Shown piece by piece: positions 1 to 63,904 of a stretch of 63,904 nt of DNA (positions are counted from its first letter, which is position 1; every line of letters starts with the position of its first letter). A model generated the notes under the pieces. It worked only from the letters and a program-made list of their open reading frames with translations, was not told the DNA's origin and searched no databases. Made by a program: the position numbers and the translations under genes. Source of the DNA: Anaerolineae bacterium (GTDB lineage Bacteria; Chloroflexota; Anaerolineae; Anaerolineales; DRMV01); NCBI GenBank assembly GCA_011176535.1, contig DUEP01000001.1:1-63904 (forward strand), written 5' to 3'.

Positions 1-585
<585 letters not shown>

Positions 586-713
586 GAGGCTTAGGCGCCT
601 TTCGGCGTTTAGGCTCTCTGAGAGTCTTCCTGGTTAAACTCTTTCCGGAACTGGCTTTCGCACTTCCTACCACTCTTCAGTTGTCAAGGTGCTCGACTCA
701 CTTGGCAAGACCT

Positions 714-742
714 ATTCTACTCGCCGAGCCTCACCCTGTCAA
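714..742 (-). promoter_or_regulatory. rRNA operon promoter, proximal (P2)
   Basis: On the minus strand TTGACA (737-742), a 17-base spacer and TAGAAT (714-719) form a near-perfect housekeeping sigma promoter about 130 bases upstream of the 16S 5' end. The leader between it and the 16S gene (586-713) contains a second TTGACA-like motif near 681-686 without a matching -10. Confidence 0.85.
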
Positions 743-902
743 GGGTTTAGAGGACACAAATCCACCGATGCCTCTTTTTCCGACATCGGCCGCCAGACCG
801 AGCAGGCCCGCAGACCCTGGTCTCTGGCGCTCAGCGCCTCTTCAGTTGTTAGGGAACTTCCCGCTCTCGCGGGCGAGTTCGTCCGTCATAGTGACGCGCC
901 GA

Positions 903-930
903 ATTATACGCCCTTTTGCCTGGATGTCAA
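903..930 (-). promoter_or_regulatory. rRNA operon promoter, distal (P1)
   Basis: On the minus strand a perfect TTGACA (925-930), a 16-base spacer and a perfect TATAAT (903-908) lie between the recR stop codon and the 16S leader. With the second promoter 190 bases downstream this gives the tandem P1/P2 arrangement typical of strongly expressed rRNA operons. No UP element or FIS-like site was identified. Confidence 0.9.
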
Positions 931-961
931 GGATTTTCGCCGAAATTGGCCTGCTTCGCCT

Positions 962-1570
962 TCACGCCATCTCCTGCCGACCGGCCAGCGCGCCTCGCAA
1001 GGTGTTCTGGTCCGCGTATTCCACATCTCCGCCGCTGGGCAGCCCCCGCGCCAGGCGCGTCACCCGCACCCCATAAGGCTTCAGCCGGTCCCGAATGTAC
1101 AGCGCCGTGGCATCCCCCTCCAGGCTGGGATTGGTGGCCAGGATGACCTCCTGCACCCCTCCACGGGCCACCCGCTCCACCAACTCGGCGATGCGCAATT
1201 CCTCCGGGCCCACGCCCTCGATGGGGGAAAGCACGCCGTGCAGCACATGGTAGCGCCCCTGGTACACCCCGGCCCGTTCGATGGCCAGCACATCCAGCGG
1301 CTCTTCGACCACACAAATCAACCCCGCATCGCGGCTCTCATCCCGGCAAATCGGGCATCGGGTTTCCCCCGGCTCGGTGATGTTGAAGCACTCCTGGCAG
1401 TACGCCACCCCCTGCTGCAAACCTTCCAGCGCTTCAAGCAGCGCCTGCCGCACCTCGGCCGAGGATTCGCGCAACAGGAAAAAGGTCAGCCGCGAAGCCG
1501 TCTTGGGGCCAATGCCCGGCAGGCGGGCAAAGGCATCCATCAAGCGTTGAATGGGCTCGGGTAACAACAT
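962..1570 (-). CDS. recR: Recombination mediator protein RecR
   Basis: RecR acts with RecO/RecF in loading RecA at single-strand gaps. The 202-residue product has the N-terminal helix-hairpin-helix (LPGIGPKTASRL, about residues 18-29), a four-cysteine zinc finger (C58, C61, C72, C75) and a Toprim domain starting near residue 84 (ICVVEEPLD). The ATG at 1570 is preferred over an in-frame GTG at 1576 because GAGG sits five bases upstream of the ATG and would overlap the GTG. It follows ebfC and dnaX in the common dnaX-ebfC-recR order. The 131-base gap upstream holds an 8-bp hairpin (1643-1666) of unknown role. The rRNA promoters lie just downstream of its stop. Confidence 0.96.
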   Translation of the reverse strand: MLLPEPIQRLMDAFARLPGIGPKTASRLTFFLLRESSAEVRQALLEALEGLQQGVAYCQECFNITEPGETRCPICRDESRDAGLICVVEEPLDVLAIERAGVYQGRYHVLHGVLSPIEGVGPEELRIAELVERVARGGVQEVILATNPSLEGDATALYIRDRLKPYGVRVTRLARGLPSGGDVEYADQNTLRGALAGRQEMA

Positions 1571-1701
1571 GGGCACCTCAGCAGCGTATCGGGTTCAAGC
1601 CTTCCCCTCTCAAGGGGCACGGTGGGGCCATCTTCCTACCTGCCACCACCGACGACCGGGTGGTGGACAAAGCGGGCGTTTACCCTGCGCCGCCCGCCGC
1701 C

Positions 1702-2034
1702 TCAAAAGGGCAACAAGCCGCTCAGCCCCTGGGTCAGCCCACCCAACCGTTCTTCGCTCAACTTGTTGGCCGCTTCCAGGGCGTTGTTGAAGGCGCTGAC
1801 CAGCATATCCTGCAGCATCTCAGCGTCGCCTTCGCTCAATAATTCAGGGTCGATTTCCACGGCCACGCAACGATGGTCGCCTTTGAGCGTCACCCGCACC
1901 GCGCCGCCGCCCGCCGTGCCGGTCACCTCCTCCTCGGCCAGTTTGGCCTGCGCCTCTTCCAACTGCTGTTGCAACTGCTGCAGCATGGCCAGGGGGTTCT
2001 GCCTTCCCCCCCGCGGGGGACGATATTTCGCCAT
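1702..2034 (-). CDS. ebfC: YbaB/EbfC family nucleoid-associated protein
   Basis: This small DNA-binding protein of 110 residues belongs to the YbaB/EbfC family, almost always encoded between dnaX and recR. The N-terminal third is glutamine-rich and helical (MLQQLQQQLEEAQAKL), followed by the family beta-hairpin segment (VTGTAGGGAVRVTLKG) and the C-terminal helix (AFNNALEAANKLSEERLG). There are two adjacent ATG codons; 2034 is chosen because GGAGG lies six bases upstream. That ATG shares one base with the dnaX stop (TGATG), implying translational coupling. The dimer is expected to bind DNA by clamping it; no target is inferred. Confidence 0.93.
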   Translation of the reverse strand: MAKYRPPRGGRQNPLAMLQQLQQQLEEAQAKLAEEEVTGTAGGGAVRVTLKGDHRCVAVEIDPELLSEGDAEMLQDMLVSAFNNALEAANKLSEERLGGLTQGLSGLLPF

Positions 2035-3617
2035 CATTTCCTCCTTTTCAGGGATTGGTGTTGCACCACCTTGCCGCCTAATTCTACCGCGAAGCGGGCC
2101 AGGCTCCCTTCGAGCAAGGCGTCGTAATCATGGCCCGCGCCCCCCAGAACCTTGAACCGCACCTGCAAGGCGCGGCCCACCACCGCCGCCAGGCCTTGCT
2201 CCACCATCGTCTTGCGCTGCGGCTCGCTCAATTTCTGCTTACGAAACCCACCCTGCACGCCGATGGTCACCAGACCGCCCTGAACGGCCAACACCCGCGC
2301 CTCGGCCAGCAGGCCGGCCACCTCGGGGGACTGCTGCCGAATCCGTTGCAGGACCTGCGGCCAGACCTGCCGCACCTGAGGGGCTTCCTCTTTCGAAGGG
2401 GACATGGCCGCCGACGCCGGGAGTGGGGCCTCATCTCCCGGGACGGCACGCCCTCCCCGGGGTTCAGATCCCCCCTGAGAGGTCCCGCCCGCCCCCTCAG
2501 CGGCGGGCGGGGGAGCGCCTTTTGGGGAGGCGACCTCCTCCGGGGGGAGTACCGCCTCGGCGGTGACCACTTCCAAAGGCAAGGCCGGGTCCCAGGACGC
2601 GCGCATCTCGCTGACCGCGCGGTTGTACAGGCGAATCAGGCACAACAAAGCGTGGCCGGGCAGGGCCCGGGCGTGCTCGGCCATTTTGGCCCTCGTTTCG
2701 GCCGGCGCGTCCACCTGATCGGCATTGCCCACCTGCACCTGCAGCACCTGGCGCAGGTACCCCACCACCTGGCGGGCAAACTGCCGGGGGTCGGCGCCGC
2801 CGTCCAGCACCTGGCGCAACTGGGCCATGGCCTGGGCCGCGTCTCGCGCCACCACCGCATCCACCAACCGCAACACGGCTTCGTGGGTGCTCACCCCCAA
2901 CACCTCCTGCGCACGAGCCAGGGTCACCAACCCCTCGCCGGAGGCCAACTGGTCGAGCAGCGAGATGGCATCGCGCAGGCTGCCCGTAGCCTGACGGGCG
3001 ATCAGGGTCAGCGCGCCATTCTCGACTTCGATTTCCTCAGCTTCCACAATGCGTTGCAAATAAGCCACAATGTCAGCCACCGGCAGGCGACGAAACTCGT
3101 ACCTCTGACAACGCGAGAGCACCGTGGCCGGGATTTTGTGCACTTCGGTGGTGGCCAGAACGAAGATGGCATGTTCAGGCGGCTCTTCCAGGGTCTTCAG
3201 CAGGGCGTTGAAGGCCGCGGTGGAGAGCATGTGTACCTCGTCGATGATGTACACCTTGTAGCGACCCTGCGAAGGGGCGAAGTGGATTTTGTCGCGTAGG
3301 TCGCGAACATCGTCCACGCTGGTGTTGGAGGCGGCGTCGATTTCGACCAAGTCCATGAAGCGACCTTCGTTGACCGCCTGACAGTGGTCGCAGGCATCGC
3401 AGGGGCGGCCTGCCGGGTCGGGGTGCAGGCAATTGACCGCCTTGGCCAGCAGGCGGGCGGTGGTCGTCTTGCCCGTGCCCCGCGGCCCGGCAAAAAGGTA
3501 GGCATGGGCCACCTTGCTATGGGCCACAGCATTGCGCAGTGTGCGAATCACATGCTCCTGGCCCACCACCTGATCCCAGGTGCGCGGGCGCCACTTGCGG
3601 TAGAGGGCTTGGGTCAT
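2034..3617 (-). CDS. dnaX: DNA polymerase III subunit gamma/tau
   Basis: This is the clamp-loader ATPase of the replicative polymerase, 527 residues long. Visible features are Walker A GPRGTGKT (44-51), a zinc module (C63, C73, C76, C79), Walker B DEVH (126-129) and the sensor/arginine-finger motif LSRCQRYEFR. A clamp-loader collar follows, then a Pro/Ala/Glu-rich linker (about 370-425) and a tau-like C-terminal domain. No obvious slippery A-run for programmed gamma production was found, but it was not searched exhaustively. It heads dnaX-ebfC-recR. The short upstream gap (3618-3713) carries three copies of a GGGATGCCC-like word (about 3658-3690). Confidence 0.96.
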   Translation of the reverse strand: MTQALYRKWRPRTWDQVVGQEHVIRTLRNAVAHSKVAHAYLFAGPRGTGKTTTARLLAKAVNCLHPDPAGRPCDACDHCQAVNEGRFMDLVEIDAASNTSVDDVRDLRDKIHFAPSQGRYKVYIIDEVHMLSTAAFNALLKTLEEPPEHAIFVLATTEVHKIPATVLSRCQRYEFRRLPVADIVAYLQRIVEAEEIEVENGALTLIARQATGSLRDAISLLDQLASGEGLVTLARAQEVLGVSTHEAVLRLVDAVVARDAAQAMAQLRQVLDGGADPRQFARQVVGYLRQVLQVQVGNADQVDAPAETRAKMAEHARALPGHALLCLIRLYNRAVSEMRASWDPALPLEVVTAEAVLPPEEVASPKGAPPPAAEGAGGTSQGGSEPRGGRAVPGDEAPLPASAAMSPSKEEAPQVRQVWPQVLQRIRQQSPEVAGLLAEARVLAVQGGLVTIGVQGGFRKQKLSEPQRKTMVEQGLAAVVGRALQVRFKVLGGAGHDYDALLEGSLARFAVELGGKVVQHQSLKRRK

Positions 3618-3713
3618 GGGAACCTCGGTCGGGGAGTGGTCAGGTGTCAGATGGGTCGGGATGCCCGGATGCCCTGTGCCGGGATGCCCTGAGGCCCATG
3701 CGAGGGCTTGAGG

Positions 3714-4073
3714 TCAGGGCCAGCGCAGGGGCAACAGTTGCCAGACGGGATGAGGCGCTTCCAAATTATAGTCGCGGATGCGGCGGTTGAGGGCCTCCAT
3801 CTCGCGGCGCAGGCGGGGCAGGTCCTGCCCGGTCGCGCGGTTTAGCGCCTCACGCCAGGCCGCGACATCCGCCTGCAAGGCCCGGCGCTTGGCGAGCCAG
3901 GAGGGCACCAGGTCGTTGTTGCGCAGCACTTTCCACGCCAGGCGCCACTCGTCGGGTAGGCCGGGAGGAAAATCGTCCTCGGGCAAAGGCACGCCCACGG
4001 GCAGGTCGTCAAAAGCCCCTTCGGCCTGCGCCTGCCGGATGCGCTCTTCGGCCAACCGTTGCCACCACGACAT
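3714..4073 (-). CDS. DUF1992 (DnaJ-homologue subfamily C28 conserved domain) protein
   Basis: The 119-residue product matches the DUF1992 pattern: an N-terminal WWQRLAEERIRQAQAEGAFD helix, the short 'PLPEDD.PPGLPDEWRLAWKVLRNNDLVPSWL' type block, then a long helical region of Arg/Glu/Leu. The same domain occurs in eukaryotic DNAJC28, but no J domain is present here. Biochemical function is unknown. It lies 96 bases upstream of dnaX on the same strand and may be co-transcribed. Family assignment is from motif recognition only. Confidence 0.75.
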   Translation of the reverse strand: MSWWQRLAEERIRQAQAEGAFDDLPVGVPLPEDDFPPGLPDEWRLAWKVLRNNDLVPSWLAKRRALQADVAAWREALNRATGQDLPRLRREMEALNRRIRDYNLEAPHPVWQLLPLRWP

Positions 4074-4136
4074 CGGACCACCTGCCTTCGCGCTTCGTTG
4101 GGGACGCCCTTGAACGGTTCACAGCGCGTTTATAGT

Positions 4137-4724
4137 TTACCGCACTTCGCCTGGGCATGGGGCTGGCGGGGAGAAAGGGCGCCAGGCGCACGACACCGTA
4201 TAGGTCAGACCACCCGGCCCGTGGCGTCGCGCAAAGTGAGTTACGTCCCCGGAGGCCACACCGCCTGAGAGAGCCCCAAAACAACTCCACGGCCGTGTCC
4301 GGCCCGCCCGATTTGGTCCACACCCACACCGTGCCGCCAGACTGCAACCGCAACGCAGGGAAGACGAACACATGCCCCCGGCCATCGCCCATCCGCCAGC
4401 CGTCGAGTGCCAACACGTCCGGGCCACGACAACGCAGAAGCACCCGTTCCTCCTCCAGGTAACCGGCGCCCTGCACATCGGCCACTTTCAGCGCCTGGGG
4501 ATTGCCCGCCGCAATGTTTTGGGGAGGCGGCGCGATCGGCGGGCCAACCACTGCGCCTTCGGTCTCCGATGGCACGGGCGACAAGACCCCCAGGCCGTTC
4601 GTCGCCTTCGGCGCGTAGGGACTGGGATGCGTGCGCGCCCACAGGCTCAACGCCGCCCAGGTTGCCCCGGCCGACACCAGGCATTGAACAGGAGGTAAAA
4701 CCCCACCCGTCTCCAGTGGCGCAT
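4137..4724 (-). pseudogene. Lamin-tail-domain protein, broken by several frameshifts
   Basis: A recognisable lamin tail domain (LTD) is spread over three reading frames. From the ATG at 4724 (GGGA upstream) a hydrophobic N-terminus runs in one frame. From about 4680 a second frame carries LALDGWRMGDGRGHVFVFP and GGTVWVWTKSGGPDTAVELF followed by WG. At about 4275 the homology moves to a third frame (LSQAVWPPG), is interrupted by a stop, resumes there as LTLRDATGRVV, then moves back for LTYTVSCAW ending at 4137. Joined, the pieces match the full LTD pattern of secreted Chloroflexi proteins. At least three or four indels are needed, so it is either a decayed gene or a badly sequenced stretch. 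Confidence 0.7.
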
Positions 4725-4740
4725 GTTCCCTCCCCTGCTC

Positions 4741-6402
4741 TCAAACACGCCGCACGAGCCAAAGGAATCCATACGGGGGCAAGGTCACGCTTTGCCCCAC
4801 GGGCTGCGAAGGCCTCGCAAGTTCAGGCGCAATCGGGTGATACACCCCTTTGGGCAACGACACCCTCTGTGGGGCGCGGCTCAGATTGTTGAGCACCAGT
4901 ATTGGCGCCTCCTGAGGATGGTGCGGGTCCTCACGAAAATACGCCGCCACCTGAGGGGCGTCCAGGTCCACCCAGCGCAGCCGACCATAGCCCAAAACCG
5001 GGTGGGCTTTGCGCATCTGGATCATCCGACGCACGCTCTGCAGCAACGAACCCGGATCCCGCCGCTGGGCCCGCACATTCACCTTTCGATACCCGTACTG
5101 CGGGTCGTCGATCACCGGGAGGTAGGGCCGCACATCCGGGGCGGTGAACCCCGCGTTGGGCGATTCGTCGGTCCATTGCATGGGCGTGCGCACGCCGTTG
5201 CGGTCGGGCAGCCAGATATTGTCCCCCATGCCAATCTCGTCGCCATAGTAGAGGAACGGCGTCCCCGGCAGGGTGAAGAGCAAAGAGTAAGCCAGCCGAA
5301 TTTTGCGTTCGTCGCCGTCCAGCAGAGGCGCCAGCCGCCGGCGGATGCCCAGATTGAGCCGCATCCGGGGATGAGGCGCATACTGCTCCCACATCCACGC
5401 CCGCTCCGCTTCGGTGACCATCTCCAACGACAACTCGTCGTGATTGCGGAGGAAGGTGCACCACTGGCAATCCTCTGGGATGGGCGGTGTGGCTTCCAGG
5501 ATGCGCACCAGGGCATCGCGCCGCTCCTGCTTCAGCGCCATGAAGATGCGCGGCATCACCGGGAAGTGAAAGGCCATGTGGAACTCATCGCCGGGCACCG
5601 AGGGATCGTGCGGATCACCGCCGAAATACGCCCGCACATCCTGGGGCCACTGGTTCGCCTCGCACAGCAACACCCGCCCGGGAAAATGCTCATCCACATA
5701 ACGCCGCAAGCGCTTGAGGAAAGCGTGCGTTTCGGGGAGATTCTCGCAATTGGTCCCCTCGCGCTCAAACAGATAAGGTACGGCGTCCACGCGAAAGCCG
5801 TCCACCCCCATGGCCAGCCAGTAATGCACCACGCGCAGCATTTCCTCCTGCACCGCCGGATTGTCGTAGTTCAAGTCGGGCTGCCAGCGATAAAACCGGT
5901 GCCAGTAGTACTTCTTCGCCACCGGGTCCCAGGTCCAGTTGGAGGTCTCCGAATCCAGAAAGATGATCCGCGCCTGTGAGTATTTCTGGCCCGTGTCGCT
6001 CCACACGTAATAATCATGGTAAGGGGAATGGGGATTGCGCCGCGCCTCCTGGAACCAGGGGTGCTGATCCGAGGTGTGATTCAACACCAAATCCACGATG
6101 ATGCGCAGATTCCGGGCGTGGGCCTCGGCCAGCAGTTCACGGAAGTCCTCCAAGGTCCCGTAATCGGGGTGAATCCCATAGTAGTCCGCCACATCATACC
6201 CATCGTCCCGAAGCGGCGAAGGGTAAATGGGCAACAACCAGATACAATCCACCCCCAACCACTGCAAATAATCCAGTTTAGCGGTCAGGCCGCGCAAATC
6301 CCCATGACCATCCCGATTGCTGTCGAAAAACGCCCGCACATAGAGTTCGTAGCACACGGCGTTCTTGTACCAGGGGTGTTCTCGAGGGGGCGTTGAGCTC
6401 AT
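4741..6402 (-). CDS. treS: Trehalose synthase (maltose alpha-D-glucosyltransferase), GH13
   Basis: TreS interconverts maltose and trehalose by intramolecular transglucosylation. The 553-residue product is a complete GH13 enzyme. Conserved regions are I DLVLNHTS (104-111), [10 protein letters not shown] with nucleophile D206, III LLCEAN with acid/base E248, and IV RNHDE with D322. The TreS hallmarks [19 protein letters not shown] and [17 protein letters not shown] are present. The length fits TreS without a fused maltokinase domain. It is the last gene of the lacI/ABC transporter cluster, 33 bases after the second permease, pointing to cytoplasmic processing of an imported alpha-glucoside. A related GH13 hydrolase specificity cannot be wholly excluded. 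Confidence 0.9.
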
Positions 6403-6435
6403 GCTTTTCTCCCTGCAAGGTCTGCGTGCGTGAAA

Positions 6436-7293
6436 TCAGCCTTTGACCGACCCCGCAAGGATACCACGCACAAAATAGCGCTGCAAGGAGAGGAAAACCA
6501 CCAGGGGCAGGGCCATGGTGACAAAGGCCGCCGCGGTCAACAGGTGCCAGTTCTGCCCCAGCGAGTTAATGAGGCTGCTCAACTTCAGCGTCAACGGGGC
6601 GACCTCCTCGGTACCTCCCAGATAGATGAGGGCCACCAGCAGGTCGTTCCACACCCACAGAAATTGAAAGATGGCCAGCGAGGCCAGGGCGGGCACCGAG
6701 AGGGGCAAAACCAGGCGCACGAAAGCCGTGAACTCCGAAGCCCCGTCCAGATAAGCCGATTCCAACAAGTCCCTGGGGAGCGCTCCGAAAAAATTGCGCA
6801 AAAGATAGATGGCGAAAGGCAGGCCATAGCCGGTGTGGGCCAGCCAGATGCCCAGATAGGTCCCGGACAGGCCCAACCGGTTGTACACCCGCAGCAGAGG
6901 GATTAGGGTCATCTGGAGAGGCACCACCATCAACCCCACCACGATGGCAAACAGGGCCTGCCGACCACGGAACTCCATCCAGGCGAAGGCGTAAGCCGCA
7001 AAGGCGGCAACCGCAATGGGCAGCAGCGTAGAAGGCACCGTGATGATCAGGCTGTTGAGAAACGCCCGGCCCATGCCCTGGGCGGTGAGAATCTCCCGAT
7101 AGTTTTGCAGGGTGTATTGGGTGAACTCCAACGGATGCACGAAGACAGTCCACCAGCCAGTGCGCATGACCGCGTCGGCTGGGCGCAAGGAACTGATCAG
7201 CAGGCCTATCGTGGGCGTCATCCACACCAGGCCCGCCAGCACCAGCACAAGGTGCAACGGCACCCGGGAAAGTCGTGCCCTGACCTGGCTCAT
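6436..7293 (-). CDS. Carbohydrate ABC transporter permease (MalG type)
   Basis: A 285-residue inner-membrane permease of the CUT1 class with about six transmembrane segments and the cytoplasmic EAA loop (ESAYLDGASEFTAFVRLVLP), which couples to the ATPase. Its ATG overlaps the stop of the preceding permease by four bases (7290-7293), so the two subunits are translationally coupled. No ATP-binding subunit is encoded in this cluster; as is common for CUT1 systems, a shared MsmK/MalK-type ATPase encoded elsewhere must be used. The substrate is probably an alpha-glucoside, inferred only from the adjacent treS. Confidence 0.92.
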   Translation of the reverse strand: MSQVRARLSRVPLHLVLVLAGLVWMTPTIGLLISSLRPADAVMRTGWWTVFVHPLEFTQYTLQNYREILTAQGMGRAFLNSLIITVPSTLLPIAVAAFAAYAFAWMEFRGRQALFAIVVGLMVVPLQMTLIPLLRVYNRLGLSGTYLGIWLAHTGYGLPFAIYLLRNFFGALPRDLLESAYLDGASEFTAFVRLVLPLSVPALASLAIFQFLWVWNDLLVALIYLGGTEEVAPLTLKLSSLINSLGQNWHLLTAAAFVTMALPLVVFLSLQRYFVRGILAGSVKG

Positions 7294-8162
7294 CGGATGG
7301 CCTCCTGTTCCTGGAACCGTCGGATGTTGACCAGCATCACCGGCACGATAGCCAGAAGAAGCACTACGGCGATGGCGCTGGCCCGTCCGAAGTGGCGGAA
7401 ATGGAACATCTCCTTGTACATCCGGTTAGCGATCACCTCGGTGCCGTAGTTGCCGTTGGTCATCACATACACGATGTCGAACACTTTGAGCACATTGATG
7501 ATCATCGTGGTGGCGACTACGGCCAGCGTGGGTTTCATCAGGGGAAGGATGATCTTCCAGAAGATGTGCCACTCCGTAGCCCCGTCTACCCGGGCGGCCT
7601 CCAGCAGCTCCTTAGGGATACTCTTGTAAGCCGCCGACAGGATGACCATGTTGAACCCCGTCCAAATCCACACCCCGACGGCGATGAGGGCAAAGTTGTT
7701 GATCGGCCGGGTGGTCAGCCAGCCGACGGGCGGCTGATGGAACCAGGCCACCCGAATGGCGTTCAACACACCGATTTGAGGCGCGTCGGCCGGGCGATAG
7801 GCATAGACGAACAGCCAGATGACCCCCGCCCCCACAAAGGAAATGGCCATGGGCAGGAAAATGGCCGATTTGACGACGGCCTCATAACGCACCCGATCCG
7901 CCATCACCGCCAGAATCAGCCCCAGAAAGACGGTCAGACTGGTGAAAACCACAATCCACAACAGGTTGTTGCGGAATGCGGTGTGCATGGCCTTGGAAGT
8001 GAAAATCCACTGGTAGTTCTTCAGCCCTACGAAATGTTCTACCCGCGCGTCGAAAAAACTGTAGTACAGCGTGGCCAAGGTGGGATAGACCAGATAGGCG
8101 GCCAGGATGAGCAAAGCCGGGCTGAGATACAACCAGGGCGTCCATGGGCGACTGGAGCGCAT
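7290..8162 (-). CDS. Carbohydrate ABC transporter permease (MalF type)
   Basis: The 290-residue partner permease of the CUT1 transporter. It opens with a hydrophobic helix (WLYLSPALLILAAYLVYP) and carries the EAA motif LLEAARVDGATEWHIFWKII. The C-terminus shares four bases with the next permease gene. It is separated from the binding-protein gene by 64 bases that contain a perfect 11-bp hairpin with a T-tract (8177-8209), expected to reduce permease expression relative to the binding protein. Confidence 0.92.
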   Translation of the reverse strand: MRSSRPWTPWLYLSPALLILAAYLVYPTLATLYYSFFDARVEHFVGLKNYQWIFTSKAMHTAFRNNLLWIVVFTSLTVFLGLILAVMADRVRYEAVVKSAIFLPMAISFVGAGVIWLFVYAYRPADAPQIGVLNAIRVAWFHQPPVGWLTTRPINNFALIAVGVWIWTGFNMVILSAAYKSIPKELLEAARVDGATEWHIFWKIILPLMKPTLAVVATTMIINVLKVFDIVYVMTNGNYGTEVIANRMYKEMFHFRHFGRASAIAVVLLLAIVPVMLVNIRRFQEQEAIR

Positions 8163-8176
8163 GGCTTTCCTCCCGC

Positions 8177-8209
8177 GAAAAAGAGGGCGGCCTTGAACAG
8201 GCCGCCCTC
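8177..8209 (-). terminator. Intra-operon attenuator/terminator hairpin
   Basis: Between the binding-protein and permease genes a perfect 11-bp stem (GAGGGCGGCCT, loop of 5) is followed on the minus strand by TTTTTC. This has the form of an intrinsic terminator but lies inside an operon, so partial read-through and protection of the upstream mRNA are the likely roles. Confidence 0.8.
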
Positions 8210-8226
8210 CTCACCCGTCGGCGCGA

Positions 8227-9594
8227 CTATTTGCCGTAGGCGTCCTGAGCCGAGGCTTCGATGTCTGCCAGCACGGTGTCCAGGTCCGTGCCGCTCACAT
8301 AGTCCAGCACCCCGGTCCAGAAGGAACCGGCCCCCACCGCCGCCGGCATCAGGTCCGAACCGTCGAAACGGGCCACCTGCGCGCTGACGATGGCCTGCGC
8401 CATCTTGCGCGTCAGATCGTCCGGATAGACATCCAGGTTGACCTGTTTGTTGGCCGAGATGAAGCCGCCACTGGCCGCCCAGATTTCCTGCGGCTTGGCG
8501 CTGGCCAGGTGCTGCACGAACTGGCGCACTTCCGGCGTATCGTTGAACATCACGATGACATCCCCCGCGATAAGCGCCGGGGTGCCCCACTGCTCATCGA
8601 TGGGCGGGAAGGTGAAGAAATCGTAGTCCTCACCCGCTTTGAGGCCCTTGGGGAAGAAGCCGGTGATGAACGAAGCCTGGCGGTGCATGTAGCAGCCCGG
8701 GGGATCGTCGAACAAGGGTTGCGGCGAATCGCCAAAGTTGGTGTTGAGCACGCCCTGCACGCCGCCCCACACATACTTGTCGTTGCGGGCAATCTGGCCA
8801 AAGAATTCCCAGGCCTGCTTCACCGCCGGGTCGGTCCAGGGGATTTCATGACGCACCCACTGGTCGTAAACTTCAGGCCCGGCGGTGCGCAGCATGATGT
8901 CCTCGATCCAATCCGTGCCCGGCCAGCCGCTGGCCGGACCGCTCTCCAAACCGATGCACCAGGGCGTACCGCCATCGGCCACGATCTGATCCGTCAGGGC
9001 CATCATCTCGTCCCAGGTCTTGGGTACCTGATACCCTTTGGCCGCGAAGGCCTTGGGGTTGTACCAGACCAGGCTCTTGATGGCCACCTTGTAGAAAATA
9101 CCGTACAAATGGCCGTCGTAACTGGCCAGGTCCACCCAGGACTGGCCGTAATCGGCCTTGATCTTCTCCACATCCATGAAGGAATCCAGCGGAACCAGAT
9201 GGCCGGCCTTGGCCAATTCGTACAACTGACCGGGGTTGGGCAGAATGGCAATGTCGGGTGGGTTGCCGGCCTCGACCCGGGTGGTCAGCACGGCGGCCAG
9301 GTCGCGGGTGCCCTCAAAGGCCACGCCAATCCCCGTCTCCTTGGTGAAGGGCGCGACAGCATCCTGAAAGGCCACCCGCTCGTCACCGCCCCACACCCCC
9401 ATGACAGTGATGGCGCCCTTGGGGGCCGGCACTTCTACGGTGACCTCCACGGTCTCCTTGACAGGCACGGTGACTTTCACCTCCACCGTCTTTTCCACCG
9501 GCACCATGACGGTCTTCGGCGCACAGGCCGTGAGAAGCAGGCTCAAGGTCAACAACACAACAAACACGCCGAACAACAGGCGATTGCGGGACAT
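8227..9594 (-). CDS. ABC transporter sugar-binding lipoprotein
   Basis: This is the extracytoplasmic solute-binding protein of the CUT1 transporter, 455 residues. The signal sequence ends in a lipobox (LLLTAC, lipidated cysteine 24). A linker of short Val/Glu/Lys/Thr repeats (EKTVEVKVTVPVKETVEV) tethers the binding domain, a style frequent in Chloroflexi. The mature part is a family 1 binding protein (ITVMGVWGGDERVAFQDAVAPF; NPPDIAILPNPGQLYELA). GGAGG precedes the ATG. It lies 116 bases after lacI; no separate operator was found in that gap, so it is probably transcribed from the lacI promoter. Confidence 0.93.
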   Translation of the reverse strand: MSRNRLLFGVFVVLLTLSLLLTACAPKTVMVPVEKTVEVKVTVPVKETVEVTVEVPAPKGAITVMGVWGGDERVAFQDAVAPFTKETGIGVAFEGTRDLAAVLTTRVEAGNPPDIAILPNPGQLYELAKAGHLVPLDSFMDVEKIKADYGQSWVDLASYDGHLYGIFYKVAIKSLVWYNPKAFAAKGYQVPKTWDEMMALTDQIVADGGTPWCIGLESGPASGWPGTDWIEDIMLRTAGPEVYDQWVRHEIPWTDPAVKQAWEFFGQIARNDKYVWGGVQGVLNTNFGDSPQPLFDDPPGCYMHRQASFITGFFPKGLKAGEDYDFFTFPPIDEQWGTPALIAGDVIVMFNDTPEVRQFVQHLASAKPQEIWAASGGFISANKQVNLDVYPDDLTRKMAQAIVSAQVARFDGSDLMPAAVGAGSFWTGVLDYVSGTDLDTVLADIEASAQDAYGK

Positions 9595-9710
9595 GGTACA
9601 CCTCCTGACACATGCGAACTACGGCTCAAACAGGGTTCTCATCGGACAAAGCCTCTCCGAGAGACATCGTGCCTTTTCTTTAGCGGCTCTCACCTCCTTC
9701 CCTAATCAGA

Positions 9711-10742
9711 CTAAGCCCCACAAGAGGCCCGGACCACCAGCGTGGTCTGCAACAGCGTCTGCGGTTGACTCGTGAAGCCAAATTCGATGACATCCAGCAA
9801 AACGCGCCCCACCTCCTCGCCCAGGCGCAACGCAGGGACATGCACCGTGGTCAATGGAGGCGTGGTAAAACGCGATGTGGTGATGTCGTCAAAACCCACC
9901 AGGGCGATGTCGTGGGGCACGCGCAACCCCCGGTCCCAGATCGCCTTTAGAGCGCCCAGGGCCACCATGTCGCTGGCCACGAAAACCGCGGTAGGAGGTT
10001 CTTCCAGTGCCAACAACGACCGCATCGCCTCTTCACCGCTTTGTTCGTCGAAGTTGCCATAGCGCACCAGTGTCTCGTCATAAGCCACGCCCGCCGCGGC
10101 CAGCGCCTGGCGGTAGCCCTCCAGGCGCTGCTGGCTGGCCACATACGCCAGGGGCGCGTTGGTGATCAGAGCAATCCGGCGATGGCCCAAACCAAGCAGA
10201 TGCTCGACCGCCAGACGCGCCCCCTGAATGTTGTCCACATCCACCCAGGGGATCTCCGTGCCGGGGATCTGCCCGTGAAGGACCAGGGGGTATCCCTGCT
10301 GGTGCAACTCTTCTAGGTAGGGCATCTCCGCCCGTGGTCCAGAGAGAATCAAGCCGTCGGCGTAGCGGCCGCGCGCCAGTTCGAGGAACACCTCATCCGG
10401 TTCGTCCGGCTCCAGCGGGCGGAAAATCAGGTGGTAGTCGTGCTGCTTGAGCACCCGGGTCAGCCCTTGCAGCAACGCCGGCAGAAAGGCGTCTCGATAG
10501 TTCACATCCGGGCCGCGATGCCAGACCAGCGCCACGGTCGCCGTGCGCCCTTGAGCCAACCGTCTGGCCGAGGCGTGGGGGAAATAGTGAAGTTTGCGCG
10601 CCGCCTCCAGGACCTTGCGGCGCGTCTCGGGACTGATGTGCACCGTCTGGACATTGTTCAACACCAGCGAGACGGTGGTGCGCGAAACGCCTGCCAGGCG
10701 GGCAACATCGTAAGAAGTGGGGCGCTTGGTCGAAGGGGTCAT
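9711..10742 (-). CDS. LacI-family transcriptional regulator
   Basis: A 343-residue repressor with an N-terminal helix-turn-helix (TSYDVARLAGVSRTTVSLVL, residues 8-27), the hinge helix (ASARRLAQGRT) and a periplasmic-binding-protein-like effector domain. It is the first gene of the cluster, followed by transporter genes and treS on the same strand. A perfect 16-bp palindrome lies 26 bases upstream of its start, directly after a consensus promoter, so it very likely represses its own operon and releases it on binding an imported sugar. The effector is not identifiable from sequence. Confidence 0.94.
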   Translation of the reverse strand: MTPSTKRPTSYDVARLAGVSRTTVSLVLNNVQTVHISPETRRKVLEAARKLHYFPHASARRLAQGRTATVALVWHRGPDVNYRDAFLPALLQGLTRVLKQHDYHLIFRPLEPDEPDEVFLELARGRYADGLILSGPRAEMPYLEELHQQGYPLVLHGQIPGTEIPWVDVDNIQGARLAVEHLLGLGHRRIALITNAPLAYVASQQRLEGYRQALAAAGVAYDETLVRYGNFDEQSGEEAMRSLLALEEPPTAVFVASDMVALGALKAIWDRGLRVPHDIALVGFDDITTSRFTTPPLTTVHVPALRLGEEVGRVLLDVIEFGFTSQPQTLLQTTLVVRASCGA

Positions 10743-10767
10743 CTCTCACCTGGGCACGAGGCCGGGT

Positions 10768-10783
10768 ACTAACGCGCGTTAGT
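10768..10783. promoter_or_regulatory. LacI-family operator
   Basis: The sequence ACTAACGCGCGTTAGT is a perfect 16-bp palindrome with a central CG, the typical form of LacI/GalR-family operators. It begins about 10 bases after the -10 box of the lacI promoter, so bound repressor would block the transcription start. No second copy was found upstream of the binding-protein gene. Confidence 0.9.
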
Positions 10784-10792
10784 GACAATTTC

Positions 10793-10821
10793 AGTATACA
10801 GATTTCTCTCCCCTATGTCAA
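10793..10821 (-). promoter_or_regulatory. Promoter of the lacI-transporter-treS operon
   Basis: On the minus strand TTGACA (10816-10821), 17 bases, TATACT (10793-10798). The operator palindrome at 10768-10783 covers the predicted start site. Confidence 0.88.
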
Positions 10822-10920
10822 CATGAATTCCCAAGGCACAGCGGTTCGTCCCACCCCCTCCTTGCCGCAGTTCCGGGCTCCTCAACACGACAGAGGCAAA
10901 GGCAAGCGCAAAGCCCCCTA

Positions 10921-11418
10921 TCAAGCGCGCTGCGCCACCTGCCCCAAAGGCACCAGGGTCACCTGGTCGCCCAAGGCGCGTCGCAGGTCGGCGCTGCGCA
11001 GGATGACCGCCACTCCCGGCTCCCCCGAGCCTACCGACATCTCCTCGGGGGCGAAGGCTCGGGGATCGGCCAGAATGGGCACCGCTTGCCGCAACCCCAG
11101 CGGCCCCACGGCCCCCACCGGGTAACCCGTGACCGCCAACACCTCCTCCGGCGTGGCCGTGGTCACCCGCGAGACGCCCAGGTGACGCCGCAACACTGGC
11201 CAATCCACGCGCAGACCGCCGGGCATCAACACCAGCACGAAATGGCCATCGCCCACCCGAAAAAGCAGCGAACGCACCACCTGTTCCAAACGCTGGCCGC
11301 GCTCCCTGGCCGCCTGCTCCAACGAGCGGATGGGGTGTGCATGATGATACACCCGGAACGGGATATCCTGCGCCTGCAACACGCGGGCCACCGGCGGCAA
11401 AGAAGTCTGCTCGGTCAC
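10921..11418 (-). CDS. YbaK/EbsC-type aminoacyl-tRNA deacylase
   Basis: A 165-residue trans-editing domain protein of the YbaK/ProX/INS superfamily, which hydrolyses mischarged tRNAs. Visible are the N-terminal [20 protein letters not shown] block, the central [31 protein letters not shown] and the [12 protein letters not shown] glycine-rich segment of the active site. The GTG at 11418 is chosen because AAGGAGG lies five bases upstream; an earlier in-frame start would overlap that site. It is divergent from rho. Which tRNA it edits (Cys-tRNAPro or other) cannot be told. Confidence 0.88.
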
Positions 11419-11486
11419 GGTCACCTCCTTCGACCTCCGACAGAGTGGAGGGCGCCGGTTCGTTCTTGACATATCTCGCTAAAGAC

Positions 11487-11515
11487 TTGCACATTCCCCC
11501 GGCGCGTGCTATAAT
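11487..11515 (+). promoter_or_regulatory. Promoter of rho
   Basis: TTGCAC (11487-11492), 17 bases, TATAAT (11510-11515), giving an mRNA leader of about 80 bases before the rho ATG. A TTGACA at 11466-11471 lies too far upstream to pair with this -10. Confidence 0.8.
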
Positions 11516-11600
11516 GCGGCATCGCTGGGGGCCTCTGGCAACCGGCACCTTTAGGATTGTACTCCACTCCCATCCCCCATCATACGGAAGCGAACCAAAT

Positions 11601-12878
11601 ATGCGCATAGCCGAGTTAGAAAAGGCTTCATTGGCGGAACTACGCCAAATCGCGCGGGACTTCAAAATTCCCCGCGCCAACCGGCTGAAGAAAGAAGACC
11701 TCATCATCAAAATCCGTGAGGCCGAAGCAGCCGCCGAAGGGTTGGAGGTCCGGGGTGGCATTCTGGAAATCATGAACGAAGGCGTAGGCTTTCTCCGCGC
11801 CGAGAACTACCGCCCTGGTCCCAACGATGTCTACGTCTCCCCCACGCAAATCCGGCGTTTTGGCCTGCGACCGGGGGATCTGGTCATCGGGGTCGTTCGT
11901 CCACCCAGGGACACCGAGCGTCACTATGGGCTGCTGAAAGTCGAGAGCATCAACGGCCTGCCCCCGGAAGAGGCTCTGAAACGCCCACGCTTTGAAGACC
12001 TGGTGCCCATCTTTCCCGAAGAGCGCTTTGACCTGGAAACGGACCGCTGGACATTAGCCACCCGATTGATCAACCTGGTGGCCCCCATCGGGCGGGGTCA
12101 ACGCGGGCTCATCGTCTCGCCCCCCAAAGCGGGCAAGACCACCATTTTGAAGCAAATCGCCAACGCCATCTCCACCAAGTATCCCGATGTGCATCTGATG
12201 ATCGCCCTGATCGGCGAACGGCCCGAAGAAGTGACCGACATGGACCGCTCCGTGGACGCCGAGGTGATTTCTTCTACTTTCGACGAGCCGGTCACTTCGC
12301 ATGTGCAGGTGGCCGAAATCGTGTTGGAGCGGGCCAAACGCCTGGTGGAAGTGGGCCGGGATGTGGTCATCATGCTGGATTCCATCACTCGCCTCTCCCG
12401 GGCCTACAACCTGGTAGTCACCCCCTCAGGGCGCACCCTCTCCGGCGGTATTGATCCCGCAGCGCTTTACCCGCCCAAACGCTTCTTCGGCGCGGCCCGC
12501 AACATCGAGGATGGCGGCTCGCTGACCATCATCGCCACCTGCCTGATCGATACCGGTTCCCGGATGGACGATGTGGTGTACGAAGAGTTCAAAGGCACGG
12601 GGAACATGGAGTTGCACCTCTCGCGCAAGTTGCAGGAACGCCGCATCTTCCCCGCCATTGACATCGAGCGCTCCGGCACCCGCCGCGAGGAACTCCTTCT
12701 GGGACCGGACATCACCCAGCGCGTGTGGCTGATGCGCCGGATGTATCAGCAAATGATCACCCCACCCCCCAACGGCGCGGGGATGGATATGGCCACGGCC
12801 ACCGAGGCCATTCTCAATCGCCTGATAAAGACCCGCAACAACATGGAATTTCTGGAGACGCTCACGGAGGACCTATGA
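11601..12878 (+). CDS. rho: Transcription termination factor Rho
   Basis: Rho is the hexameric RNA-dependent ATPase that ends untranslated transcripts. The 425-residue product shows the N-terminal helical region (LAELRQIARDFKIPRANRLKKEDLI), the cold-shock-like RNA-binding domain (GILEIMNEGVGFLR), Walker A SPPKAGKTT, the ALIGERPEEVTDM block, Walker B VVIMLDSITRL and the Q-/R-loop region (SGGIDPAALYPPKRFFGAARN). The ATG at 11601 is preceded by GGAAG; the open frame extends upstream but without a better start. The next gene starts inside its stop codon (ATGA, 12875-12878). Confidence 0.97.
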   Translation: MRIAELEKASLAELRQIARDFKIPRANRLKKEDLIIKIREAEAAAEGLEVRGGILEIMNEGVGFLRAENYRPGPNDVYVSPTQIRRFGLRPGDLVIGVVRPPRDTERHYGLLKVESINGLPPEEALKRPRFEDLVPIFPEERFDLETDRWTLATRLINLVAPIGRGQRGLIVSPPKAGKTTILKQIANAISTKYPDVHLMIALIGERPEEVTDMDRSVDAEVISSTFDEPVTSHVQVAEIVLERAKRLVEVGRDVVIMLDSITRLSRAYNLVVTPSGRTLSGGIDPAALYPPKRFFGAARNIEDGGSLTIIATCLIDTGSRMDDVVYEEFKGTGNMELHLSRKLQERRIFPAIDIERSGTRREELLLGPDITQRVWLMRRMYQQMITPPPNGAGMDMATATEAILNRLIKTRNNMEFLETLTEDL

Positions 12879-13900
12879 AACGCCACACCCTTTTTGGTTG
12901 GTTGATGGCCTGGGTGCTGCTGAGCGCGGCTTTCCTTCCCGTGATGGGGCCGAAACCTGTGGCTGCCTCAGGCCAATCGAGCTCCAATCAGGAACCCACG
13001 GTGGTCCTTCCGCCCCTGCCTTACCTGACCGACCTCCCGATCACCGGCATCCATCGCACCCTCACCTGGTACACCATCATTCCCCCACGCCCGCGCCTGG
13101 AAGTGGTGGAATATACCGTGCAGGAAGGCGATGCCCTGTTTGGCATCGCCAAGCGCTTCGGCATCAAGCCGGAGACCATCCTTTGGGCTAATCCCAAACT
13201 GGAAAACAACCCCGATATCCTCCGACCGGGGATGGTGCTGAAAATCCCCCCGGTGGACGGGGTGCTCTACAAATGGAAAGAGGGCGACACCTTCGAAAAG
13301 GTGGCCCAGGAGTTCGACGCCAAGCCTGAGGACATCATCAACTTCCTGGGCAATCGCATCGACCTCACCGACCCCCAGGTCAAGCCAGGGCAATGGGTCA
13401 TGGTGCCCGGCGGGCACAAAGCCTTCCGCCAGTGGGTGATCCCGGTCATTCCGGACGGGAACGCCGGCGTGGCCCTGAGCCACCTGGGCCCGGCTTACTG
13501 TCCCGAGTGGTACAGCAAACAGGGCGGCACGGGCACCTTCATCTGGCCGGTTTCCATCCATCGCGTGGTGGGCAACCCCTACGCGCCCTGGCACCTGGCG
13601 CTGGATTTGGCCACCTGGGTGGGCGAACCCATCCGCGCGGCGGATTCGGGCGTGGTCGCCTACGCCGGCTGGTCCACGGTGGGCTATGGGTACATGGTGC
13701 TCATCGACCACCGCAACGGGTACCAGACCCTGTACGCTCACATGAGCCGCGTGTTCGCCCGCTGCGGTCAAGGGGTAGTGCAAGGGCAAACCATCGGCCT
13801 GGGCGGCAGCACGGGCAACTCCTCCGGCCCCCACCTGCACTTCGAGGTGCGCTACATGGGCGGCTTCATCAATCCGTGGAGCGTGTTGCCCCCACCCTGA
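12875..13900 (+). CDS. Secreted LysM-M23 peptidase
   Basis: An envelope-associated peptidoglycan endopeptidase-like protein of 341 residues. A signal peptide (KRHTLFGWLMAWVLLSAAF) is followed by two LysM domains (YTVQEGDALFGIAKRFGIKP; YKWKEGDTFEKVAQEFDAKP) and a C-terminal M23 domain. The zinc ligands are visible as HLALD (equivalent of HxxxD) and HLHFE, with YAHM supplying the additional histidine. The ATG overlaps the rho stop by four bases and has GGAGG upstream, so it is translationally coupled to rho, an unusual pairing. A bidirectional terminator follows. Confidence 0.92.
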   Translation: MKRHTLFGWLMAWVLLSAAFLPVMGPKPVAASGQSSSNQEPTVVLPPLPYLTDLPITGIHRTLTWYTIIPPRPRLEVVEYTVQEGDALFGIAKRFGIKPETILWANPKLENNPDILRPGMVLKIPPVDGVLYKWKEGDTFEKVAQEFDAKPEDIINFLGNRIDLTDPQVKPGQWVMVPGGHKAFRQWVIPVIPDGNAGVALSHLGPAYCPEWYSKQGGTGTFIWPVSIHRVVGNPYAPWHLALDLATWVGEPIRAADSGVVAYAGWSTVGYGYMVLIDHRNGYQTLYAHMSRVFARCGQGVVQGQTIGLGGSTGNSSGPHLHFEVRYMGGFINPWSVLPPP

Positions 13901-13926
13901 GATGGTGGAGCGCTCTCAACGAAACA

Positions 13927-13966
13927 AAACGCGGCAAGGCTTCGAGGCCTTGCCGCGTTGTTCTTT
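13927..13966. terminator. Bidirectional terminator between convergent genes
   Basis: A 10-bp stem (GCGGCAAGGC at 13931-13940 with its complement at 13947-13956, loop of 6) is flanked by A-rich sequence on the left and TTGTTCTTT on the right. It sits between the convergent M23 and lysozyme-like genes and can serve both. Confidence 0.8.
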
Positions 13967-13982
13967 CCGCCCCCGCTTCAGA

Positions 13983-15653
13983 TCAGGGCGCGACCTTTTC
14001 GACATAGTTCACCACGCTTTCACACCCCTGTGGGAAGCGCTGGCTCACATGCGCCCAGTCCAGAGGCTCCTTAGCGCCCCAGGTGCGGAGCAGGGCCTCG
14101 TAGGTGCAATCAGGGCCGTTGTAGTTGGCCAGGGTGAAACGCCACAAGTCGGTGTACCCGCTGACATAGGACGGCGTCCGGCGGGTAATGTTACGCACCG
14201 TTTGGCCGATCTGGCGGCAATAGGCGCGCACCAGGTGGGCGAACAACAACACCGCCTCTTCACTGCGCTCCAGGTCAATGCCGTAGGGGCAATCGTAACA
14301 GGACAAATTCGCCTGCGCCCACACGGATTCGTACAGCAGACGCCGTTGATAGGGATTGAGATGGGCGTAACCGTAAACACAACGCCACTCGCCCAGCACT
14401 TCATCGCACAACGGTTGAGCGATGTCCGTCTCCCAAAGCAACAAAGTGTCCATCCCGTGGGGGGAAAGTTGCCCAAACCCCGCCTCCACCCGCTGGGGGA
14501 ACTCGGCGGGCCAAAACTGGCTTTCCTGGGCGAACATGCGCTTGAGCAGCGTGGCCGGCACCCCCACCTCACGGGACGCCTGCCAGATGCTCTCATCGAA
14601 GCGATTCTGCCAGGCCAGCACCTCTTCCTGGGCCAGCGCAATACCGCAGGGGCTGGCCGTGCCATTGGGCAACAGGCCCCCGTCGGGGCACGACGAAGCA
14701 TCGACGATGCCATGGGCGATCAGCCGCCCGCCCAGGTACAGGTAAGGCACATCGGTCGCCAGATCGGCGGGGTCAGGCGGCGTATCCAGCCATTCGGGCA
14801 AAGGCTCCGTTGGGGGCAGAAGGGCCCAGGCCTGGGCACACCAATCCACACCAGCGTCGCGCCAGCGGTCGCTCAGGATATCCACCAGCACCTCCCCATT
14901 CTCCTGGGGGATCAGGCGCACGGTGGCCACATTCTGCGAGGAGTCATCGCCCAACGACGAAACGGCCGAAAAGCGCACCGTGTAGCGGGTTTCACCGGCG
15001 GCCTGCTTTGGGGAAAGCAAAACGAAACACTCCGCTCCCTGACAATGGGTGGTGGATTGCCCGGAAACGGCCACAATGACTTCGGTGATCTCGGCATCGG
15101 GGAACGGCTCTACCCCCTCGAAGCGCAGCACCACCGGGTCCAGACAGCGAAAATGGGGGAAGTCCGAGGTGCAGTTCTCCAGATAAAGGTCCACCCAAGG
15201 GGGTGGGTAAGTGCGCGTGACCTGATGGGTGACCTCAGACTGCCCAACAAAGAATAGGTAATACCCCTCGCAAGTGGTCACATCACCCCCGCTGAGAGCC
15301 GCCTCACAAGGCAGCGTGTCCACCCAGGTGTCGTAGGCCTCCTGCCCGCAGAAACGCAACACATCCAACCCGGTAGGCCGGTCGGGGTGATTGATATAAA
15401 GCCGACAAAGGATTTTGTCGGGCTCGGACCAGGCTAGCAACCACCATTCGTACAGCGTCTCGGTGACGGTTTCGGTGCGCTGACGCGGACCAGGTTCTTT
15501 GGCCAGCGCCACCTGCCGGCCCCACCCCAACACGCTTATCAGGATCAGCAAGATAATCAGCCCTCCCTGAGCAGGCGTCAGGCAGAGGGAACGCTTGCGG
15601 CAGCACCGCCATCCCTGAAGGTTACTTGGTCGCCCCTCGCGACAAAGAAGCAT
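13983..15653 (-). CDS. Membrane-anchored lysozyme-like (SLT-type) envelope protein
   Basis: A 556-residue protein, probably extracytoplasmic. It has a signal anchor (GGLIILLILISVLGWG, about residues 30-45) and a cysteine-rich N-terminal half without a recognised fold. The C-terminal part resembles a lytic transglycosylase: SREVGVPATLLKRMFAQESQ gives the candidate catalytic glutamate, followed by GFGQLSPHGMD. The ATG at 15653 has GAGG upstream and overlaps the end of the preceding MFS gene by 32 bases; a TTG at 15677 is less likely. The transglycosylase assignment is inferred from the E and GxGQ motifs and is not certain. Confidence 0.6.
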   Translation of the reverse strand: MLLCREGRPSNLQGWRCCRKRSLCLTPAQGGLIILLILISVLGWGRQVALAKEPGPRQRTETVTETLYEWWLLAWSEPDKILCRLYINHPDRPTGLDVLRFCGQEAYDTWVDTLPCEAALSGGDVTTCEGYYLFFVGQSEVTHQVTRTYPPPWVDLYLENCTSDFPHFRCLDPVVLRFEGVEPFPDAEITEVIVAVSGQSTTHCQGAECFVLLSPKQAAGETRYTVRFSAVSSLGDDSSQNVATVRLIPQENGEVLVDILSDRWRDAGVDWCAQAWALLPPTEPLPEWLDTPPDPADLATDVPYLYLGGRLIAHGIVDASSCPDGGLLPNGTASPCGIALAQEEVLAWQNRFDESIWQASREVGVPATLLKRMFAQESQFWPAEFPQRVEAGFGQLSPHGMDTLLLWETDIAQPLCDEVLGEWRCVYGYAHLNPYQRRLLYESVWAQANLSCYDCPYGIDLERSEEAVLLFAHLVRAYCRQIGQTVRNITRRTPSYVSGYTDLWRFTLANYNGPDCTYEALLRTWGAKEPLDWAHVSQRFPQGCESVVNYVEKVAP

Positions 15654-17016
15654 CGCGACGCCCTCTTTCCTCGGCAAAGGATTTCAGGCTCCAGGCGATG
15701 AACACCAATCCCAGGGCCACCAAGGTTAACACCCGAAAGGCACTCTGATAACCCGAGACGCCGCCACCCAAACTGGCGGCCAACGCGCCCACCAGCGCGC
15801 CGGTCACCAGTTGCCCGATTTTGGTCATCAAGGAGATCACTCCCTGGGCAGCGGAACGCTCCGTAGCCGGGACCTCGTTCAGCATGATATACCGCAACGG
15901 CGCGCCAAGCAAAGCCGAAAGACCCAGGCCAAAGAGCACGCTGGCGGTCAAGAAGGTGGGCCACGAGAGCGAGGGCCCGCTGAGCACGGCCAACCCCACC
16001 GTGGTGAGCGAGGTACCCACGATCACCACCAGGCGCGAGCCTCGAGCATCAAGCAAACGCCCAAACAGCGGAGCGCCCACGGCCATCGCCGCCACGGCGG
16101 GCAACAGCGCGAAACTGGACTGGGAAGGCGTCAGCCCCAACGCGGCCACCAGCAATGAGGGGACGAAGACCATGGCCCCTTCAATCACCCCGGCGCCGAA
16201 GGCCAACCCATTGACCCGGCGCAACTGCCCGGTGCCGAAAAGGGCCGGGCGCACCAGCGGGTCGGCCGCGCGGGTCTCCACCCAGATCAGCAAACCCAGC
16301 AGAATCAGAGCCGCCACCAGCCAGCCGCCCGTGGCTGCCTGATACAGGCTTGCTGCCAGGTGCTCCACCTCCAGGTGATTGAGGCCGAGGGTGAGCGCCG
16401 CCAGAAAGCCGCTCAGCGCCAACAGCCCACCCCAATCCAAACCGTGAATCTCGGCCGCGCGGGTGGTGGGCAGTTCCCGCCACGCCCAGGGGATGAGCAC
16501 CAAAGCGAAAGGCAACGGCCCCCAGAAGAGCATCTGCCAGCCAAAACGCAGCAACACGCCACCGAAAATCGGGCCGATGATGAAGGCAATGCCGAACACC
16601 GAGCCGATGAGTCCCAGCGCCCGCCCTCGCCGCTCGGGGGGGAAGGTGTCGCCGATGACCGCCGAAGCCACGGGGAAAATGCCCCCCGCGCCAAAGCCCT
16701 GCAATGCCCGCCCGACCACCACCACGGCCAGCGAAGGCGCCAGGGCCACCACCACCGACCCCACGGCAAACAACACCACATCGGCCACATACACCGAGCG
16801 CCGCCCCAAACGGTCGGCCAACTTGGCCATCAGGGGCGTGCCGATCAGGTTAAAGAGCAGATAGGCCGTAAAGACCCAGGAAACCTCCCGGTCACTGACG
16901 CCAAAGGCGTCCCGAATGGCCGGCAGGGCCGGGCCGACGATGGCGATATCCATGGCGGCCATGAGCACGCCGAAGAACAACAAAGCCAGTAAACGGTTGC
17001 GTTGACGCCCGTTCAT
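15622..17016 (-). CDS. MFS transporter, drug/H+ antiporter (DHA2-like)
   Basis: A 464-residue polytopic membrane protein. Major facilitator signatures are visible: motif C-like LMAAMDIAIVGPALPAI in helix 1, the A-motif loop ADRLGRRSVYV, and GRALQGFGAGGIFPVASAVI. Length and the count of hydrophobic segments (about 14) fit the DHA2/EmrB type. Substrate unknown. No adaptor (EmrA-like) gene is adjacent. It overlaps the downstream lysozyme-like gene by 32 bases. Confidence 0.88.
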   Translation of the reverse strand: MNGRQRNRLLALLFFGVLMAAMDIAIVGPALPAIRDAFGVSDREVSWVFTAYLLFNLIGTPLMAKLADRLGRRSVYVADVVLFAVGSVVVALAPSLAVVVVGRALQGFGAGGIFPVASAVIGDTFPPERRGRALGLIGSVFGIAFIIGPIFGGVLLRFGWQMLFWGPLPFALVLIPWAWRELPTTRAAEIHGLDWGGLLALSGFLAALTLGLNHLEVEHLAASLYQAATGGWLVAALILLGLLIWVETRAADPLVRPALFGTGQLRRVNGLAFGAGVIEGAMVFVPSLLVAALGLTPSQSSFALLPAVAAMAVGAPLFGRLLDARGSRLVVIVGTSLTTVGLAVLSGPSLSWPTFLTASVLFGLGLSALLGAPLRYIMLNEVPATERSAAQGVISLMTKIGQLVTGALVGALAASLGGGVSGYQSAFRVLTLVALGLVFIAWSLKSFAEERGRRDASLSRGATK

Positions 17017-17086
17017 AAGGGCACAAGACCTCCGTCAAGAATGCCGTGCAGTGAAGAAGCCGTCAAAGCCCCTTCGCCGCGCCTCC

Positions 17087-18415
17087 TTACTCCGGGAAAA
17101 TGGCCGGACGGGCGGCAGGGGCAAAGGTGTCCACCATCTCCGCGTCCAGGGCGTTCTCACGGCAAAGGGCCGCGTACAAATCGGCGCTGGGGCGTTTGGT
17201 GCGCACCTGGGTTTCCGGGTCCAGGGCCCAGAGGCCAAAGCGCCGCGTCCAACCGTGATGCCATTCAAAGTTGTCCACCAGGGTCCAGTGAAAATAGCCC
17301 TTGATGGGCACATTGTTGTTGATGACCCGCCACATCTGGTGCACATGCTCGGCCAGATAACGGGGGCGCAGGGTATCGTGACTGTCCTCCACCCCGTTCT
17401 CGGTGACGATGATGGGCAGGCCGTAGCGGGCCACCCGGCGCAGCGTGTGCGCAAAGGCCAGCGGCTCGTGGGCGATGTCCCCGTGCTCGCTCAACGGGGC
17501 CTCCGGGCGGTAAAAGCGGCGGCTGAACAACGCCTGCGGCGCCCAGGTGAAGGCCACTTGCTCGGCCGTGTAGTAATTCACCCCGAGGAAGTCCTGCTTT
17601 CCCCGGAGTTCCGGGGCTTTGCGTCGTCCCCAGGGGGTCAACAACACCCCCTCGCCCAAGGCCCGCAAGAAGAAGGCGTTGAACAGCCGATCCTGCCAGC
17701 GGGCCAGCACCCCGTCAGGGGGGAACCAGGGGCGGGCGGCCTGCATGGGCCGCAAATGATGCACCAGGCCCACCCTCGCCTCCGGGTGCACGCGATGGAT
17801 GACCTCGTAAGCTGCAGCGTGGGCGCGGGCCATGTGTTCCATCACCTGCAGCGCCTTCGGCACATCATCCTGACGCCCCGGCGGGAACTCGCCGGTCACA
17901 TAGCCCAGCACGGCATACACATTGGGCTCGTTGATGGTACACCACAGGGGCACATACTCCTTGAGCGCCTCGACCACCTTTTCCACATAGCGGGCAAAGG
18001 CCGCCACCACTTCGGGCCGTTCCCAGCCCCCTTGCTCACTCAGCCACAAAGGGTCGGTGAAGTGATGCAGGGTGACCACGGGGGTCAGGTTGCGCTCCAC
18101 CAGCCCCCGCACCATCTGGCGGTAATGGTCGAGGGCCTCCTCATCCCAGCGGTCAGGGGCCGGCTGGATGCGGCTCCACTCCACCGACAGGCGATGGGCG
18201 TTCTGCCCGGCCTCGGCGGCGCGGTCGAAATCCTCCCGCCAGCGACCGCCCCACCAGTTGCAGGCCAGGGCCGCGCTGTGCCCCTGGGCGATGTGCCCCT
18301 CCTGCTCCCAGGCCCACCAGTTGTTGTTCGTGTTCTGCCCCTCGACCTGGTGTGACGAAGTGGCCGTACCCCAGAGAAAACCGCGGGGGAACACAAACCG
18401 AGCCTTGATGGTCAT
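17087..18415 (-). CDS. Glycoside hydrolase family 1 (beta-glucosidase-like)
   Basis: A 442-residue GH1 enzyme hydrolysing beta-linked glucosides or galactosides in the cytoplasm. The N-terminal signature FLWGTATSSHQVEG, the acid/base motif TINEPN (E163) and the nucleophile motif IVTENG (E339) are intact, and the aglycone-site block GYFHWTLVDNFEWHHGW is present. Length is normal for a single-domain GH1. It has no signal peptide. It stands between glpX and the MFS gene on the same strand, so it may be co-transcribed with glpX; exact substrate is unknown. Confidence 0.93.
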   Translation of the reverse strand: MTIKARFVFPRGFLWGTATSSHQVEGQNTNNNWWAWEQEGHIAQGHSAALACNWWGGRWREDFDRAAEAGQNAHRLSVEWSRIQPAPDRWDEEALDHYRQMVRGLVERNLTPVVTLHHFTDPLWLSEQGGWERPEVVAAFARYVEKVVEALKEYVPLWCTINEPNVYAVLGYVTGEFPPGRQDDVPKALQVMEHMARAHAAAYEVIHRVHPEARVGLVHHLRPMQAARPWFPPDGVLARWQDRLFNAFFLRALGEGVLLTPWGRRKAPELRGKQDFLGVNYYTAEQVAFTWAPQALFSRRFYRPEAPLSEHGDIAHEPLAFAHTLRRVARYGLPIIVTENGVEDSHDTLRPRYLAEHVHQMWRVINNNVPIKGYFHWTLVDNFEWHHGWTRRFGLWALDPETQVRTKRPSADLYAALCRENALDAEMVDTFAPAARPAIFPE

Positions 18416-18466
18416 TGCGGAACCTCCACCGAGGGCAGGCGTCTTCTTGGGGGCGTCACCCCACCC

Positions 18467-19465
18467 TCAATATTCGATAACGCTGATTTGGCGCAACTTG
18501 GGTAGGCGATGAAAGGCAAAAATTTCGCGCACCGTGCCCGTCAACCCCCGCACCACCAGACTGTGGGTGCGAGCGCCTTCAGCTTCGTACTTCACGCCCT
18601 GCAACAACGAGCCTCTGGTAATGCCCGTGGCGGCGAAGAACACATCGTCGGAGGCCACGAGGTCGTCCATGGTGAGCACCTTGTCGAAATCGTAGCCCAT
18701 CTCCTCGCCGCGACGGCGCTCCTCCTCGTTGCGGGCGTAGAGTTTGCCCTGAATCTCCCCGCCCATGGCGCGCAACGCGCAGGCGGCCAGCACGCCTTCG
18801 GGCGTCCCGCCGATGCCCAGGAGCACATCCACGCCCACCTCGGGCATGGCAGTCATCAACGCGCCAGCCACATCGCCATCGGGGATCAGGCTGATGCGCG
18901 CGCCCAGGCGGCGCACCTCGGCGATGAGTTCGGTGTGGCGCGGGCGGTCGAGAATGACCACCATCAGGTCGCGCGCCTCTTTGCCTTTGGCCCTGGCGAT
19001 ATTGCGCAGGTTGACCTCCACCGGGGCCTCAATATCCACCACGCCCCTGGCCTCCGGGCCGACGGCGATTTTGTTCATGTACACGAAGGGGCCAGGGTCG
19101 AACATGGTGCCCCGCGGAGCCACGGCTACCGTAGCGATGGCATTGGGCAACCCCATAGCCGTGGGGCGGGTACCGTCGATGGGGTCCACGGCGATGTCCA
19201 CCTCAGGCGGCTCGCCGGTGCCTACCCGTTCGCCGTTGTAGAGCATGGGGGCTTCATCCTTTTCGCCCTCGCCGATGACGATGACGGCGTCCATCTCAAT
19301 GGTATTAAGCATCAGGCGCATGGCATCGACCGCCGCCTGATCGGCAGAAATCTTGTCGCCGCGGCCCACCCAGCGCCCGGCCGCCAGAGCGGCCGCCTCG
19401 GTCACCCGCGCCAGTTCCATGGCCAGGTTGCGGGTGGGCGAACGGCCTTGCAGGGTCTTGCTCAT
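18467..19465 (-). CDS. glpX: Fructose-1,6-bisphosphatase class II
   Basis: GlpX dephosphorylates fructose-1,6-bisphosphate in gluconeogenesis. The 332-residue product contains the metal- and substrate-binding motifs GEGEKDEAPML and DPIDGTRPTAMG, plus GIGGTPEGVLAACAL near residue 195. Length is typical. ATG at 19465 has a GGGAGG-type site upstream. In some bacteria the enzyme also acts on sedoheptulose-1,7-bisphosphate; that cannot be decided here. It follows cdsA after 78 bases that contain a 12-bp inverted repeat. Confidence 0.95.
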   Translation of the reverse strand: MSKTLQGRSPTRNLAMELARVTEAAALAAGRWVGRGDKISADQAAVDAMRLMLNTIEMDAVIVIGEGEKDEAPMLYNGERVGTGEPPEVDIAVDPIDGTRPTAMGLPNAIATVAVAPRGTMFDPGPFVYMNKIAVGPEARGVVDIEAPVEVNLRNIARAKGKEARDLMVVILDRPRHTELIAEVRRLGARISLIPDGDVAGALMTAMPEVGVDVLLGIGGTPEGVLAACALRAMGGEIQGKLYARNEEERRRGEEMGYDFDKVLTMDDLVASDDVFFAATGITRGSLLQGVKYEAEGARTHSLVVRGLTGTVREIFAFHRLPKLRQISVIEY

Positions 19466-19495
19466 AGGGTACCTCCCAGGGAAGAACTCGCGCTA

Positions 19496-19538
19496 CCCCT
19501 TCGGTAGAGACGCCCCCAGGGCACCCCTACCGAAGGGG
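19496..19538. repeat. 12-bp inverted repeat downstream of cdsA
   Basis: CCCCTTCGGTAG at 19496-19507 is the exact complement of CTACCGAAGGGG at 19527-19538, with a 19-base loop. It lies right after the cdsA stop and before glpX on the minus strand. There is no T-tract, so RNA processing or partial termination is only a possibility. Confidence 0.7.
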
Positions 19539-19543
19539 CAGGC

Positions 19544-20365
19544 TTAAACCAACTGCCACAACACCAACAGGCCGTAGGCCAGCGGCGCGGCCCACAGCCA
19601 GGAATCGATCCGATCAAAAGCGCCTCCGTGGCCAGGAAACAGCCGTCCCGAATCCTTCTGCCCGGCCTGCCGCTTGAACATGCTTTCGGCCAGGTCGCCC
19701 AAGGGGGCCAAAACAGCGATGACCAGCCCCATCAGGGCGGCATGGGCGGCGCTCATCCCGGGGATGGGCCCGGCCAGGGCGTTCCAGGCCGCCGCCAGCA
19801 CCACCGCACCCAGCACGCCGGTGACCACGCCGGCCAGATACCCTTCCCAGGTCTTCTTGGGGCTCAGGCGCGGCGCCAAAGGGTGGCGTCCCATCGTCCG
19901 GCCCACGAAATACGCCCCGGAATCGGCGATCCAAATTGTGGGCAGGGCCAGCAACAGCCACCACATACCCTGGGGCGCCTGGCGCAAGGTGACGAAATAG
20001 GCACCCAGGTAGCCGATGTAGACCCCTCCGCTCAGGGTAAGGGCAAAGTCTGTACCACTCTCCGTCGCGCCGCGCTCGTAATCCACCAGATGCCAGGCCA
20101 CGGCGAGCAGGGTGAAAAAAGTCAGCAGGGCCGAGTCCAGGGTGGTGCCCCATTCCAGGCGTGCCAGGGGAAAGCCCACCGCAGCCAACACCAGCAAGGG
20201 CCGCGCCGGCCCGCGACCCAGGGCCGCGCTCAGGTTCGCATATTCCCACGCTGCCACACCCAGCAAAAAGGCGACCAGGGCCACAAAGGCCAGGCCGCCC
20301 AGATAAATCAATCCCAACCCCAGGGGGAGAAGAACCACCACCACCAATACGCGCTCACGGAGCAT
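19544..20365 (-). CDS. cdsA: Phosphatidate cytidylyltransferase
   Basis: CdsA makes CDP-diacylglycerol, the precursor of bacterial phospholipids. The roughly 273-residue membrane protein has about seven to eight hydrophobic segments and the family signature near its C-terminus: ESMFKRQAGQKDSGRLFPGH, then GGAFDRID. The second of two in-frame ATGs (20365) is chosen since AAGGA lies five bases before it. It follows uppS and frr in the widely conserved frr-uppS-cdsA order. Confidence 0.94.
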   Translation of the reverse strand: MLRERVLVVVVLLPLGLGLIYLGGLAFVALVAFLLGVAAWEYANLSAALGRGPARPLLVLAAVGFPLARLEWGTTLDSALLTFFTLLAVAWHLVDYERGATESGTDFALTLSGGVYIGYLGAYFVTLRQAPQGMWWLLLALPTIWIADSGAYFVGRTMGRHPLAPRLSPKKTWEGYLAGVVTGVLGAVVLAAAWNALAGPIPGMSAAHAALMGLVIAVLAPLGDLAESMFKRQAGQKDSGRLFPGHGGAFDRIDSWLWAAPLAYGLLVLWQLV

Positions 20366-20411
20366 GCTCATCCTTTCCTGTCGCGGTGGGCTCCGTGCTC
20401 ACCTCGACCGC

Positions 20412-21194
20412 TCACGAAGATGGGCCGTCGGAGGCCGTTCCGCCGTCGTCCAAGGGGGCTGTCTCATCCTCCGAGACGCGGCCAAAGCGGCGCTCGCGGC
20501 GGCTGTAGTCTTCCAAGGCCTTGCGCAACTCCTCTTTGTCAAAATCGGGCCAGTACACCGGCGTGAAGTACCACTCGGCGTAGGCCGACTGCCAGAGCAG
20601 AAAATTGCTGATGCGCACCTCGCCCGAGGTGCGGATGACCAGATCCGGGTCCGGACAGTCTGCCGTGTAGAGATAACGGCTGACCAGCGCCTCGTCCACT
20701 TCGTCCGGGCGCACGCCGTCGCAGATCATCTTGCGGATGGCCTGCACAATCTCATCCCGTCCGCCGTAGTTGAAGGCCACATTGAGCACCAGACGCCGGT
20801 TGTGCTTCGTGCGCTCCACCGCAGCGCGAATCTTCGCCTGCAGGTCGGGCCGCACGCCTTCCATTTTGCCCACATGGCGGATCTGCACGCCCTCGGCATC
20901 CAGTTCGTCCAACTGCTGATCGATGACCTCCTCCATGATGTTCATCAACCCGTCCACCTCTTCCTTGGGACGGGCCCAGTTTTCGGTGGAAAAGGCGAAA
21001 ATGGTGAGATACTGGATGCCGAACTCCACGCAGGCACGAATGATGCGCCGGAGGTTGTCCACCCCAGCGCGATGACCAGCCAGTCGAGGCAACCCCCGCG
21101 CCCGCGCCCAGCGACCGTTGCCATCCATGATGATCGCCACATGGGTGGGGATTTTCAGTTCGGCGTCCGGCAGGCGTCCCTCAGGGTCGCTCAT
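20412..21194 (-). CDS. uppS: Isoprenyl (undecaprenyl) diphosphate synthase
   Basis: A cis-prenyltransferase of 260 residues that makes the polyprenyl carrier for peptidoglycan. The catalytic motif [15 protein letters not shown], the [15 protein letters not shown] block and the C-terminal [20 protein letters not shown] and YWPDFD motifs are intact. Its ATG overlaps the stop of frr by four bases (21191-21194). The last 20 residues are acidic and poorly conserved. Confidence 0.96.
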
Positions 21195-21748
21195 TCCTCT
21201 AAAATCTCCCGTTCCTTGATTTCACTCAACTGATTGGCCTCTTCGATGTACTTGTCCGTCAAATCCTGCACCTTCTGTTCCGCCCGTTTGCGCTCGTCCT
21301 CGGAAATCATCTTCTCGCCTTCCAATTCCCGCAGGTCCTTGATGGCGTCCCGGCGCACATTGCGGATGGCCACCCGCGCCTCCTCCACCCGGCGATGGAC
21401 CACCTTGACCAACTCCCGCCGGCGCTCCTCGGTGAGCGGGGGCAGAATCAGCCGAATGCTGTGGCCGTCGTTGTTGGGGGTCAACCCCAAATCCGAGTTG
21501 CGGATGGCTTTCTCAATGGCCTTCAGGCTGGAAGGGTCAAACGGTTTGATGAGCAACTGGCGGGGCTCCGGCACGGTGATGGTGGCAATCTGCATCAAAG
21601 GTGTCGGTACGCCATAGTACTCCACCTCCAGGCGTTCCACCAGAGCCGGGTTTGCCCGTCCGGTGCGAATGCCGCGCAACTCATCTTCCAAAACCCGCAC
21701 CGCGCCCTGCATGCGATGTTCCGCATCCTGCAACACTTCCTTGATCAT
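21191..21748 (-). CDS. frr: Ribosome recycling factor
   Basis: RRF splits post-termination ribosomes together with EF-G. The 185-residue product has the family length and hallmarks: [23 protein letters not shown] and the C-terminal [20 protein letters not shown] helix. It is first in frr-uppS-cdsA. A GGAGG site (AAGGAGGAGCGCG) precedes the ATG. The 139-base gap to the divergent nucleotidyltransferase gene must hold its promoter, but I could not assign -35/-10 boxes confidently. No pyrH/tsf/rpsB genes lie next to it. Confidence 0.97.
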
Positions 21749-21887
21749 CGCGCTCCTCCTTGCACATGGGACGAGGCAAGATGAAATGACGCTCCAATTT
21801 TATCACAGCCACGACGAGTGAAGGTGATGGTAGAATTATCCTGCCTGCACCAGAGCAGTGCACATTCCTGCGAGGGAGGACAGCCCG

Positions 21888-22895
21888 ATGAACCCCAAAA
21901 AACTGACGGTGGTGGTGCCCATGGCCGGCTTGGGCACCCGTTTGCGCCCCCACACCTGGAGCAAACCCAAACCGCTGGTGCGGGTGGCGGGCAACACCGT
22001 GCTGGGGCATGTGCTGGATATGTTCCAGGCGCTCCCCGCGGAGCAACTGGAACTGGTGTTCATCGTGGGTTACCTGGGCGAGCAAGTGCCCGCCTATCTG
22101 CAAAAGCACTATCCTCATCTCAAGGCCCACTTCGTGGAGCAAACGGAGCGGTGGGGACAATCCCACGCCCTGTACCTGGCCCGCGACTTTTTAGAGGGCC
22201 CAGTGTTGATGATTTTCGTGGACACCATTATGGAAGCCGACTTCGCCTTTCTGGCGAACCCACCCGACGAAGGCATCGCCTGGGTGAAGCCGGTAGAAGA
22301 CCCCCGGCGGTTCGGTGTGGCCGTGCCCGACGAGCAGGGCTATGTGCAACGTATCATCGAAAAACCCGATACTACCGAGCACCACCTGGCCGTGGTCGGG
22401 TGTTACTACTTCCCCGAGGGCCGCGACCTGGCCGCCGCCGTGGAAGAGCAAATCAGCCAAGACATCAAGACCAAAGGCGAGTACTACCTGGCCGACGCCA
22501 TCAACCTAATGCTGCAACGCGGGCTGCGGATGCGTACCCAATCCGTGAACATCTGGCTGGACGCCGGGACGCCTGAGGCCCTGTTGGAGACCAACCGCTA
22601 TCTGCTGGCCAACGGGCGGGACAACACCTGGGAAACGCCGCGCCCCGGGGTGACCATCATCCCCCCGGTGTACATCCACCCCACGGCCCAGGTGGAGGAG
22701 GCCGTCATCGGCCCCCATGTATCCATCGGCGCCCAGGCCAGGGTGTTCCGGGCCGTGCTCCGCGACACCATTCTGGACGACCACGCCGAGGTCAGCCAAT
22801 GCGTGCTCGATGGCAGCCTGGTGGGCCAATACGCCCGCATCCAGGGCCATCCCCAAAGGCTGAACATCGGCGATCATTCCCACATCGAGTTTTAG
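21888..22895 (+). CDS. Sugar-phosphate nucleotidyltransferase (RfbA/GlmU-like)
   Basis: A 335-residue NDP-sugar pyrophosphorylase-type protein. The N-terminal nucleotide-binding signature VVPMAGLGTRLRPHTWSKPK is followed by a Rossmann-like catalytic domain (VDTIMEADFAFLANP; YCVQRIIEKP-type block). The last roughly 90 residues form a short left-handed beta-helix (IIPPVYIHPTAQVEEAVIGP). The ATG at 21888 with GGGAGGA upstream is chosen. It likely activates a hexose-1-phosphate with UTP or dTTP; the exact sugar cannot be read from the sequence. The next small gene begins two bases after its stop. Confidence 0.85.
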   Translation: MNPKKLTVVVPMAGLGTRLRPHTWSKPKPLVRVAGNTVLGHVLDMFQALPAEQLELVFIVGYLGEQVPAYLQKHYPHLKAHFVEQTERWGQSHALYLARDFLEGPVLMIFVDTIMEADFAFLANPPDEGIAWVKPVEDPRRFGVAVPDEQGYVQRIIEKPDTTEHHLAVVGCYYFPEGRDLAAAVEEQISQDIKTKGEYYLADAINLMLQRGLRMRTQSVNIWLDAGTPEALLETNRYLLANGRDNTWETPRPGVTIIPPVYIHPTAQVEEAVIGPHVSIGAQARVFRAVLRDTILDDHAEVSQCVLDGSLVGQYARIQGHPQRLNIGDHSHIEF

Positions 22896-22897
22896 CC

Positions 22898-23152
22898 ATG
22901 CGTCGCCCCAACCCATGGGATCGGCTCACCCAGCCCTGGCAGCCCATCGAGGTGCGCTGTCGCTCCGAGTACCGTTACGCTCAGGAGCCTCAAGCGCTGC
23001 GCTGGGAAAGTCAATGGGTGACCGTGCAGCGCATCGTGGCCCGCTGGCAGACTCCCGAAGGGCCGGCCTTTCGCCTGCTGACGGCGGATGGCCGGCTTTA
23101 TGACATCCGCCATCGGGAAGATGCCGCCCAATGGGAGGGGCGACAACTTTAG
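22898..23152 (+). CDS. Small conserved protein, DUF6504-like
   Basis: An 84-residue basic, tryptophan-rich protein beginning two bases after the nucleotidyltransferase stop. It has a repeated W-x-x-x-V strand pattern (ESQWVTVQRIVARWQTPEG; FRLLTADGRLYDIRHRE) that resembles the small DUF6504-type proteins in which a short beta-sheet domain carries conserved Trp/Arg. The resemblance is weak and function is unknown. Its tight spacing implies co-translation with the upstream gene. Confidence 0.6.
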   Translation: MRRPNPWDRLTQPWQPIEVRCRSEYRYAQEPQALRWESQWVTVQRIVARWQTPEGPAFRLLTADGRLYDIRHREDAAQWEGRQL

Positions 23153-23266
23153 GAAGCGCCCCCGCTTCCCTGTTCCCGGCATACCCCTAGGGCGTCCTGT
23201 CCCCACTTCCGGGAGCAGGATGTCGCCTGGGGTTCCTCAACCTTTCCTCATTCCAGGAGGCCATTC

Positions 23267-24382
23267 ATGATCATCGGTGTCCCCAAGGAAATCAAAGACA
23301 ACGAATACCGGGTCGCGGTGACGCCCGGCGGTGTGGAAATGTTGCGCCAGCACGGGCATCGGGTGCTGGTGCAGGCCAGTGCGGGCGAAGGGAGCGGCTT
23401 CTCCGACGAGGAATACGCCCGCTCCGGCGCCGAAATCCTACCCACGGCGGCCGAGGTGTGGAACAACGCAGAAATGATCATGAAGGTCAAGGAGCCTCGG
23501 CCCGAGGAGTACGGCTTTTTACGGGAGGGCCTGCTCCTGTTCACCTACCTCCATCTGGCCGCGGAGGAGGAGTTGACCCACGAACTGCTGCGGCGCAAGG
23601 TGGCCGCCGTGGCCTACGAAACGGTGGAGTTGACCGACGGGCGGCTGCCGCTGCTGACCCCGATGAGCGAAGTGGCCGGACGGATGGCCGTCCAGGTGGG
23701 AGCCCATTACCTCGAAAAGGCCCACGGCGGGCGCGGCAAGTTGTTGGGCGGCGTCCCCGGTGTGCGACCGGCCCAGGTCACCATCATCGGCGGCGGCGTG
23801 GTGGGCACCAACGCGGCCAAGATCGCCCTGGGCATGGGCGCCCATGTGGTCATCATTGACAAAAACATCGACCGCCTGCGCTACCTGGAAGACGTACTGC
23901 ACGGCAACCTGACCACCTTAGCCTCGAACCCGCTCAACATTGCCAACGCGGTCCAGCGCGCCGACCTGCTCATCGGGGCTGTGCTCATCCACGGCGCCCG
24001 GGCGCCCAAACTGGTCACCCGCGAGATGGTGAGCACCATGAAGCCCGGTAGCGTGATCGTGGATGTGGCCATCGATCAGGGCGGCTGCGTGGAAACCAGC
24101 AAACCCACCACCCACAGCCACCCCACCTACGAAGTTGACGGCGTCACCCACTACGGCGTGACCAACATGCCCGGGGCGGTGCCGCGCACTTCCACCTACG
24201 CCCTCTCCAACGCCACCCTGCCTTATGCGCTGCTCCTGGCCAACCACGGGTTAGAAGAAGCCGTGAAGAACAACCGGGCGCTGGCCAAAGGGGTGAACAC
24301 CTATCAGGGCGCCGTGACCTATCCCGCCGTGGCCGAAGCCTTTGGCCTGGAATACACCCCCCTGGAGAAGTTACTGGCATGA
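23267..24382 (+). CDS. ald: Alanine dehydrogenase
   Basis: Ald catalyses NAD-dependent oxidative deamination of L-alanine to pyruvate and ammonia. The 371-residue product has the N-terminal [20 protein letters not shown] signature, the pyruvate-binding K in IMKVKEP, the catalytic histidine in TYLHLA, the Rossmann motif [13 protein letters not shown] and the [13 protein letters not shown] block. GGAGG precedes its ATG. The following aminotransferase overlaps it by four bases, so the two form an operon for amino-acid catabolism. Confidence 0.96.
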
Positions 24383-25563
24383 GTGTGGCCTTTTCTCCCA
24401 AAATTGCCCGGAGGGTGCATGCCATCAAACCCTCCGGGTTGCGCAAGTTTTTCGACATCATAGCGTCCCGGCCGGAGATCATCTCCTTAGGCATCGGGCA
24501 GCCCGACTTCGCCACCCCCGAGGTCATCCGTCAGGCCGGCATCGAGGCCATCGCCACCGGGGACATCGGCTACACAGCCAACCCCGGGCTGCTGGAACTG
24601 CGCGAGGCCATCGCCATCCACCTGGCGCGCCGTTATGGGGTGCACTACGACCCGCAACAGGAAATCGTGCTCACCGTGGGGGTGTCTGAGGGGCTTTTCC
24701 TGGCCCTGGCCGCTTTGCTGGACCCCGGCGACGAGGTCCTGCTGCCCACCCCCTGCTTCGTGGCCTACCCCGCCATGATCACCCTGGCCGGGGGCGTGCC
24801 GGTGGAGGTGCCCCTGCGGGCCGAGGATGACTTCCAGCCCAACATCGAGGCGCTGGCCCAACACCTCAGCCCGCGCACCAAGGCCATCCTCATCAATTAC
24901 CCCCACAACCCCACCGGGGCCGCGGCGCGGCGCGAGGCCATGGAAGCCCTGACGCGCTTTGCAGAAGAACACGACCTGGTGGTCATCTCCGACGAGATCT
25001 ACGACCAACTGGTCTACGATACAGAGCATATCTGCTTCCCGGCGCTGGGAGGGGCCTGGCCGCGCACGGTGCTGTTGGGTGGGTTTTCCAAAGACTATGC
25101 CATGACCGGCTGGCGGTTGGGCTACGCTGCCGCCCCGGCTCCCATCCTCCAGGCCCTGCTGCGCATTCACCAGCACCTCATCATGGCCGCGCCCGCCATA
25201 GCCCAGTACGCGGCCTTAGAAGCCCTGCAAAACCCCCGGGCCGCCGATGCCGTGGCGGCCATGCGCGCCGAGTACGACCGCCGACGGCGGCTTATCGTGG
25301 ACGGGCTGAACGCCATGGGGTTGACCACCCGCGAGCCGCAAGGGGCCTTTTACGCTTTCGCCGAGGTGCGCGGCACTGGCCTGGACGACGAGGCCTTTGC
25401 CTGGCGCCTGCTGGAGGAGGAAGAGGTGGCCGTGGTGCCCGGCTCGGCCTTCGGCCCGGGCGGGGAAGGCTTCATCCGCTGCTCCTACGCCACGGCCTAC
25501 GAGAAAATCGAGGCGGCGTTAGAGCGGATGGCCCGCTTCGTGCAGCGGCTGCGGGTTCATTAA
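24379..25563 (+). CDS. Class I/II PLP-dependent aminotransferase
   Basis: A 394-residue fold-type I aminotransferase. The PLP lysine is in [16 protein letters not shown] (K at about residue 238), with the cofactor-contacting NYPHNPTG and ISDEIYDQL motifs and the C-terminal arginine in GFIRCSYA. It is similar to aspartate/alanine-type (AspC/DapL-like subgroup I gamma) enzymes. Its start overlaps the ald stop (ATGA), suggesting a role in feeding amino groups to pyruvate/alanine metabolism; the actual donor is unknown. Confidence 0.9.
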
Positions 25564-25583
25564 AAAAAGCGTCTTCCTTTTCC

Positions 25584-25626
25584 AAGACCTGGCAGCCTCT
25601 GCCGTCTGTCAGGTCTTGAAATTTTA
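25584..25626 (+). terminator. Intrinsic terminator after the ald operon
   Basis: AAGACCTGGCAG (25584-25595) pairs with CTGTCAGGTCTT (25606-25617), one G-U pair, followed by GAAATTTT. It closes the ald-aminotransferase operon. Confidence 0.7.
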
Positions 25627-25683
25627 AGGTACACTTAGGGGCACACGGTCCTTTGTTTCTTCCGTAGGTGCAAGAGTGATCTT

Positions 25684-27213
25684 ATGCGCAACGTGGTCAT
25701 CGGTTGCGGCACGATTGCGGTGCTTGTAGTCTGCTTAGGGGCTTTGGTCCTGGGCGGATTGCTGGTGCTGGGAAGCACGCTGGAAGCCACCCCTCAACCC
25801 TCACTCATCCCCGCCCTGCCCACCGCAACCACCGTGTCGACTCCCACCTCCGTCTCCCTGCCGCAGGCCACCGCCACCCCGACCGCCCAGGTCCTTCAAA
25901 GGCAGCAACTCTACCGCGCCGTGGTGGAAATCATCACCTGGGCAGACCTGGGCAACGGCCTGGAGCCGGTGTGGAGCGGTTCGGGCACCATCATCGGCCC
26001 CCGCGGATACATCCTGACCAACGCCCATGTGGTGCTGCCCACCAAGCCCGGCGAGCGGGTGGATCAACTTCAGGTGCTCATCACCGAGGCCGAGGATCGG
26101 CCTCCCACCCCCCGCTATCTGGCCGAAGTGGTGCAGGCCGATGAGCGTCTGGACCTGGCCGTCATCCGCATCACCGCCGACATCCACGGCAACCCGGTGG
26201 ACCCGAAAACCCTGCATCTCCCGGTGGGGGACTCGGACACCCTGCATCTGGGCGACAGCCTGATCATCCTGGGTTACCCGGGCATCGGCGGCTCCACCAT
26301 CACCCTGACCAAGGGGGAGGTCAGCGGTTTCACCGCCGAAGCGGGCTACGGCGAGCGCGCCTGGATCAAGACCAGCGCCACCATCGCCAGCGGGAACAGC
26401 GGCGGGTTGGCCGCCAACGCGCAAGGGGAACTGGTGGGCGTGCCCACCCAGTTGGGCGTCGGAGACAACGGCAACGAAATCGTGGACTGCCGTCAGTTGG
26501 CCGACACCAACAACGACGGCGTCATCGACGAGAACGACACTTGTATCCCGCTGGGCGGGTTCATCAACGCCCTGCGCCCCATCAACCTGGCCAGGCCCCT
26601 CATCCAGGCCGCGCTGGAAGGCAAGCCTTTGGTGCAAACGCCCGCGCCCAGCGCCTCCTTGCCCCAGGGCCGCATCATCTACGAGGACGACTTCTCCGAC
26701 CCCACTACCGGTTGGCCCGTGGGGCAGGACGCCGACGGCGAGACCGCCTATCGGGACGGGGCGTACCTGATGCAGGTAAACACCGCCCAACTGCTCTTAT
26801 GGGTCAAGGCCGGCTACCAACTGCGCAATGTCATTATCGGCGTCACCGCCCGGGTGGAGACTTCGGTGGGCGACGGCGACTTCGGGCTGATCTGTCGCTA
26901 TCAGGATGCCGACAACTTTTATAGGTTGGAAATCTCTGAAGACGGCTTCGCCAGCATCTGGAAACGTAGCCATGGGGAACATGTTCCCCTGGTACAATGG
27001 AAAAGACTTCCGCCCGCGCTCCGCGGGCTGGATGCTTACACCATCGAAGCCGCTTGCTTAGGCAGCAGCCTGAAACTGGTGGTCAACGGCAAAGTGGTCG
27101 CCGAAGCCCACGACCAGGAGTTCAGCACCGGCGATGTGGGCATGATCGTGGGCACCTGGGATACGCCCGGCTTCGGCGTGCTGTTCGATGACTTCGTCCT
27201 GCGCCAACCTTAG
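25684..27213 (+). CDS. Membrane-anchored trypsin-like serine protease with C-terminal lectin-like domain
   Basis: A 509-residue extracytoplasmic protein. A signal anchor (IAVLVVCLGALVLGGLLVLG) and Ser/Thr/Pro linker precede a trypsin-fold domain: histidine in TNAHVV, aspartate in RLDLAVIR, serine in IASGNSGGL. No PDZ domain is visible. Just after the serine lies an Asp/Asn-rich insert (DTNNDGVIDENDTC) resembling a dockerin/thrombospondin calcium loop. The C-terminal 190 residues (YEDDFSDPTTGWPV; ADNFYRLEISEDG) look like a concanavalin-type beta-sandwich (DUF1080/LamG-like). The role may be degradation of surface or polymeric substrates; this is inference. Confidence 0.82.
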   Translation: MRNVVIGCGTIAVLVVCLGALVLGGLLVLGSTLEATPQPSLIPALPTATTVSTPTSVSLPQATATPTAQVLQRQQLYRAVVEIITWADLGNGLEPVWSGSGTIIGPRGYILTNAHVVLPTKPGERVDQLQVLITEAEDRPPTPRYLAEVVQADERLDLAVIRITADIHGNPVDPKTLHLPVGDSDTLHLGDSLIILGYPGIGGSTITLTKGEVSGFTAEAGYGERAWIKTSATIASGNSGGLAANAQGELVGVPTQLGVGDNGNEIVDCRQLADTNNDGVIDENDTCIPLGGFINALRPINLARPLIQAALEGKPLVQTPAPSASLPQGRIIYEDDFSDPTTGWPVGQDADGETAYRDGAYLMQVNTAQLLLWVKAGYQLRNVIIGVTARVETSVGDGDFGLICRYQDADNFYRLEISEDGFASIWKRSHGEHVPLVQWKRLPPALRGLDAYTIEAACLGSSLKLVVNGKVVAEAHDQEFSTGDVGMIVGTWDTPGFGVLFDDFVLRQP

Positions 27214-27246
27214 CTTTACCCTGCACCAAGGAGCGTTGTACACCCC

Positions 27247-28743
<1,497 letters not shown>

Positions 28744-28891
28744 AAAGAAATTGGACGGTGTAGGGATGTCGCTCCAAGCAGGATCAAGAGCATGAGTACG
28801 CTTTGGTGCCGGCTAAACCCAAGGAGGTCGTGGACAAGCGGGTGACCCACCCAGAGGGCCCCGCTTTATCTTTTTGTTGGCGAGGACAATA

Positions 28892-30187
28892 ATGAGGAAA
28901 CGCACTGTCAACACCTTTGAAATGGCGCAGCAACAGTTCGACTATGTGGCGGAGTTGTTGGGCCTGGACGAAACGGTTCGCCAGATGCTGCGCTGGCCTT
29001 TACGGGAGTATCGCTTTCAGGTTCCCGTGCGGATGGACGATGGGTCCGTCCGGGTATTTTTCGGCTATCGGGTGCAACACAACGACGCCCGCGGCCCGGC
29101 CAAGGGCGGCATTCGCTTCCACCCCGCCGAGACCATCGACACCATCCGCGCGCTGGCGATGTGGATGACCTGGAAGACCGCCGTGGCCAACATCCCGCTG
29201 GGCGGCGGCAAAGGCGGCGTGGCGGTGGACCCCGCCTCGCTCTCAAAGACCGAACTGGAACGGCTCTGCCGGGGTTGGATCGACCACATCTGGCGGAATA
29301 TCGGCCCCCGCATTGATGTCCCCGCGCCCGATGTGGGCACCACCCCCCAGATGATGGGTTGGATGATGGACGAGTACTCCAAACTGGTGGGAGAGTACAC
29401 CCCCGGAGTGATCACTGGCAAACCCGTGAATGGCGGTGGCTCGTTAGGGCGCACCGAAGCCACCGGGTACGGGGTGATCTACCAAATCCGGGAAGCCATG
29501 AAACTTCTCAAGATAGACCCCTCTCAGAGCGTGGCGGCCATCCAGGGGTTCGGCAATGTAGCCCAACATACGGCCATCGGTTTCACCGAGATCCTGGGCG
29601 GCAAAGTGGCCTGCGTCTCCTATTGGGACCGGACGGATCGCACCGCCTACACCGTAAGCCATCCCGACGGCATCGACCCCCACTTCCTCATCTCCATCAC
29701 CGACACTTACGGCACCATCGACAAGGACAAGGCCCGCGAAGCCGGTTACCTCATCGAAGAGGGCATGGCCTGGCTGAAGAAAGATGTGGATGTGCTCATC
29801 CCGGCCGCCCTGGAAGGGCAGATCACCGGCGAGACGGTGCACTGGATCAGCGATCGGGTCAAGATTTTGGCCGAAGGCGCCAACGGCCCCACCACCCCCG
29901 AAGCCGACGAGGTGCTGCGGAAAGACCGCAAGGACATCTTCGTCATCCCGGATTTCCTGTGCAACGCCGGTGGAGTCACGGTGTCCTACTTCGAGAGCGT
30001 CCAGAACGACATGAACTACTACTGGCCCCGCGAGGAAGTGCTGGAACGGCTGGACGCCAAGATGACCGAAGCCTTCCACGGAGTGTATCGCCTCTCCGCC
30101 GAAGAAAGGGTCTACATGCGCGACGCGGCCTACATGGTGGCCATCGACAGGGTGGTCAAGGCCATGGAGGTGCGCGGCTGGATTTAG
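28892..30187 (+). CDS. gdhA: Glutamate dehydrogenase (first paralogue)
   Basis: A 431-residue Glu/Leu/Phe/Val dehydrogenase. It has the substrate-binding and catalytic segment [26 protein letters not shown] with the catalytic lysine region, the [19 protein letters not shown] block and the Rossmann segment [13 protein letters not shown]. The ATG at 28892 is chosen; an in-frame TTG 18 bases upstream is less likely. It is followed by a strong terminator and then a second, clearly homologous gene. Unlike the second copy it has GFGNVAQ rather than GYGNAGT in the dinucleotide fold, hinting at different cofactor use. Confidence 0.95.
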
Positions 30188-30197
30188 TCGGCCCAAA

Positions 30198-30227
30198 ACA
30201 CGCTGCCGTCAGGCAGCGTGTTTTTGT
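30198..30227 (+). terminator. Strong intrinsic terminator between the two gdh genes
   Basis: ACACGCTGCC (30198-30207), loop GTCA, GGCAGCGTGT (30212-30221) and TTTTTG. The perfect 10-bp stem means the two paralogues are separate transcription units. Confidence 0.92.
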
Positions 30228-30276
30228 TGGGTTGCCGTTCTTCACTACCAAGTTATCAAGTTATAAGGAGGAACCC

Positions 30277-31527
30277 ATGAGTTACCGCAATCCCTTCGAA
30301 ATCGCGCAGCAGCAGTTGGACCAAGCCGCGGAGAAGTTGGGCCTCGATGAGGCCACCCATCAACTGCTCCGTTGGCCCAAGCGAGAGATTCATGTTACCT
30401 TCCCCGTGCGCATGGACGATGGCAGCGTGAAGGTCTTCCACGGCTTTCGCGTCCAGTACAACGACGCCCGTGGGCCGACGAAGGGCGGCATTCGCTTCCA
30501 CCCCGATGAGACCATCGACACGGTGCGCGCCCTGGCCGCCTGGATGACCTGGAAGACCGCCGTGGTGGACATCCCCCTGGGCGGGGCCAAAGGCGGCGTG
30601 ATCTGCGACCCCCGTCAAATGTCCCAGGGCGAACTGGAGCGGCTCTCCCGCGCATACATCCGTGCCATCGGCACGGCCATGCTGGGGCTGGAAAAGGACG
30701 TCCCCGCGCCCGATGTGTACACCAACCCGCAAATCATGGCCTGGATGATGGACGAGTTCTCGGTGATGCAGGGCTACAACGAGTTCGGCATGATCACCGG
30801 GAAGCCGCTACCCCTGGGCGGGTCCGTTGGCCGCATAGACGCCACCGCCCGCGGCGGGATGTACACCCTGCGCGAGGCAGCCAAGGCGCTTGGGATCAAC
30901 CTGAACAGCGCCACCACGGCCATCCAGGGCTACGGCAACGCCGGCACCTTTGCCCACAAACTGGGCGTGGAGATGTTCAACCTCAAAGTGGTGGCCGTGT
31001 CGGACTCCAAAGGCGGTATCTACAACCCTCAGGGGTTGGAATACGCCGCGGTGCTCGAGCACAAGAAAAAGACCGGCTCGGTGATCAACTTCCCCGGTGC
31101 CGAAAACATCACCAACGAAGAACTGCTGGAGTTGGATGTGGCTGTGCTCATCCCGGCGGCTCTGGAAGAAGTGATCACCGAGGCCAATGCTGCTCGGGTC
31201 AAGGGGAAGATCATCGTTGAACTGGCCAACGGCCCCACCACCCCCGAGGCCGACCTCATCCTGCACGACAAGGGGCAGTATGTCATCCCCGACTTCCTGT
31301 GCAACGCCGGCGGGGTGACCGTCTCCTACTTCGAGATGGTGCAAAACGCCTACGACTTCTACTGGGACGAGGAGACGGTGTACCAGCGGCTGGATGCCAA
31401 GATCACGAAAGCCTTTCATGCCGTGCACACCATGGCCCAAGAGGCCAAGGTGCACAACCGGCTGGCCGCCTACATGGTAGCCGTGGAGCGCGTGGCCGAG
31501 ACCATGAAGTTGCGCGGTTGGGTCTGA
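30277..31527 (+). CDS. gdhA: Glutamate dehydrogenase (second paralogue)
   Basis: A 416-residue Glu/Leu/Phe/Val dehydrogenase homologous over its full length to the preceding gene: [44 protein letters not shown] and [10 protein letters not shown] are all kept. The dinucleotide-binding segment reads [22 protein letters not shown] lies just upstream of the ATG at 30277. The same frame is open much further upstream through the first gdh gene, but that part is not coding. It is likely the product of tandem duplication followed by divergence; physiological split (NAD catabolic versus NADP anabolic) is inferred only. Confidence 0.95.
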
Positions 31528-31546
31528 TGGCCCTCGAAGTCCTGCC

Positions 31547-31584
31547 GCCCCCGGAAGCCCATGGCCTCCGGGGGCTGTTTTTCT
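31547..31584 (+). terminator. Intrinsic terminator after second gdh
   Basis: GCCCCCGGA (31547-31555) pairs with TCCGGGGGC (31567-31575), followed by TGTTTTTCTCTT. Confidence 0.88.
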
Positions 31585-31822
31585 CTTCCCCCCTTCTGGC
31601 ACATTTCCTGCTCTGCTGGTGGCGCTGCCGGGAAACTCCGTGCCACTGAAGTCAGGATAGGAGTTGGGACACCCTTAGGAAGGTGCGGCAACCCACAAAG
31701 AGCCACACATCTTATGTCGTGTCAAGGGCCTCGTAGAGGTGCAGCGGTGCTGCGCCGTGAGGCCCGAGGCCATGCCAGGACGGCCGGCTCTTGTATCTTG
31801 TCCGAACCTCAACACGCTACCC
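31585..31822. other. Intergenic stretch without recognisable gene
   Basis: About 240 bases between the gdh terminator and the amidase promoter. No frame with a plausible start and ribosome site was found. A GCCTCG / CGAGGC complement near 31729-31773 could form a loose hairpin; its meaning is unknown. Confidence 0.5.
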
Positions 31823-31851
31823 TTGCGTGTTCGCCCGCCTTCATGTAAGAT
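31823..31851 (+). promoter_or_regulatory. Promoter of the amidase-L,D-transpeptidase genes
   Basis: TTGCGT (31823-31828), 17 bases, TAAGAT (31846-31851), 40 bases upstream of the amidase ATG. Confidence 0.6.
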
Positions 31852-31890
31852 GGAGGCATCCGCGCCGGTCTTCCTTTCAGGAGCCCTGCC

Positions 31891-32769
31891 ATGACCTCTT
31901 CACCTCCGCGCCCTTCAACAGCGCCCGACCCGCCGCCGCGGCCCCAGGCGAACCCCTCCCCTGCCGCCGCGGGCCAGGAGCAGGAAAGTGTGCTCAGCCT
32001 GTTCCTGCGCGGGGTGTTCTGGTCGTTGCTGGCCGGTCTGCTCCTGATCACCTTTTCGCCCTACCAGGCGGCCCAACTGCGCGTCCGCCTACCTTGGGAG
32101 GCTTCGCCTTATGGAACCTCGGGAGGGCTGGTGTACCTTCCCACCCCTACCGGCACCAACGCCGCCCATGTGGGCATCGTGGCCGGCCATTGGGGGCTGG
32201 ACAGCGGAGCCACCTGCCCCAATGGCGTCACCGAGCAACAGGTGAACTACGAAATCGCCCGCCGGGTTCAGCAGAAGCTGGAAAAAGCCGGGGTGAAGGT
32301 GGACCTGCTCCAGGAGAAGGACCCCCGCCTGCAAAATTACCGGGCGGATGTGCTTCTGTCCATCCATGCCGATGTCTGCGTGTGGCCGCCGGAATACGGC
32401 GAGAAGGTGAGCGGCTTCAAGCTGGCCTTTGCTTCGGCCGTGCCGCAAAAGGTCGCCATCCAGGCCGCCCAATTCAAGCGCTGCCTGGAATACCGCTACA
32501 GCGCCATCACCGGGCTGACCTTTCACCCCTCCACCATCACCAGGGACATGACCGAATACCACGCCTTCGACGAAATCGACCCCAATACCCCGGCGGTGAT
32601 CATCGAGACTGGCTTTCTGGCGCACGAAAAGGACTACAACCTGCTGGTCAACCATCCTGACCAGGTGGCCCAAGGCATCGCCGCGAGCATCCTTTGCTAT
32701 TTGCGCAACGAACCGCTGGTGCTGCCCACCGGCACCGCACCGGCCGCGTCGAGCACGGGGGAACCGTGA
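31891..32769 (+). CDS. N-acetylmuramoyl-L-alanine amidase (Amidase_3)
   Basis: A zinc-dependent cell-wall amidase of 292 residues. A Pro-rich cytoplasmic head and one transmembrane anchor (FLRGVFWSLLAGLLLITF) precede the catalytic domain: first zinc histidine in IVAGHWGLDSGA, the glutamate in VTEQQVNYEIARRVQQKL, histidine in LLSIHAD, and the catalytic glutamate in IIETGFLAHEKDYNLL. The next gene begins at a GTG inside its stop (GTGA, 32766-32769). The cluster with two L,D-transpeptidases indicates peptidoglycan remodelling. Confidence 0.9.
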   Translation: MTSSPPRPSTAPDPPPRPQANPSPAAAGQEQESVLSLFLRGVFWSLLAGLLLITFSPYQAAQLRVRLPWEASPYGTSGGLVYLPTPTGTNAAHVGIVAGHWGLDSGATCPNGVTEQQVNYEIARRVQQKLEKAGVKVDLLQEKDPRLQNYRADVLLSIHADVCVWPPEYGEKVSGFKLAFASAVPQKVAIQAAQFKRCLEYRYSAITGLTFHPSTITRDMTEYHAFDEIDPNTPAVIIETGFLAHEKDYNLLVNHPDQVAQGIAASILCYLRNEPLVLPTGTAPAASSTGEP

Positions 32770-33785
32770 ACCCGTCCAGGCCGTCTGCCCAACAAGCCTT
32801 CAGCCGGGCCTGGCGCGCGTTTCGCCAGGGCGACCAACGCGCCGCCCGTCGCTGGGCCGCCCTGGCTGCCCGGCTGGACCCCACCTGGGCCGAGCCGTGG
32901 CTGCTCCTGACCGCCGTGGCTACGCCGCGGGCGGCGGTGGCTTACGCCACCCGCGCCGTGGAACTGGCTCCCCAGGACCCGCGCGCCCGTCAGGCGTTGC
33001 GTTGGGCTTTACAACGCTGGCGCCGTCAGAAGAAACGCCCCCCTGTGCTGCCGCCCTCCCCCGAGCAGTTGGTGCGCCCCACCTCCCCCCTCTTCCGCTG
33101 GTTGGGGTTCGCCCTGGCGGCTTTGCTCCTGGCCGTGCTCTGGGTCGGCATGCGGCAGGTACCCGGGATCGCGGCCATGTTGCCCGCCCAGGAAGCCCCG
33201 CCACGCCTCGTGGTGCGTGGTCTCGCCAAGGCGACCTTCACCCCTACGCCAACCCCCACCTTTACCCCCACGCCCACAGCCACGCCCACGCCCACCTTCA
33301 CCCCTACGCCCACCGCGACGAACACGCCCACCATCACCCCCACGCCCACGAAGACCTCCACGCCGCCCCCGCCCCCGACCCCACGGCCCATCGTAGCCAG
33401 CGGCGTGCCCCTGCCCTGGGGCGTCGGCCCCAACGAACGCTGGATCGACATTGACCTCTCCCAACAACGCCTCTACGCCTATCAGGGCACCCGCCTGGTG
33501 CGCTCCTTCGTGGTTTCCACAGGGGTTCCGGCCTACCCCACGGTCACGGGGACCTACCGCATCTATGTCAAATACCGCTACACCGACATGTCCGGGCCGG
33601 GCTACTACCTGCCCAATGTCCCCTACACCATGTATTTTTACCTAGGCTACGGCATCCACGGCACCTACTGGCACAACAACTTCGGCACCCCGATGAGCCA
33701 TGGGTGCATCAACATGCGCACGCCGGATGCCGAATGGCTTTTCTACTGGGCCTCGGTAGGCACCGTGGTCAACATCCACCCGTGA
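32766..33785 (+). CDS. L,D-transpeptidase with TPR-like head and TPT linker
   Basis: A 339-residue YkuD-fold enzyme that cross-links peptidoglycan. The N-terminal 90 residues look like TPR helices (AWRAFRQGDQRAARRWAALA) on the cytoplasmic side, followed by a membrane helix (WLGFALAALLLAVLWVG), a long Thr-Pro repeat linker (about 165-220) and the YkuD domain. The active site GTYWHNNFGTPMSHGCINM has the catalytic Cys and the preceding His. The GTG start overlaps the amidase stop. The cytoplasmic TPR head joined to an outside catalytic domain is unusual. Confidence 0.9.
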   Translation: MNPSRPSAQQAFSRAWRAFRQGDQRAARRWAALAARLDPTWAEPWLLLTAVATPRAAVAYATRAVELAPQDPRARQALRWALQRWRRQKKRPPVLPPSPEQLVRPTSPLFRWLGFALAALLLAVLWVGMRQVPGIAAMLPAQEAPPRLVVRGLAKATFTPTPTPTFTPTPTATPTPTFTPTPTATNTPTITPTPTKTSTPPPPPTPRPIVASGVPLPWGVGPNERWIDIDLSQQRLYAYQGTRLVRSFVVSTGVPAYPTVTGTYRIYVKYRYTDMSGPGYYLPNVPYTMYFYLGYGIHGTYWHNNFGTPMSHGCINMRTPDAEWLFYWASVGTVVNIHP

Positions 33786-33795
33786 AACGAGGCTT

Positions 33796-34812
33796 ATGAA
33801 GCGGGACCTTTCCCGACGCGACTTTCTCCGACTCACGGCGTTGAGCCTGTTGGGCTTTGCCCTGCCCACACGATGGGAAGGCCGGAGTCTCAAAGCCGCC
33901 TTTCCCCAGGATTTGCAGGGCCGCGTGGCCTGGGACGAGGTGGGCGTTTATGATCGCCCCTCTCGCAAAGGGGTGTGGCGCAAAATGTTCTGGCGGGATG
34001 ATGTGTTCCCCATCGCCGCCGCCGTCCTGGGCGAGGGCGAACCGATCTACAACCGCATCTGGTACTACATCCCCGGTCAGGGATATGTGCACTCCGGGCC
34101 GGTACAGCCCGTGCGTACGGTCATTCAACAGCCCCAACCCGTGCCCGAAGGAGGGAGGCTGGCCGAGGTGACCGTGCCCTACACCGACGCCTACTGGCAG
34201 CCCCTGGCCGACCACCGACCCGTGTACCGCCTCTACTACGCTACGGTGCATTGGGTCACCGCCCTGGTCAGCGGCGAAGACGGTCAGGCCTGGTACGAAA
34301 TCCAGGACGACAAATGGGACTTCAAGTACTACGCCCTGGCCCGCCACCTGCGCCTGCTCACCTCCCAGGATGTCACCCCCCTTTCCCCTGAGGTTCCCCC
34401 GGAGGCCAAGAAAATCGTGGTCCACCTGGGCAAGCAACTGGTGATGGCCTTTGAGCACGGGCGCCTGGTCTTCGCCGCACGCACCACCACGGGCATGGGC
34501 TACTACCGGACGCCTTTGGGCCGTTTCGAGACCTTCCACAAGCGCCCCTTCCGCCACATGGCGCGGGGCAACCGCGCTGCCCCGGAATACGACTTGCCGG
34601 GGGTGCCCTGGGTGTGCTATATTACCAGGGAAGGCATTTCCTTCCACGGCACCTACTGGCACAACGATTTCGGCAAACCCCGCAGCCACGGATGCATCAA
34701 CCTAGCCCCCCAGGCCGCCCATTGGCTCTATCGCTGGACCAACCCGGTGGTTCCCTTCGAGCGGGATGATGTGTACCGTGAAGGGGCCGGTACTCTTGTG
34801 GAGATCATCTGA
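33796..34812 (+). CDS. L,D-transpeptidase, Tat-exported
   Basis: A 338-residue second YkuD enzyme, directly after the first. It begins with a twin-arginine signal (LSRRDFLRLTALSLLGFALP), then two SH3-like segments (GVYDRPSRKGVWRKMFW; VTALVSGEDGQAWYEI) and a C-terminal YkuD domain with HGTYWHNDFGKPRSHGCINL. The active-site block is nearly identical to that of the neighbour although the rest differs, as expected for enzymes acting on the same cell wall. Tat export of a cysteine enzyme implies folding in the cytoplasm first. Confidence 0.92.
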   Translation: MKRDLSRRDFLRLTALSLLGFALPTRWEGRSLKAAFPQDLQGRVAWDEVGVYDRPSRKGVWRKMFWRDDVFPIAAAVLGEGEPIYNRIWYYIPGQGYVHSGPVQPVRTVIQQPQPVPEGGRLAEVTVPYTDAYWQPLADHRPVYRLYYATVHWVTALVSGEDGQAWYEIQDDKWDFKYYALARHLRLLTSQDVTPLSPEVPPEAKKIVVHLGKQLVMAFEHGRLVFAARTTTGMGYYRTPLGRFETFHKRPFRHMARGNRAAPEYDLPGVPWVCYITREGISFHGTYWHNDFGKPRSHGCINLAPQAAHWLYRWTNPVVPFERDDVYREGAGTLVEII

Positions 34813-34814
34813 AC

Positions 34815-35234
34815 ATGGCGAGTGAACCCCTCTTTGCCGGATTGGTGGTGGACGAGTATGACCGCCCCGTGGGAGTCGGCCAAGTGGGCGGGGAGCCCTG
34901 CTACATCGTGGACGACAACGGCTTTCGCCTCCACATCGCCTCCGAGCAGGTGGATCGCCAGGTGCTCCAGCACATGCGTCGCCTCATCGAGGGGCACGAA
35001 GACATCCTGGCCCAACAGGCCGCCCAGATGCTGGGCGCGGACGACCCCTTCAGTCTGGCCGCCATCCAACAACAATTCCAGAACCTCGATCAGCAATTCG
35101 AACAGTTGCTCCAAATCGGCCTGCCGGAGGAAGTGCGCGCCTATCTGGGCATGGTGGGCTTTCGCGTGCGGATCAACATCCACGGCGAGGTGCTGGAGAT
35201 CAACCTGCCCGGATACCCCGGCGAGGAGGAGTGA
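34815..35234 (+). CDS. Conserved protein of unknown function
   Basis: A 139-residue acidic soluble protein starting three bases after the L,D-transpeptidase. The N-terminal half looks like a PRC-barrel-like beta domain (LVVDEYDRPVGVGQVGGEPC; YIVDDNGFRLHIASEQVDRQ), the middle is glutamine-rich coiled coil (AAIQQQFQNLDQQFEQLLQI), and the end is a short beta segment. I do not recognise a named family. Tight spacing suggests operon membership with the cell-wall genes. A repeat-rich 285-base gap follows. Confidence 0.75.
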   Translation: MASEPLFAGLVVDEYDRPVGVGQVGGEPCYIVDDNGFRLHIASEQVDRQVLQHMRRLIEGHEDILAQQAAQMLGADDPFSLAAIQQQFQNLDQQFEQLLQIGLPEEVRAYLGMVGFRVRINIHGEVLEINLPGYPGEEE

Positions 35235-35315
35235 ACCCGGGCCACTGCCTCCGGTGTCAAAGAACTTGTCCAGCTTTTTTACCCTCCCAGGAGGAGGCAA
35301 ATCGGACGGAGTTTC

Positions 35316-35335
35316 CTCCCCTTCCGGAAGGGGAG
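35316..35335. repeat. Perfect 20-bp palindrome
   Basis: CTCCCCTTCCGGAAGGGGAG at 35316-35335 is self-complementary. It is the first of three inverted repeats in the 285-base gap before trmD. Confidence 0.8.
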
Positions 35336-35367
35336 AAGAGAGAGGATGTGGCCTTTTGAGACCCCTT

Positions 35368-35424
35368 CCACCCCGCGGCCCTGAGGGCCGCTCCGCTCAG
35401 GGGGCTCGAAGGGCCGCAGGGTGG
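35368..35424. repeat. Long inverted repeat containing an interspersed GC-rich unit
   Basis: Outer arms of 15 bases (35368-35382 and 35410-35424) are complementary except for one mismatch. Inside is a 28-base unit (35375-35402) with GCGGCCCT/GGGCCGC followed by CCGCTCAGGG. The same unit occurs with two changes at 44144-44171, and related CCGCTCAGGG sequence lies near 39306-39315. This suggests a small dispersed REP-like repeat family. Confidence 0.75.
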
Positions 35425-35478
35425 GAAGCAAGGATCCGTTCCACAACCTGGGCTATACGCTTCGCGTCCAATCTGACC

Positions 35479-35505
35479 GTCTCCCTCCTGACGAAGGAGG
35501 GAGAC
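35479..35505. repeat. Perfect 11-bp hairpin upstream of trmD
   Basis: GTCTCCCTCCT (35479-35489), loop GACGA, AGGAGGGAGAC (35495-35505), ending 14 bases before the trmD ATG. The right arm contains AGGAGGG, but the likely ribosome site of trmD is the AGAGG just after the hairpin. Folding could affect trmD initiation. Confidence 0.8.
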
Positions 35506-35519
35506 ACGCGAGAGGTGCC

Positions 35520-36284
35520 ATGCGTTTTGATGTCTTCACCCTGTTCCCTGAGGTCTTCTCCCCCTACCTGGATGTGAGCATCATGGCCCGCGCCCGGCAG
35601 ATGGGCGTGTTGGAAGTGCACGTGCACAACATCCGCGACTGGACCACGGACAAACATCATGTGGTGGACGACGAACCCTACGGCGGCGGCGGGGGGATGA
35701 TCATGAAGCCCGAACCCATCTTCGCCGCCGTGGAGGATGTGTTGGGCCGACCACCCCGCTGCCCGGTCATCCTGCTCACCCCCCAGGGGCGGCCTTTCAC
35801 CCAGGCCGTGGCCCGCGAACTGGCGCAGCATGAACATCTGGCCCTGCTTTGTGGGCGCTACGAGGGGATCGATGAGCGGGTGCGGGAGCATCTGGTCACC
35901 GACGAAATCTCCATCGGCGACTATGTGCTCACCGGCGGCGAACTGCCCGCCCTGGTGGTCATGGACGCGGTGACCCGGTTGCTTCCCGGCGTGTTAGGGG
36001 ACCCCGACGCCCCGCACAAGGATTCTTTCGCCGACGGCTTACTGGAGCATCCCCACTACACCCGCCCGGCCGAGTTCCGCGGCTGGCGGGTGCCCGAAGT
36101 GCTGCTCTCCGGCGACCACGGTCGCATCGCCCGCTGGCGGCGGGAGCAATCTCTGCGCCGCACCTGGGAACGCCGCCCCGACCTGCTGACCCAGGCCCAC
36201 CTCACCGAAGAGGAACGCCGCCTCATCGCCCAGTGGGAAGCCGAGCGCCGCTCGGCCGCAACCGTCCCCGAGGGGGAACCCTGA
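35520..36284 (+). CDS. trmD: tRNA (guanine-N1-)-methyltransferase TrmD
   Basis: TrmD methylates G37 of tRNAs and prevents +1 frameshifting. The 254-residue product begins [20 protein letters not shown] and contains [31 protein letters not shown] and the SAM-binding trefoil knot region [18 protein letters not shown]. The ATG at 35520 with AGAGG upstream is chosen; the open frame extends further upstream through a repeat and is not used. rplS/rimM/rpsP, the usual partners, are absent here. Confidence 0.97.
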
Positions 36285-36305
36285 CCCTTTCTCAAGGAGC
36301 CTGCC

Positions 36306-37526
36306 GTGAACACGCAACGCTTTCCCTACGCCCGTACTTTTCTTTTGGCTTTTGGCTTTTTCGGCATCAGTCTCATCTGGCCCATCTTCAACAACTTCGT
36401 GCCCATCTTCCTCAAAGAGATGGGGCTTTCGGCCACCATGGTGGGCTTCGTGATGACCTGGGACAACTACCTCAACATGTTCGTCCAGCCCACGGTAGGC
36501 GCCGCCTCAGACCGCACCTGGACGCGCATCGGGCGGCGCAAGCCCTGGCTCCTGTTGGGCGCGCCCCTGGCCGCGCTGGCCTTTGTCTTCGTCCCCCTGC
36601 AACACGCCGTGGTAGGGGTGATGTTCGCCATCCTGTTCACCAACATCGGCATGGCGCTCTTCCGCGCGCCCACGGTGGCCCTGTTGGGCGACATCTTTCC
36701 GCCCCACCAGCGCAGCACGGCCAACGGTGTGATCAACTTCATGGGCGGCGTGGGGGCCATCGTGGCCTTCGTGGGCGGTGGCTACCTGTATGAACACCTG
36801 GGCCGTCCGGCGCCTTTCTTCTTCGGCAGCCTGCTCATGCTGATCTCGGTGGTGCTGGTGGTGCTCTTCATCCACGAGCCTCGCCGACCGGCTGCCGACG
36901 CCGCAGCGGGCGCGTCCCAAGGCGCCCTGAGCACGCTCAAAGCCTTATGGCAACACCCCGACCCCTCGGGCGTTTTCGTGCTCCTGGCCATCCTCTCCTG
37001 GTTCATGGGCTACAACGCCCTCGAGACCTGGATTTCCTCCTTCGGCAAATATGTCCTGGGGGTGACCGAGGGGCGCATGGCCATCTACACCGCCCTGCTG
37101 GCCCTGACCTTCGTGATCACGGCCATCCCCGCCGGGGTGTTGGGTGAGCGCCTGGGTCGGCGGCGCATCATCCTGTGGGGGGTGGGCGGCCTGGCCCTGA
37201 TGATGCTTTACGGCACCCAGATTCGCAGCGTGGCCATGCTGTTGCCTTTCCTGGTGCTGGCCGGCTTCTTTTGGGCACTCATCAATGTCAACTCCCTGCC
37301 CCTGGTGTACGATGTCAGCGGCGCCGAGGCCATCGGCGCGTTCACCGGACTGTACTACCTGGCCTCGAACATCGCCGCCGTGGCCGGCCCCCAGGTGGTG
37401 GGCTTCCTCATCGACTGGACCGGGAGCAACTACCGCATCATGTTCCCTTTCTCGGTGGTGTTCATGGTGCTGGCCGGTGTGTTCATGGGGAAAGTCCGTC
37501 CCCGGAGCGCAGCACCCACCCCCTGA
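36306..37526 (+). CDS. MFS transporter, SLC45/GPH-like
   Basis: A 406-residue, twelve-helix membrane transporter. The N-terminus (NNFVPIFLKEMGLSATMVGF), the loop 2-3 motif GAASDRTWTRIGRRKPW and the repeat in the second half (GVLGERLGRRRIILWG) resemble the SLC45/sucrose-H+ symporter branch of the major facilitators. The start is GTG at 36306 with AAGGAG upstream. The substrate is probably a sugar, inferred from family only. A terminator follows at 37567. Confidence 0.82.
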   Translation: MNTQRFPYARTFLLAFGFFGISLIWPIFNNFVPIFLKEMGLSATMVGFVMTWDNYLNMFVQPTVGAASDRTWTRIGRRKPWLLLGAPLAALAFVFVPLQHAVVGVMFAILFTNIGMALFRAPTVALLGDIFPPHQRSTANGVINFMGGVGAIVAFVGGGYLYEHLGRPAPFFFGSLLMLISVVLVVLFIHEPRRPAADAAAGASQGALSTLKALWQHPDPSGVFVLLAILSWFMGYNALETWISSFGKYVLGVTEGRMAIYTALLALTFVITAIPAGVLGERLGRRRIILWGVGGLALMMLYGTQIRSVAMLLPFLVLAGFFWALINVNSLPLVYDVSGAEAIGAFTGLYYLASNIAAVAGPQVVGFLIDWTGSNYRIMFPFSVVFMVLAGVFMGKVRPRSAAPTP

Positions 37527-37566
37527 GCCAGCACACGCCGCCTATGGACAGCGACTTCCCCCAGGG

Positions 37567-37588
37567 TCCTCTCCCCAGAGGATTTTTT
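37567..37588 (+). terminator. Intrinsic terminator after the MFS gene
   Basis: TCCTCT (37567-37572), loop CCCC, AGAGGA (37577-37582), then TTTTTTC. Confidence 0.75.
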
Positions 37589-37682
37589 CGGGGAAGGGGC
37601 ACATCCCGTGAGGCGTCCGTGGTAAAATTTTAGAGCACAGTCCCAAAAATTTTTCATCCCCAAGAGGATGGTGGAGGCAGCC

Positions 37683-38573
37683 ATGGGCGAGTATATAACC
37701 GGTTCCTTCAAGGTCAAGGTGGGCCTGGCTCAGATGCTCAAAGGCGGTGTGATCATGGATGTGGTCACCCCTGAACAGGCCAAAATCGCTGAAGACGCCG
37801 GCGCGGTGGCCGTGATGGCCCTGGAACGGGTGCCCGCCGATATCCGCAACCAGGGTGGCGTGGCCCGCATGAGCGACCCCGAACTCATCCTGAAGATCAT
37901 GGACGCGGTGTCCATCCCGGTGATGGCCAAGGTGCGCATCGGCCACTTTGTGGAAGCCCAGATTCTGGAGGCCATCGGGGTGGACTACGTCGACGAATCC
38001 GAGGTGTTGACGCCGGCCGACGAAGAGCATCACATCGACAAGCACCAGTTCAAGGTGCCCTTTGTGTGTGGGGCGCGCAACCTGGGTGAGGCATTGCGCC
38101 GCATCGCCGAAGGGGCGGCCATGATCCGCACCAAAGGCGAGGCCGGTACGGGCGATGTGGTGGAGGCCGTGCGCCACGCCCGCGCGGTGATGGGCGAGAT
38201 CCGCCGCCTGCAGACCATGGCCGACGAGGAACTGTACACCTACGCCAAAGAAATCGGCGCGCCCATCGAGTTGGTGCGCGAGGTGAAACGCCTGGGCCGC
38301 CTGCCGGTGGTCAACTTTGCCGCCGGCGGCATCGCCACCCCGGCCGACGCGGCCCTGATGATGCAACTGGGCCTGGACGGCATCTTCGTGGGTTCGGGGA
38401 TCTTCAAATCCGAGAACCCGGCCAAGCGGGCGGCGGCCATCGTCAAGGCGGTGACCCACTACAACGACCCGGCCATCCTGGCCGAAGTGAGCAAAGGGCT
38501 GGGTGAGCCCATGCGCGGCCGCCAGGCTGCCGACTTGCCCAAAGAAGAACGCCTGGCCGTGCGCGGCTGGTAA
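37683..38573 (+). CDS. pdxS: Pyridoxal 5'-phosphate synthase, synthase subunit
   Basis: PdxS builds PLP from ribose-5-phosphate, glyceraldehyde-3-phosphate and ammonia delivered by PdxT. The 296-residue (beta/alpha)8 product shows the Schiff-base lysine motif [15 protein letters not shown], the second lysine in [19 protein letters not shown] and the phosphate site [20 protein letters not shown]. The ATG at 37683, five bases after GGAGG, is preferred over an in-frame start five codons earlier. pdxT follows after 32 bases. Confidence 0.97.
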
Positions 38574-38605
38574 AGCGCGTTGCCCAAAAGCGGCAGAGAG
38601 GCGCC

Positions 38606-39256
38606 ATGCCAGAAATCGTCCCCAATCCCCTGGTGCTACACGAAGCAGCCCGCCAGGTGCACAGCGACCTCACCATCGGCATCCTGGCCTTGCAGGGTTC
38701 CTTCTGGGAGCACGAGGCCATGTTGCTGCGCCTGGGCGTGGCCGTGCGCGAGGTGCGCCTGCCCGAACACCTGGAAGGGCTGGACGGGCTGATCATCCCC
38801 GGCGGGGAATCCACCACCATCGGGAAACTGGCCGTGGAGTTCGGGATGATGGAACCGTTGCGGGCCTTTGGCCGCGAAAAGGCCATCTGGGGCACCTGCG
38901 CCGGGGCCATCTTCCTCTCCAAAGACGCCCGCCGCGAGCAGCCCCTGCTGGGGCTGATGAACATCACCGTGGAGCGCAACGCCTTTGGCCGCCAGGTGGC
39001 CAGTTTCGAGGTGGACATCCCCGTGCCCGCCCTCAAGGCGGTGGCCCCTGAGGATGAACGTCCTTTCCACGCGGTGTTCATCCGGGCCCCACTGATCGAA
39101 ACGGTGGACCCACCGGCCGAGGTGCTGGCCACGCTGGACGACGGGCGCATCGTGGCCGCCCGACAGGGCAAGTTGCTGGCCACTTCGTTCCATCCCGAAC
39201 TGACCGACGACCTGCGCTTTCACGCGTACTTTTTGCACCTGGCCCGCGGCGGGTGA
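38606..39256 (+). CDS. pdxT: Pyridoxal 5'-phosphate synthase, glutaminase subunit
   Basis: PdxT hydrolyses glutamine and channels ammonia to PdxS. The 216-residue product has [16 protein letters not shown], the oxyanion block [12 protein letters not shown], the nucleophile [11 protein letters not shown] (Cys) and the His-Glu pair in [12 protein letters not shown]. It carries about 20 extra residues at the N-terminus compared with most family members, before the first beta strand. It is the second gene of the pdxS-pdxT operon. Confidence 0.96.
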
Positions 39257-39328
39257 GGGAATCGCCGCCGCAACCTGGACGCCCTTCCACTGCGGGCTCC
39301 GCCCTCCGCTCAGGGCGTCTCCGGCGAA

Positions 39329-39400
39329 GGCCTGAGCAGAAGCCGCACAAGCGGCTGAAGTCGAGGGCCTGAGCGGAGACCGCACAAGCGGTCGCAGTCA
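39329..39400. repeat. Two tandem 38-base repeats with covarying hairpins
   Basis: Two imperfect copies of a unit starting GCCTGAGC lie back to back. Each holds a 6-bp hairpin around the loop ACAA: AGCCGC/GCGGCT (39341-39356) and GACCGC/GCGGTC (39378-39393). The stem bases differ between copies but stay paired, which suggests selection on the structure. They lie in the 210-base gap between pdxT and the next gene, which holds no other gene. Confidence 0.7.
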
Positions 39401-39466
39401 AAGGCCACCCTTACCTGCCCTGCCCCCAAAGACACCACCCCGCCAGTGCGGCGAAAGGATGCTTCC

Positions 39467-40396
39467 ATGTCGCCCCGCAATCTGGGCTGGCAGGACGGTT
39501 GGCTGATCTGGCGCTACCGGGGGCGAATGGTGTGTTTGAGCGCGCGGCGCTGGGCCACCGGGCGGTGCGGCTGGCCCGGCGGCTGGTGGGGCGTGTTTCG
39601 CCCGCCCGGCGAGAGCTTGGCCTCGGTGTCCTTTGCCGATGGGCTGCCCCTGCTGGCCCGGGCCGAAGTCACCCGCGGGGGGCAGCCGCTGGGCTGGCTG
39701 ACCCATCTGGCCCCGGCCGAGGCGCTGGAAGAGGCCGTGGGCGCGCTGGTCGCCCTCATCGAGCACATGGCCCGCCAGGCCGGACGGCGCGGTGCCCGCT
39801 ACCTGGCCGCCGAAACGCCCGCCGAAGGGACCGGCCTGGCCGTGCTGCAAAAGGCCGGGCTGTTGCCTCTGACCCATCTGACGCTATGGCGTTGGACGGC
39901 TTCCCGCCCCCCGGCCTCCCCGACGGACGCCTGGCGCCCTTTGCAGCCGATGTGGTTGGGCGCAGCCCAAAGCCTCTGGCTCGAGCGGGTGCCCCCGGCC
40001 GTACGCCCGGTGATCGCCCAACCGCGGGCCCAGGCGGGCTGGTGGGTCCTCCCGGCAGACCGGACGATAGGAGGCGTGGCCTGGGTGGACGCCGGCCCCG
40101 GCGGGGTGTGGGTGCAGGTGTTCCTGCACCCGTCGGCCCTGCCCCAGGGGGAACACGGTCTTGCTTCCCTGCTCCATCAGGTAGAGCAACGCTTCCCGCA
40201 TCGCCCGGTGTGGCTCTGCACCGTGGCCGGCGACGGAGTGGAGGACCAAACGCTCACCGCCCTGGGCCTGCGCCGCCAAGGGCACTGGCTGCTACTCGCC
40301 CGTCCGGTGGGGCTTCCGGTGAGCGCCACGGCCCCGGCCCGCGCGGAGAAAGCCACCATCACCCAACCTTTGCGCCCCATCGCCCTCCATTCGTGA
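39467..40396 (+). CDS. Hypothetical protein, possibly two GNAT-like domains
   Basis: A 309-residue soluble protein rich in Trp, Arg and Ala. No firm family is recognised. Each half ends with a helix-strand pattern (VLQKAGLLPLTHLTLWRW; TLTALGLRRQGHWLLLARPV) that resembles the end of GNAT acetyltransferase folds, so a tandem GNAT-like architecture is possible. No clear acetyl-CoA P-loop (Q/RxxGxG/A) was seen. The ATG at 39467 has AAAGGA upstream. Confidence 0.6.
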   Translation: MSPRNLGWQDGWLIWRYRGRMVCLSARRWATGRCGWPGGWWGVFRPPGESLASVSFADGLPLLARAEVTRGGQPLGWLTHLAPAEALEEAVGALVALIEHMARQAGRRGARYLAAETPAEGTGLAVLQKAGLLPLTHLTLWRWTASRPPASPTDAWRPLQPMWLGAAQSLWLERVPPAVRPVIAQPRAQAGWWVLPADRTIGGVAWVDAGPGGVWVQVFLHPSALPQGEHGLASLLHQVEQRFPHRPVWLCTVAGDGVEDQTLTALGLRRQGHWLLLARPVGLPVSATAPARAEKATITQPLRPIALHS

Positions 40397-40423
40397 AGCG
40401 TTCGGGGGTTGTCGAGCCCAACC

Positions 40424-41038
40424 TCACCCCGCGCCCGCTGCCGGCGCCCGACAAAAGCCGACCAGTTTGACAGACCTGTAATCTCCCCCAAACCAAAAGC
40501 CCGTGCCTTCCTGCGACCGCCCAGGCTCGCTCCCCGGGGAAGCCTGCCTCCACATATCCCTGTACCTGTCGGCCTGATGGGTCATGAAATAGACCTGGAG
40601 GGCTGTGACATATGGGTTCAAAATGTCGAGCCGCTCTCTACGAAGCCCGAGGAAGCACTTCATGTCGATTTTGAGTTCTTCCTGTTTTGAGCCGTCGGGT
40701 GGAGGGTGAACTCCCCCAAGGTGGAAGTTCTCCATGTAGTACATCCAGGCGCGGGCGCGCTCAATGCGCTGGAGGGCGTCGCCCCTGTCGAGTCCGAGGT
40801 CGGCAAGGCTGGCCAGCACCTCTGAAGGCACCTGGTCTGCCGGGACGAGATCCGCCGTGACGCCGTTGGAGACCAGGACATATTTGCTTGTGCTTGCGCC
40901 GTTGGCCACGACGCCGTGGACGGCGAACAGCCTGTTCGCCGGGGGCAAGAGCCGGACGTTTTCGCCCCAGACCGCCTTGTCCGAGACAAAGGGGGCGACT
41001 GGCTGGCCGAAGTAGCCGTTCAGGTAGTTGAATGTATT
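40424..41038 (-). pseudogene. Orphan gene fragment lacking a start
   Basis: A reading frame of about 204 codons on the minus strand, facing the surrounding plus-strand genes. From a stop at 41039-41041 it reads NTFNYLNGYFGQPVAPFVSD and on through AVWGENVRLLPP and MYYMENFHLGG to a proline/glycine-rich tail. The text looks protein-like and has lower GC than its neighbours, but no ATG or ribosome site is found at its beginning, so it looks like the 3' part of a gene that has lost its 5' end. A TTG-started shorter protein (40424-40948) is the alternative. No family recognised. Confidence 0.45.
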
Positions 41039-41133
41039 TTACCGCCACGGGCGCGTGAAACGCCAGCTATCATCCGCGCCCATCCGCCGCATCCGCGTCA
41101 TCCGTGGCCCATCGGCCCGGGCTGCAAAGCACT

Positions 41134-41162
41134 TTGACGCCCCCTCGTGGATGTGGTATAAC
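41134..41162 (+). promoter_or_regulatory. Promoter of the R3H/AAA ATPase gene
   Basis: TTGACG (41134-41139), 17 bases, TATAAC (41157-41162). The predicted start lies just before the first unit of the GTGGAAAA repeat array, so the repeats would be transcribed. Confidence 0.75.
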
Positions 41163-41185
41163 CCATTACGCGCCACCCCATCTCG

Positions 41186-41260
41186 TTGTGGAAAAAGCCC
41201 CTGAGAACCGGTGGAAAACCCGGGACAGACTTGTGGAAAACAAGGGAGAACCTGTAGAAA
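41186..41260 (+). repeat. Four ~22-bp direct repeats with GTGGAAAA core
   Basis: The cores TGTGGAAAA (41187), GGTGGAAAA (41210), TGTGGAAAA (41232) and TGTAGAAAA (41253) are spaced 23, 22 and 21 bases apart, close to two helical turns. The intervening sequence is partly similar (GAGAACC occurs twice). The complement TTTTCCACA differs by one base from the DnaA box TTATCCACA. They lie between the promoter and the ATG of the R3H ATPase gene. Confidence 0.75.
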
Positions 41261-41264
41261 AAAC

Positions 41265-42872
<1,608 letters not shown>

Positions 42873-42918
42873 TTTTTCACCCGTTTTTTGCCCACCTCAC
42901 CCCGCCCCCCCTCAATCC

Positions 42919-42955
42919 CCCCCTCCCCTCTCCTTGCGAAGGAGAGGGGAGGGGG
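42919..42955. repeat. Perfect 17-bp hairpin downstream of the R3H gene
   Basis: CCCCCTCCCCTCTCCTT (42919-42935), loop GCG, and its exact complement at 42939-42955. There is no T-tract. It resembles the hairpin before trmD (CTCCT loop AGGAG), suggesting a dispersed CT/GA-arm palindrome. The 201-base gap 42873-43073 holds nothing else recognisable. Confidence 0.85.
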
Positions 42956-43073
42956 ACGGCGGAGGCCAGGGGGGTATCTCCAGCCTGGTCGGCCTCCATC
43001 CGGGAATGTAAGAACACGAAAAAGCCCCGAGAAATCCTACTGGTGAAAGGCAAAACCCACGAAGCAGAAACAG

Positions 43074-43286
43074 ATGGATGTCCAAGAGGCGCAAAAACGG
43101 TTTCGTGAACTTGTGGCCGGGGCCCGGGCCGGAGAGGAGTGGGTGTTGGTTGATGAGGGAGACACGCCCATCGCCCGCCTGGTCCCGTTAGGGGTCCGTG
43201 TTACTGGCTTGCATCCCGGCGCTTTTCAGACCAAAGCCAATTTTGACGCCCCCTTGCCAGAGGCTTTTTGGACGGACCAGCAATGA
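43074..43286 (+). CDS. Antitoxin of a VapBC-type toxin-antitoxin pair (Phd/YefM fold)
   Basis: A 70-residue antitoxin. The N-terminal part fits the Phd/YefM DNA-binding pattern (VQEAQKRFRELVAGARAGEE, PIARLVPL) and the C-terminus carries the toxin-binding tail LHPGAFQTKANFDAPLPEAF, typical of antitoxins paired with PIN toxins. It appears full length. The toxin gene starts inside its stop (ATGA), the usual TA arrangement, but the toxin is internally deleted, so this antitoxin may have no active partner. Confidence 0.85.
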   Translation: MDVQEAQKRFRELVAGARAGEEWVLVDEGDTPIARLVPLGVRVTGLHPGAFQTKANFDAPLPEAFWTDQQ

Positions 43287-43441
43287 AGTTGCTTTTGGAT
43301 ACGCATATCTTTATCTGGTGGGACAGCCAGCCCGAGCGTCTTTCCGAACGTGTCCTCTCCCTCTGCCGCGACCCGCAGCATGAGGTGCTCCTCAGTCGTG
43401 ACGCACGGCTGACCCAGTATCCGGTGGAAGTGATCTGGTGA
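43283..43441 (+). pseudogene. PIN-domain toxin (VapC-like) with in-frame internal deletion
   Basis: A 52-codon frame reads MKLLLDTHIFIWWDSQPERL through HEVLLS and then SRDARLTQYPVEVIW to the stop. These are the exact N-terminal and C-terminal ends of a PIN toxin of about 125-130 residues. About 75 residues between them are gone, including the central acidic active-site residues, while the frame is kept. The first aspartate (D6) remains. It cannot be an active RNase. Its stop overlaps the GTG start of tmk (GTGA, 43438-43441). Confidence 0.85.
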
Positions 43442-44121
43442 CCTCTCTTCCTGGCTCCCGGCAGAAAGTCTACCCCGGCCTGTTTATCACCTTCGAAGGC
43501 CCTGAAGGCGGCGGCAAGAGCACTCAACTGGCCGCCCTGGCCGATTTTCTCGAGGCGCAGGGCGTGCCGGTGGTACGCACGCGCGAGCCCGGCGGCACGC
43601 CCATCGGTGAGCAGGTGCGCCGCATCCTGCTTGATCACGCCAACCAGGCCATGCACCCCCGCACCGAGGTGTTACTCTTTCAGGCTTCCCGCGCCGAACA
43701 TGTGGCGAAACTCATCGCCCCGGCCCTGGAGCAGGGCAAGGTGGTCCTCTGCGACCGCTACGCCGACTCGACCCTGGCCTATCAAGGCTACGGCCGGCAG
43801 ACCGATTTGGAGGCCCTGGCGCAGGTGGTCGCCTATGCCACAGGCGGATTGATGCCCGACCTCACGCTGTTGCTGGACCTGCCTGTGGAGGATGGGCTGC
43901 GCCGACGACAGCCTCTGCTCCAGGAGTGGAACCGGCTGGATGCGGAAACGCTGGCCTTCCATCAGCGGGTGCGCCGGGGCTACTTGCGGCTGGCCGAGCA
44001 GGAGCCAGGGCGCTGGGTGAAAATCGACGCCCGGCGGCCGGCCGAAGAGGTGCAGGCCGAGGTACGCCGGGTGGTGGTGGCGCGCCTGCGCCAAAAGGGG
44101 CTGTGGCCGGAAGGGAGGTAG
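43438..44121 (+). CDS. tmk: Thymidylate kinase
   Basis: Tmk phosphorylates dTMP to dTDP. The 227-residue product has the P-loop FEGPEGGGKSTQ, the DR(Y/H) motif CDRYADSTLAYQGYG and the TREPGGTPIGEQ block. The GTG at 43438 lies within the stop of the truncated toxin frame, and no ribosome site other than AGTGATCTGG is seen, so initiation may depend on translation of the toxin remnant. The next in-frame candidate is internal to the beta1 strand and less likely. The C-terminus is normal. Confidence 0.95.
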   Translation: MTSLPGSRQKVYPGLFITFEGPEGGGKSTQLAALADFLEAQGVPVVRTREPGGTPIGEQVRRILLDHANQAMHPRTEVLLFQASRAEHVAKLIAPALEQGKVVLCDRYADSTLAYQGYGRQTDLEALAQVVAYATGGLMPDLTLLLDLPVEDGLRRRQPLLQEWNRLDAETLAFHQRVRRGYLRLAEQEPGRWVKIDARRPAEEVQAEVRRVVVARLRQKGLWPEGR

Positions 44122-44143
44122 GGCAGGGCGGCCCTTCGACTAC

Positions 44144-44171
44144 GCGGCCCTGTGGGCCGCTCTGCTCAGGG
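44144..44171. repeat. Second copy of the GC-rich interspersed unit
   Basis: Twenty-eight bases starting GCGGCCCTGTGGGCCGC and ending CTCAGGG match the unit at 35375-35402 at 26 of 28 positions. It lies between the convergent tmk and fmdB-like genes. Confidence 0.75.
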
Positions 44172-44231
44172 CTGTGTGGTGGTGGTAGGCCCTGGCCTGA
44201 GGTATCGCGCCCCGGTCGAGGGGAACAGATG

Positions 44232-44272
44232 AAAAAAAGGGACGGCCCCTTTTCCTGGGGAGCGGGCCGTCC
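44232..44272 (-). terminator. Terminator of the FmdB-like gene
   Basis: GGACGGCCC (44240-44248) pairs with GGGCCGTCC (44264-44272). On the minus strand the hairpin is followed by CTTTTTTTC. It may also stop tmk transcripts from the other side. Confidence 0.85.
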
Positions 44273-44308
44273 TTTGAGGTCCGGGTTGGGCAGGATGGGC
44301 AGGCGGTG

Positions 44309-44707
44309 TCATTCTTCCGGGGGAGGAGGGCTGTCCTCCCCAAATTCCTCGGCCAGTTCGGGCATGGCCTGCTCGATTTCCTCAGGCGTCTGGCCCTTTT
44401 CCAACCGATCCACCACTTCCTCGAACTCGGGGCCCAGGTCCTCGCCCAGTTCACGGCTCATCTCGCGCATCATACGGCCCAGGGCCCGTGGGTCCTCGTC
44501 CAGGGCATCGAGCATAGCCGGGTCGGCTAAGGATTCCTCCAGGCGGCTCTCTTCGGAGCGCAGCATACGCACTGGGCGGATAATGCGCTGCAGATGGTCG
44601 CTCTGGCAAGCCGGGCAGTGCACCGCCCGTTGCCCGTATTCCGCATAGGACATGCGCACGGTAAACCGTTTCCCACAGTCCAGACACTGGTAGGAATAGG
44701 CCGGCAT
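44309..44707 (-). CDS. FmdB-family zinc ribbon protein
   Basis: A 132-residue protein. The N-terminal 45 residues form the FmdB-type zinc ribbon (AYSYQCLDCGKRFTV; VHCPACQS), the rest is an acidic, helical tail ending in a run of prolines and glutamates. The ATG at 44707 has GGAGG upstream. Family members are regulators by name only; the function here is unknown. The promoter must lie in the 65-base gap to the divergent gmk. Confidence 0.85.
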   Translation of the reverse strand: MPAYSYQCLDCGKRFTVRMSYAEYGQRAVHCPACQSDHLQRIIRPVRMLRSEESRLEESLADPAMLDALDEDPRALGRMMREMSRELGEDLGPEFEEVVDRLEKGQTPEEIEQAMPELAEEFGEDSPPPPEE

Positions 44708-44728
44708 AGCCACCTCCACACCTCAGAG

Positions 44729-44758
44729 TTGGACCTACCCTTTCTGGAAAACTATTAT
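44729..44758 (+). promoter_or_regulatory. Promoter of gmk
   Basis: TTGGAC (44729-44734), 18 bases, TATTAT (44753-44758). The ATG at 44773 is only 14 bases further, so the leader is very short. Confidence 0.65.
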
Positions 44759-44772
44759 ACTCAGGTGAGGCC

Positions 44773-45393
44773 ATGAGCAACGCTTCTTTCCAACTTCCCC
44801 AACCCGAACCCCTGCTGGTGGTCATCTCGGGCCCCTCAGGGGTAGGCAAAGATTCGGTCATCCAGCGGATGAAAGAGCGCAACCTGCCCTTCCATTTCGT
44901 GGTCACGGCGACCACCCGCCCGCCCCGTCCCGGCGAGCGCCACGGGGTGGATTACTTTTTCGTCTCCCGGGAAGAGTTCGCCGAGATGATCGACCACGGC
45001 GAATTGCTGGAATATGCTTTGGTGTACAATGACTACAAGGGCATCCCCAAGGAGCAGGTGCGGCGGGCCCTGGCCAGCGGCAAGGATGTGGTAATGCGGG
45101 TGGATGTGCAGGGCGCGGCCACGGTGCGCCGGCTGGCTCCCGAAGCCGTGCTCATCTTCCTCACCACGGAGAGCGAAGAGGAGTTGGTGCGCCGCCTGAA
45201 AAAGCGCCAGACGGAGAGCCCCGAAGACCTCAAACTGCGCATCGCCACAGCGCGCAAGGAACTGGAACGTCTGCATGAATTCGACTATGTAGTGGTCAAT
45301 CGGGAAGGAAAACTGGATAAGGCCGTGGACACCATCATCGCCATCATGACGGCCGAGCACCACCGCATCCCGCACCGCAAGGTGACCCTGTGA
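44773..45393 (+). CDS. gmk: Guanylate kinase
   Basis: Gmk converts GMP to GDP. The 206-residue product has the P-loop VISGPSGVGKDSVI, the GMP-binding TATTRPPRPGERHGVDYFF and the lid/VDVQGAATV motif. Length is typical. The rhomboid gene follows after 16 bases. rpoZ and dfp/coaBC, frequent neighbours, are absent. Confidence 0.96.
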   Translation: MSNASFQLPQPEPLLVVISGPSGVGKDSVIQRMKERNLPFHFVVTATTRPPRPGERHGVDYFFVSREEFAEMIDHGELLEYALVYNDYKGIPKEQVRRALASGKDVVMRVDVQGAATVRRLAPEAVLIFLTTESEEELVRRLKKRQTESPEDLKLRIATARKELERLHEFDYVVVNREGKLDKAVDTIIAIMTAEHHRIPHRKVTL

Positions 45394-45409
45394 CCCCAAG
45401 GAGGCTGCG

Positions 45410-46186
45410 TTGACCACGCCAACCCCTGTGTTTTCGGCTCCCCCTTCCCAACCCGAGCCCGCCTGGCGCCGCAAGTGGCGCCAGGCACAGCGGGGGCCCT
45501 GGGTGACCTGGGCGTTGCTCATCCTCACCGTGGCCGTGTACAGCTTGCAACTGCTCAGCCAGGCCTGGCTGGGCAACGACTACCCCGCGCTGCTGGGCCT
45601 CAAGTGGGGGCCGGCCATCGTCCACGGCGAGTGGTGGCGGCTCATCACGCCCCTTTTCCTCCACGGCAACCTGCTGCACATCGGCTTCAACATGTACGCC
45701 CTGTATGTGCTGGGGCCGGGGCTGGAACGCATGATGGGCCATGGGCCTTTTGCGCTGCTTTATTTCCTCAGCGGCTACACCGGGATGGCCGTATCCTTCG
45801 CCATGGACCCCTCCCCTTCGCTGGGCGCGTCCACGGCCATCTTCGGCCTCATCGGGGCCTACATCGTGATCTACGCTCAGAACCGCGAGGCCTTCGGCCC
45901 GGTGGCCGGGATGTACCTGCGCAACGCCGTGATGCTGGCCCTGGTCAACCTCGCTTTTGGCGCGGTGGTGCCTCAAATCGACAACTGGGGGCATGTGGGC
46001 GGTTTGCTGGGGGGCATGGCGCTGACGGCCTTCGGCGGCCCACGCTACGAGGCCGGCTTTTCGTTGCTCACTGCCCAGCGCGTGCTGCGCAACACCCAAA
46101 CCTGGCCGCGTACCTTAGCGGCGGCGGCAGGGGTGGCGCTGGTCTTCGCCCTCTTCCTAGTGGCCGGCTGGCCCAAGTATCTCTGA
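45410..46186 (+). CDS. Rhomboid-family intramembrane serine protease
   Basis: A 258-residue six-helix membrane protein. The L1 loop WWRLITPLFLHGNLLHIGFN, the active-site serine in LGASTAIFG (GAST instead of the usual GxSG) and the catalytic histidine in NWGHVGGLLGG are visible. The start is TTG at 45410 with AAGGAGG five bases upstream. It follows gmk closely. The GAST variant still has the Ser-His dyad; activity is likely but unproven. Confidence 0.9.
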   Translation: MTTPTPVFSAPPSQPEPAWRRKWRQAQRGPWVTWALLILTVAVYSLQLLSQAWLGNDYPALLGLKWGPAIVHGEWWRLITPLFLHGNLLHIGFNMYALYVLGPGLERMMGHGPFALLYFLSGYTGMAVSFAMDPSPSLGASTAIFGLIGAYIVIYAQNREAFGPVAGMYLRNAVMLALVNLAFGAVVPQIDNWGHVGGLLGGMALTAFGGPRYEAGFSLLTAQRVLRNTQTWPRTLAAAAGVALVFALFLVAGWPKYL

Positions 46187-46246
46187 GCATCCCTGCGCAA
46201 CTTTACAGCGGCCCGAGTGTTTCAACCAGCGACCAAGGAGGTAACC

Positions 46247-46687
46247 ATGGACACGGTAGCCCAAATCCTCAAACGCAAAGGGCATCACATCTGGTCGGTT
46301 TCACCGGATACCAGCGTGTTGGACGCCACACGCCTGATAGCCGAAAAGAACATCGGCGCAGTGCTCGTCATCGACGGCGGCCACGTGAAGGGGATCTTCT
46401 CGGAACGCGACCTGGCCCGGCGGGTAGTGGTTGAGGGCCTGGATCCGGCGACCACGCCCGTCTCCAAAGTGATGACCCCCCAGGTGTTGTGCATCGACCC
46501 CAAAGCCACTGCCGAAGAGGTCCTTGCCGTGATGACCGAAAAGCGTCTGCGCCACCTCCCGGTGCGCGAAGGAGACAAACTCCTGGGGGTGGTCTCCATC
46601 GGCGACGCGGTGAAGTCCATCATCGAACACCACCAGTTCACCATCCAGCAACTGGTGAACTACATCACCGGCGCCGAAACCCTGTAG
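46247..46687 (+). CDS. CBS-domain pair protein
   Basis: A 146-residue stand-alone protein with two CBS motifs (KGHHIWSVSPDTSVLDATRL; GIFSERDLARRVV; VMTPQVLCIDPKATAEEVLA; GVVSIGDAVKSII). Such pairs bind adenine nucleotides and usually sense energy state; the partner is unknown. The ATG at 46247 follows AAGGAGG; an upstream in-frame ATG lacks a ribosome site. Confidence 0.92.
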   Translation: MDTVAQILKRKGHHIWSVSPDTSVLDATRLIAEKNIGAVLVIDGGHVKGIFSERDLARRVVVEGLDPATTPVSKVMTPQVLCIDPKATAEEVLAVMTEKRLRHLPVREGDKLLGVVSIGDAVKSIIEHHQFTIQQLVNYITGAETL

Positions 46688-46710
46688 CCTACCCCTGCCA
46701 CCCGGAAATC

Positions 46711-46745
46711 AAAAACCGCACCCTTTTGGGGTGCGGTTTCTTTCT
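46711..46745. terminator. Bidirectional terminator after the CBS gene
   Basis: AAACCGCACCC (46713-46723) pairs with GGGTGCGGTTT (46729-46739) in an 11-bp stem, with A-run before and CTTTCT after. It separates the convergent CBS and enoyl-CoA hydratase genes. Confidence 0.88.
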
Positions 46746-46767
46746 GGATACCGTCGTTTCCGGGGGC

Positions 46768-47559
46768 TCATCCCTCCTCAGCGGGTTCCCAGAACCTGGG
46801 CGGACGCTTCTCGCGGAAAGCCGTCACGCCCTCCTTGTGTTCGGGGCTGCGGAAGGCGATATCCTGGATGTGGCTTTCGTAATCCAACACCGCCTCCAGA
46901 TGGGGCAACATGGCGCGGTTGAAGGCGCGTTTGGTCAACCCCATGGCCCGCACCGGACCCCGGGCCAGCCGCTGCGCCAGGGCCAGCGCCTCTTCGTGCA
47001 GCCGCTCGACGGGCGTCACCCGGTTGACCAATCCCCAGGCCAGGGCCTGCTCGACGGTGATGGGCTCGTTAGTGAAGGCATACTCGCTGGCCCGTCCCAG
47101 GCCGATCAGGGCCGGCAGAAGCAGCGAGACCGCCGAATCCGGGGCCAAGCCAATGCCCAGAAAGCCCACCAAAAACCGCGTCCCCTCGGCGGCGATGCGG
47201 ATATCGCAGGCCAGGGCCACCCCCAGGGCCGCCCCCGCCACCGCGCCATGCAGCGCAGCGATCACCGGCTTCTCCAACCAGCGAATCTGCAAAATGAGGG
47301 GGTTGTAGGTGCTGAGCAGGTGCGGACGCAAAGACTGCCCTTCGAGGATCTCAAAGGCAGTCAGGTCCTGCCCGGCGCTGAACACCGGCCCCCTGGCCTG
47401 CAACACCACGGCCCGCACGCTGGCCTCCCTGGCCGCCTGGCGAAAGGCCCGTTGCAACGCCGCGATGAGGGCATGATCAAAGGCGTTGACCTTGGGGCGG
47501 TTCAGGGTCAAAAGCAACACCGGCCCCTGCTGTTCGACCAGCAGCACATCTTCTGGCAT
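46768..47559 (-). CDS. Enoyl-CoA hydratase/isomerase family protein
   Basis: A 263-residue crotonase-fold enzyme. The oxyanion-hole segments FSAGQDLTAF and ALHGAVAGAALGVALACD are intact. The second catalytic region reads IGLAPDSAVSLLLP, with Asp rather than the Glu of classical hydratases, which is closer to PaaG-type isomerases. The ATG at 47559 with GGGAGG upstream is chosen. No other beta-oxidation genes are adjacent; its substrate is unknown. Confidence 0.88.
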   Translation of the reverse strand: MPEDVLLVEQQGPVLLLTLNRPKVNAFDHALIAALQRAFRQAAREASVRAVVLQARGPVFSAGQDLTAFEILEGQSLRPHLLSTYNPLILQIRWLEKPVIAALHGAVAGAALGVALACDIRIAAEGTRFLVGFLGIGLAPDSAVSLLLPALIGLGRASEYAFTNEPITVEQALAWGLVNRVTPVERLHEEALALAQRLARGPVRAMGLTKRAFNRAMLPHLEAVLDYESHIQDIAFRSPEHKEGVTAFREKRPPRFWEPAEEG

Positions 47560-47579
47560 ACCCACCTCCCCGGTAAGAT

Positions 47580-47610
47580 GGAAAAATCCCCCCACACAAC
47601 AGGTGGGGGG
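47580..47610 (-). terminator. Terminator after the acidic hypothetical gene
   Basis: On the minus strand CCCCCCAC, loop CTGTTGT-like, GTGGGGGG (47588-47595 with 47603-47610) is followed by ATTTTTC. It separates the enoyl-CoA hydratase gene from the upstream gene. Confidence 0.8.
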
Positions 47611-47629
47611 AGGGTTTACCAATCCCGGC

Positions 47630-48040
47630 TTACCCCTCGTCGAAGGTCAACCAATCCCCGTCCGAGGCGTCTTCGTCCTCGTCGTCTTCCTCTTCATCGT
47701 AGTAACTGTACTCCACGATAATGTCGGGCTCGTCGGTGTACACCCACAACTGGAGCACATCCCCCTCATCGGTGGCCAGGTGACGGGCCGCCACAATGGG
47801 CACCCGCCGGATGAGGCCGCTGGGATCGCGAAACTCCAGGTGAATGGGCTCGCGTGCATGCCAGGCCCGGTAACAGCGGTTGATCAATTCAGGCCCGTTG
47901 AGCGCGCGCACCTGGGTAAAAGCCAGGCGAGAGAGGCTCGGCCCCTCCACCTGACCCAAGAGCCAGTCCTCGTTGGCCGGCTCGAAAGTTGGCGTTGGCC
48001 CCTCAATGATCGTGATTTTTCGTTCTTCCGTATTTTCCAT
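47630..48040 (-). CDS. Acidic protein of unknown function
   Basis: A 136-residue, strongly acidic protein with no signal peptide. The middle looks like a small alpha/beta domain (RAWHAREPIHLEFRDPSGLI; VPIVAARHLATDEGDVLQLW). The C-terminal 30 residues are almost only Asp and Glu (EEEDDEDEDAS). No family recognised. It lies downstream of groEL on the same strand but 113 bases away with no terminator seen between them. Confidence 0.7.
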   Translation of the reverse strand: MENTEERKITIIEGPTPTFEPANEDWLLGQVEGPSLSRLAFTQVRALNGPELINRCYRAWHAREPIHLEFRDPSGLIRRVPIVAARHLATDEGDVLQLWVYTDEPDIIVEYSYYDEEEDDEDEDASDGDWLTFDEG

Positions 48041-48153
48041 AGGACACCTTCATCCACATGAGGGTTCCCGGCAATCATACCACAAAACTGGGGCAGCACA
48101 ACGGCGGCCCCCGAAGTGCGGGGGCCGCCGTGAAAATCCAACCTGCCGGGGGA

Positions 48154-49809
<1,656 letters not shown>

Positions 49810-50103
49810 TTATTTTTCGTCAACTACAGCCAGGATGTCGCTTTCGCGCAGGATAAGCAACTTTTTGCCCTCCAACTTGACTTCGGTGCCCGCGTACTTG
49901 GCAAACAATACGCGGTCGCCCACCTTGACATCCAACGGAATACGCTGCCCCTTCTCGTCCCGCTCACCGGGACCCACGGCCAGCACCTTGCCTTGCTGCG
50001 GTTTCTCCTTGGCTGTTTCGGGCAGCACAATTCCTCCGGGCGTCACCTCGTCTTCCTCGATGGGTTCCACGACCACTCGATTGCCCAAAGGGCGCCACTC
50101 CAT
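49810..50103 (-). CDS. groS: Co-chaperonin GroES
   Basis: The 10-kDa lid of the GroEL chamber, 97 residues. The N-terminal strand [20 protein letters not shown], the mobile loop [14 protein letters not shown] and the C-terminal [11 protein letters not shown] are present. The ATG at 50103 has GGGAGG six bases upstream and is preferred over a TTG two codons earlier. Confidence 0.97.
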
Positions 50104-50134
50104 GGTCAACCTCCCTCAAGGAACGAACTACAAA

Positions 50135-50161
50135 TTAGCACTCAAAAGCGTCGAGTGCTAA
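50135..50161. promoter_or_regulatory. CIRCE operator (HrcA binding site)
   Basis: TTAGCACTC, nine bases, GAGTGCTAA: a perfect CIRCE inverted repeat just upstream of groES, after its -10 box. It predicts HrcA repression of groESL; hrcA itself is not in the window. Confidence 0.98.
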
Positions 50162-50173
50162 TTTGGCGCCCTA

Positions 50174-50202
50174 ATCTTACCCAGTTCCCCGGGGAAAGTC
50201 AA
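50174..50202 (-). promoter_or_regulatory. groESL promoter
   Basis: On the minus strand TTGACT (50197-50202), 17 bases, TAAGAT (50174-50179). CIRCE begins 12 bases downstream, over the expected start site. Confidence 0.9.
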
Positions 50203-50597
50203 GGCTCATCCCGCCTTTTCTAACAAAACTCTTACACTGTCCCCACAAACCCGCGGTTCAGGGCCAACACCCCTCTTGCTCTTTCCCCTTCTCCCCTCTC
50301 TTAAACAGGACTTACGCAGTTTCGTAGCAACCCACATTTTCCTTCATGGCGAGCCGCCATCCAGAGCACAGCGCCCGACAGGGCGCAAAGTCGAAGGAGG
50401 CGGCGAAGCCATCCCCCGGACGGTGGGGAGACCGTTTCGCCAATGCTCAGCACAAGCGCTCCGGCGGGCTTCGCCTTTGCTCAGGCTTCGGTTACGCTTA
50501 GGCCGTCTCGCGGTGATACTCTCGGAGGAACCGCGGTAAATCCTGTATGTCCTGAACGGGATAGCCGCTCAAGACACGCATTGCGCCCCTGAAAGGC
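50203..50597. other. Gene-free stretch between groESL promoter and TPR genes
   Basis: About 395 bases. No coding frame with a ribosome site was found; an 87-codon open frame at 50276-50539 has repetitive basic text and is unlikely. The word AGGACTTACGCAG at about 50308 resembles ends of some insertion sequences, but no matching partner end or transposase remnant was found. Other pieces (GGGCGCAAAGTCGAAGG, GGGCTTCGCC..CTCAGGCTTCGG) resemble the dispersed GC-rich repeats of this window. Confidence 0.5.
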
Positions 50598-52055
50598 TCA
50601 AGGGGTGGGCGTGGGCGCTGAGGTCGAGGTGGGCGTTGGGGTGGCGGTTACCGCTGTGGGTTGCGGCGTCCGGGCTGCCTTTTGCTCGGCCAAAGTGCGG
50701 CAAATCGCCCGGTTTTCCCGCGAAATCCCCTGCAAAACCGGGTCGTTGGGATACGCCGCGTCCACCCGGTCCATGACCGGCAGCGCCTGATCACAGCGAT
50801 CCAGAGCCGCCAACACCGAAGCGTAGGAGGCGTAGTAAAAGGCCACGGTGGTGTTGGTCAACGGCAGCGGATCGACCGCCACGGGCTGCACATCGTCAAA
50901 GCCCTCGAAGCGCGAGCGCAAGTCGTCCAGAATGGCCTGCACTTTGGCCGGGTTGCACCCTTCCACCGCGCACTTGAGCACCGGCACGGCGCCCTCGTAG
51001 TTTCGGGCCTTGATGTAAATGATGCCCAACTCGGCGTAGGTGTTGGGGTTGGTGGGGTCCAACAGGAGGGCTTTTTCTGCGTTGCGCGAGGCGATGAAAA
51101 ACTCGCCCTGCTGGGCATAGGTTTTGGCAATGGCCACATAGGGAGTGGGATCTTTGATGCCCAGGCGGGCGTTGATGTTGGCCGCCGTGGCGAAGTAGTC
51201 CAGGGCCATCTGGTAATACTGGTCGCGCAGGTCGGGCAAGGTGGCCCGTGAGGCCAGGGTGCGATATTCGATGCCCAGGCGGATGTACAGGAAGGTCAGG
51301 TTGGGGGCCAACTTCACCGCCTCTTGATAGGCGCGGATGGCGGTGTTGTAACGGCCCAACGCCTCCTGCACGAAAGCATACACCCGATGGGTGTCCATCA
51401 AATGCGGCCCCAATTGGACGGCCCGCTCGGCGTATTGCTCTGCCTGATTCCATTTGTTCTGGTCCAGCAACACCTCGGCGAAGAAGGCCAGGGCCAGAGG
51501 ATCGTTAGGGGCCAACAACAAGGCGCGACTGGCGGCGTTTTGGGCTTCGGTGAGCAAGGCAGCCCGTTGATCGGCCGGGGTGAGCGCCGCGGTAGCCGTC
51601 CAGTCCAGCACAAAGGCGCGGATGGCGTGCACGAAAGGATCGTCGGGAGCCAGGTCGGCTGCCTTGTTGGCCGAGGCCAGCGCCTCTTGCAGGCGGGCAT
51701 AGGTTTCGGTGTCCGTGGGGAGCAGGGCCGAAGAGTAGGTTTGAATGCGCGCCAGTTCGGCCCACACATGGGCGTTGTTGGGATCCAGGGTCAGCGCCTG
51801 ACGATACGCCTCGATGGCTGCTTCCAGGTTGCCCGCCACGAACTGCGCCGCCCCCTCCTCGGCCCAGGACCTGGCCGTGCGGGTCGGCGTGGGGGTGGGT
51901 GCGAAAAGGTCCATCGGCTGAATCACGCCCTGGTTGACCAGATGCAACACCCACAACGCCGCCGCGATCAGCGCCAGGTACAGGGCCACCCGACCGGGGC
52001 GTGAATGCTGGCGCTCCTCGCGGAAGCGCAAACCGTCATCACCGCGCAGTTCCAT
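50598..52055 (-). CDS. Membrane-anchored TPR protein (first of two)
   Basis: A 485-residue protein with a short basic cytoplasmic N-terminus, one transmembrane helix (VALYLALIAAALWVLHLV), a TPTPTRT linker and about eight tetratricopeptide-like repeats (for example AIEAYRQALTLDPNNAHVWA and ASRNAEKALLLDPTNPNTYA). It ends in a second Thr-Pro-rich tail. It would sit outside the membrane as a protein-interaction scaffold. It is downstream of, and clearly homologous in layout to, the next TPR gene; both begin MELRG. The transcript likely carries both. Confidence 0.88.
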   Translation of the reverse strand: MELRGDDGLRFREERQHSRPGRVALYLALIAAALWVLHLVNQGVIQPMDLFAPTPTPTRTARSWAEEGAAQFVAGNLEAAIEAYRQALTLDPNNAHVWAELARIQTYSSALLPTDTETYARLQEALASANKAADLAPDDPFVHAIRAFVLDWTATAALTPADQRAALLTEAQNAASRALLLAPNDPLALAFFAEVLLDQNKWNQAEQYAERAVQLGPHLMDTHRVYAFVQEALGRYNTAIRAYQEAVKLAPNLTFLYIRLGIEYRTLASRATLPDLRDQYYQMALDYFATAANINARLGIKDPTPYVAIAKTYAQQGEFFIASRNAEKALLLDPTNPNTYAELGIIYIKARNYEGAVPVLKCAVEGCNPAKVQAILDDLRSRFEGFDDVQPVAVDPLPLTNTTVAFYYASYASVLAALDRCDQALPVMDRVDAAYPNDPVLQGISRENRAICRTLAEQKAARTPQPTAVTATPTPTSTSAPTPTP

Positions 52056-52068
52056 GATCGCTATCCGT

Positions 52069-53370
52069 TCACGGCTGCGGGGTCGGCGTGGGGGTGGGTG
52101 TGGTTTCCCCGGGGGCCGGGGTGCCTTCCGGAGTCCCGGTCAGGTTCGGCTGCGGGGTGAGCGCCAACTCCCGGCAGGTCTTCAAACCGGCCTGCGCGTT
52201 CTCCACGGAAATCTGGTCCGCCGGGATGGTGTTCAGAATGGCCTGGAAGATGGGCACGGCCTCATCACAGCGTCGCAATCGCAGCAGGGCCCAACCGTAG
52301 GTGAAATAGTACTCGGCCACCCGACCGTAGTCCAGCGGCAACCCTTCCACCGTGACGCCATCGGCGGTCAATCCCCCATGCACCACCAGGGCCAGTTCGC
52401 GCACCGCCTCGGCGTACTTGCCGTTCTTGTACAGCATGACGCCGTAATTGCCGTGCATGTAGGGGTCGGTTGGCGCTTCCTGCACCGCGTCGGCGGCGTA
52501 CTGCAACGCCTTGCCGAACTCCCCCAAGGCGGCGTAGGTGCGGGCAATGTAGGTGTCCGGCAAAGGATTGGGCGGGTCCAGGGTGTTGGCCGTCAAAAAC
52601 TCCTCGATGGCCTGGTCCAGCAAGGCCGGATCGCCCTGGCGCTGCCCCAACAAGCGGTAAATCAGGCCCAACTGCAGGTGCCATTCCGGGATGTACTTGT
52701 TCCCCGCAATCGCCTGCTGGTACTCCTTCGCCGCGCGCTCCAGATAGCTTTCCACATACAACACATAGCCGTAAACGGCGTGCACCTCCATGCTGTTGGG
52801 GGCCAAATCCAGGGCCGTGCGAATCTCCTCGTCGGCGCGGGTGTAATTGCCCTGGTCGGCGAGGATTTCGGCATAGACGGCATGCGCCAGCCCCAGGTTC
52901 GGGTCCGCCTCCAGGGCCTGACGCACCGCTACTAAGGCCTCTTCGGTACGGCCCAGGCGGTGCAGCGCCCAGGCCTGCCAGGTCAAGGCCTGGGGGTTGT
53001 TCGGGTTGAGCAACAAAGCGTTTTGGGCGCTGGTCAGGGAAGCCTCAACCGCGCCGCTCAACATCTGCACGCGGGCCAGTTCGATGAACAGGGCTGGATT
53101 GCGCGGATCGGCCAGGATGGCCCCCTGGTAGGTCTCGATGGCGCGGGCCAGTTTGCCCTGGGCGAAGAGGCGCCGCGCCTCGTTCATCACCGCCTCGGGG
53201 TTGGGCGTGGGCGTAGGCGTGGGCACAAACGGCGAGGGCAATGTGGGCACCACGACCTGGTTCAAATAAACCCCAAAGGCAATCAACAGCAACAACACCA
53301 TCACCCGCCAGGGGTTCAGCGGGCGACGGGGCTTGCGCCGCATACTCCATTTCATGCCACGAAGTTCCAT
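52069..53370 (-). CDS. Membrane-anchored TPR protein (second of two)
   Basis: A 433-residue protein of the same design as its neighbour: MELRG start, basic stretch, membrane helix (WRVMVLLLLIAFGVYLNQVV), TPTPTPNP linker, then TPR repeats (AIETYQGAILADPRNPALFI; ALQYAADAVQEAPTDPYMHG) and a Thr/Pro-rich tail. Only 13 bases separate it from the downstream gene, so they are an operon and probably arose by duplication. Two cysteines (RRCDEAVPIF; LKTCRELA) are shared in position with the other copy (DRCDQALPVM; RAICRTLA). Confidence 0.88.
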   Translation of the reverse strand: MELRGMKWSMRRKPRRPLNPWRVMVLLLLIAFGVYLNQVVVPTLPSPFVPTPTPTPNPEAVMNEARRLFAQGKLARAIETYQGAILADPRNPALFIELARVQMLSGAVEASLTSAQNALLLNPNNPQALTWQAWALHRLGRTEEALVAVRQALEADPNLGLAHAVYAEILADQGNYTRADEEIRTALDLAPNSMEVHAVYGYVLYVESYLERAAKEYQQAIAGNKYIPEWHLQLGLIYRLLGQRQGDPALLDQAIEEFLTANTLDPPNPLPDTYIARTYAALGEFGKALQYAADAVQEAPTDPYMHGNYGVMLYKNGKYAEAVRELALVVHGGLTADGVTVEGLPLDYGRVAEYYFTYGWALLRLRRCDEAVPIFQAILNTIPADQISVENAQAGLKTCRELALTPQPNLTGTPEGTPAPGETTPTPTPTPQP

Positions 53371-53505
53371 GGCTGCATCTTACCACCCCCTCAGGCAAAG
53401 CGTCAAGCCAGTCACCCCAAAGCAAGAGAGCCGCGGCCTCCCCCACTCCCGGAGAGGCCCGTCCTTCGCGTCTTTCCCCCAAAAGCGCCACCAGGTACGA
53501 GGCCT

Positions 53506-53823
53506 TCAGGCGGCGGAGGCCTCTTCCTGGGACGTGTCTTCATCCCCCAGCGGGAGTTCGCCGGGGAACTCGACCACCGTGAACTTGATGGCCGTGCGCA
53601 CTTTCTCGTTAATGGTCACATCGGTGAACCCGGCGACGAAGGCCACATTGAGGCCGTCCTCGGCCAGGTAACTGCGGGCCAACACCAGGGCTTTCACCGC
53701 CTGGTTGACCGCGCCGGCACCGATGGCCTGGACCTCGGCTCGCCGATGCTCACGAAACACACCGGCGATCGCCCCGGCTACGGCTGAAGTGCGCGAATTG
53801 CCCGAGACTTTGATGATGTCCAT
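53506..53823 (-). CDS. spoVS: SpoVS-family (Alba-like) protein
   Basis: A 105-residue protein with the SpoVS core MDIIKVSGNSRTSAVAGAIA, VQAIGAGAVNQAVKALVLAR and FTDVTINEKVRTAIKFTV. SpoVS is an Alba-like nucleic-acid-binding protein of Bacillus spore formation, also found in non-sporulating Chloroflexi and Deinococci. The ATG at 53823 has AGGAG upstream; an open frame further upstream overlaps the comEC end and is not used. An acidic C-terminal tail of about 15 residues is extra. Confidence 0.92.
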   Translation of the reverse strand: MDIIKVSGNSRTSAVAGAIAGVFREHRRAEVQAIGAGAVNQAVKALVLARSYLAEDGLNVAFVAGFTDVTINEKVRTAIKFTVVEFPGELPLGDEDTSQEEASAA

Positions 53824-53950
53824 GGCGCTTCTCCTTCTCGTCGGCAAAGGATTGCAGATGAAAGGTCTCAGGAGCAGTACCGCTCGGGGCGGTTTGCTTG
53901 TCAGCATTGTACAAGAGAACGCGAGGGAATGCAAGAGGGCTTTTGCACGC

Positions 53951-56335
53951 TCAGCGTTCCGCGGCCACCCACAGCCGCCGCCCATCGGTGATCAGATGCA
54001 TCGTGCCCTCCAGATCGGTGCGCAGCAGCGGCCAGCCCTGCAACGCCTGCAACAAAGCCAGGTTCGGCAACCCCTGCTGCGCCGCGGGGTCCACGGCCAA
54101 CAACAACACCCTGGGGCGCTGCCTCTGCAACCAGGCCGGGTCGTTCCAGCCCGCGCGACCGTGCCCCGCCAACAGGAAAACCGCAGGCGCCGGGGGCAGC
54201 CGGCGGGCGGCCGCCCCACCCCAGGGCACAAAAGGAAACACCCCGCGAAAATCGCCGTACCCCAGGGTCAACACCACCCCCTGGGGTTGCACTTCCTGGA
54301 TCCGAAGGGTGATCCCCGCATCCAACCGCACCTGCCCGCCCACGGGCAGGGTCTGCACCCTCACCCCCGCCTCACGCCAACGCGCGACCTGCCCGGCCAC
54401 CCTCGCCGGGCCGGGCGTCCAGGGGACAACCACCACCGCCGGGCGGTAGCGTTGCGTCGCCTCGTCCAGGCCGCGCAAGTTGTCGGGGTCGGCCGAGGCC
54501 ACCAGGAGCACATCCAGGGTGGTGCGCAGCAAAGGCAGGCGCTGCCCCAACGCTTGCTGAAGCGCCAGGGCGTCGCCCCCGCCGTTGATGAGCACCACCT
54601 TTCCCGAGGGAGTGCGCAACAGCAGCGTCTCCCCGCCGCGGGTGTCCAGCAGCCAGAGGTGCAGCCGTCGGTCGGGGGCGGCCAGGGCCTCATGGGCCAG
54701 CAGGGTAGCCAACAAGGTCGCGCCCAGCAGGAGGGGCATCCGCTTCAGGGTGGGCACCCACACCCCGGGCGTGGCACGCTTCCGTTGGGTCCAGAGGTGG
54801 GGGAGGCCCCAAAGGAGCAGGTAGTACCCCAGGACATGGGGCCACCCAAAGGGGGCCAGGGTGACAGTCCGCCAGGGGAGGTTCCCAAACACCTGCACAG
54901 CGCGGATGGTGTAGGCCACCCAGGGCCATGCCAGCCAGGCGGCCAGGCGGCCTGCCGGCTCCCAGAGCAGGGCCAGCAACAGGGCGATGCCGCCGCTGAG
55001 CATCAGGGGCGCCTGGGCCAGCAAGATGAGAGGGTTGCTCACCAAAGCCACCAGCGAGAGCCGATGGAAGTGCCAGGCGGTGATAGGCAGGGTGGTCAGT
55101 TGGGCGGCCAGGGTGAGCAACAGGGCGTCGCTCAAGGTGGGCAGAATACGGCGGGTGAGGTTCGGCCCCAGCAGGGGACGCAACAGGACGGACGCACCCC
55201 GGGTGATGGGTTCGGCGTAGCGCATCAGCCCCCAAGTGGCGCCGAACGAGAGTTGGAAGCCCACATCCCAAAGCACGGTGGGCCGCAGCAGGGCCATCAG
55301 CGCGGCGGCGAAGAGCAAGGCGGTGTAAGGGTGGTTGGGCCGGGCGGTGCGGCGGGCCAGCACGGCCAGGCTGCCCATGAGGGCGGCCCGCACCACAGCG
55401 GCGTCGGCGCCCACGAACACGGTGTACACCCCAATGCCCGACACGGCCGCCAGGCTCCCCCACAACGGGCCCCACCAGCGGCCCAGCCAGGTCATGAGTA
55501 CCCCCGCGATGAGGGTGATGTTGAAGCCGCTGATGGCGATGATGTGGGCCGTGCCCGTGTCACGAAAGGCCTGGTAGAGACCCTCAGGGATGCGGCTATC
55601 GTCTCCCAAAAGGATGCCTGCCAGCAGCCCGGCTTCGGGCTGGGGCCAGAGGCGCGCCACCTCGAGCAAAGCCCGGCGACGCAGGGCAAAGAGGGCCGCC
55701 AGGAAGGGGTTGCCCTGGCCACGGGCCAGCATCCCCACCCGCCGCGCTTTCAGGACGGCGTAAATACCCTGCCGGGCGAGGTAATCGCGGTAGGAGAAGG
55801 CGCGGCCCTGAGGCGGACTGCGCAGGTCGCCGCGCAGCACCACCCGGTCGCCGTAACGCAAGCCGCGGGCCTCAGCCCAGGGAGCCCGGGCCAGCACGAG
55901 GCCATGGACGGGAAAATGGCCCGTTTCGTCGGCAAAGCGCAGGCGCTCGGCCCGCACCCGCAGCACGGCGCGGTCGCCCCGGCGCTCAGGAGGGGCGCTC
56001 AGCACCCCGACCAGGACCACCTCACGGCCCGTGTCGCGATAGGCGGCCACAGCATCCGGGGCGCTCCAATCAGGCAGCGCCGCGCGGTAGCGGGCCACGC
56101 CCAGGAGCGAGACGGCTGCCAGGCTCAGCCAGGCGAGGGCAGGCCGACGGGCCAGGGCCGCGCGCAGGGCCAGCAAGGTCAACCCGGCGCCCAAAGCATA
56201 GGGCCATGACACAGCCCAGCGTGCGCCCAGGGCCACACCCAGCAGCCAGGCCAGGCTATGCGCCAAAAGCGGCAACCGCTGCCACCACGGGCGCACCCTG
56301 CCGGATAAGCGCGCTGTGGGCGGAAGAGGCGCCAT
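53951..56335 (-). CDS. comEC: ComEC/Rec2 competence channel with degenerate MBL domain
   Basis: A 794-residue polytopic membrane protein of the ComEC/Rec2 family that imports single-stranded DNA. After two helices comes the OB-like DUF4131 region (YRDTGREVVLVGVLSAPPER), then the competence domain (GTAHIIAISGFNITLIAGVL; DVGFQLSFGATWGLM). The C-terminal metallo-beta-lactamase-like domain is present but the metal motif is lost: where THxHxDH is expected it reads VASADPDNLRGLD, and the usual DxGxG is INGGGD. It may thus act as a channel without nuclease function. The ATG at 56335 is chosen. Confidence 0.88.
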   Translation of the reverse strand: MAPLPPTARLSGRVRPWWQRLPLLAHSLAWLLGVALGARWAVSWPYALGAGLTLLALRAALARRPALAWLSLAAVSLLGVARYRAALPDWSAPDAVAAYRDTGREVVLVGVLSAPPERRGDRAVLRVRAERLRFADETGHFPVHGLVLARAPWAEARGLRYGDRVVLRGDLRSPPQGRAFSYRDYLARQGIYAVLKARRVGMLARGQGNPFLAALFALRRRALLEVARLWPQPEAGLLAGILLGDDSRIPEGLYQAFRDTGTAHIIAISGFNITLIAGVLMTWLGRWWGPLWGSLAAVSGIGVYTVFVGADAAVVRAALMGSLAVLARRTARPNHPYTALLFAAALMALLRPTVLWDVGFQLSFGATWGLMRYAEPITRGASVLLRPLLGPNLTRRILPTLSDALLLTLAAQLTTLPITAWHFHRLSLVALVSNPLILLAQAPLMLSGGIALLLALLWEPAGRLAAWLAWPWVAYTIRAVQVFGNLPWRTVTLAPFGWPHVLGYYLLLWGLPHLWTQRKRATPGVWVPTLKRMPLLLGATLLATLLAHEALAAPDRRLHLWLLDTRGGETLLLRTPSGKVVLINGGGDALALQQALGQRLPLLRTTLDVLLVASADPDNLRGLDEATQRYRPAVVVVPWTPGPARVAGQVARWREAGVRVQTLPVGGQVRLDAGITLRIQEVQPQGVVLTLGYGDFRGVFPFVPWGGAAARRLPPAPAVFLLAGHGRAGWNDPAWLQRQRPRVLLLAVDPAAQQGLPNLALLQALQGWPLLRTDLEGTMHLITDGRRLWVAAER

Positions 56336-56456
56336 GGCACAGCCCCCGTGCTTCAACCCCACCACACCCCGGGCGACAGGGTTGTGGGGTCAATCCCCAT
56401 TCCTCCCCGAAGCACAGTGCCTCGTAGGGGGAAGGGCAGCGAAAGCCTTGAAAGCC

Positions 56457-57089
56457 TTACATCTGCCCTAACATCCAGGTCATGGCGACGCCCATCAGCG
56501 TAAGCCAGGGCGTCCAGGTGGGCACGCGGCGACGATAGTCCCGATACACCGCCCCCCATTCGCGCACCAAACGTCTCTCTTCGAGGCGCTCCCCAACGAC
56601 AAGATACAGGCTCAACGCCGCGTAAAGCAACGCCTGATTGCGCGTCATCAGCGGAGAGGCCCAAAGGAAGAGCAGGCTTCCGACATAGATGGGGTGTCGC
56701 ATCCAGCGATACGGCCCGGCGGCGGTGAAGGGACGGTCGCCTTCCGGATCGCGCAACCCTAAGAAGGCCCACACCCCTGTGCGGCGCACGGCGTCCAGCA
56801 CCAGCAGCATGCCCAGGATTTGCACGGTCACGGCCAGGGCCGCCCAGGGCCAGGGCAAACGGTACAGCAGGCAGTCGGGGTAACGCACCGGCAGGGCCAG
56901 CACCGGCAACAGCAAAACCGTGGCAAGGCCGTTGAACGCCAGGCGATAGGCTCCACCGCGCAGCCCCAGGCGCCGCGCAGCCCACGCTTTCGCCGACTGC
57001 GAGGCCAGGGCGGAGTGCAAAGCCCCGTACAGGGCCACCGCACCGAAGAGGATGCCGGCCATCTGCCAGATCGCCATAAGAAAGCCCAA
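56457..57089 (-). CDS. Isoprenylcysteine methyltransferase-like (NnrU/PEMT) membrane protein
   Basis: A 210-residue integral membrane protein with about six helices. The C-terminal half carries the ICMT/PEMT pattern: GPYRWMRHPIYVGSLLFLWA and ERRLVREWGAVYRDYRRRVP, which bind S-adenosylmethionine in family members. The first part resembles NnrU (ALYGALHSALASQSAKAW). The start is TTG at 57089 with GAGG five bases upstream; an ATG at 57077 is possible. Substrate unknown. Confidence 0.8.
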   Translation of the reverse strand: MGFLMAIWQMAGILFGAVALYGALHSALASQSAKAWAARRLGLRGGAYRLAFNGLATVLLLPVLALPVRYPDCLLYRLPWPWAALAVTVQILGMLLVLDAVRRTGVWAFLGLRDPEGDRPFTAAGPYRWMRHPIYVGSLLFLWASPLMTRNQALLYAALSLYLVVGERLEERRLVREWGAVYRDYRRRVPTWTPWLTLMGVAMTWMLGQM

Positions 57090-57114
57090 GGAGGCCTCGA
57101 CGGCCCCCGGAACG

Positions 57115-57672
57115 CTAATCCCCGGTAAAGAGCGGCAGGTGCTCCAGCGCGATGATGTTCATCCACTTCGCGCGGTCGCCCTCGGTGCAGATGGCCGCCT
57201 CGGCGACCACCTCGGCGCCCGCCTTTTCCATCACCAGTCGCATCCCCTGCAAAGTGGACCCCGTGCTGATGACATCGTCCACCAGGGCTACCTTTTTGCC
57301 CCGGATGAGTTCGCGGTCCTTTTCGTCGAGATAGAGCGTTTGCGGCTTGCCGGTGGTAATGGAAAGGGTTTCGGCCTGAATGGCCTCCCCCATGTAAGGC
57401 TTGTAGGCCTTGCGCAGCACCACATAGGGCTTCGCCATCTCGGCCGCCAGGGCATAGGCCAGCGGGATGGCCTTGGCCTCCGCGGTGACCAGCACATCAA
57501 AATCCACGGCGCGCAACTTTTCGGCCAGGGCCCTGGCTGCGGCCTGCGTCAGTTCCACATCGCCCAAAATGTTGAGCACGGCGATCTTCAACCCCGGCGC
57601 GACTTCAAACAAAGGCAAATCTCGCTGCACGCCGGCGATGGTGATGGGGTAAGTTTCCCGTTTGGGGGTCAT
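57115..57672 (-). CDS. Purine phosphoribosyltransferase (Apt/Xpt type)
   Basis: A 185-residue type I phosphoribosyltransferase that salvages a purine base using PRPP. The PRPP motif VALVDDVISTGSTLQGM and the hood segment PYVVLRKAYKPYM are present. Length is closer to Apt/Xpt than to Hpt; base specificity (adenine or xanthine) cannot be fixed. AGGAGG lies before the ATG at 57672; the frame extends upstream past a TATAAT box and that part is not coding. Confidence 0.88.
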   Translation of the reverse strand: MTPKRETYPITIAGVQRDLPLFEVAPGLKIAVLNILGDVELTQAAARALAEKLRAVDFDVLVTAEAKAIPLAYALAAEMAKPYVVLRKAYKPYMGEAIQAETLSITTGKPQTLYLDEKDRELIRGKKVALVDDVISTGSTLQGMRLVMEKAGAEVVAEAAICTEGDRAKWMNIIALEHLPLFTGD

Positions 57673-57807
57673 GGCTGCCTCCTGGGTGGGGTGTTCGGGT
57701 GCGGTGAGATTATACAACAAAACCGCCGCTGAGCCCCCCTCCTGGGGGAAAATGGTGTAAGATGAAAGTGTCGCTGTGCGGAGGGGGCCTCTCCAAAGGA
57801 GCGGACC

Positions 57808-58338
57808 ATGAAAGGCAAAACCATCGGTTGGGCCGTGACCGTGGCCCTTACCACGGCCATCCTCACCTTTTGGCACCTCGCGCAGGAGAACACCGCCGAG
57901 GTCGAACTCTCCCCGGTGGTGGTCACCCAGGAACCCATAGAAATAATCCTGACCCCCGTGGTGATGACCGCCGAACCCACCCCAGAAACGCTGCCCTCCG
58001 TGGTGATGACCATCGCCCTCACCGAGGAGGTCATCGACATTTACATCAAACCCCAGGGGGCCTGTGTGGACATCCTGGAAGCCAGCACCTGCCTGGATTA
58101 CTGGGGTGACTACTGGACCCCGCAAACCATGGCTTTGCAATGCAGCGCACCGGGGGCCACCTACATCACCAATCCTTGTCCCACAGAGGACCGTATGGGG
58201 GGATGCCGCTTCAACAAGGGTCAGCCCACCGAGTTCATCATGTGGATCTACCGCATCGGCGGAGAGGCCTTCACCGAGGCCACGGCCGGCGCCTTCCTGA
58301 ACGACTGCGCCACTCTGGGCGCCGAGCCGTTGCCGTAG
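57808..58338 (+). CDS. Secreted or anchored hypothetical protein
   Basis: A 176-residue protein with an N-terminal signal anchor (TIGWAVTVALTTAILTFWHL). A linker contains three similar words (LSPVVVTQEP, LTPVVMTAEP, LPSVVMTIAL). The C-terminal 95 residues are cysteine-rich (six Cys) and presumably form a disulphide-bonded outside domain. No family recognised. It is divergent from the phosphoribosyltransferase gene; a TAAGAT at 57758-57763 may be its -10 but no good -35 pairs with it. Confidence 0.7.
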   Translation: MKGKTIGWAVTVALTTAILTFWHLAQENTAEVELSPVVVTQEPIEIILTPVVMTAEPTPETLPSVVMTIALTEEVIDIYIKPQGACVDILEASTCLDYWGDYWTPQTMALQCSAPGATYITNPCPTEDRMGGCRFNKGQPTEFIMWIYRIGGEAFTEATAGAFLNDCATLGAEPLP

Positions 58339-58343
58339 GCAAA

Positions 58344-58386
58344 AATAACGGCCTGACAGATGGGGCGCATCTGTCAGGCCGTCATG
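58344..58386. terminator. Bidirectional terminator, 14-bp stem
   Basis: ACGGCCTGACAGAT (58348-58361) and its exact complement (58369-58382) enclose a 7-base loop between convergent genes. On the minus strand it is followed by TATTTTTG, making it the terminator of clpB. Confidence 0.9.
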
Positions 58387-58400
58387 GTAAGCATGGTATC

Positions 58401-60998
<2,598 letters not shown>

Positions 60999-61217
60999 GC
61001 TTTCCTCTCCTTGGAACAAAATTTCAATCAGGGGATGGCGCTTCTCTCTAAAGGGGGCCGCCTCCCTTGGGCCTGAACCCAGCGGACCCTCCGGGTGCCG
61101 CCCATACTCCAAATACGGTGCCACCCCCTGGGTAGAAGTCGATTTTGGCGTTATCAATGTAATCCACAAATGTTAATCGAGTGTCAACAAGGCATAAGAA
61201 AAGGATAAACATCGAAA

Positions 61218-61226
61218 TGATACAAT
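61218..61226 (+). promoter_or_regulatory. Extended -10 promoter of the SDR gene
   Basis: TGATACAAT (TG, one base, TACAAT) 33 bases upstream of the SDR ATG fits an extended -10 promoter. The -35 region (about 61198-61203, GAAAAG) is poor, as allowed for that class. Confidence 0.5.
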
Positions 61227-61259
61227 AGAGACATCCTTCACAAGGGGCAGGTGCTTCCC

Positions 61260-62021
61260 ATGAACGCGTTGATACCCTCTCCCGTGGCGGTGATCGTTGG
61301 CGCGTCGTCGGGCATCGGGGCGGCGCTGGCCCGGCAACTGGCCGACGAAGGCTATCGGGTGGCGCTGGTGGCGCGCAACGAGGCGGCGTTGAACGAGGTG
61401 GCCCAGGCCATCCGCGACCTTCATAGCGAAGAGGCGGCCCGCGTTTATCCCCATGATGTGACCGATTACGCGGCGGTACCCGAGATGTTTCGCCGCATTC
61501 TCGCCGAGATGGAGCGCATTGATGCGGTGATCTACACCGCCGGCGTGCTGCATCCCGTGGCGGAAGACGAATACGACTTCACCAAGGATCGCCCCATGCT
61601 GGAGGTCAACCTGCTAGGCGCAGTGGCCTGGCTGGGACAAGCGGCCGCCTACTTCCAAACCCAGGGCCAAGGCCACATCGTAGGCCTCTCCTCGGTGGCG
61701 GGCGACCGCGGCCGGGTGAAAAACCCGACCTACCAGGCCAGCAAGGCCGGCCTGACCAACTACCTGGAAAGCCTGCGCAATCGCCTCAGCCGCCACGGCG
61801 TGCATGTGCTCACCGTCAAGCCGGGATTTGTGGACACCCCCATGTTGCAACAGGCCGGGGGAGCGGCCTTCTGGGTCATCTCTCCCGAAAAAGCCGCGGC
61901 CGACATTACCAAAGCCTTGCGCAAGAAAAAACAGGTCATCTACACCCCGGCCCGCTGGCGCTGGTTGATGTTGGTAATTCAGCACATCCCTTCCTTTATC
62001 TTCCGGCGGTTGAGGTTTTGA
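61260..62021 (+). CDS. Short-chain dehydrogenase/reductase (DprE2-like)
   Basis: A 253-residue classical SDR. The cofactor motif VIVGASSGIGAALARQLADE (TGxxxGxG form), the NLLGA helix, catalytic Ser in GLSSVAGDRG and YxxxK in PTYQASKAGL are all intact. The C-terminus ends in a hydrophobic and basic segment (WLMLVIQHIPSFIFRRLRF) as in DprE2-type membrane-associated SDRs. Paired with the next gene, it probably completes the epimerisation of a prenyl-linked or related sugar; the pairing is inference from context. Confidence 0.85.
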   Translation: MNALIPSPVAVIVGASSGIGAALARQLADEGYRVALVARNEAALNEVAQAIRDLHSEEAARVYPHDVTDYAAVPEMFRRILAEMERIDAVIYTAGVLHPVAEDEYDFTKDRPMLEVNLLGAVAWLGQAAAYFQTQGQGHIVGLSSVAGDRGRVKNPTYQASKAGLTNYLESLRNRLSRHGVHVLTVKPGFVDTPMLQQAGGAAFWVISPEKAAADITKALRKKKQVIYTPARWRWLMLVIQHIPSFIFRRLRF

Positions 62022-62146
62022 GGGGGAAGGGATTTGGGGCAACTGAGGGAATTAGGGGATTGAAGTTCCAAATCCCTCAGGTGCCTCGGTTACCTCAGTT
62101 CCCTTAATCCCCCCAATCCCTCAATCCCCCATCCAGGAACCCAGCC
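62022..62146. other. Intergenic stretch with degenerate short repeats
   Basis: The 125 bases between the two DprE-like genes hold several versions of AATCCCTCA and CCTCAGTTCCC and their complements (GAGGGAATT, GGATTTGGGG), giving loose self-complementarity. No gene or clear promoter seen. Confidence 0.5.
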
Positions 62147-63571
62147 ATGCTGCCCTTTGATCGCTTACGCTCGGTAGAGAATTTCGGCCACTCCATCCGC
62201 ACGCCGGGCTACGTGTTCCGCCCCACCCATGTGGAACAAATCGCCGAGTTGCTGAACTTCGCCCGGCGACAGGGGATACGAATGGCGCTGCGCGGCGCAG
62301 GTCGCAGTTATGGCGATCCCCACATGGCCTCCGGGCATATCGTCCTCGACCTGATCCGAATGAACCGTGTGTTGGACTACGACCCTACCCAAGGGGTTAT
62401 CACCGTCGAGCCAGGTGTGACCATCCAGCGCCTTTGGGAATATACGCTGGAAGACGGCTGGTGGCCGGCCGTGGTGCCCGGCACCATGTTCCCCACGGTG
62501 GGCGGCTGCCTGGCCGCCAATGTGCACGGCAAGAACAACTGGCGCGCCGGCACTTTCGGCGACCATGTGACCCAACTCACCGCCCTGCTGCCCAACGGCG
62601 AGGAGGTCACCCTCACGCCCGACGACTCCGACTTCAAGGCCCTGGTCAGCAGCATGGGCACCTTAGGCATCATCACCCGGGCCACCCTGCAACTGCACCG
62701 CGTGCACTCCGGCGACCTGCTGGTCAAGGCCTTCGCCACGCCCGACCTGGGCACCACCCTACGCGAACTGGACGAGGCCAAGGAGACCTGGGACTACCTG
62801 GTGGCCTGGGTGGACAGCACCGCTCAAGGCCGCCAACTAGGCCGCAGCCAGATTCACCTGGCCCGCTATCTGGAACCTGGTGAAGACCCTGCCCCCGGGC
62901 GCACCCTGAGCCGCCAGCATCAGGTGCTTCCCGAGACCATTCTCTTTGTCCCCAAGAGTGTGCTGTGGATGTTCATGCGGCCCTTCATGAACAACCTGGG
63001 CCTGTGGGCCACCAACACGGCCAAATTCTGGGCCTCACGCACCCTGGGCCACCACAAGGTCTACCGCCAGCCCCATGTGGCCTTCAACTTTCTACTGGAC
63101 TATGTGCCCAACTGGGAGCGGGCTTACGGACCTGGTGGACTGATTCAATATCAATGCTTCGTGCCCAAAGAGCGGGCCGAAAGCACCTTCGCCGCCCTGC
63201 TGGAAACCACCCAACGCTTTCGACTGCCGACCTTTTTAGGGGTCATCAAACGCCACCGGCCCGATGACTATCTGTTCACCCATGCCCTGGATGGCTTTTC
63301 CTTCGCCATGGACTTCAAGGTCACAGCCCGTAACCGCCGCCGCCTGCTGGAACTGGCGACAACGCTGGACCGGATGGTGTTGGACGCCGGTGGCCGGTTC
63401 TACTTCGCCAAGGACGCCACCCTGGTTCCCCAACATGCGGCTGCTTACCTGGGCCAGGAAGCCCTCAAGCGCTTCTTCGCCATCAAAGCCCACTGGGATC
63501 CCGATGAAGTGCTTCAGCCCGACCTGTACCGCCGGGTGCTGAGGCCGCTGAAGAACAAGGTTAAGGTATAA
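62147..63571 (+). CDS. FAD-binding oxidoreductase (DprE1-like)
   Basis: A 474-residue vanillyl-alcohol-oxidase-family flavoprotein. The FAD-binding half shows MALRGAGRSYGDPHMASGHI and TVGGCLAANVHGKNNWRAGT; the C-terminal cap domain ends with the DprE1-like HALDGFSFAMDFKVT. Mycobacterial DprE1 has a cysteine where this reads leucine, so covalent benzothiazinone binding is not expected. AGGAACC lies before the ATG. Together with the upstream SDR it forms a DprE1/DprE2-type pair; the natural substrate in Chloroflexi is unknown. Confidence 0.87.
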   Translation: MLPFDRLRSVENFGHSIRTPGYVFRPTHVEQIAELLNFARRQGIRMALRGAGRSYGDPHMASGHIVLDLIRMNRVLDYDPTQGVITVEPGVTIQRLWEYTLEDGWWPAVVPGTMFPTVGGCLAANVHGKNNWRAGTFGDHVTQLTALLPNGEEVTLTPDDSDFKALVSSMGTLGIITRATLQLHRVHSGDLLVKAFATPDLGTTLRELDEAKETWDYLVAWVDSTAQGRQLGRSQIHLARYLEPGEDPAPGRTLSRQHQVLPETILFVPKSVLWMFMRPFMNNLGLWATNTAKFWASRTLGHHKVYRQPHVAFNFLLDYVPNWERAYGPGGLIQYQCFVPKERAESTFAALLETTQRFRLPTFLGVIKRHRPDDYLFTHALDGFSFAMDFKVTARNRRRLLELATTLDRMVLDAGGRFYFAKDATLVPQHAAAYLGQEALKRFFAIKAHWDPDEVLQPDLYRRVLRPLKNKVKV

Positions 63572-63600
63572 TGTTTTTAGTCACTACCAAGGAGGAGGTC

Positions 63601-63904
63601 ATGCCAGGAGGCGCCAAGACATCCAAGGGGCATGAACTGCGGGACAGAGTTGTCGAATTGGCTCACAAACTGGGGTTAGAAGCGAAAACAGAGGTCAAGG
63701 TAGCCCGTCGTATCTGGGGCGCTCAACGCCGGATCGATGTGGTATTGCGCAAACCTGGCAGCGAAAAGGTGCTTGGTATCGAGTGCAAATATCAATCGAC
63801 GCCGGGAACGGCCGAGGAAAAGATCGCGATCACTTTAGAAGACATGAAGCACTGGCCTATCCCAGGTATTGTGGTGATTGATGGCGAAGGATTTTCCGAT
63901 AAGA
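63601..63904 (+). CDS. PD-(D/E)XK nuclease-like protein, 5' part
   Basis: The first 101 codons of a gene cut by the window edge. The frame starts at an ATG with AAGGAGGAGG upstream. It contains a PD-(D/E)XK pattern: RRIDVVL supplies the aspartate and LGIECKYQS the ExK, followed by a helix (TAEEKIAITLEDMKHWPIPG). Such folds occur in restriction enzymes and repair nucleases. Base composition is lower in GC than the neighbours, hinting at transfer. A TATAAT at 63567-63572 overlaps the stop of the previous gene and may drive it. Confidence 0.7.
   Translation, partial: MPGGAKTSKGHELRDRVVELAHKLGLEAKTEVKVARRIWGAQRRIDVVLRKPGSEKVLGIECKYQSTPGTAEEKIAITLEDMKHWPIPGIVVIDGEGFSDK

Follow-up and report, generated by a model that had tools for sequence, protein, structure and literature searches.

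How would a DNA import channel of the ComEC family deal with the second strand when its own nuclease domain has lost the metal site? The question is raised by a gene in positions 1 to 63,904 of contig DUEP01000001.1 from an Anaerolineae bacterium (assembly GCA_011176535.1; GTDB lineage Chloroflexota; Anaerolineae; Anaerolineales; DRMV01), a stretch of 63,904 nucleotides to which we refer as the window. A preliminary description of this gene held that the competence membrane domain looks complete but that the C-terminal nuclease-like domain lacks its metal motif, such that, if DNA uptake still works, another enzyme must degrade the strand, or the domain has become structural. We consider it reasonably probable that the protein is a ComEC import channel whose nuclease domain is a pseudo-enzyme, selected as a cover or guide, and that the second strand is removed by a separate enzyme or displaced.

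The window comEC gene and its metal site

The features of the gene are collected in Table 1. Besides the listed GTG start, an in-frame ATG at 56335 is an alternative; the segment singled out previously (53951-54720, minus strand) corresponds to the C-terminal ~256 residues of the product. A profile search of the 2.27-Mb, 97%-complete genome returned this gene as the sole match to PF03772, and a second ComEC was thus rejected. The near-complete match to that profile bears out the claim that the membrane domain is whole, and of the 31 channel columns with at least 90% conservation among intact Chloroflexota ComECs, the window protein matches 29. An N-terminal OB fold (DUF4131), common but not universal in ComEC/Rec2 proteins, is present as well. 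The protein scores below the cut-off of the NCBIfam equivalog TIGR00361 (79.9 against 190 bits, best stretch residues 189-457) and passes the subfamily-domain model TIGR00360 (73.6 against 36.5), and is therefore filed here as a Competence-domain (ComEC-family) protein, not as the equivalog TIGR00361. Directly downstream lies a gene for a SpoVS-family protein (53506-53985, minus), and two adjoining TPR-repeat proteins, alike in layout and each with one N-terminal hydrophobic segment by eye, are encoded at 50598-53370 (minus).

Table 1. Features of the comEC gene in the window
Feature	Coordinates	Strand	Details
comEC ORF	53951..56365	minus	804 aa, GTG start as listed
OB fold / DUF4131	55742..56209	minus	residues 53-208; Pfam PF13567, E 3.5e-22
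Competence channel domain	54794..55615	minus	residues 251-524; PF03772 positions 1-266 of 270, E 1.4e-48
Pseudo-MBL domain	53954..54670	minus	residues 566-804; metallo-beta-lactamase fold without full metal site
ASADPDN	54479..54499	minus	residues 623-629; where T-H-x-[H/D]-x-D-H is expected
VFPFVPWG	54218..54241	minus	region of metal ligand D700
LAGHGRAG	54149..54172	minus	place of H725-H-G-S728; H725 replaced by G, second His kept
QGLPNL	54059..54076	minus	place of conserved N-x-[F/Y]-G-H-P element; His replaced by Leu

In the Moorella glycerini nuclease (structure 9ic4), H598, D600, D602, H603 and D700 are described as metal-coordinating, and H725 and S728 as putative DNA-binding residues (PMC12455585). 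The window sequence at the motif, LDVLLVASADPDNLRGL, contains ASADPDN where the preliminary description had expected THxHxDH; the place was right, but the ComEC norm given in PMC12455585 is H-x-[H/D]-x-D-H and not strictly HxHxDH. In M. glycerini numbering, the motif line has S for H598 and N for H603, with D retained at both D600 and D602. The N-x-[F/Y]-G-H-P element has its His replaced as well; we would tentatively equate it with the pin loop described for L. pneumophila (PMC12455585).

Proteins were called intact or degenerate from a single MAFFT alignment (225 C-terminal domains from Chloroflexota), in which the eight active-site columns read S D D N V G H L in the window against H [HDEQ] D H D H H H in intact proteins. 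Six of these, the equivalents of H598, D600, D602, H603, D700 and H725, are treated as the core metal-site columns; the window has S, D, D, N, V and G at them and keeps two of six, both of them motif-line Asp, with both motif His and the D700 and H725 equivalents gone. The place of D700 is occupied by V, P or a gap depending on the alignment, and by Asp in none. Replacement of the motif at residues 623-629, and of other ligands besides, was thus correctly described. The motif has not moved, either: H-x-[HDEQN]-x-D-H is absent from the whole window protein, and a whole-ORF search found it in 0 of 64 ComEC ORFs of the order (two are truncated ahead of the domain), so that relocation within the protein was rejected. 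The same pattern is present in 47 of 47 intact ComECs, a class that is defined by it.

Intact and degenerate ComECs in the order and beyond

The sample drew on a PF03772 search of 81 genomes, with a match in 64 and none in 17; on a sequence search of which the best 80 matches were kept; and on two wider surveys with 30 loci read in each, shared ones included, plus 60 chosen stretches. Four of the 64 genomes (G027, G036, G058 and G069) were left out as short fragments, and order genomes G244 and G275 were also left out. The 240 unique ComECs read comprise 47 intact, 178 degenerate and 15 without the domain on the same ORF.

For the window's order, counted as its own genome plus those of its family and order, the result is 62 degenerate ComECs and none intact, with two more cut by contig ends. 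The loss is hence clade-wide within this sample, a point that the preliminary description had raised, with all 62 readable ComECs degenerate in the alignment; an annotation or assembly error in one genome was rejected on the same count. No core column is kept in 28 of these 62 proteins, one in 26, and two in eight, against six of six, by definition, in the 47 intact ones. Elsewhere in the class there are 28 intact and 31 degenerate ComECs, and elsewhere in the phylum 11 and 25 (with 13 lacking the domain on the ORF), so that class and phylum outside the order contribute 39 intact versus 56 degenerate; the named loci add eight and 60, respectively.

On a ComEC tree made with FastTree only, from OB-fold and channel columns, the two states require at least 17 changes, a parsimony minimum that by itself is blind to loss versus gain; because the intact rows share their motif with the distant M. 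glycerini enzyme, we infer repeated loss. Intact rows are missing altogether from one clade of 112 rows (SH-like support 99). L059, from the same order and degenerate, lies outside this clade on a long branch, and L266, labeled Anaerolineales by its depositor, is intact, yet groups with rows outside the order. L082 and L163, outside the order and called degenerate, keep four or five of the six core columns.

Of the 15 ComECs whose ORF lacks the domain, L039 and L040 run into contig ends, and L169 stops about 0.5 kb before a contig end. Three (L109, L148 and L167, of families f84, f67 and f95 of the phylum) have a channel ORF of about 474-520 aa and the MBL domain on a second ORF, with the motif present in L109 and L148 and Gln for the first His in L167; the second ORF of L109 begins with a membrane-segment-like stretch. 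These splits reflect either gene fission or a frameshift. For the other nine, the MBL domain was not found anywhere on the locus; these loci (L089-L093, L103, L108, L170 and L171, of families f68 and f78) have ComEC ORFs of about 509-570 aa.

Competence genes and candidate nucleases

The companion genes named in the preliminary description, comEA, comF and pilus genes, all have counterparts in the window genome. A ComEA-type protein with one membrane segment (by eye), SLBB and helix-hairpin-helix passes TIGR00426 (60.8 bits, cut-off 53.1) and falls below the comE model TIGR01259 (97.6 bits, cut-off 152), and DprA is above its cut-off at 264 bits. Contig C42 (L200) has a Tad-pilus run with a CpaB-like protein (just below cut-off), a CpaE-like protein, a TadA-type ATPase (below cut-off) and two T2SSF proteins, directly followed on the same strand by a ComF-family gene (TIGR00201, 93.6 bits, below the cut-off of 234) and a ribosome hibernation factor; C20 has a further Tad-like cluster. 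On contig C17, a 321-aa protein with a helix-hairpin-helix-like start (L204:6504-7466, plus) is encoded in a region matched by HHH_3; the product of the next gene has what looks by eye like a membrane segment.

Frames of 149-389 aa with a ComEA-like match occur in 39 of 41 order genomes versus 35 of 39 genomes with an intact ComEC (counts read off a match table, several of the matches being below the model cut-off), which suggests that ComEA is kept about equally with dead and intact ComECs. comEA adjoins comEC in 10 of the 39 intact genomes, in 0 of 41 order genomes, and in 2 of 28 intact genomes of the same class; with just those two adjoining in the class, we take the linkage as phylogeny, and reject it as a marker of ComEC state.

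The absence of comEA beside comEC in the order genomes compared would nevertheless fit a different explanation, namely that the order's ComEC has left transformation and its channel has some other use, e.g., to take up nutrients or DNA that is single-stranded from the outset, with no strand-degrading enzyme needed. It would be favored further by the pilus genes, as the T2SSE matches above cut-off in the genome are two Tad-type ATPases only and no type IVa pilus ATPase was seen among them. We regard this explanation as unlikely, in that ComEA-, ComF- and DprA-like genes persist and, of the 31 channel columns with at least 90% conservation in intact proteins, the order keeps 96%. Moreover, Tad pili do serve DNA uptake in Liberibacter crescens, where they are reported to be required for it (PMC8513845).

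If the channel with a pseudo-nuclease still imports DNA, as we favor, the separate nuclease suggested in the preliminary description becomes of interest. The EndA family (PF01223) is found in 0 of 31 genomes, the window genome included, whereas in a control set of 14 named genomes, no Streptococcus being named there, four gave matches, including Lactococcus lactis. SNase is absent from the window genome and present in 15 of the 31. No recurrent nuclease is evident beside comEC, in that no large neighbor cluster looked like one in 97 loci, the clusters being read without profile annotation. Nine Lactamase_B matches in the window genome are, by eye, glyoxalase-like, RNase J, RNase Z, CPSF-like, flavodiiron-like, UlaG-like and others; none shows an evident export signal and they look cytosolic (also by eye), and a substitute MBL protein was rejected on this basis.

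The search did yield one candidate strand-degrading enzyme, a putatively exported, ExeM/NucH-like ORF of 1208 aa (L312:3670-7293, minus, contig C80) with LTD, OB and exo/endonuclease domains and a lipobox-like start (by eye) resembling that of a lipoprotein. A surface lipoprotein of this kind could be the specific replacement, recruited in the manner of pneumococcal EndA, and would be a special case of the explanation that we prefer; its occurrence in the same genome speaks for it, as does the precedent of EndA, which is described as membrane-located, with clustering that depends on ComEA (PMC3764208). However, the ORF reaches 207 bits against an ExeM/NucH cut-off of 300, which only one (from G028) of four ExeM/NucH-like proteins scanned exceeds, it sits on a contig with no known link to com genes, and exo/endonuclease matches on frames of more than 1000 aa occur in only 10 of the 31 genomes, one of them weak. 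We thus find it doubtful that this protein is the replacement.

Fold, constraint and relation to known systems

The C-terminal domain itself is predicted with high confidence to have the MBL fold of the ComEC nuclease. An AlphaFold2 model of the window domain has a mean pLDDT of 93.5 and pTM of 0.92; its best Foldseek match is 9ic4 (E 1.1e-17, TM 0.84 by query length), and VIA-align superimposes the two over 236 residues (Z 29.5, rmsd 2.0; next match Z 22.4). A profile of 45 degenerate domains (alignment A2, built from the window and 44 of the 58 eligible named loci) can be aligned over its full length with the 9ic4 sequence (E 8.3e-32) and matches the full-length ComEC entry 30bt with E 1.9e-29. 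The model of the whole window ComEC (pLDDT 87.4, pTM 0.83) also has 9ic4 as its first match in the fold search, and there is no full-length ComEC entry among the matches listed, although the sequence search does find such entries (30bt and others). Pfam gives no Lactamase_B match in the window protein. The 45 homologous domains give none either with an E-value limit of 0.1, although a single one of them has a weak hit (E 0.065) to PF25281, a different MBL-like model. Sequence, profile, predicted structure and the survey of the order together support the view that the domain is a relative of the nuclease stripped of its metal site.

Alternatively, the domain could still be a nuclease that draws its ligands from other residues, e.g., from acidic residues where D602 and H725 once stood, or that uses one metal. 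Of 61 order members (L059 left out), 28 have E and 8 have D at the D602 column and 29 have D or E at the H725 column, 12 of the 62 order proteins have three H, D or E at the six core places, and the window keeps its two motif Asp, all of which would be compatible with residual catalysis. We think it very unlikely, as no former ligand column has one acidic residue or His in at least 80% of the 45 domains (by inspection), and D700 is G in 44 of 61. The first motif His has become S, G or A in 57 of these 61 proteins and is retained in none, H725 is His in one (L022), and the His of GHP is His in none. The mean number of His per domain is 3.5 in the order versus 9.7 in intact proteins, and no new acidic or His cluster at the old site is evident, by inspection, among residues at least 80% conserved in the order's domain.

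Mean pairwise identity of the C-terminal domain is 35% within the order versus 45% among intact proteins, and that of the channel 48% versus 42%, which points to milder constraint on the domain than dN/dS does; of the 41 MBL-domain columns on which intact proteins agree to at least 90%, the order retains 51%, several glycines, prolines and leucines staying and the His and Asp of the site going. Among 40 close pairs in the order, median dN/dS is 0.119 for the dead domain (range 0.043-0.532), 0.127 for the channel and 0.203 for the OB fold, and intact MBL domains elsewhere give 0.124 (5 pairs), all by simple Nei-Gojobori counting on pairs that share member sequences. Degenerate domains outside the order are less constrained (median 0.258, 27 pairs), which suggests that some lineages may be drifting. 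The low dN/dS favors the earlier suggestion that the domain has become structural over decay, and supports its being kept by selection. That it is a decaying relic without function seems hardly credible, even with the higher dN/dS in degenerate groups outside the order and the nine loci of families f68 and f78 whose lack of an MBL domain suggests that it may be dispensable, given its low dN/dS, equal to that of intact domains, its confident fold prediction, and its near-full length across the order (median 247 aa versus 260 in intact proteins).

The explanation that we favor, a ComEC channel with a selected pseudo-nuclease, would then run as follows. The fold and its place in the protein are kept and the two-metal site is gone, so that catalysis would be lost. 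Together with the OB fold, the pseudo-domain would most likely cover the channel entrance as a structural part or guide the strand there, and DNA import through the channel would continue, as the retained ComEA-, ComF-, DprA-like and Tad-pilus genes suggest. The second strand could be removed by a separate enzyme outside the membrane, by analogy with EndA in pneumococcus, or alternatively could be displaced at the channel and not digested; members of the order probably deal with the unwanted strand in some other way than with ComEC. A broader version, in which the whole order imports DNA without a channel nuclease, the domain being a noncatalytic strand guide or separator and the second strand being displaced or handled by dispersed, nonhomologous enzymes, is possible but tentative. 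We note that the aromatic residue of N-x-[F/Y]-G-H-P is mostly missing in the order, which weakens the case for a guide role like that of ComECs described so far (PMC12455585).

If this is correct, many ComECs scored as lacking Lactamase_B by Pfam would carry a cryptic pseudo-nuclease domain. Pimentel and Zhang surveyed ComEC domain gain and loss by Pfam (PMC6299819), and a domain invisible to Pfam, like the one here, would presumably count as absent in such a survey. Counts of ComECs with "no Lactamase_B" may thus hide folded, ligand-free domains. The related genomes with intact or dead domains, similar comEA retention and equal strength of selection form a natural comparison, by which the catalytic and architectural roles of the domain could be told apart and each become testable.

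Dead MBL domains have a counterpart in eukaryotes, where the Integrator subunit INTS9 is a catalytically dead MBL protein and the structural partner of an active paralogue. Integrator structures are among the Foldseek matches of the window model, and the likeness lies in an MBL fold without a working metal site; the difference is that INTS9 is eukaryotic and pairs with an active paralogue, a pairing not known for the window protein. Among ComECs, the closest likeness in fold is to Moorella (M. glycerini 9ic4 and M. thermoacetica), through the predicted fold over 236 residues, the C-terminal place in a channel protein and the collinear profile; the window differs in that H598, H603, D700 and H725 are replaced, with S-x-D-x-D-N for H-x-D-x-D-H and GLP for GHP. 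Alanine at most of the M. glycerini ligands leaves the enzyme virtually inactive in vitro (D600A is about fivefold reduced), the equivalent L. pneumophila ligand mutants fail to transform, and B. subtilis mutants are less affected, as reported in PMC12455585; PMC8579336 likewise describes residual transformation in a B. subtilis metal-site mutant. A dead domain would thus be costly in L. pneumophila, which counts against our explanation; the pin loop is essential there too (PMC12455585).

In a literature search of mostly open-access papers, without preprints, no paper among the matches listed concerned ComEC nuclease loss in Chloroflexota, and within the same scope no report of an order-wide, selectively kept dead ComEC nuclease domain was found. 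Two bacterial ComECs nonetheless invite comparison. That of Helicobacter pylori is described as missing the MBL domain (PMC12455585) and so resembles the window protein in having no ComEC nuclease, but here the domain is still there, conserved and with a predicted fold. How strands are handled by ComECs that lack one is an open question according to Silale et al. (PMC8579336). Pneumococcal ComEC is closer, with a full-length MBL-like C-terminal domain whose metal ligands are substituted, in an organism that uses EndA (PMC5031224, PMC8579336, PMC3764208); for S. pneumoniae, it has been proposed that the domain is catalytically dead and retained as a guide (PMC8579336). The pneumococcal changes are conservative (Asn for His, Glu for Asp, Asn for Asp), with an effect on activity that PMC8579336 calls unclear, whereas the changes in the window are more radical, PF01223 is found in none of the 31 genomes, and the state covers the sampled order. 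The dead ComEC domain is thus of a known kind, with S. pneumoniae as precedent, and what is new is that it is held across the sampled order under selection.
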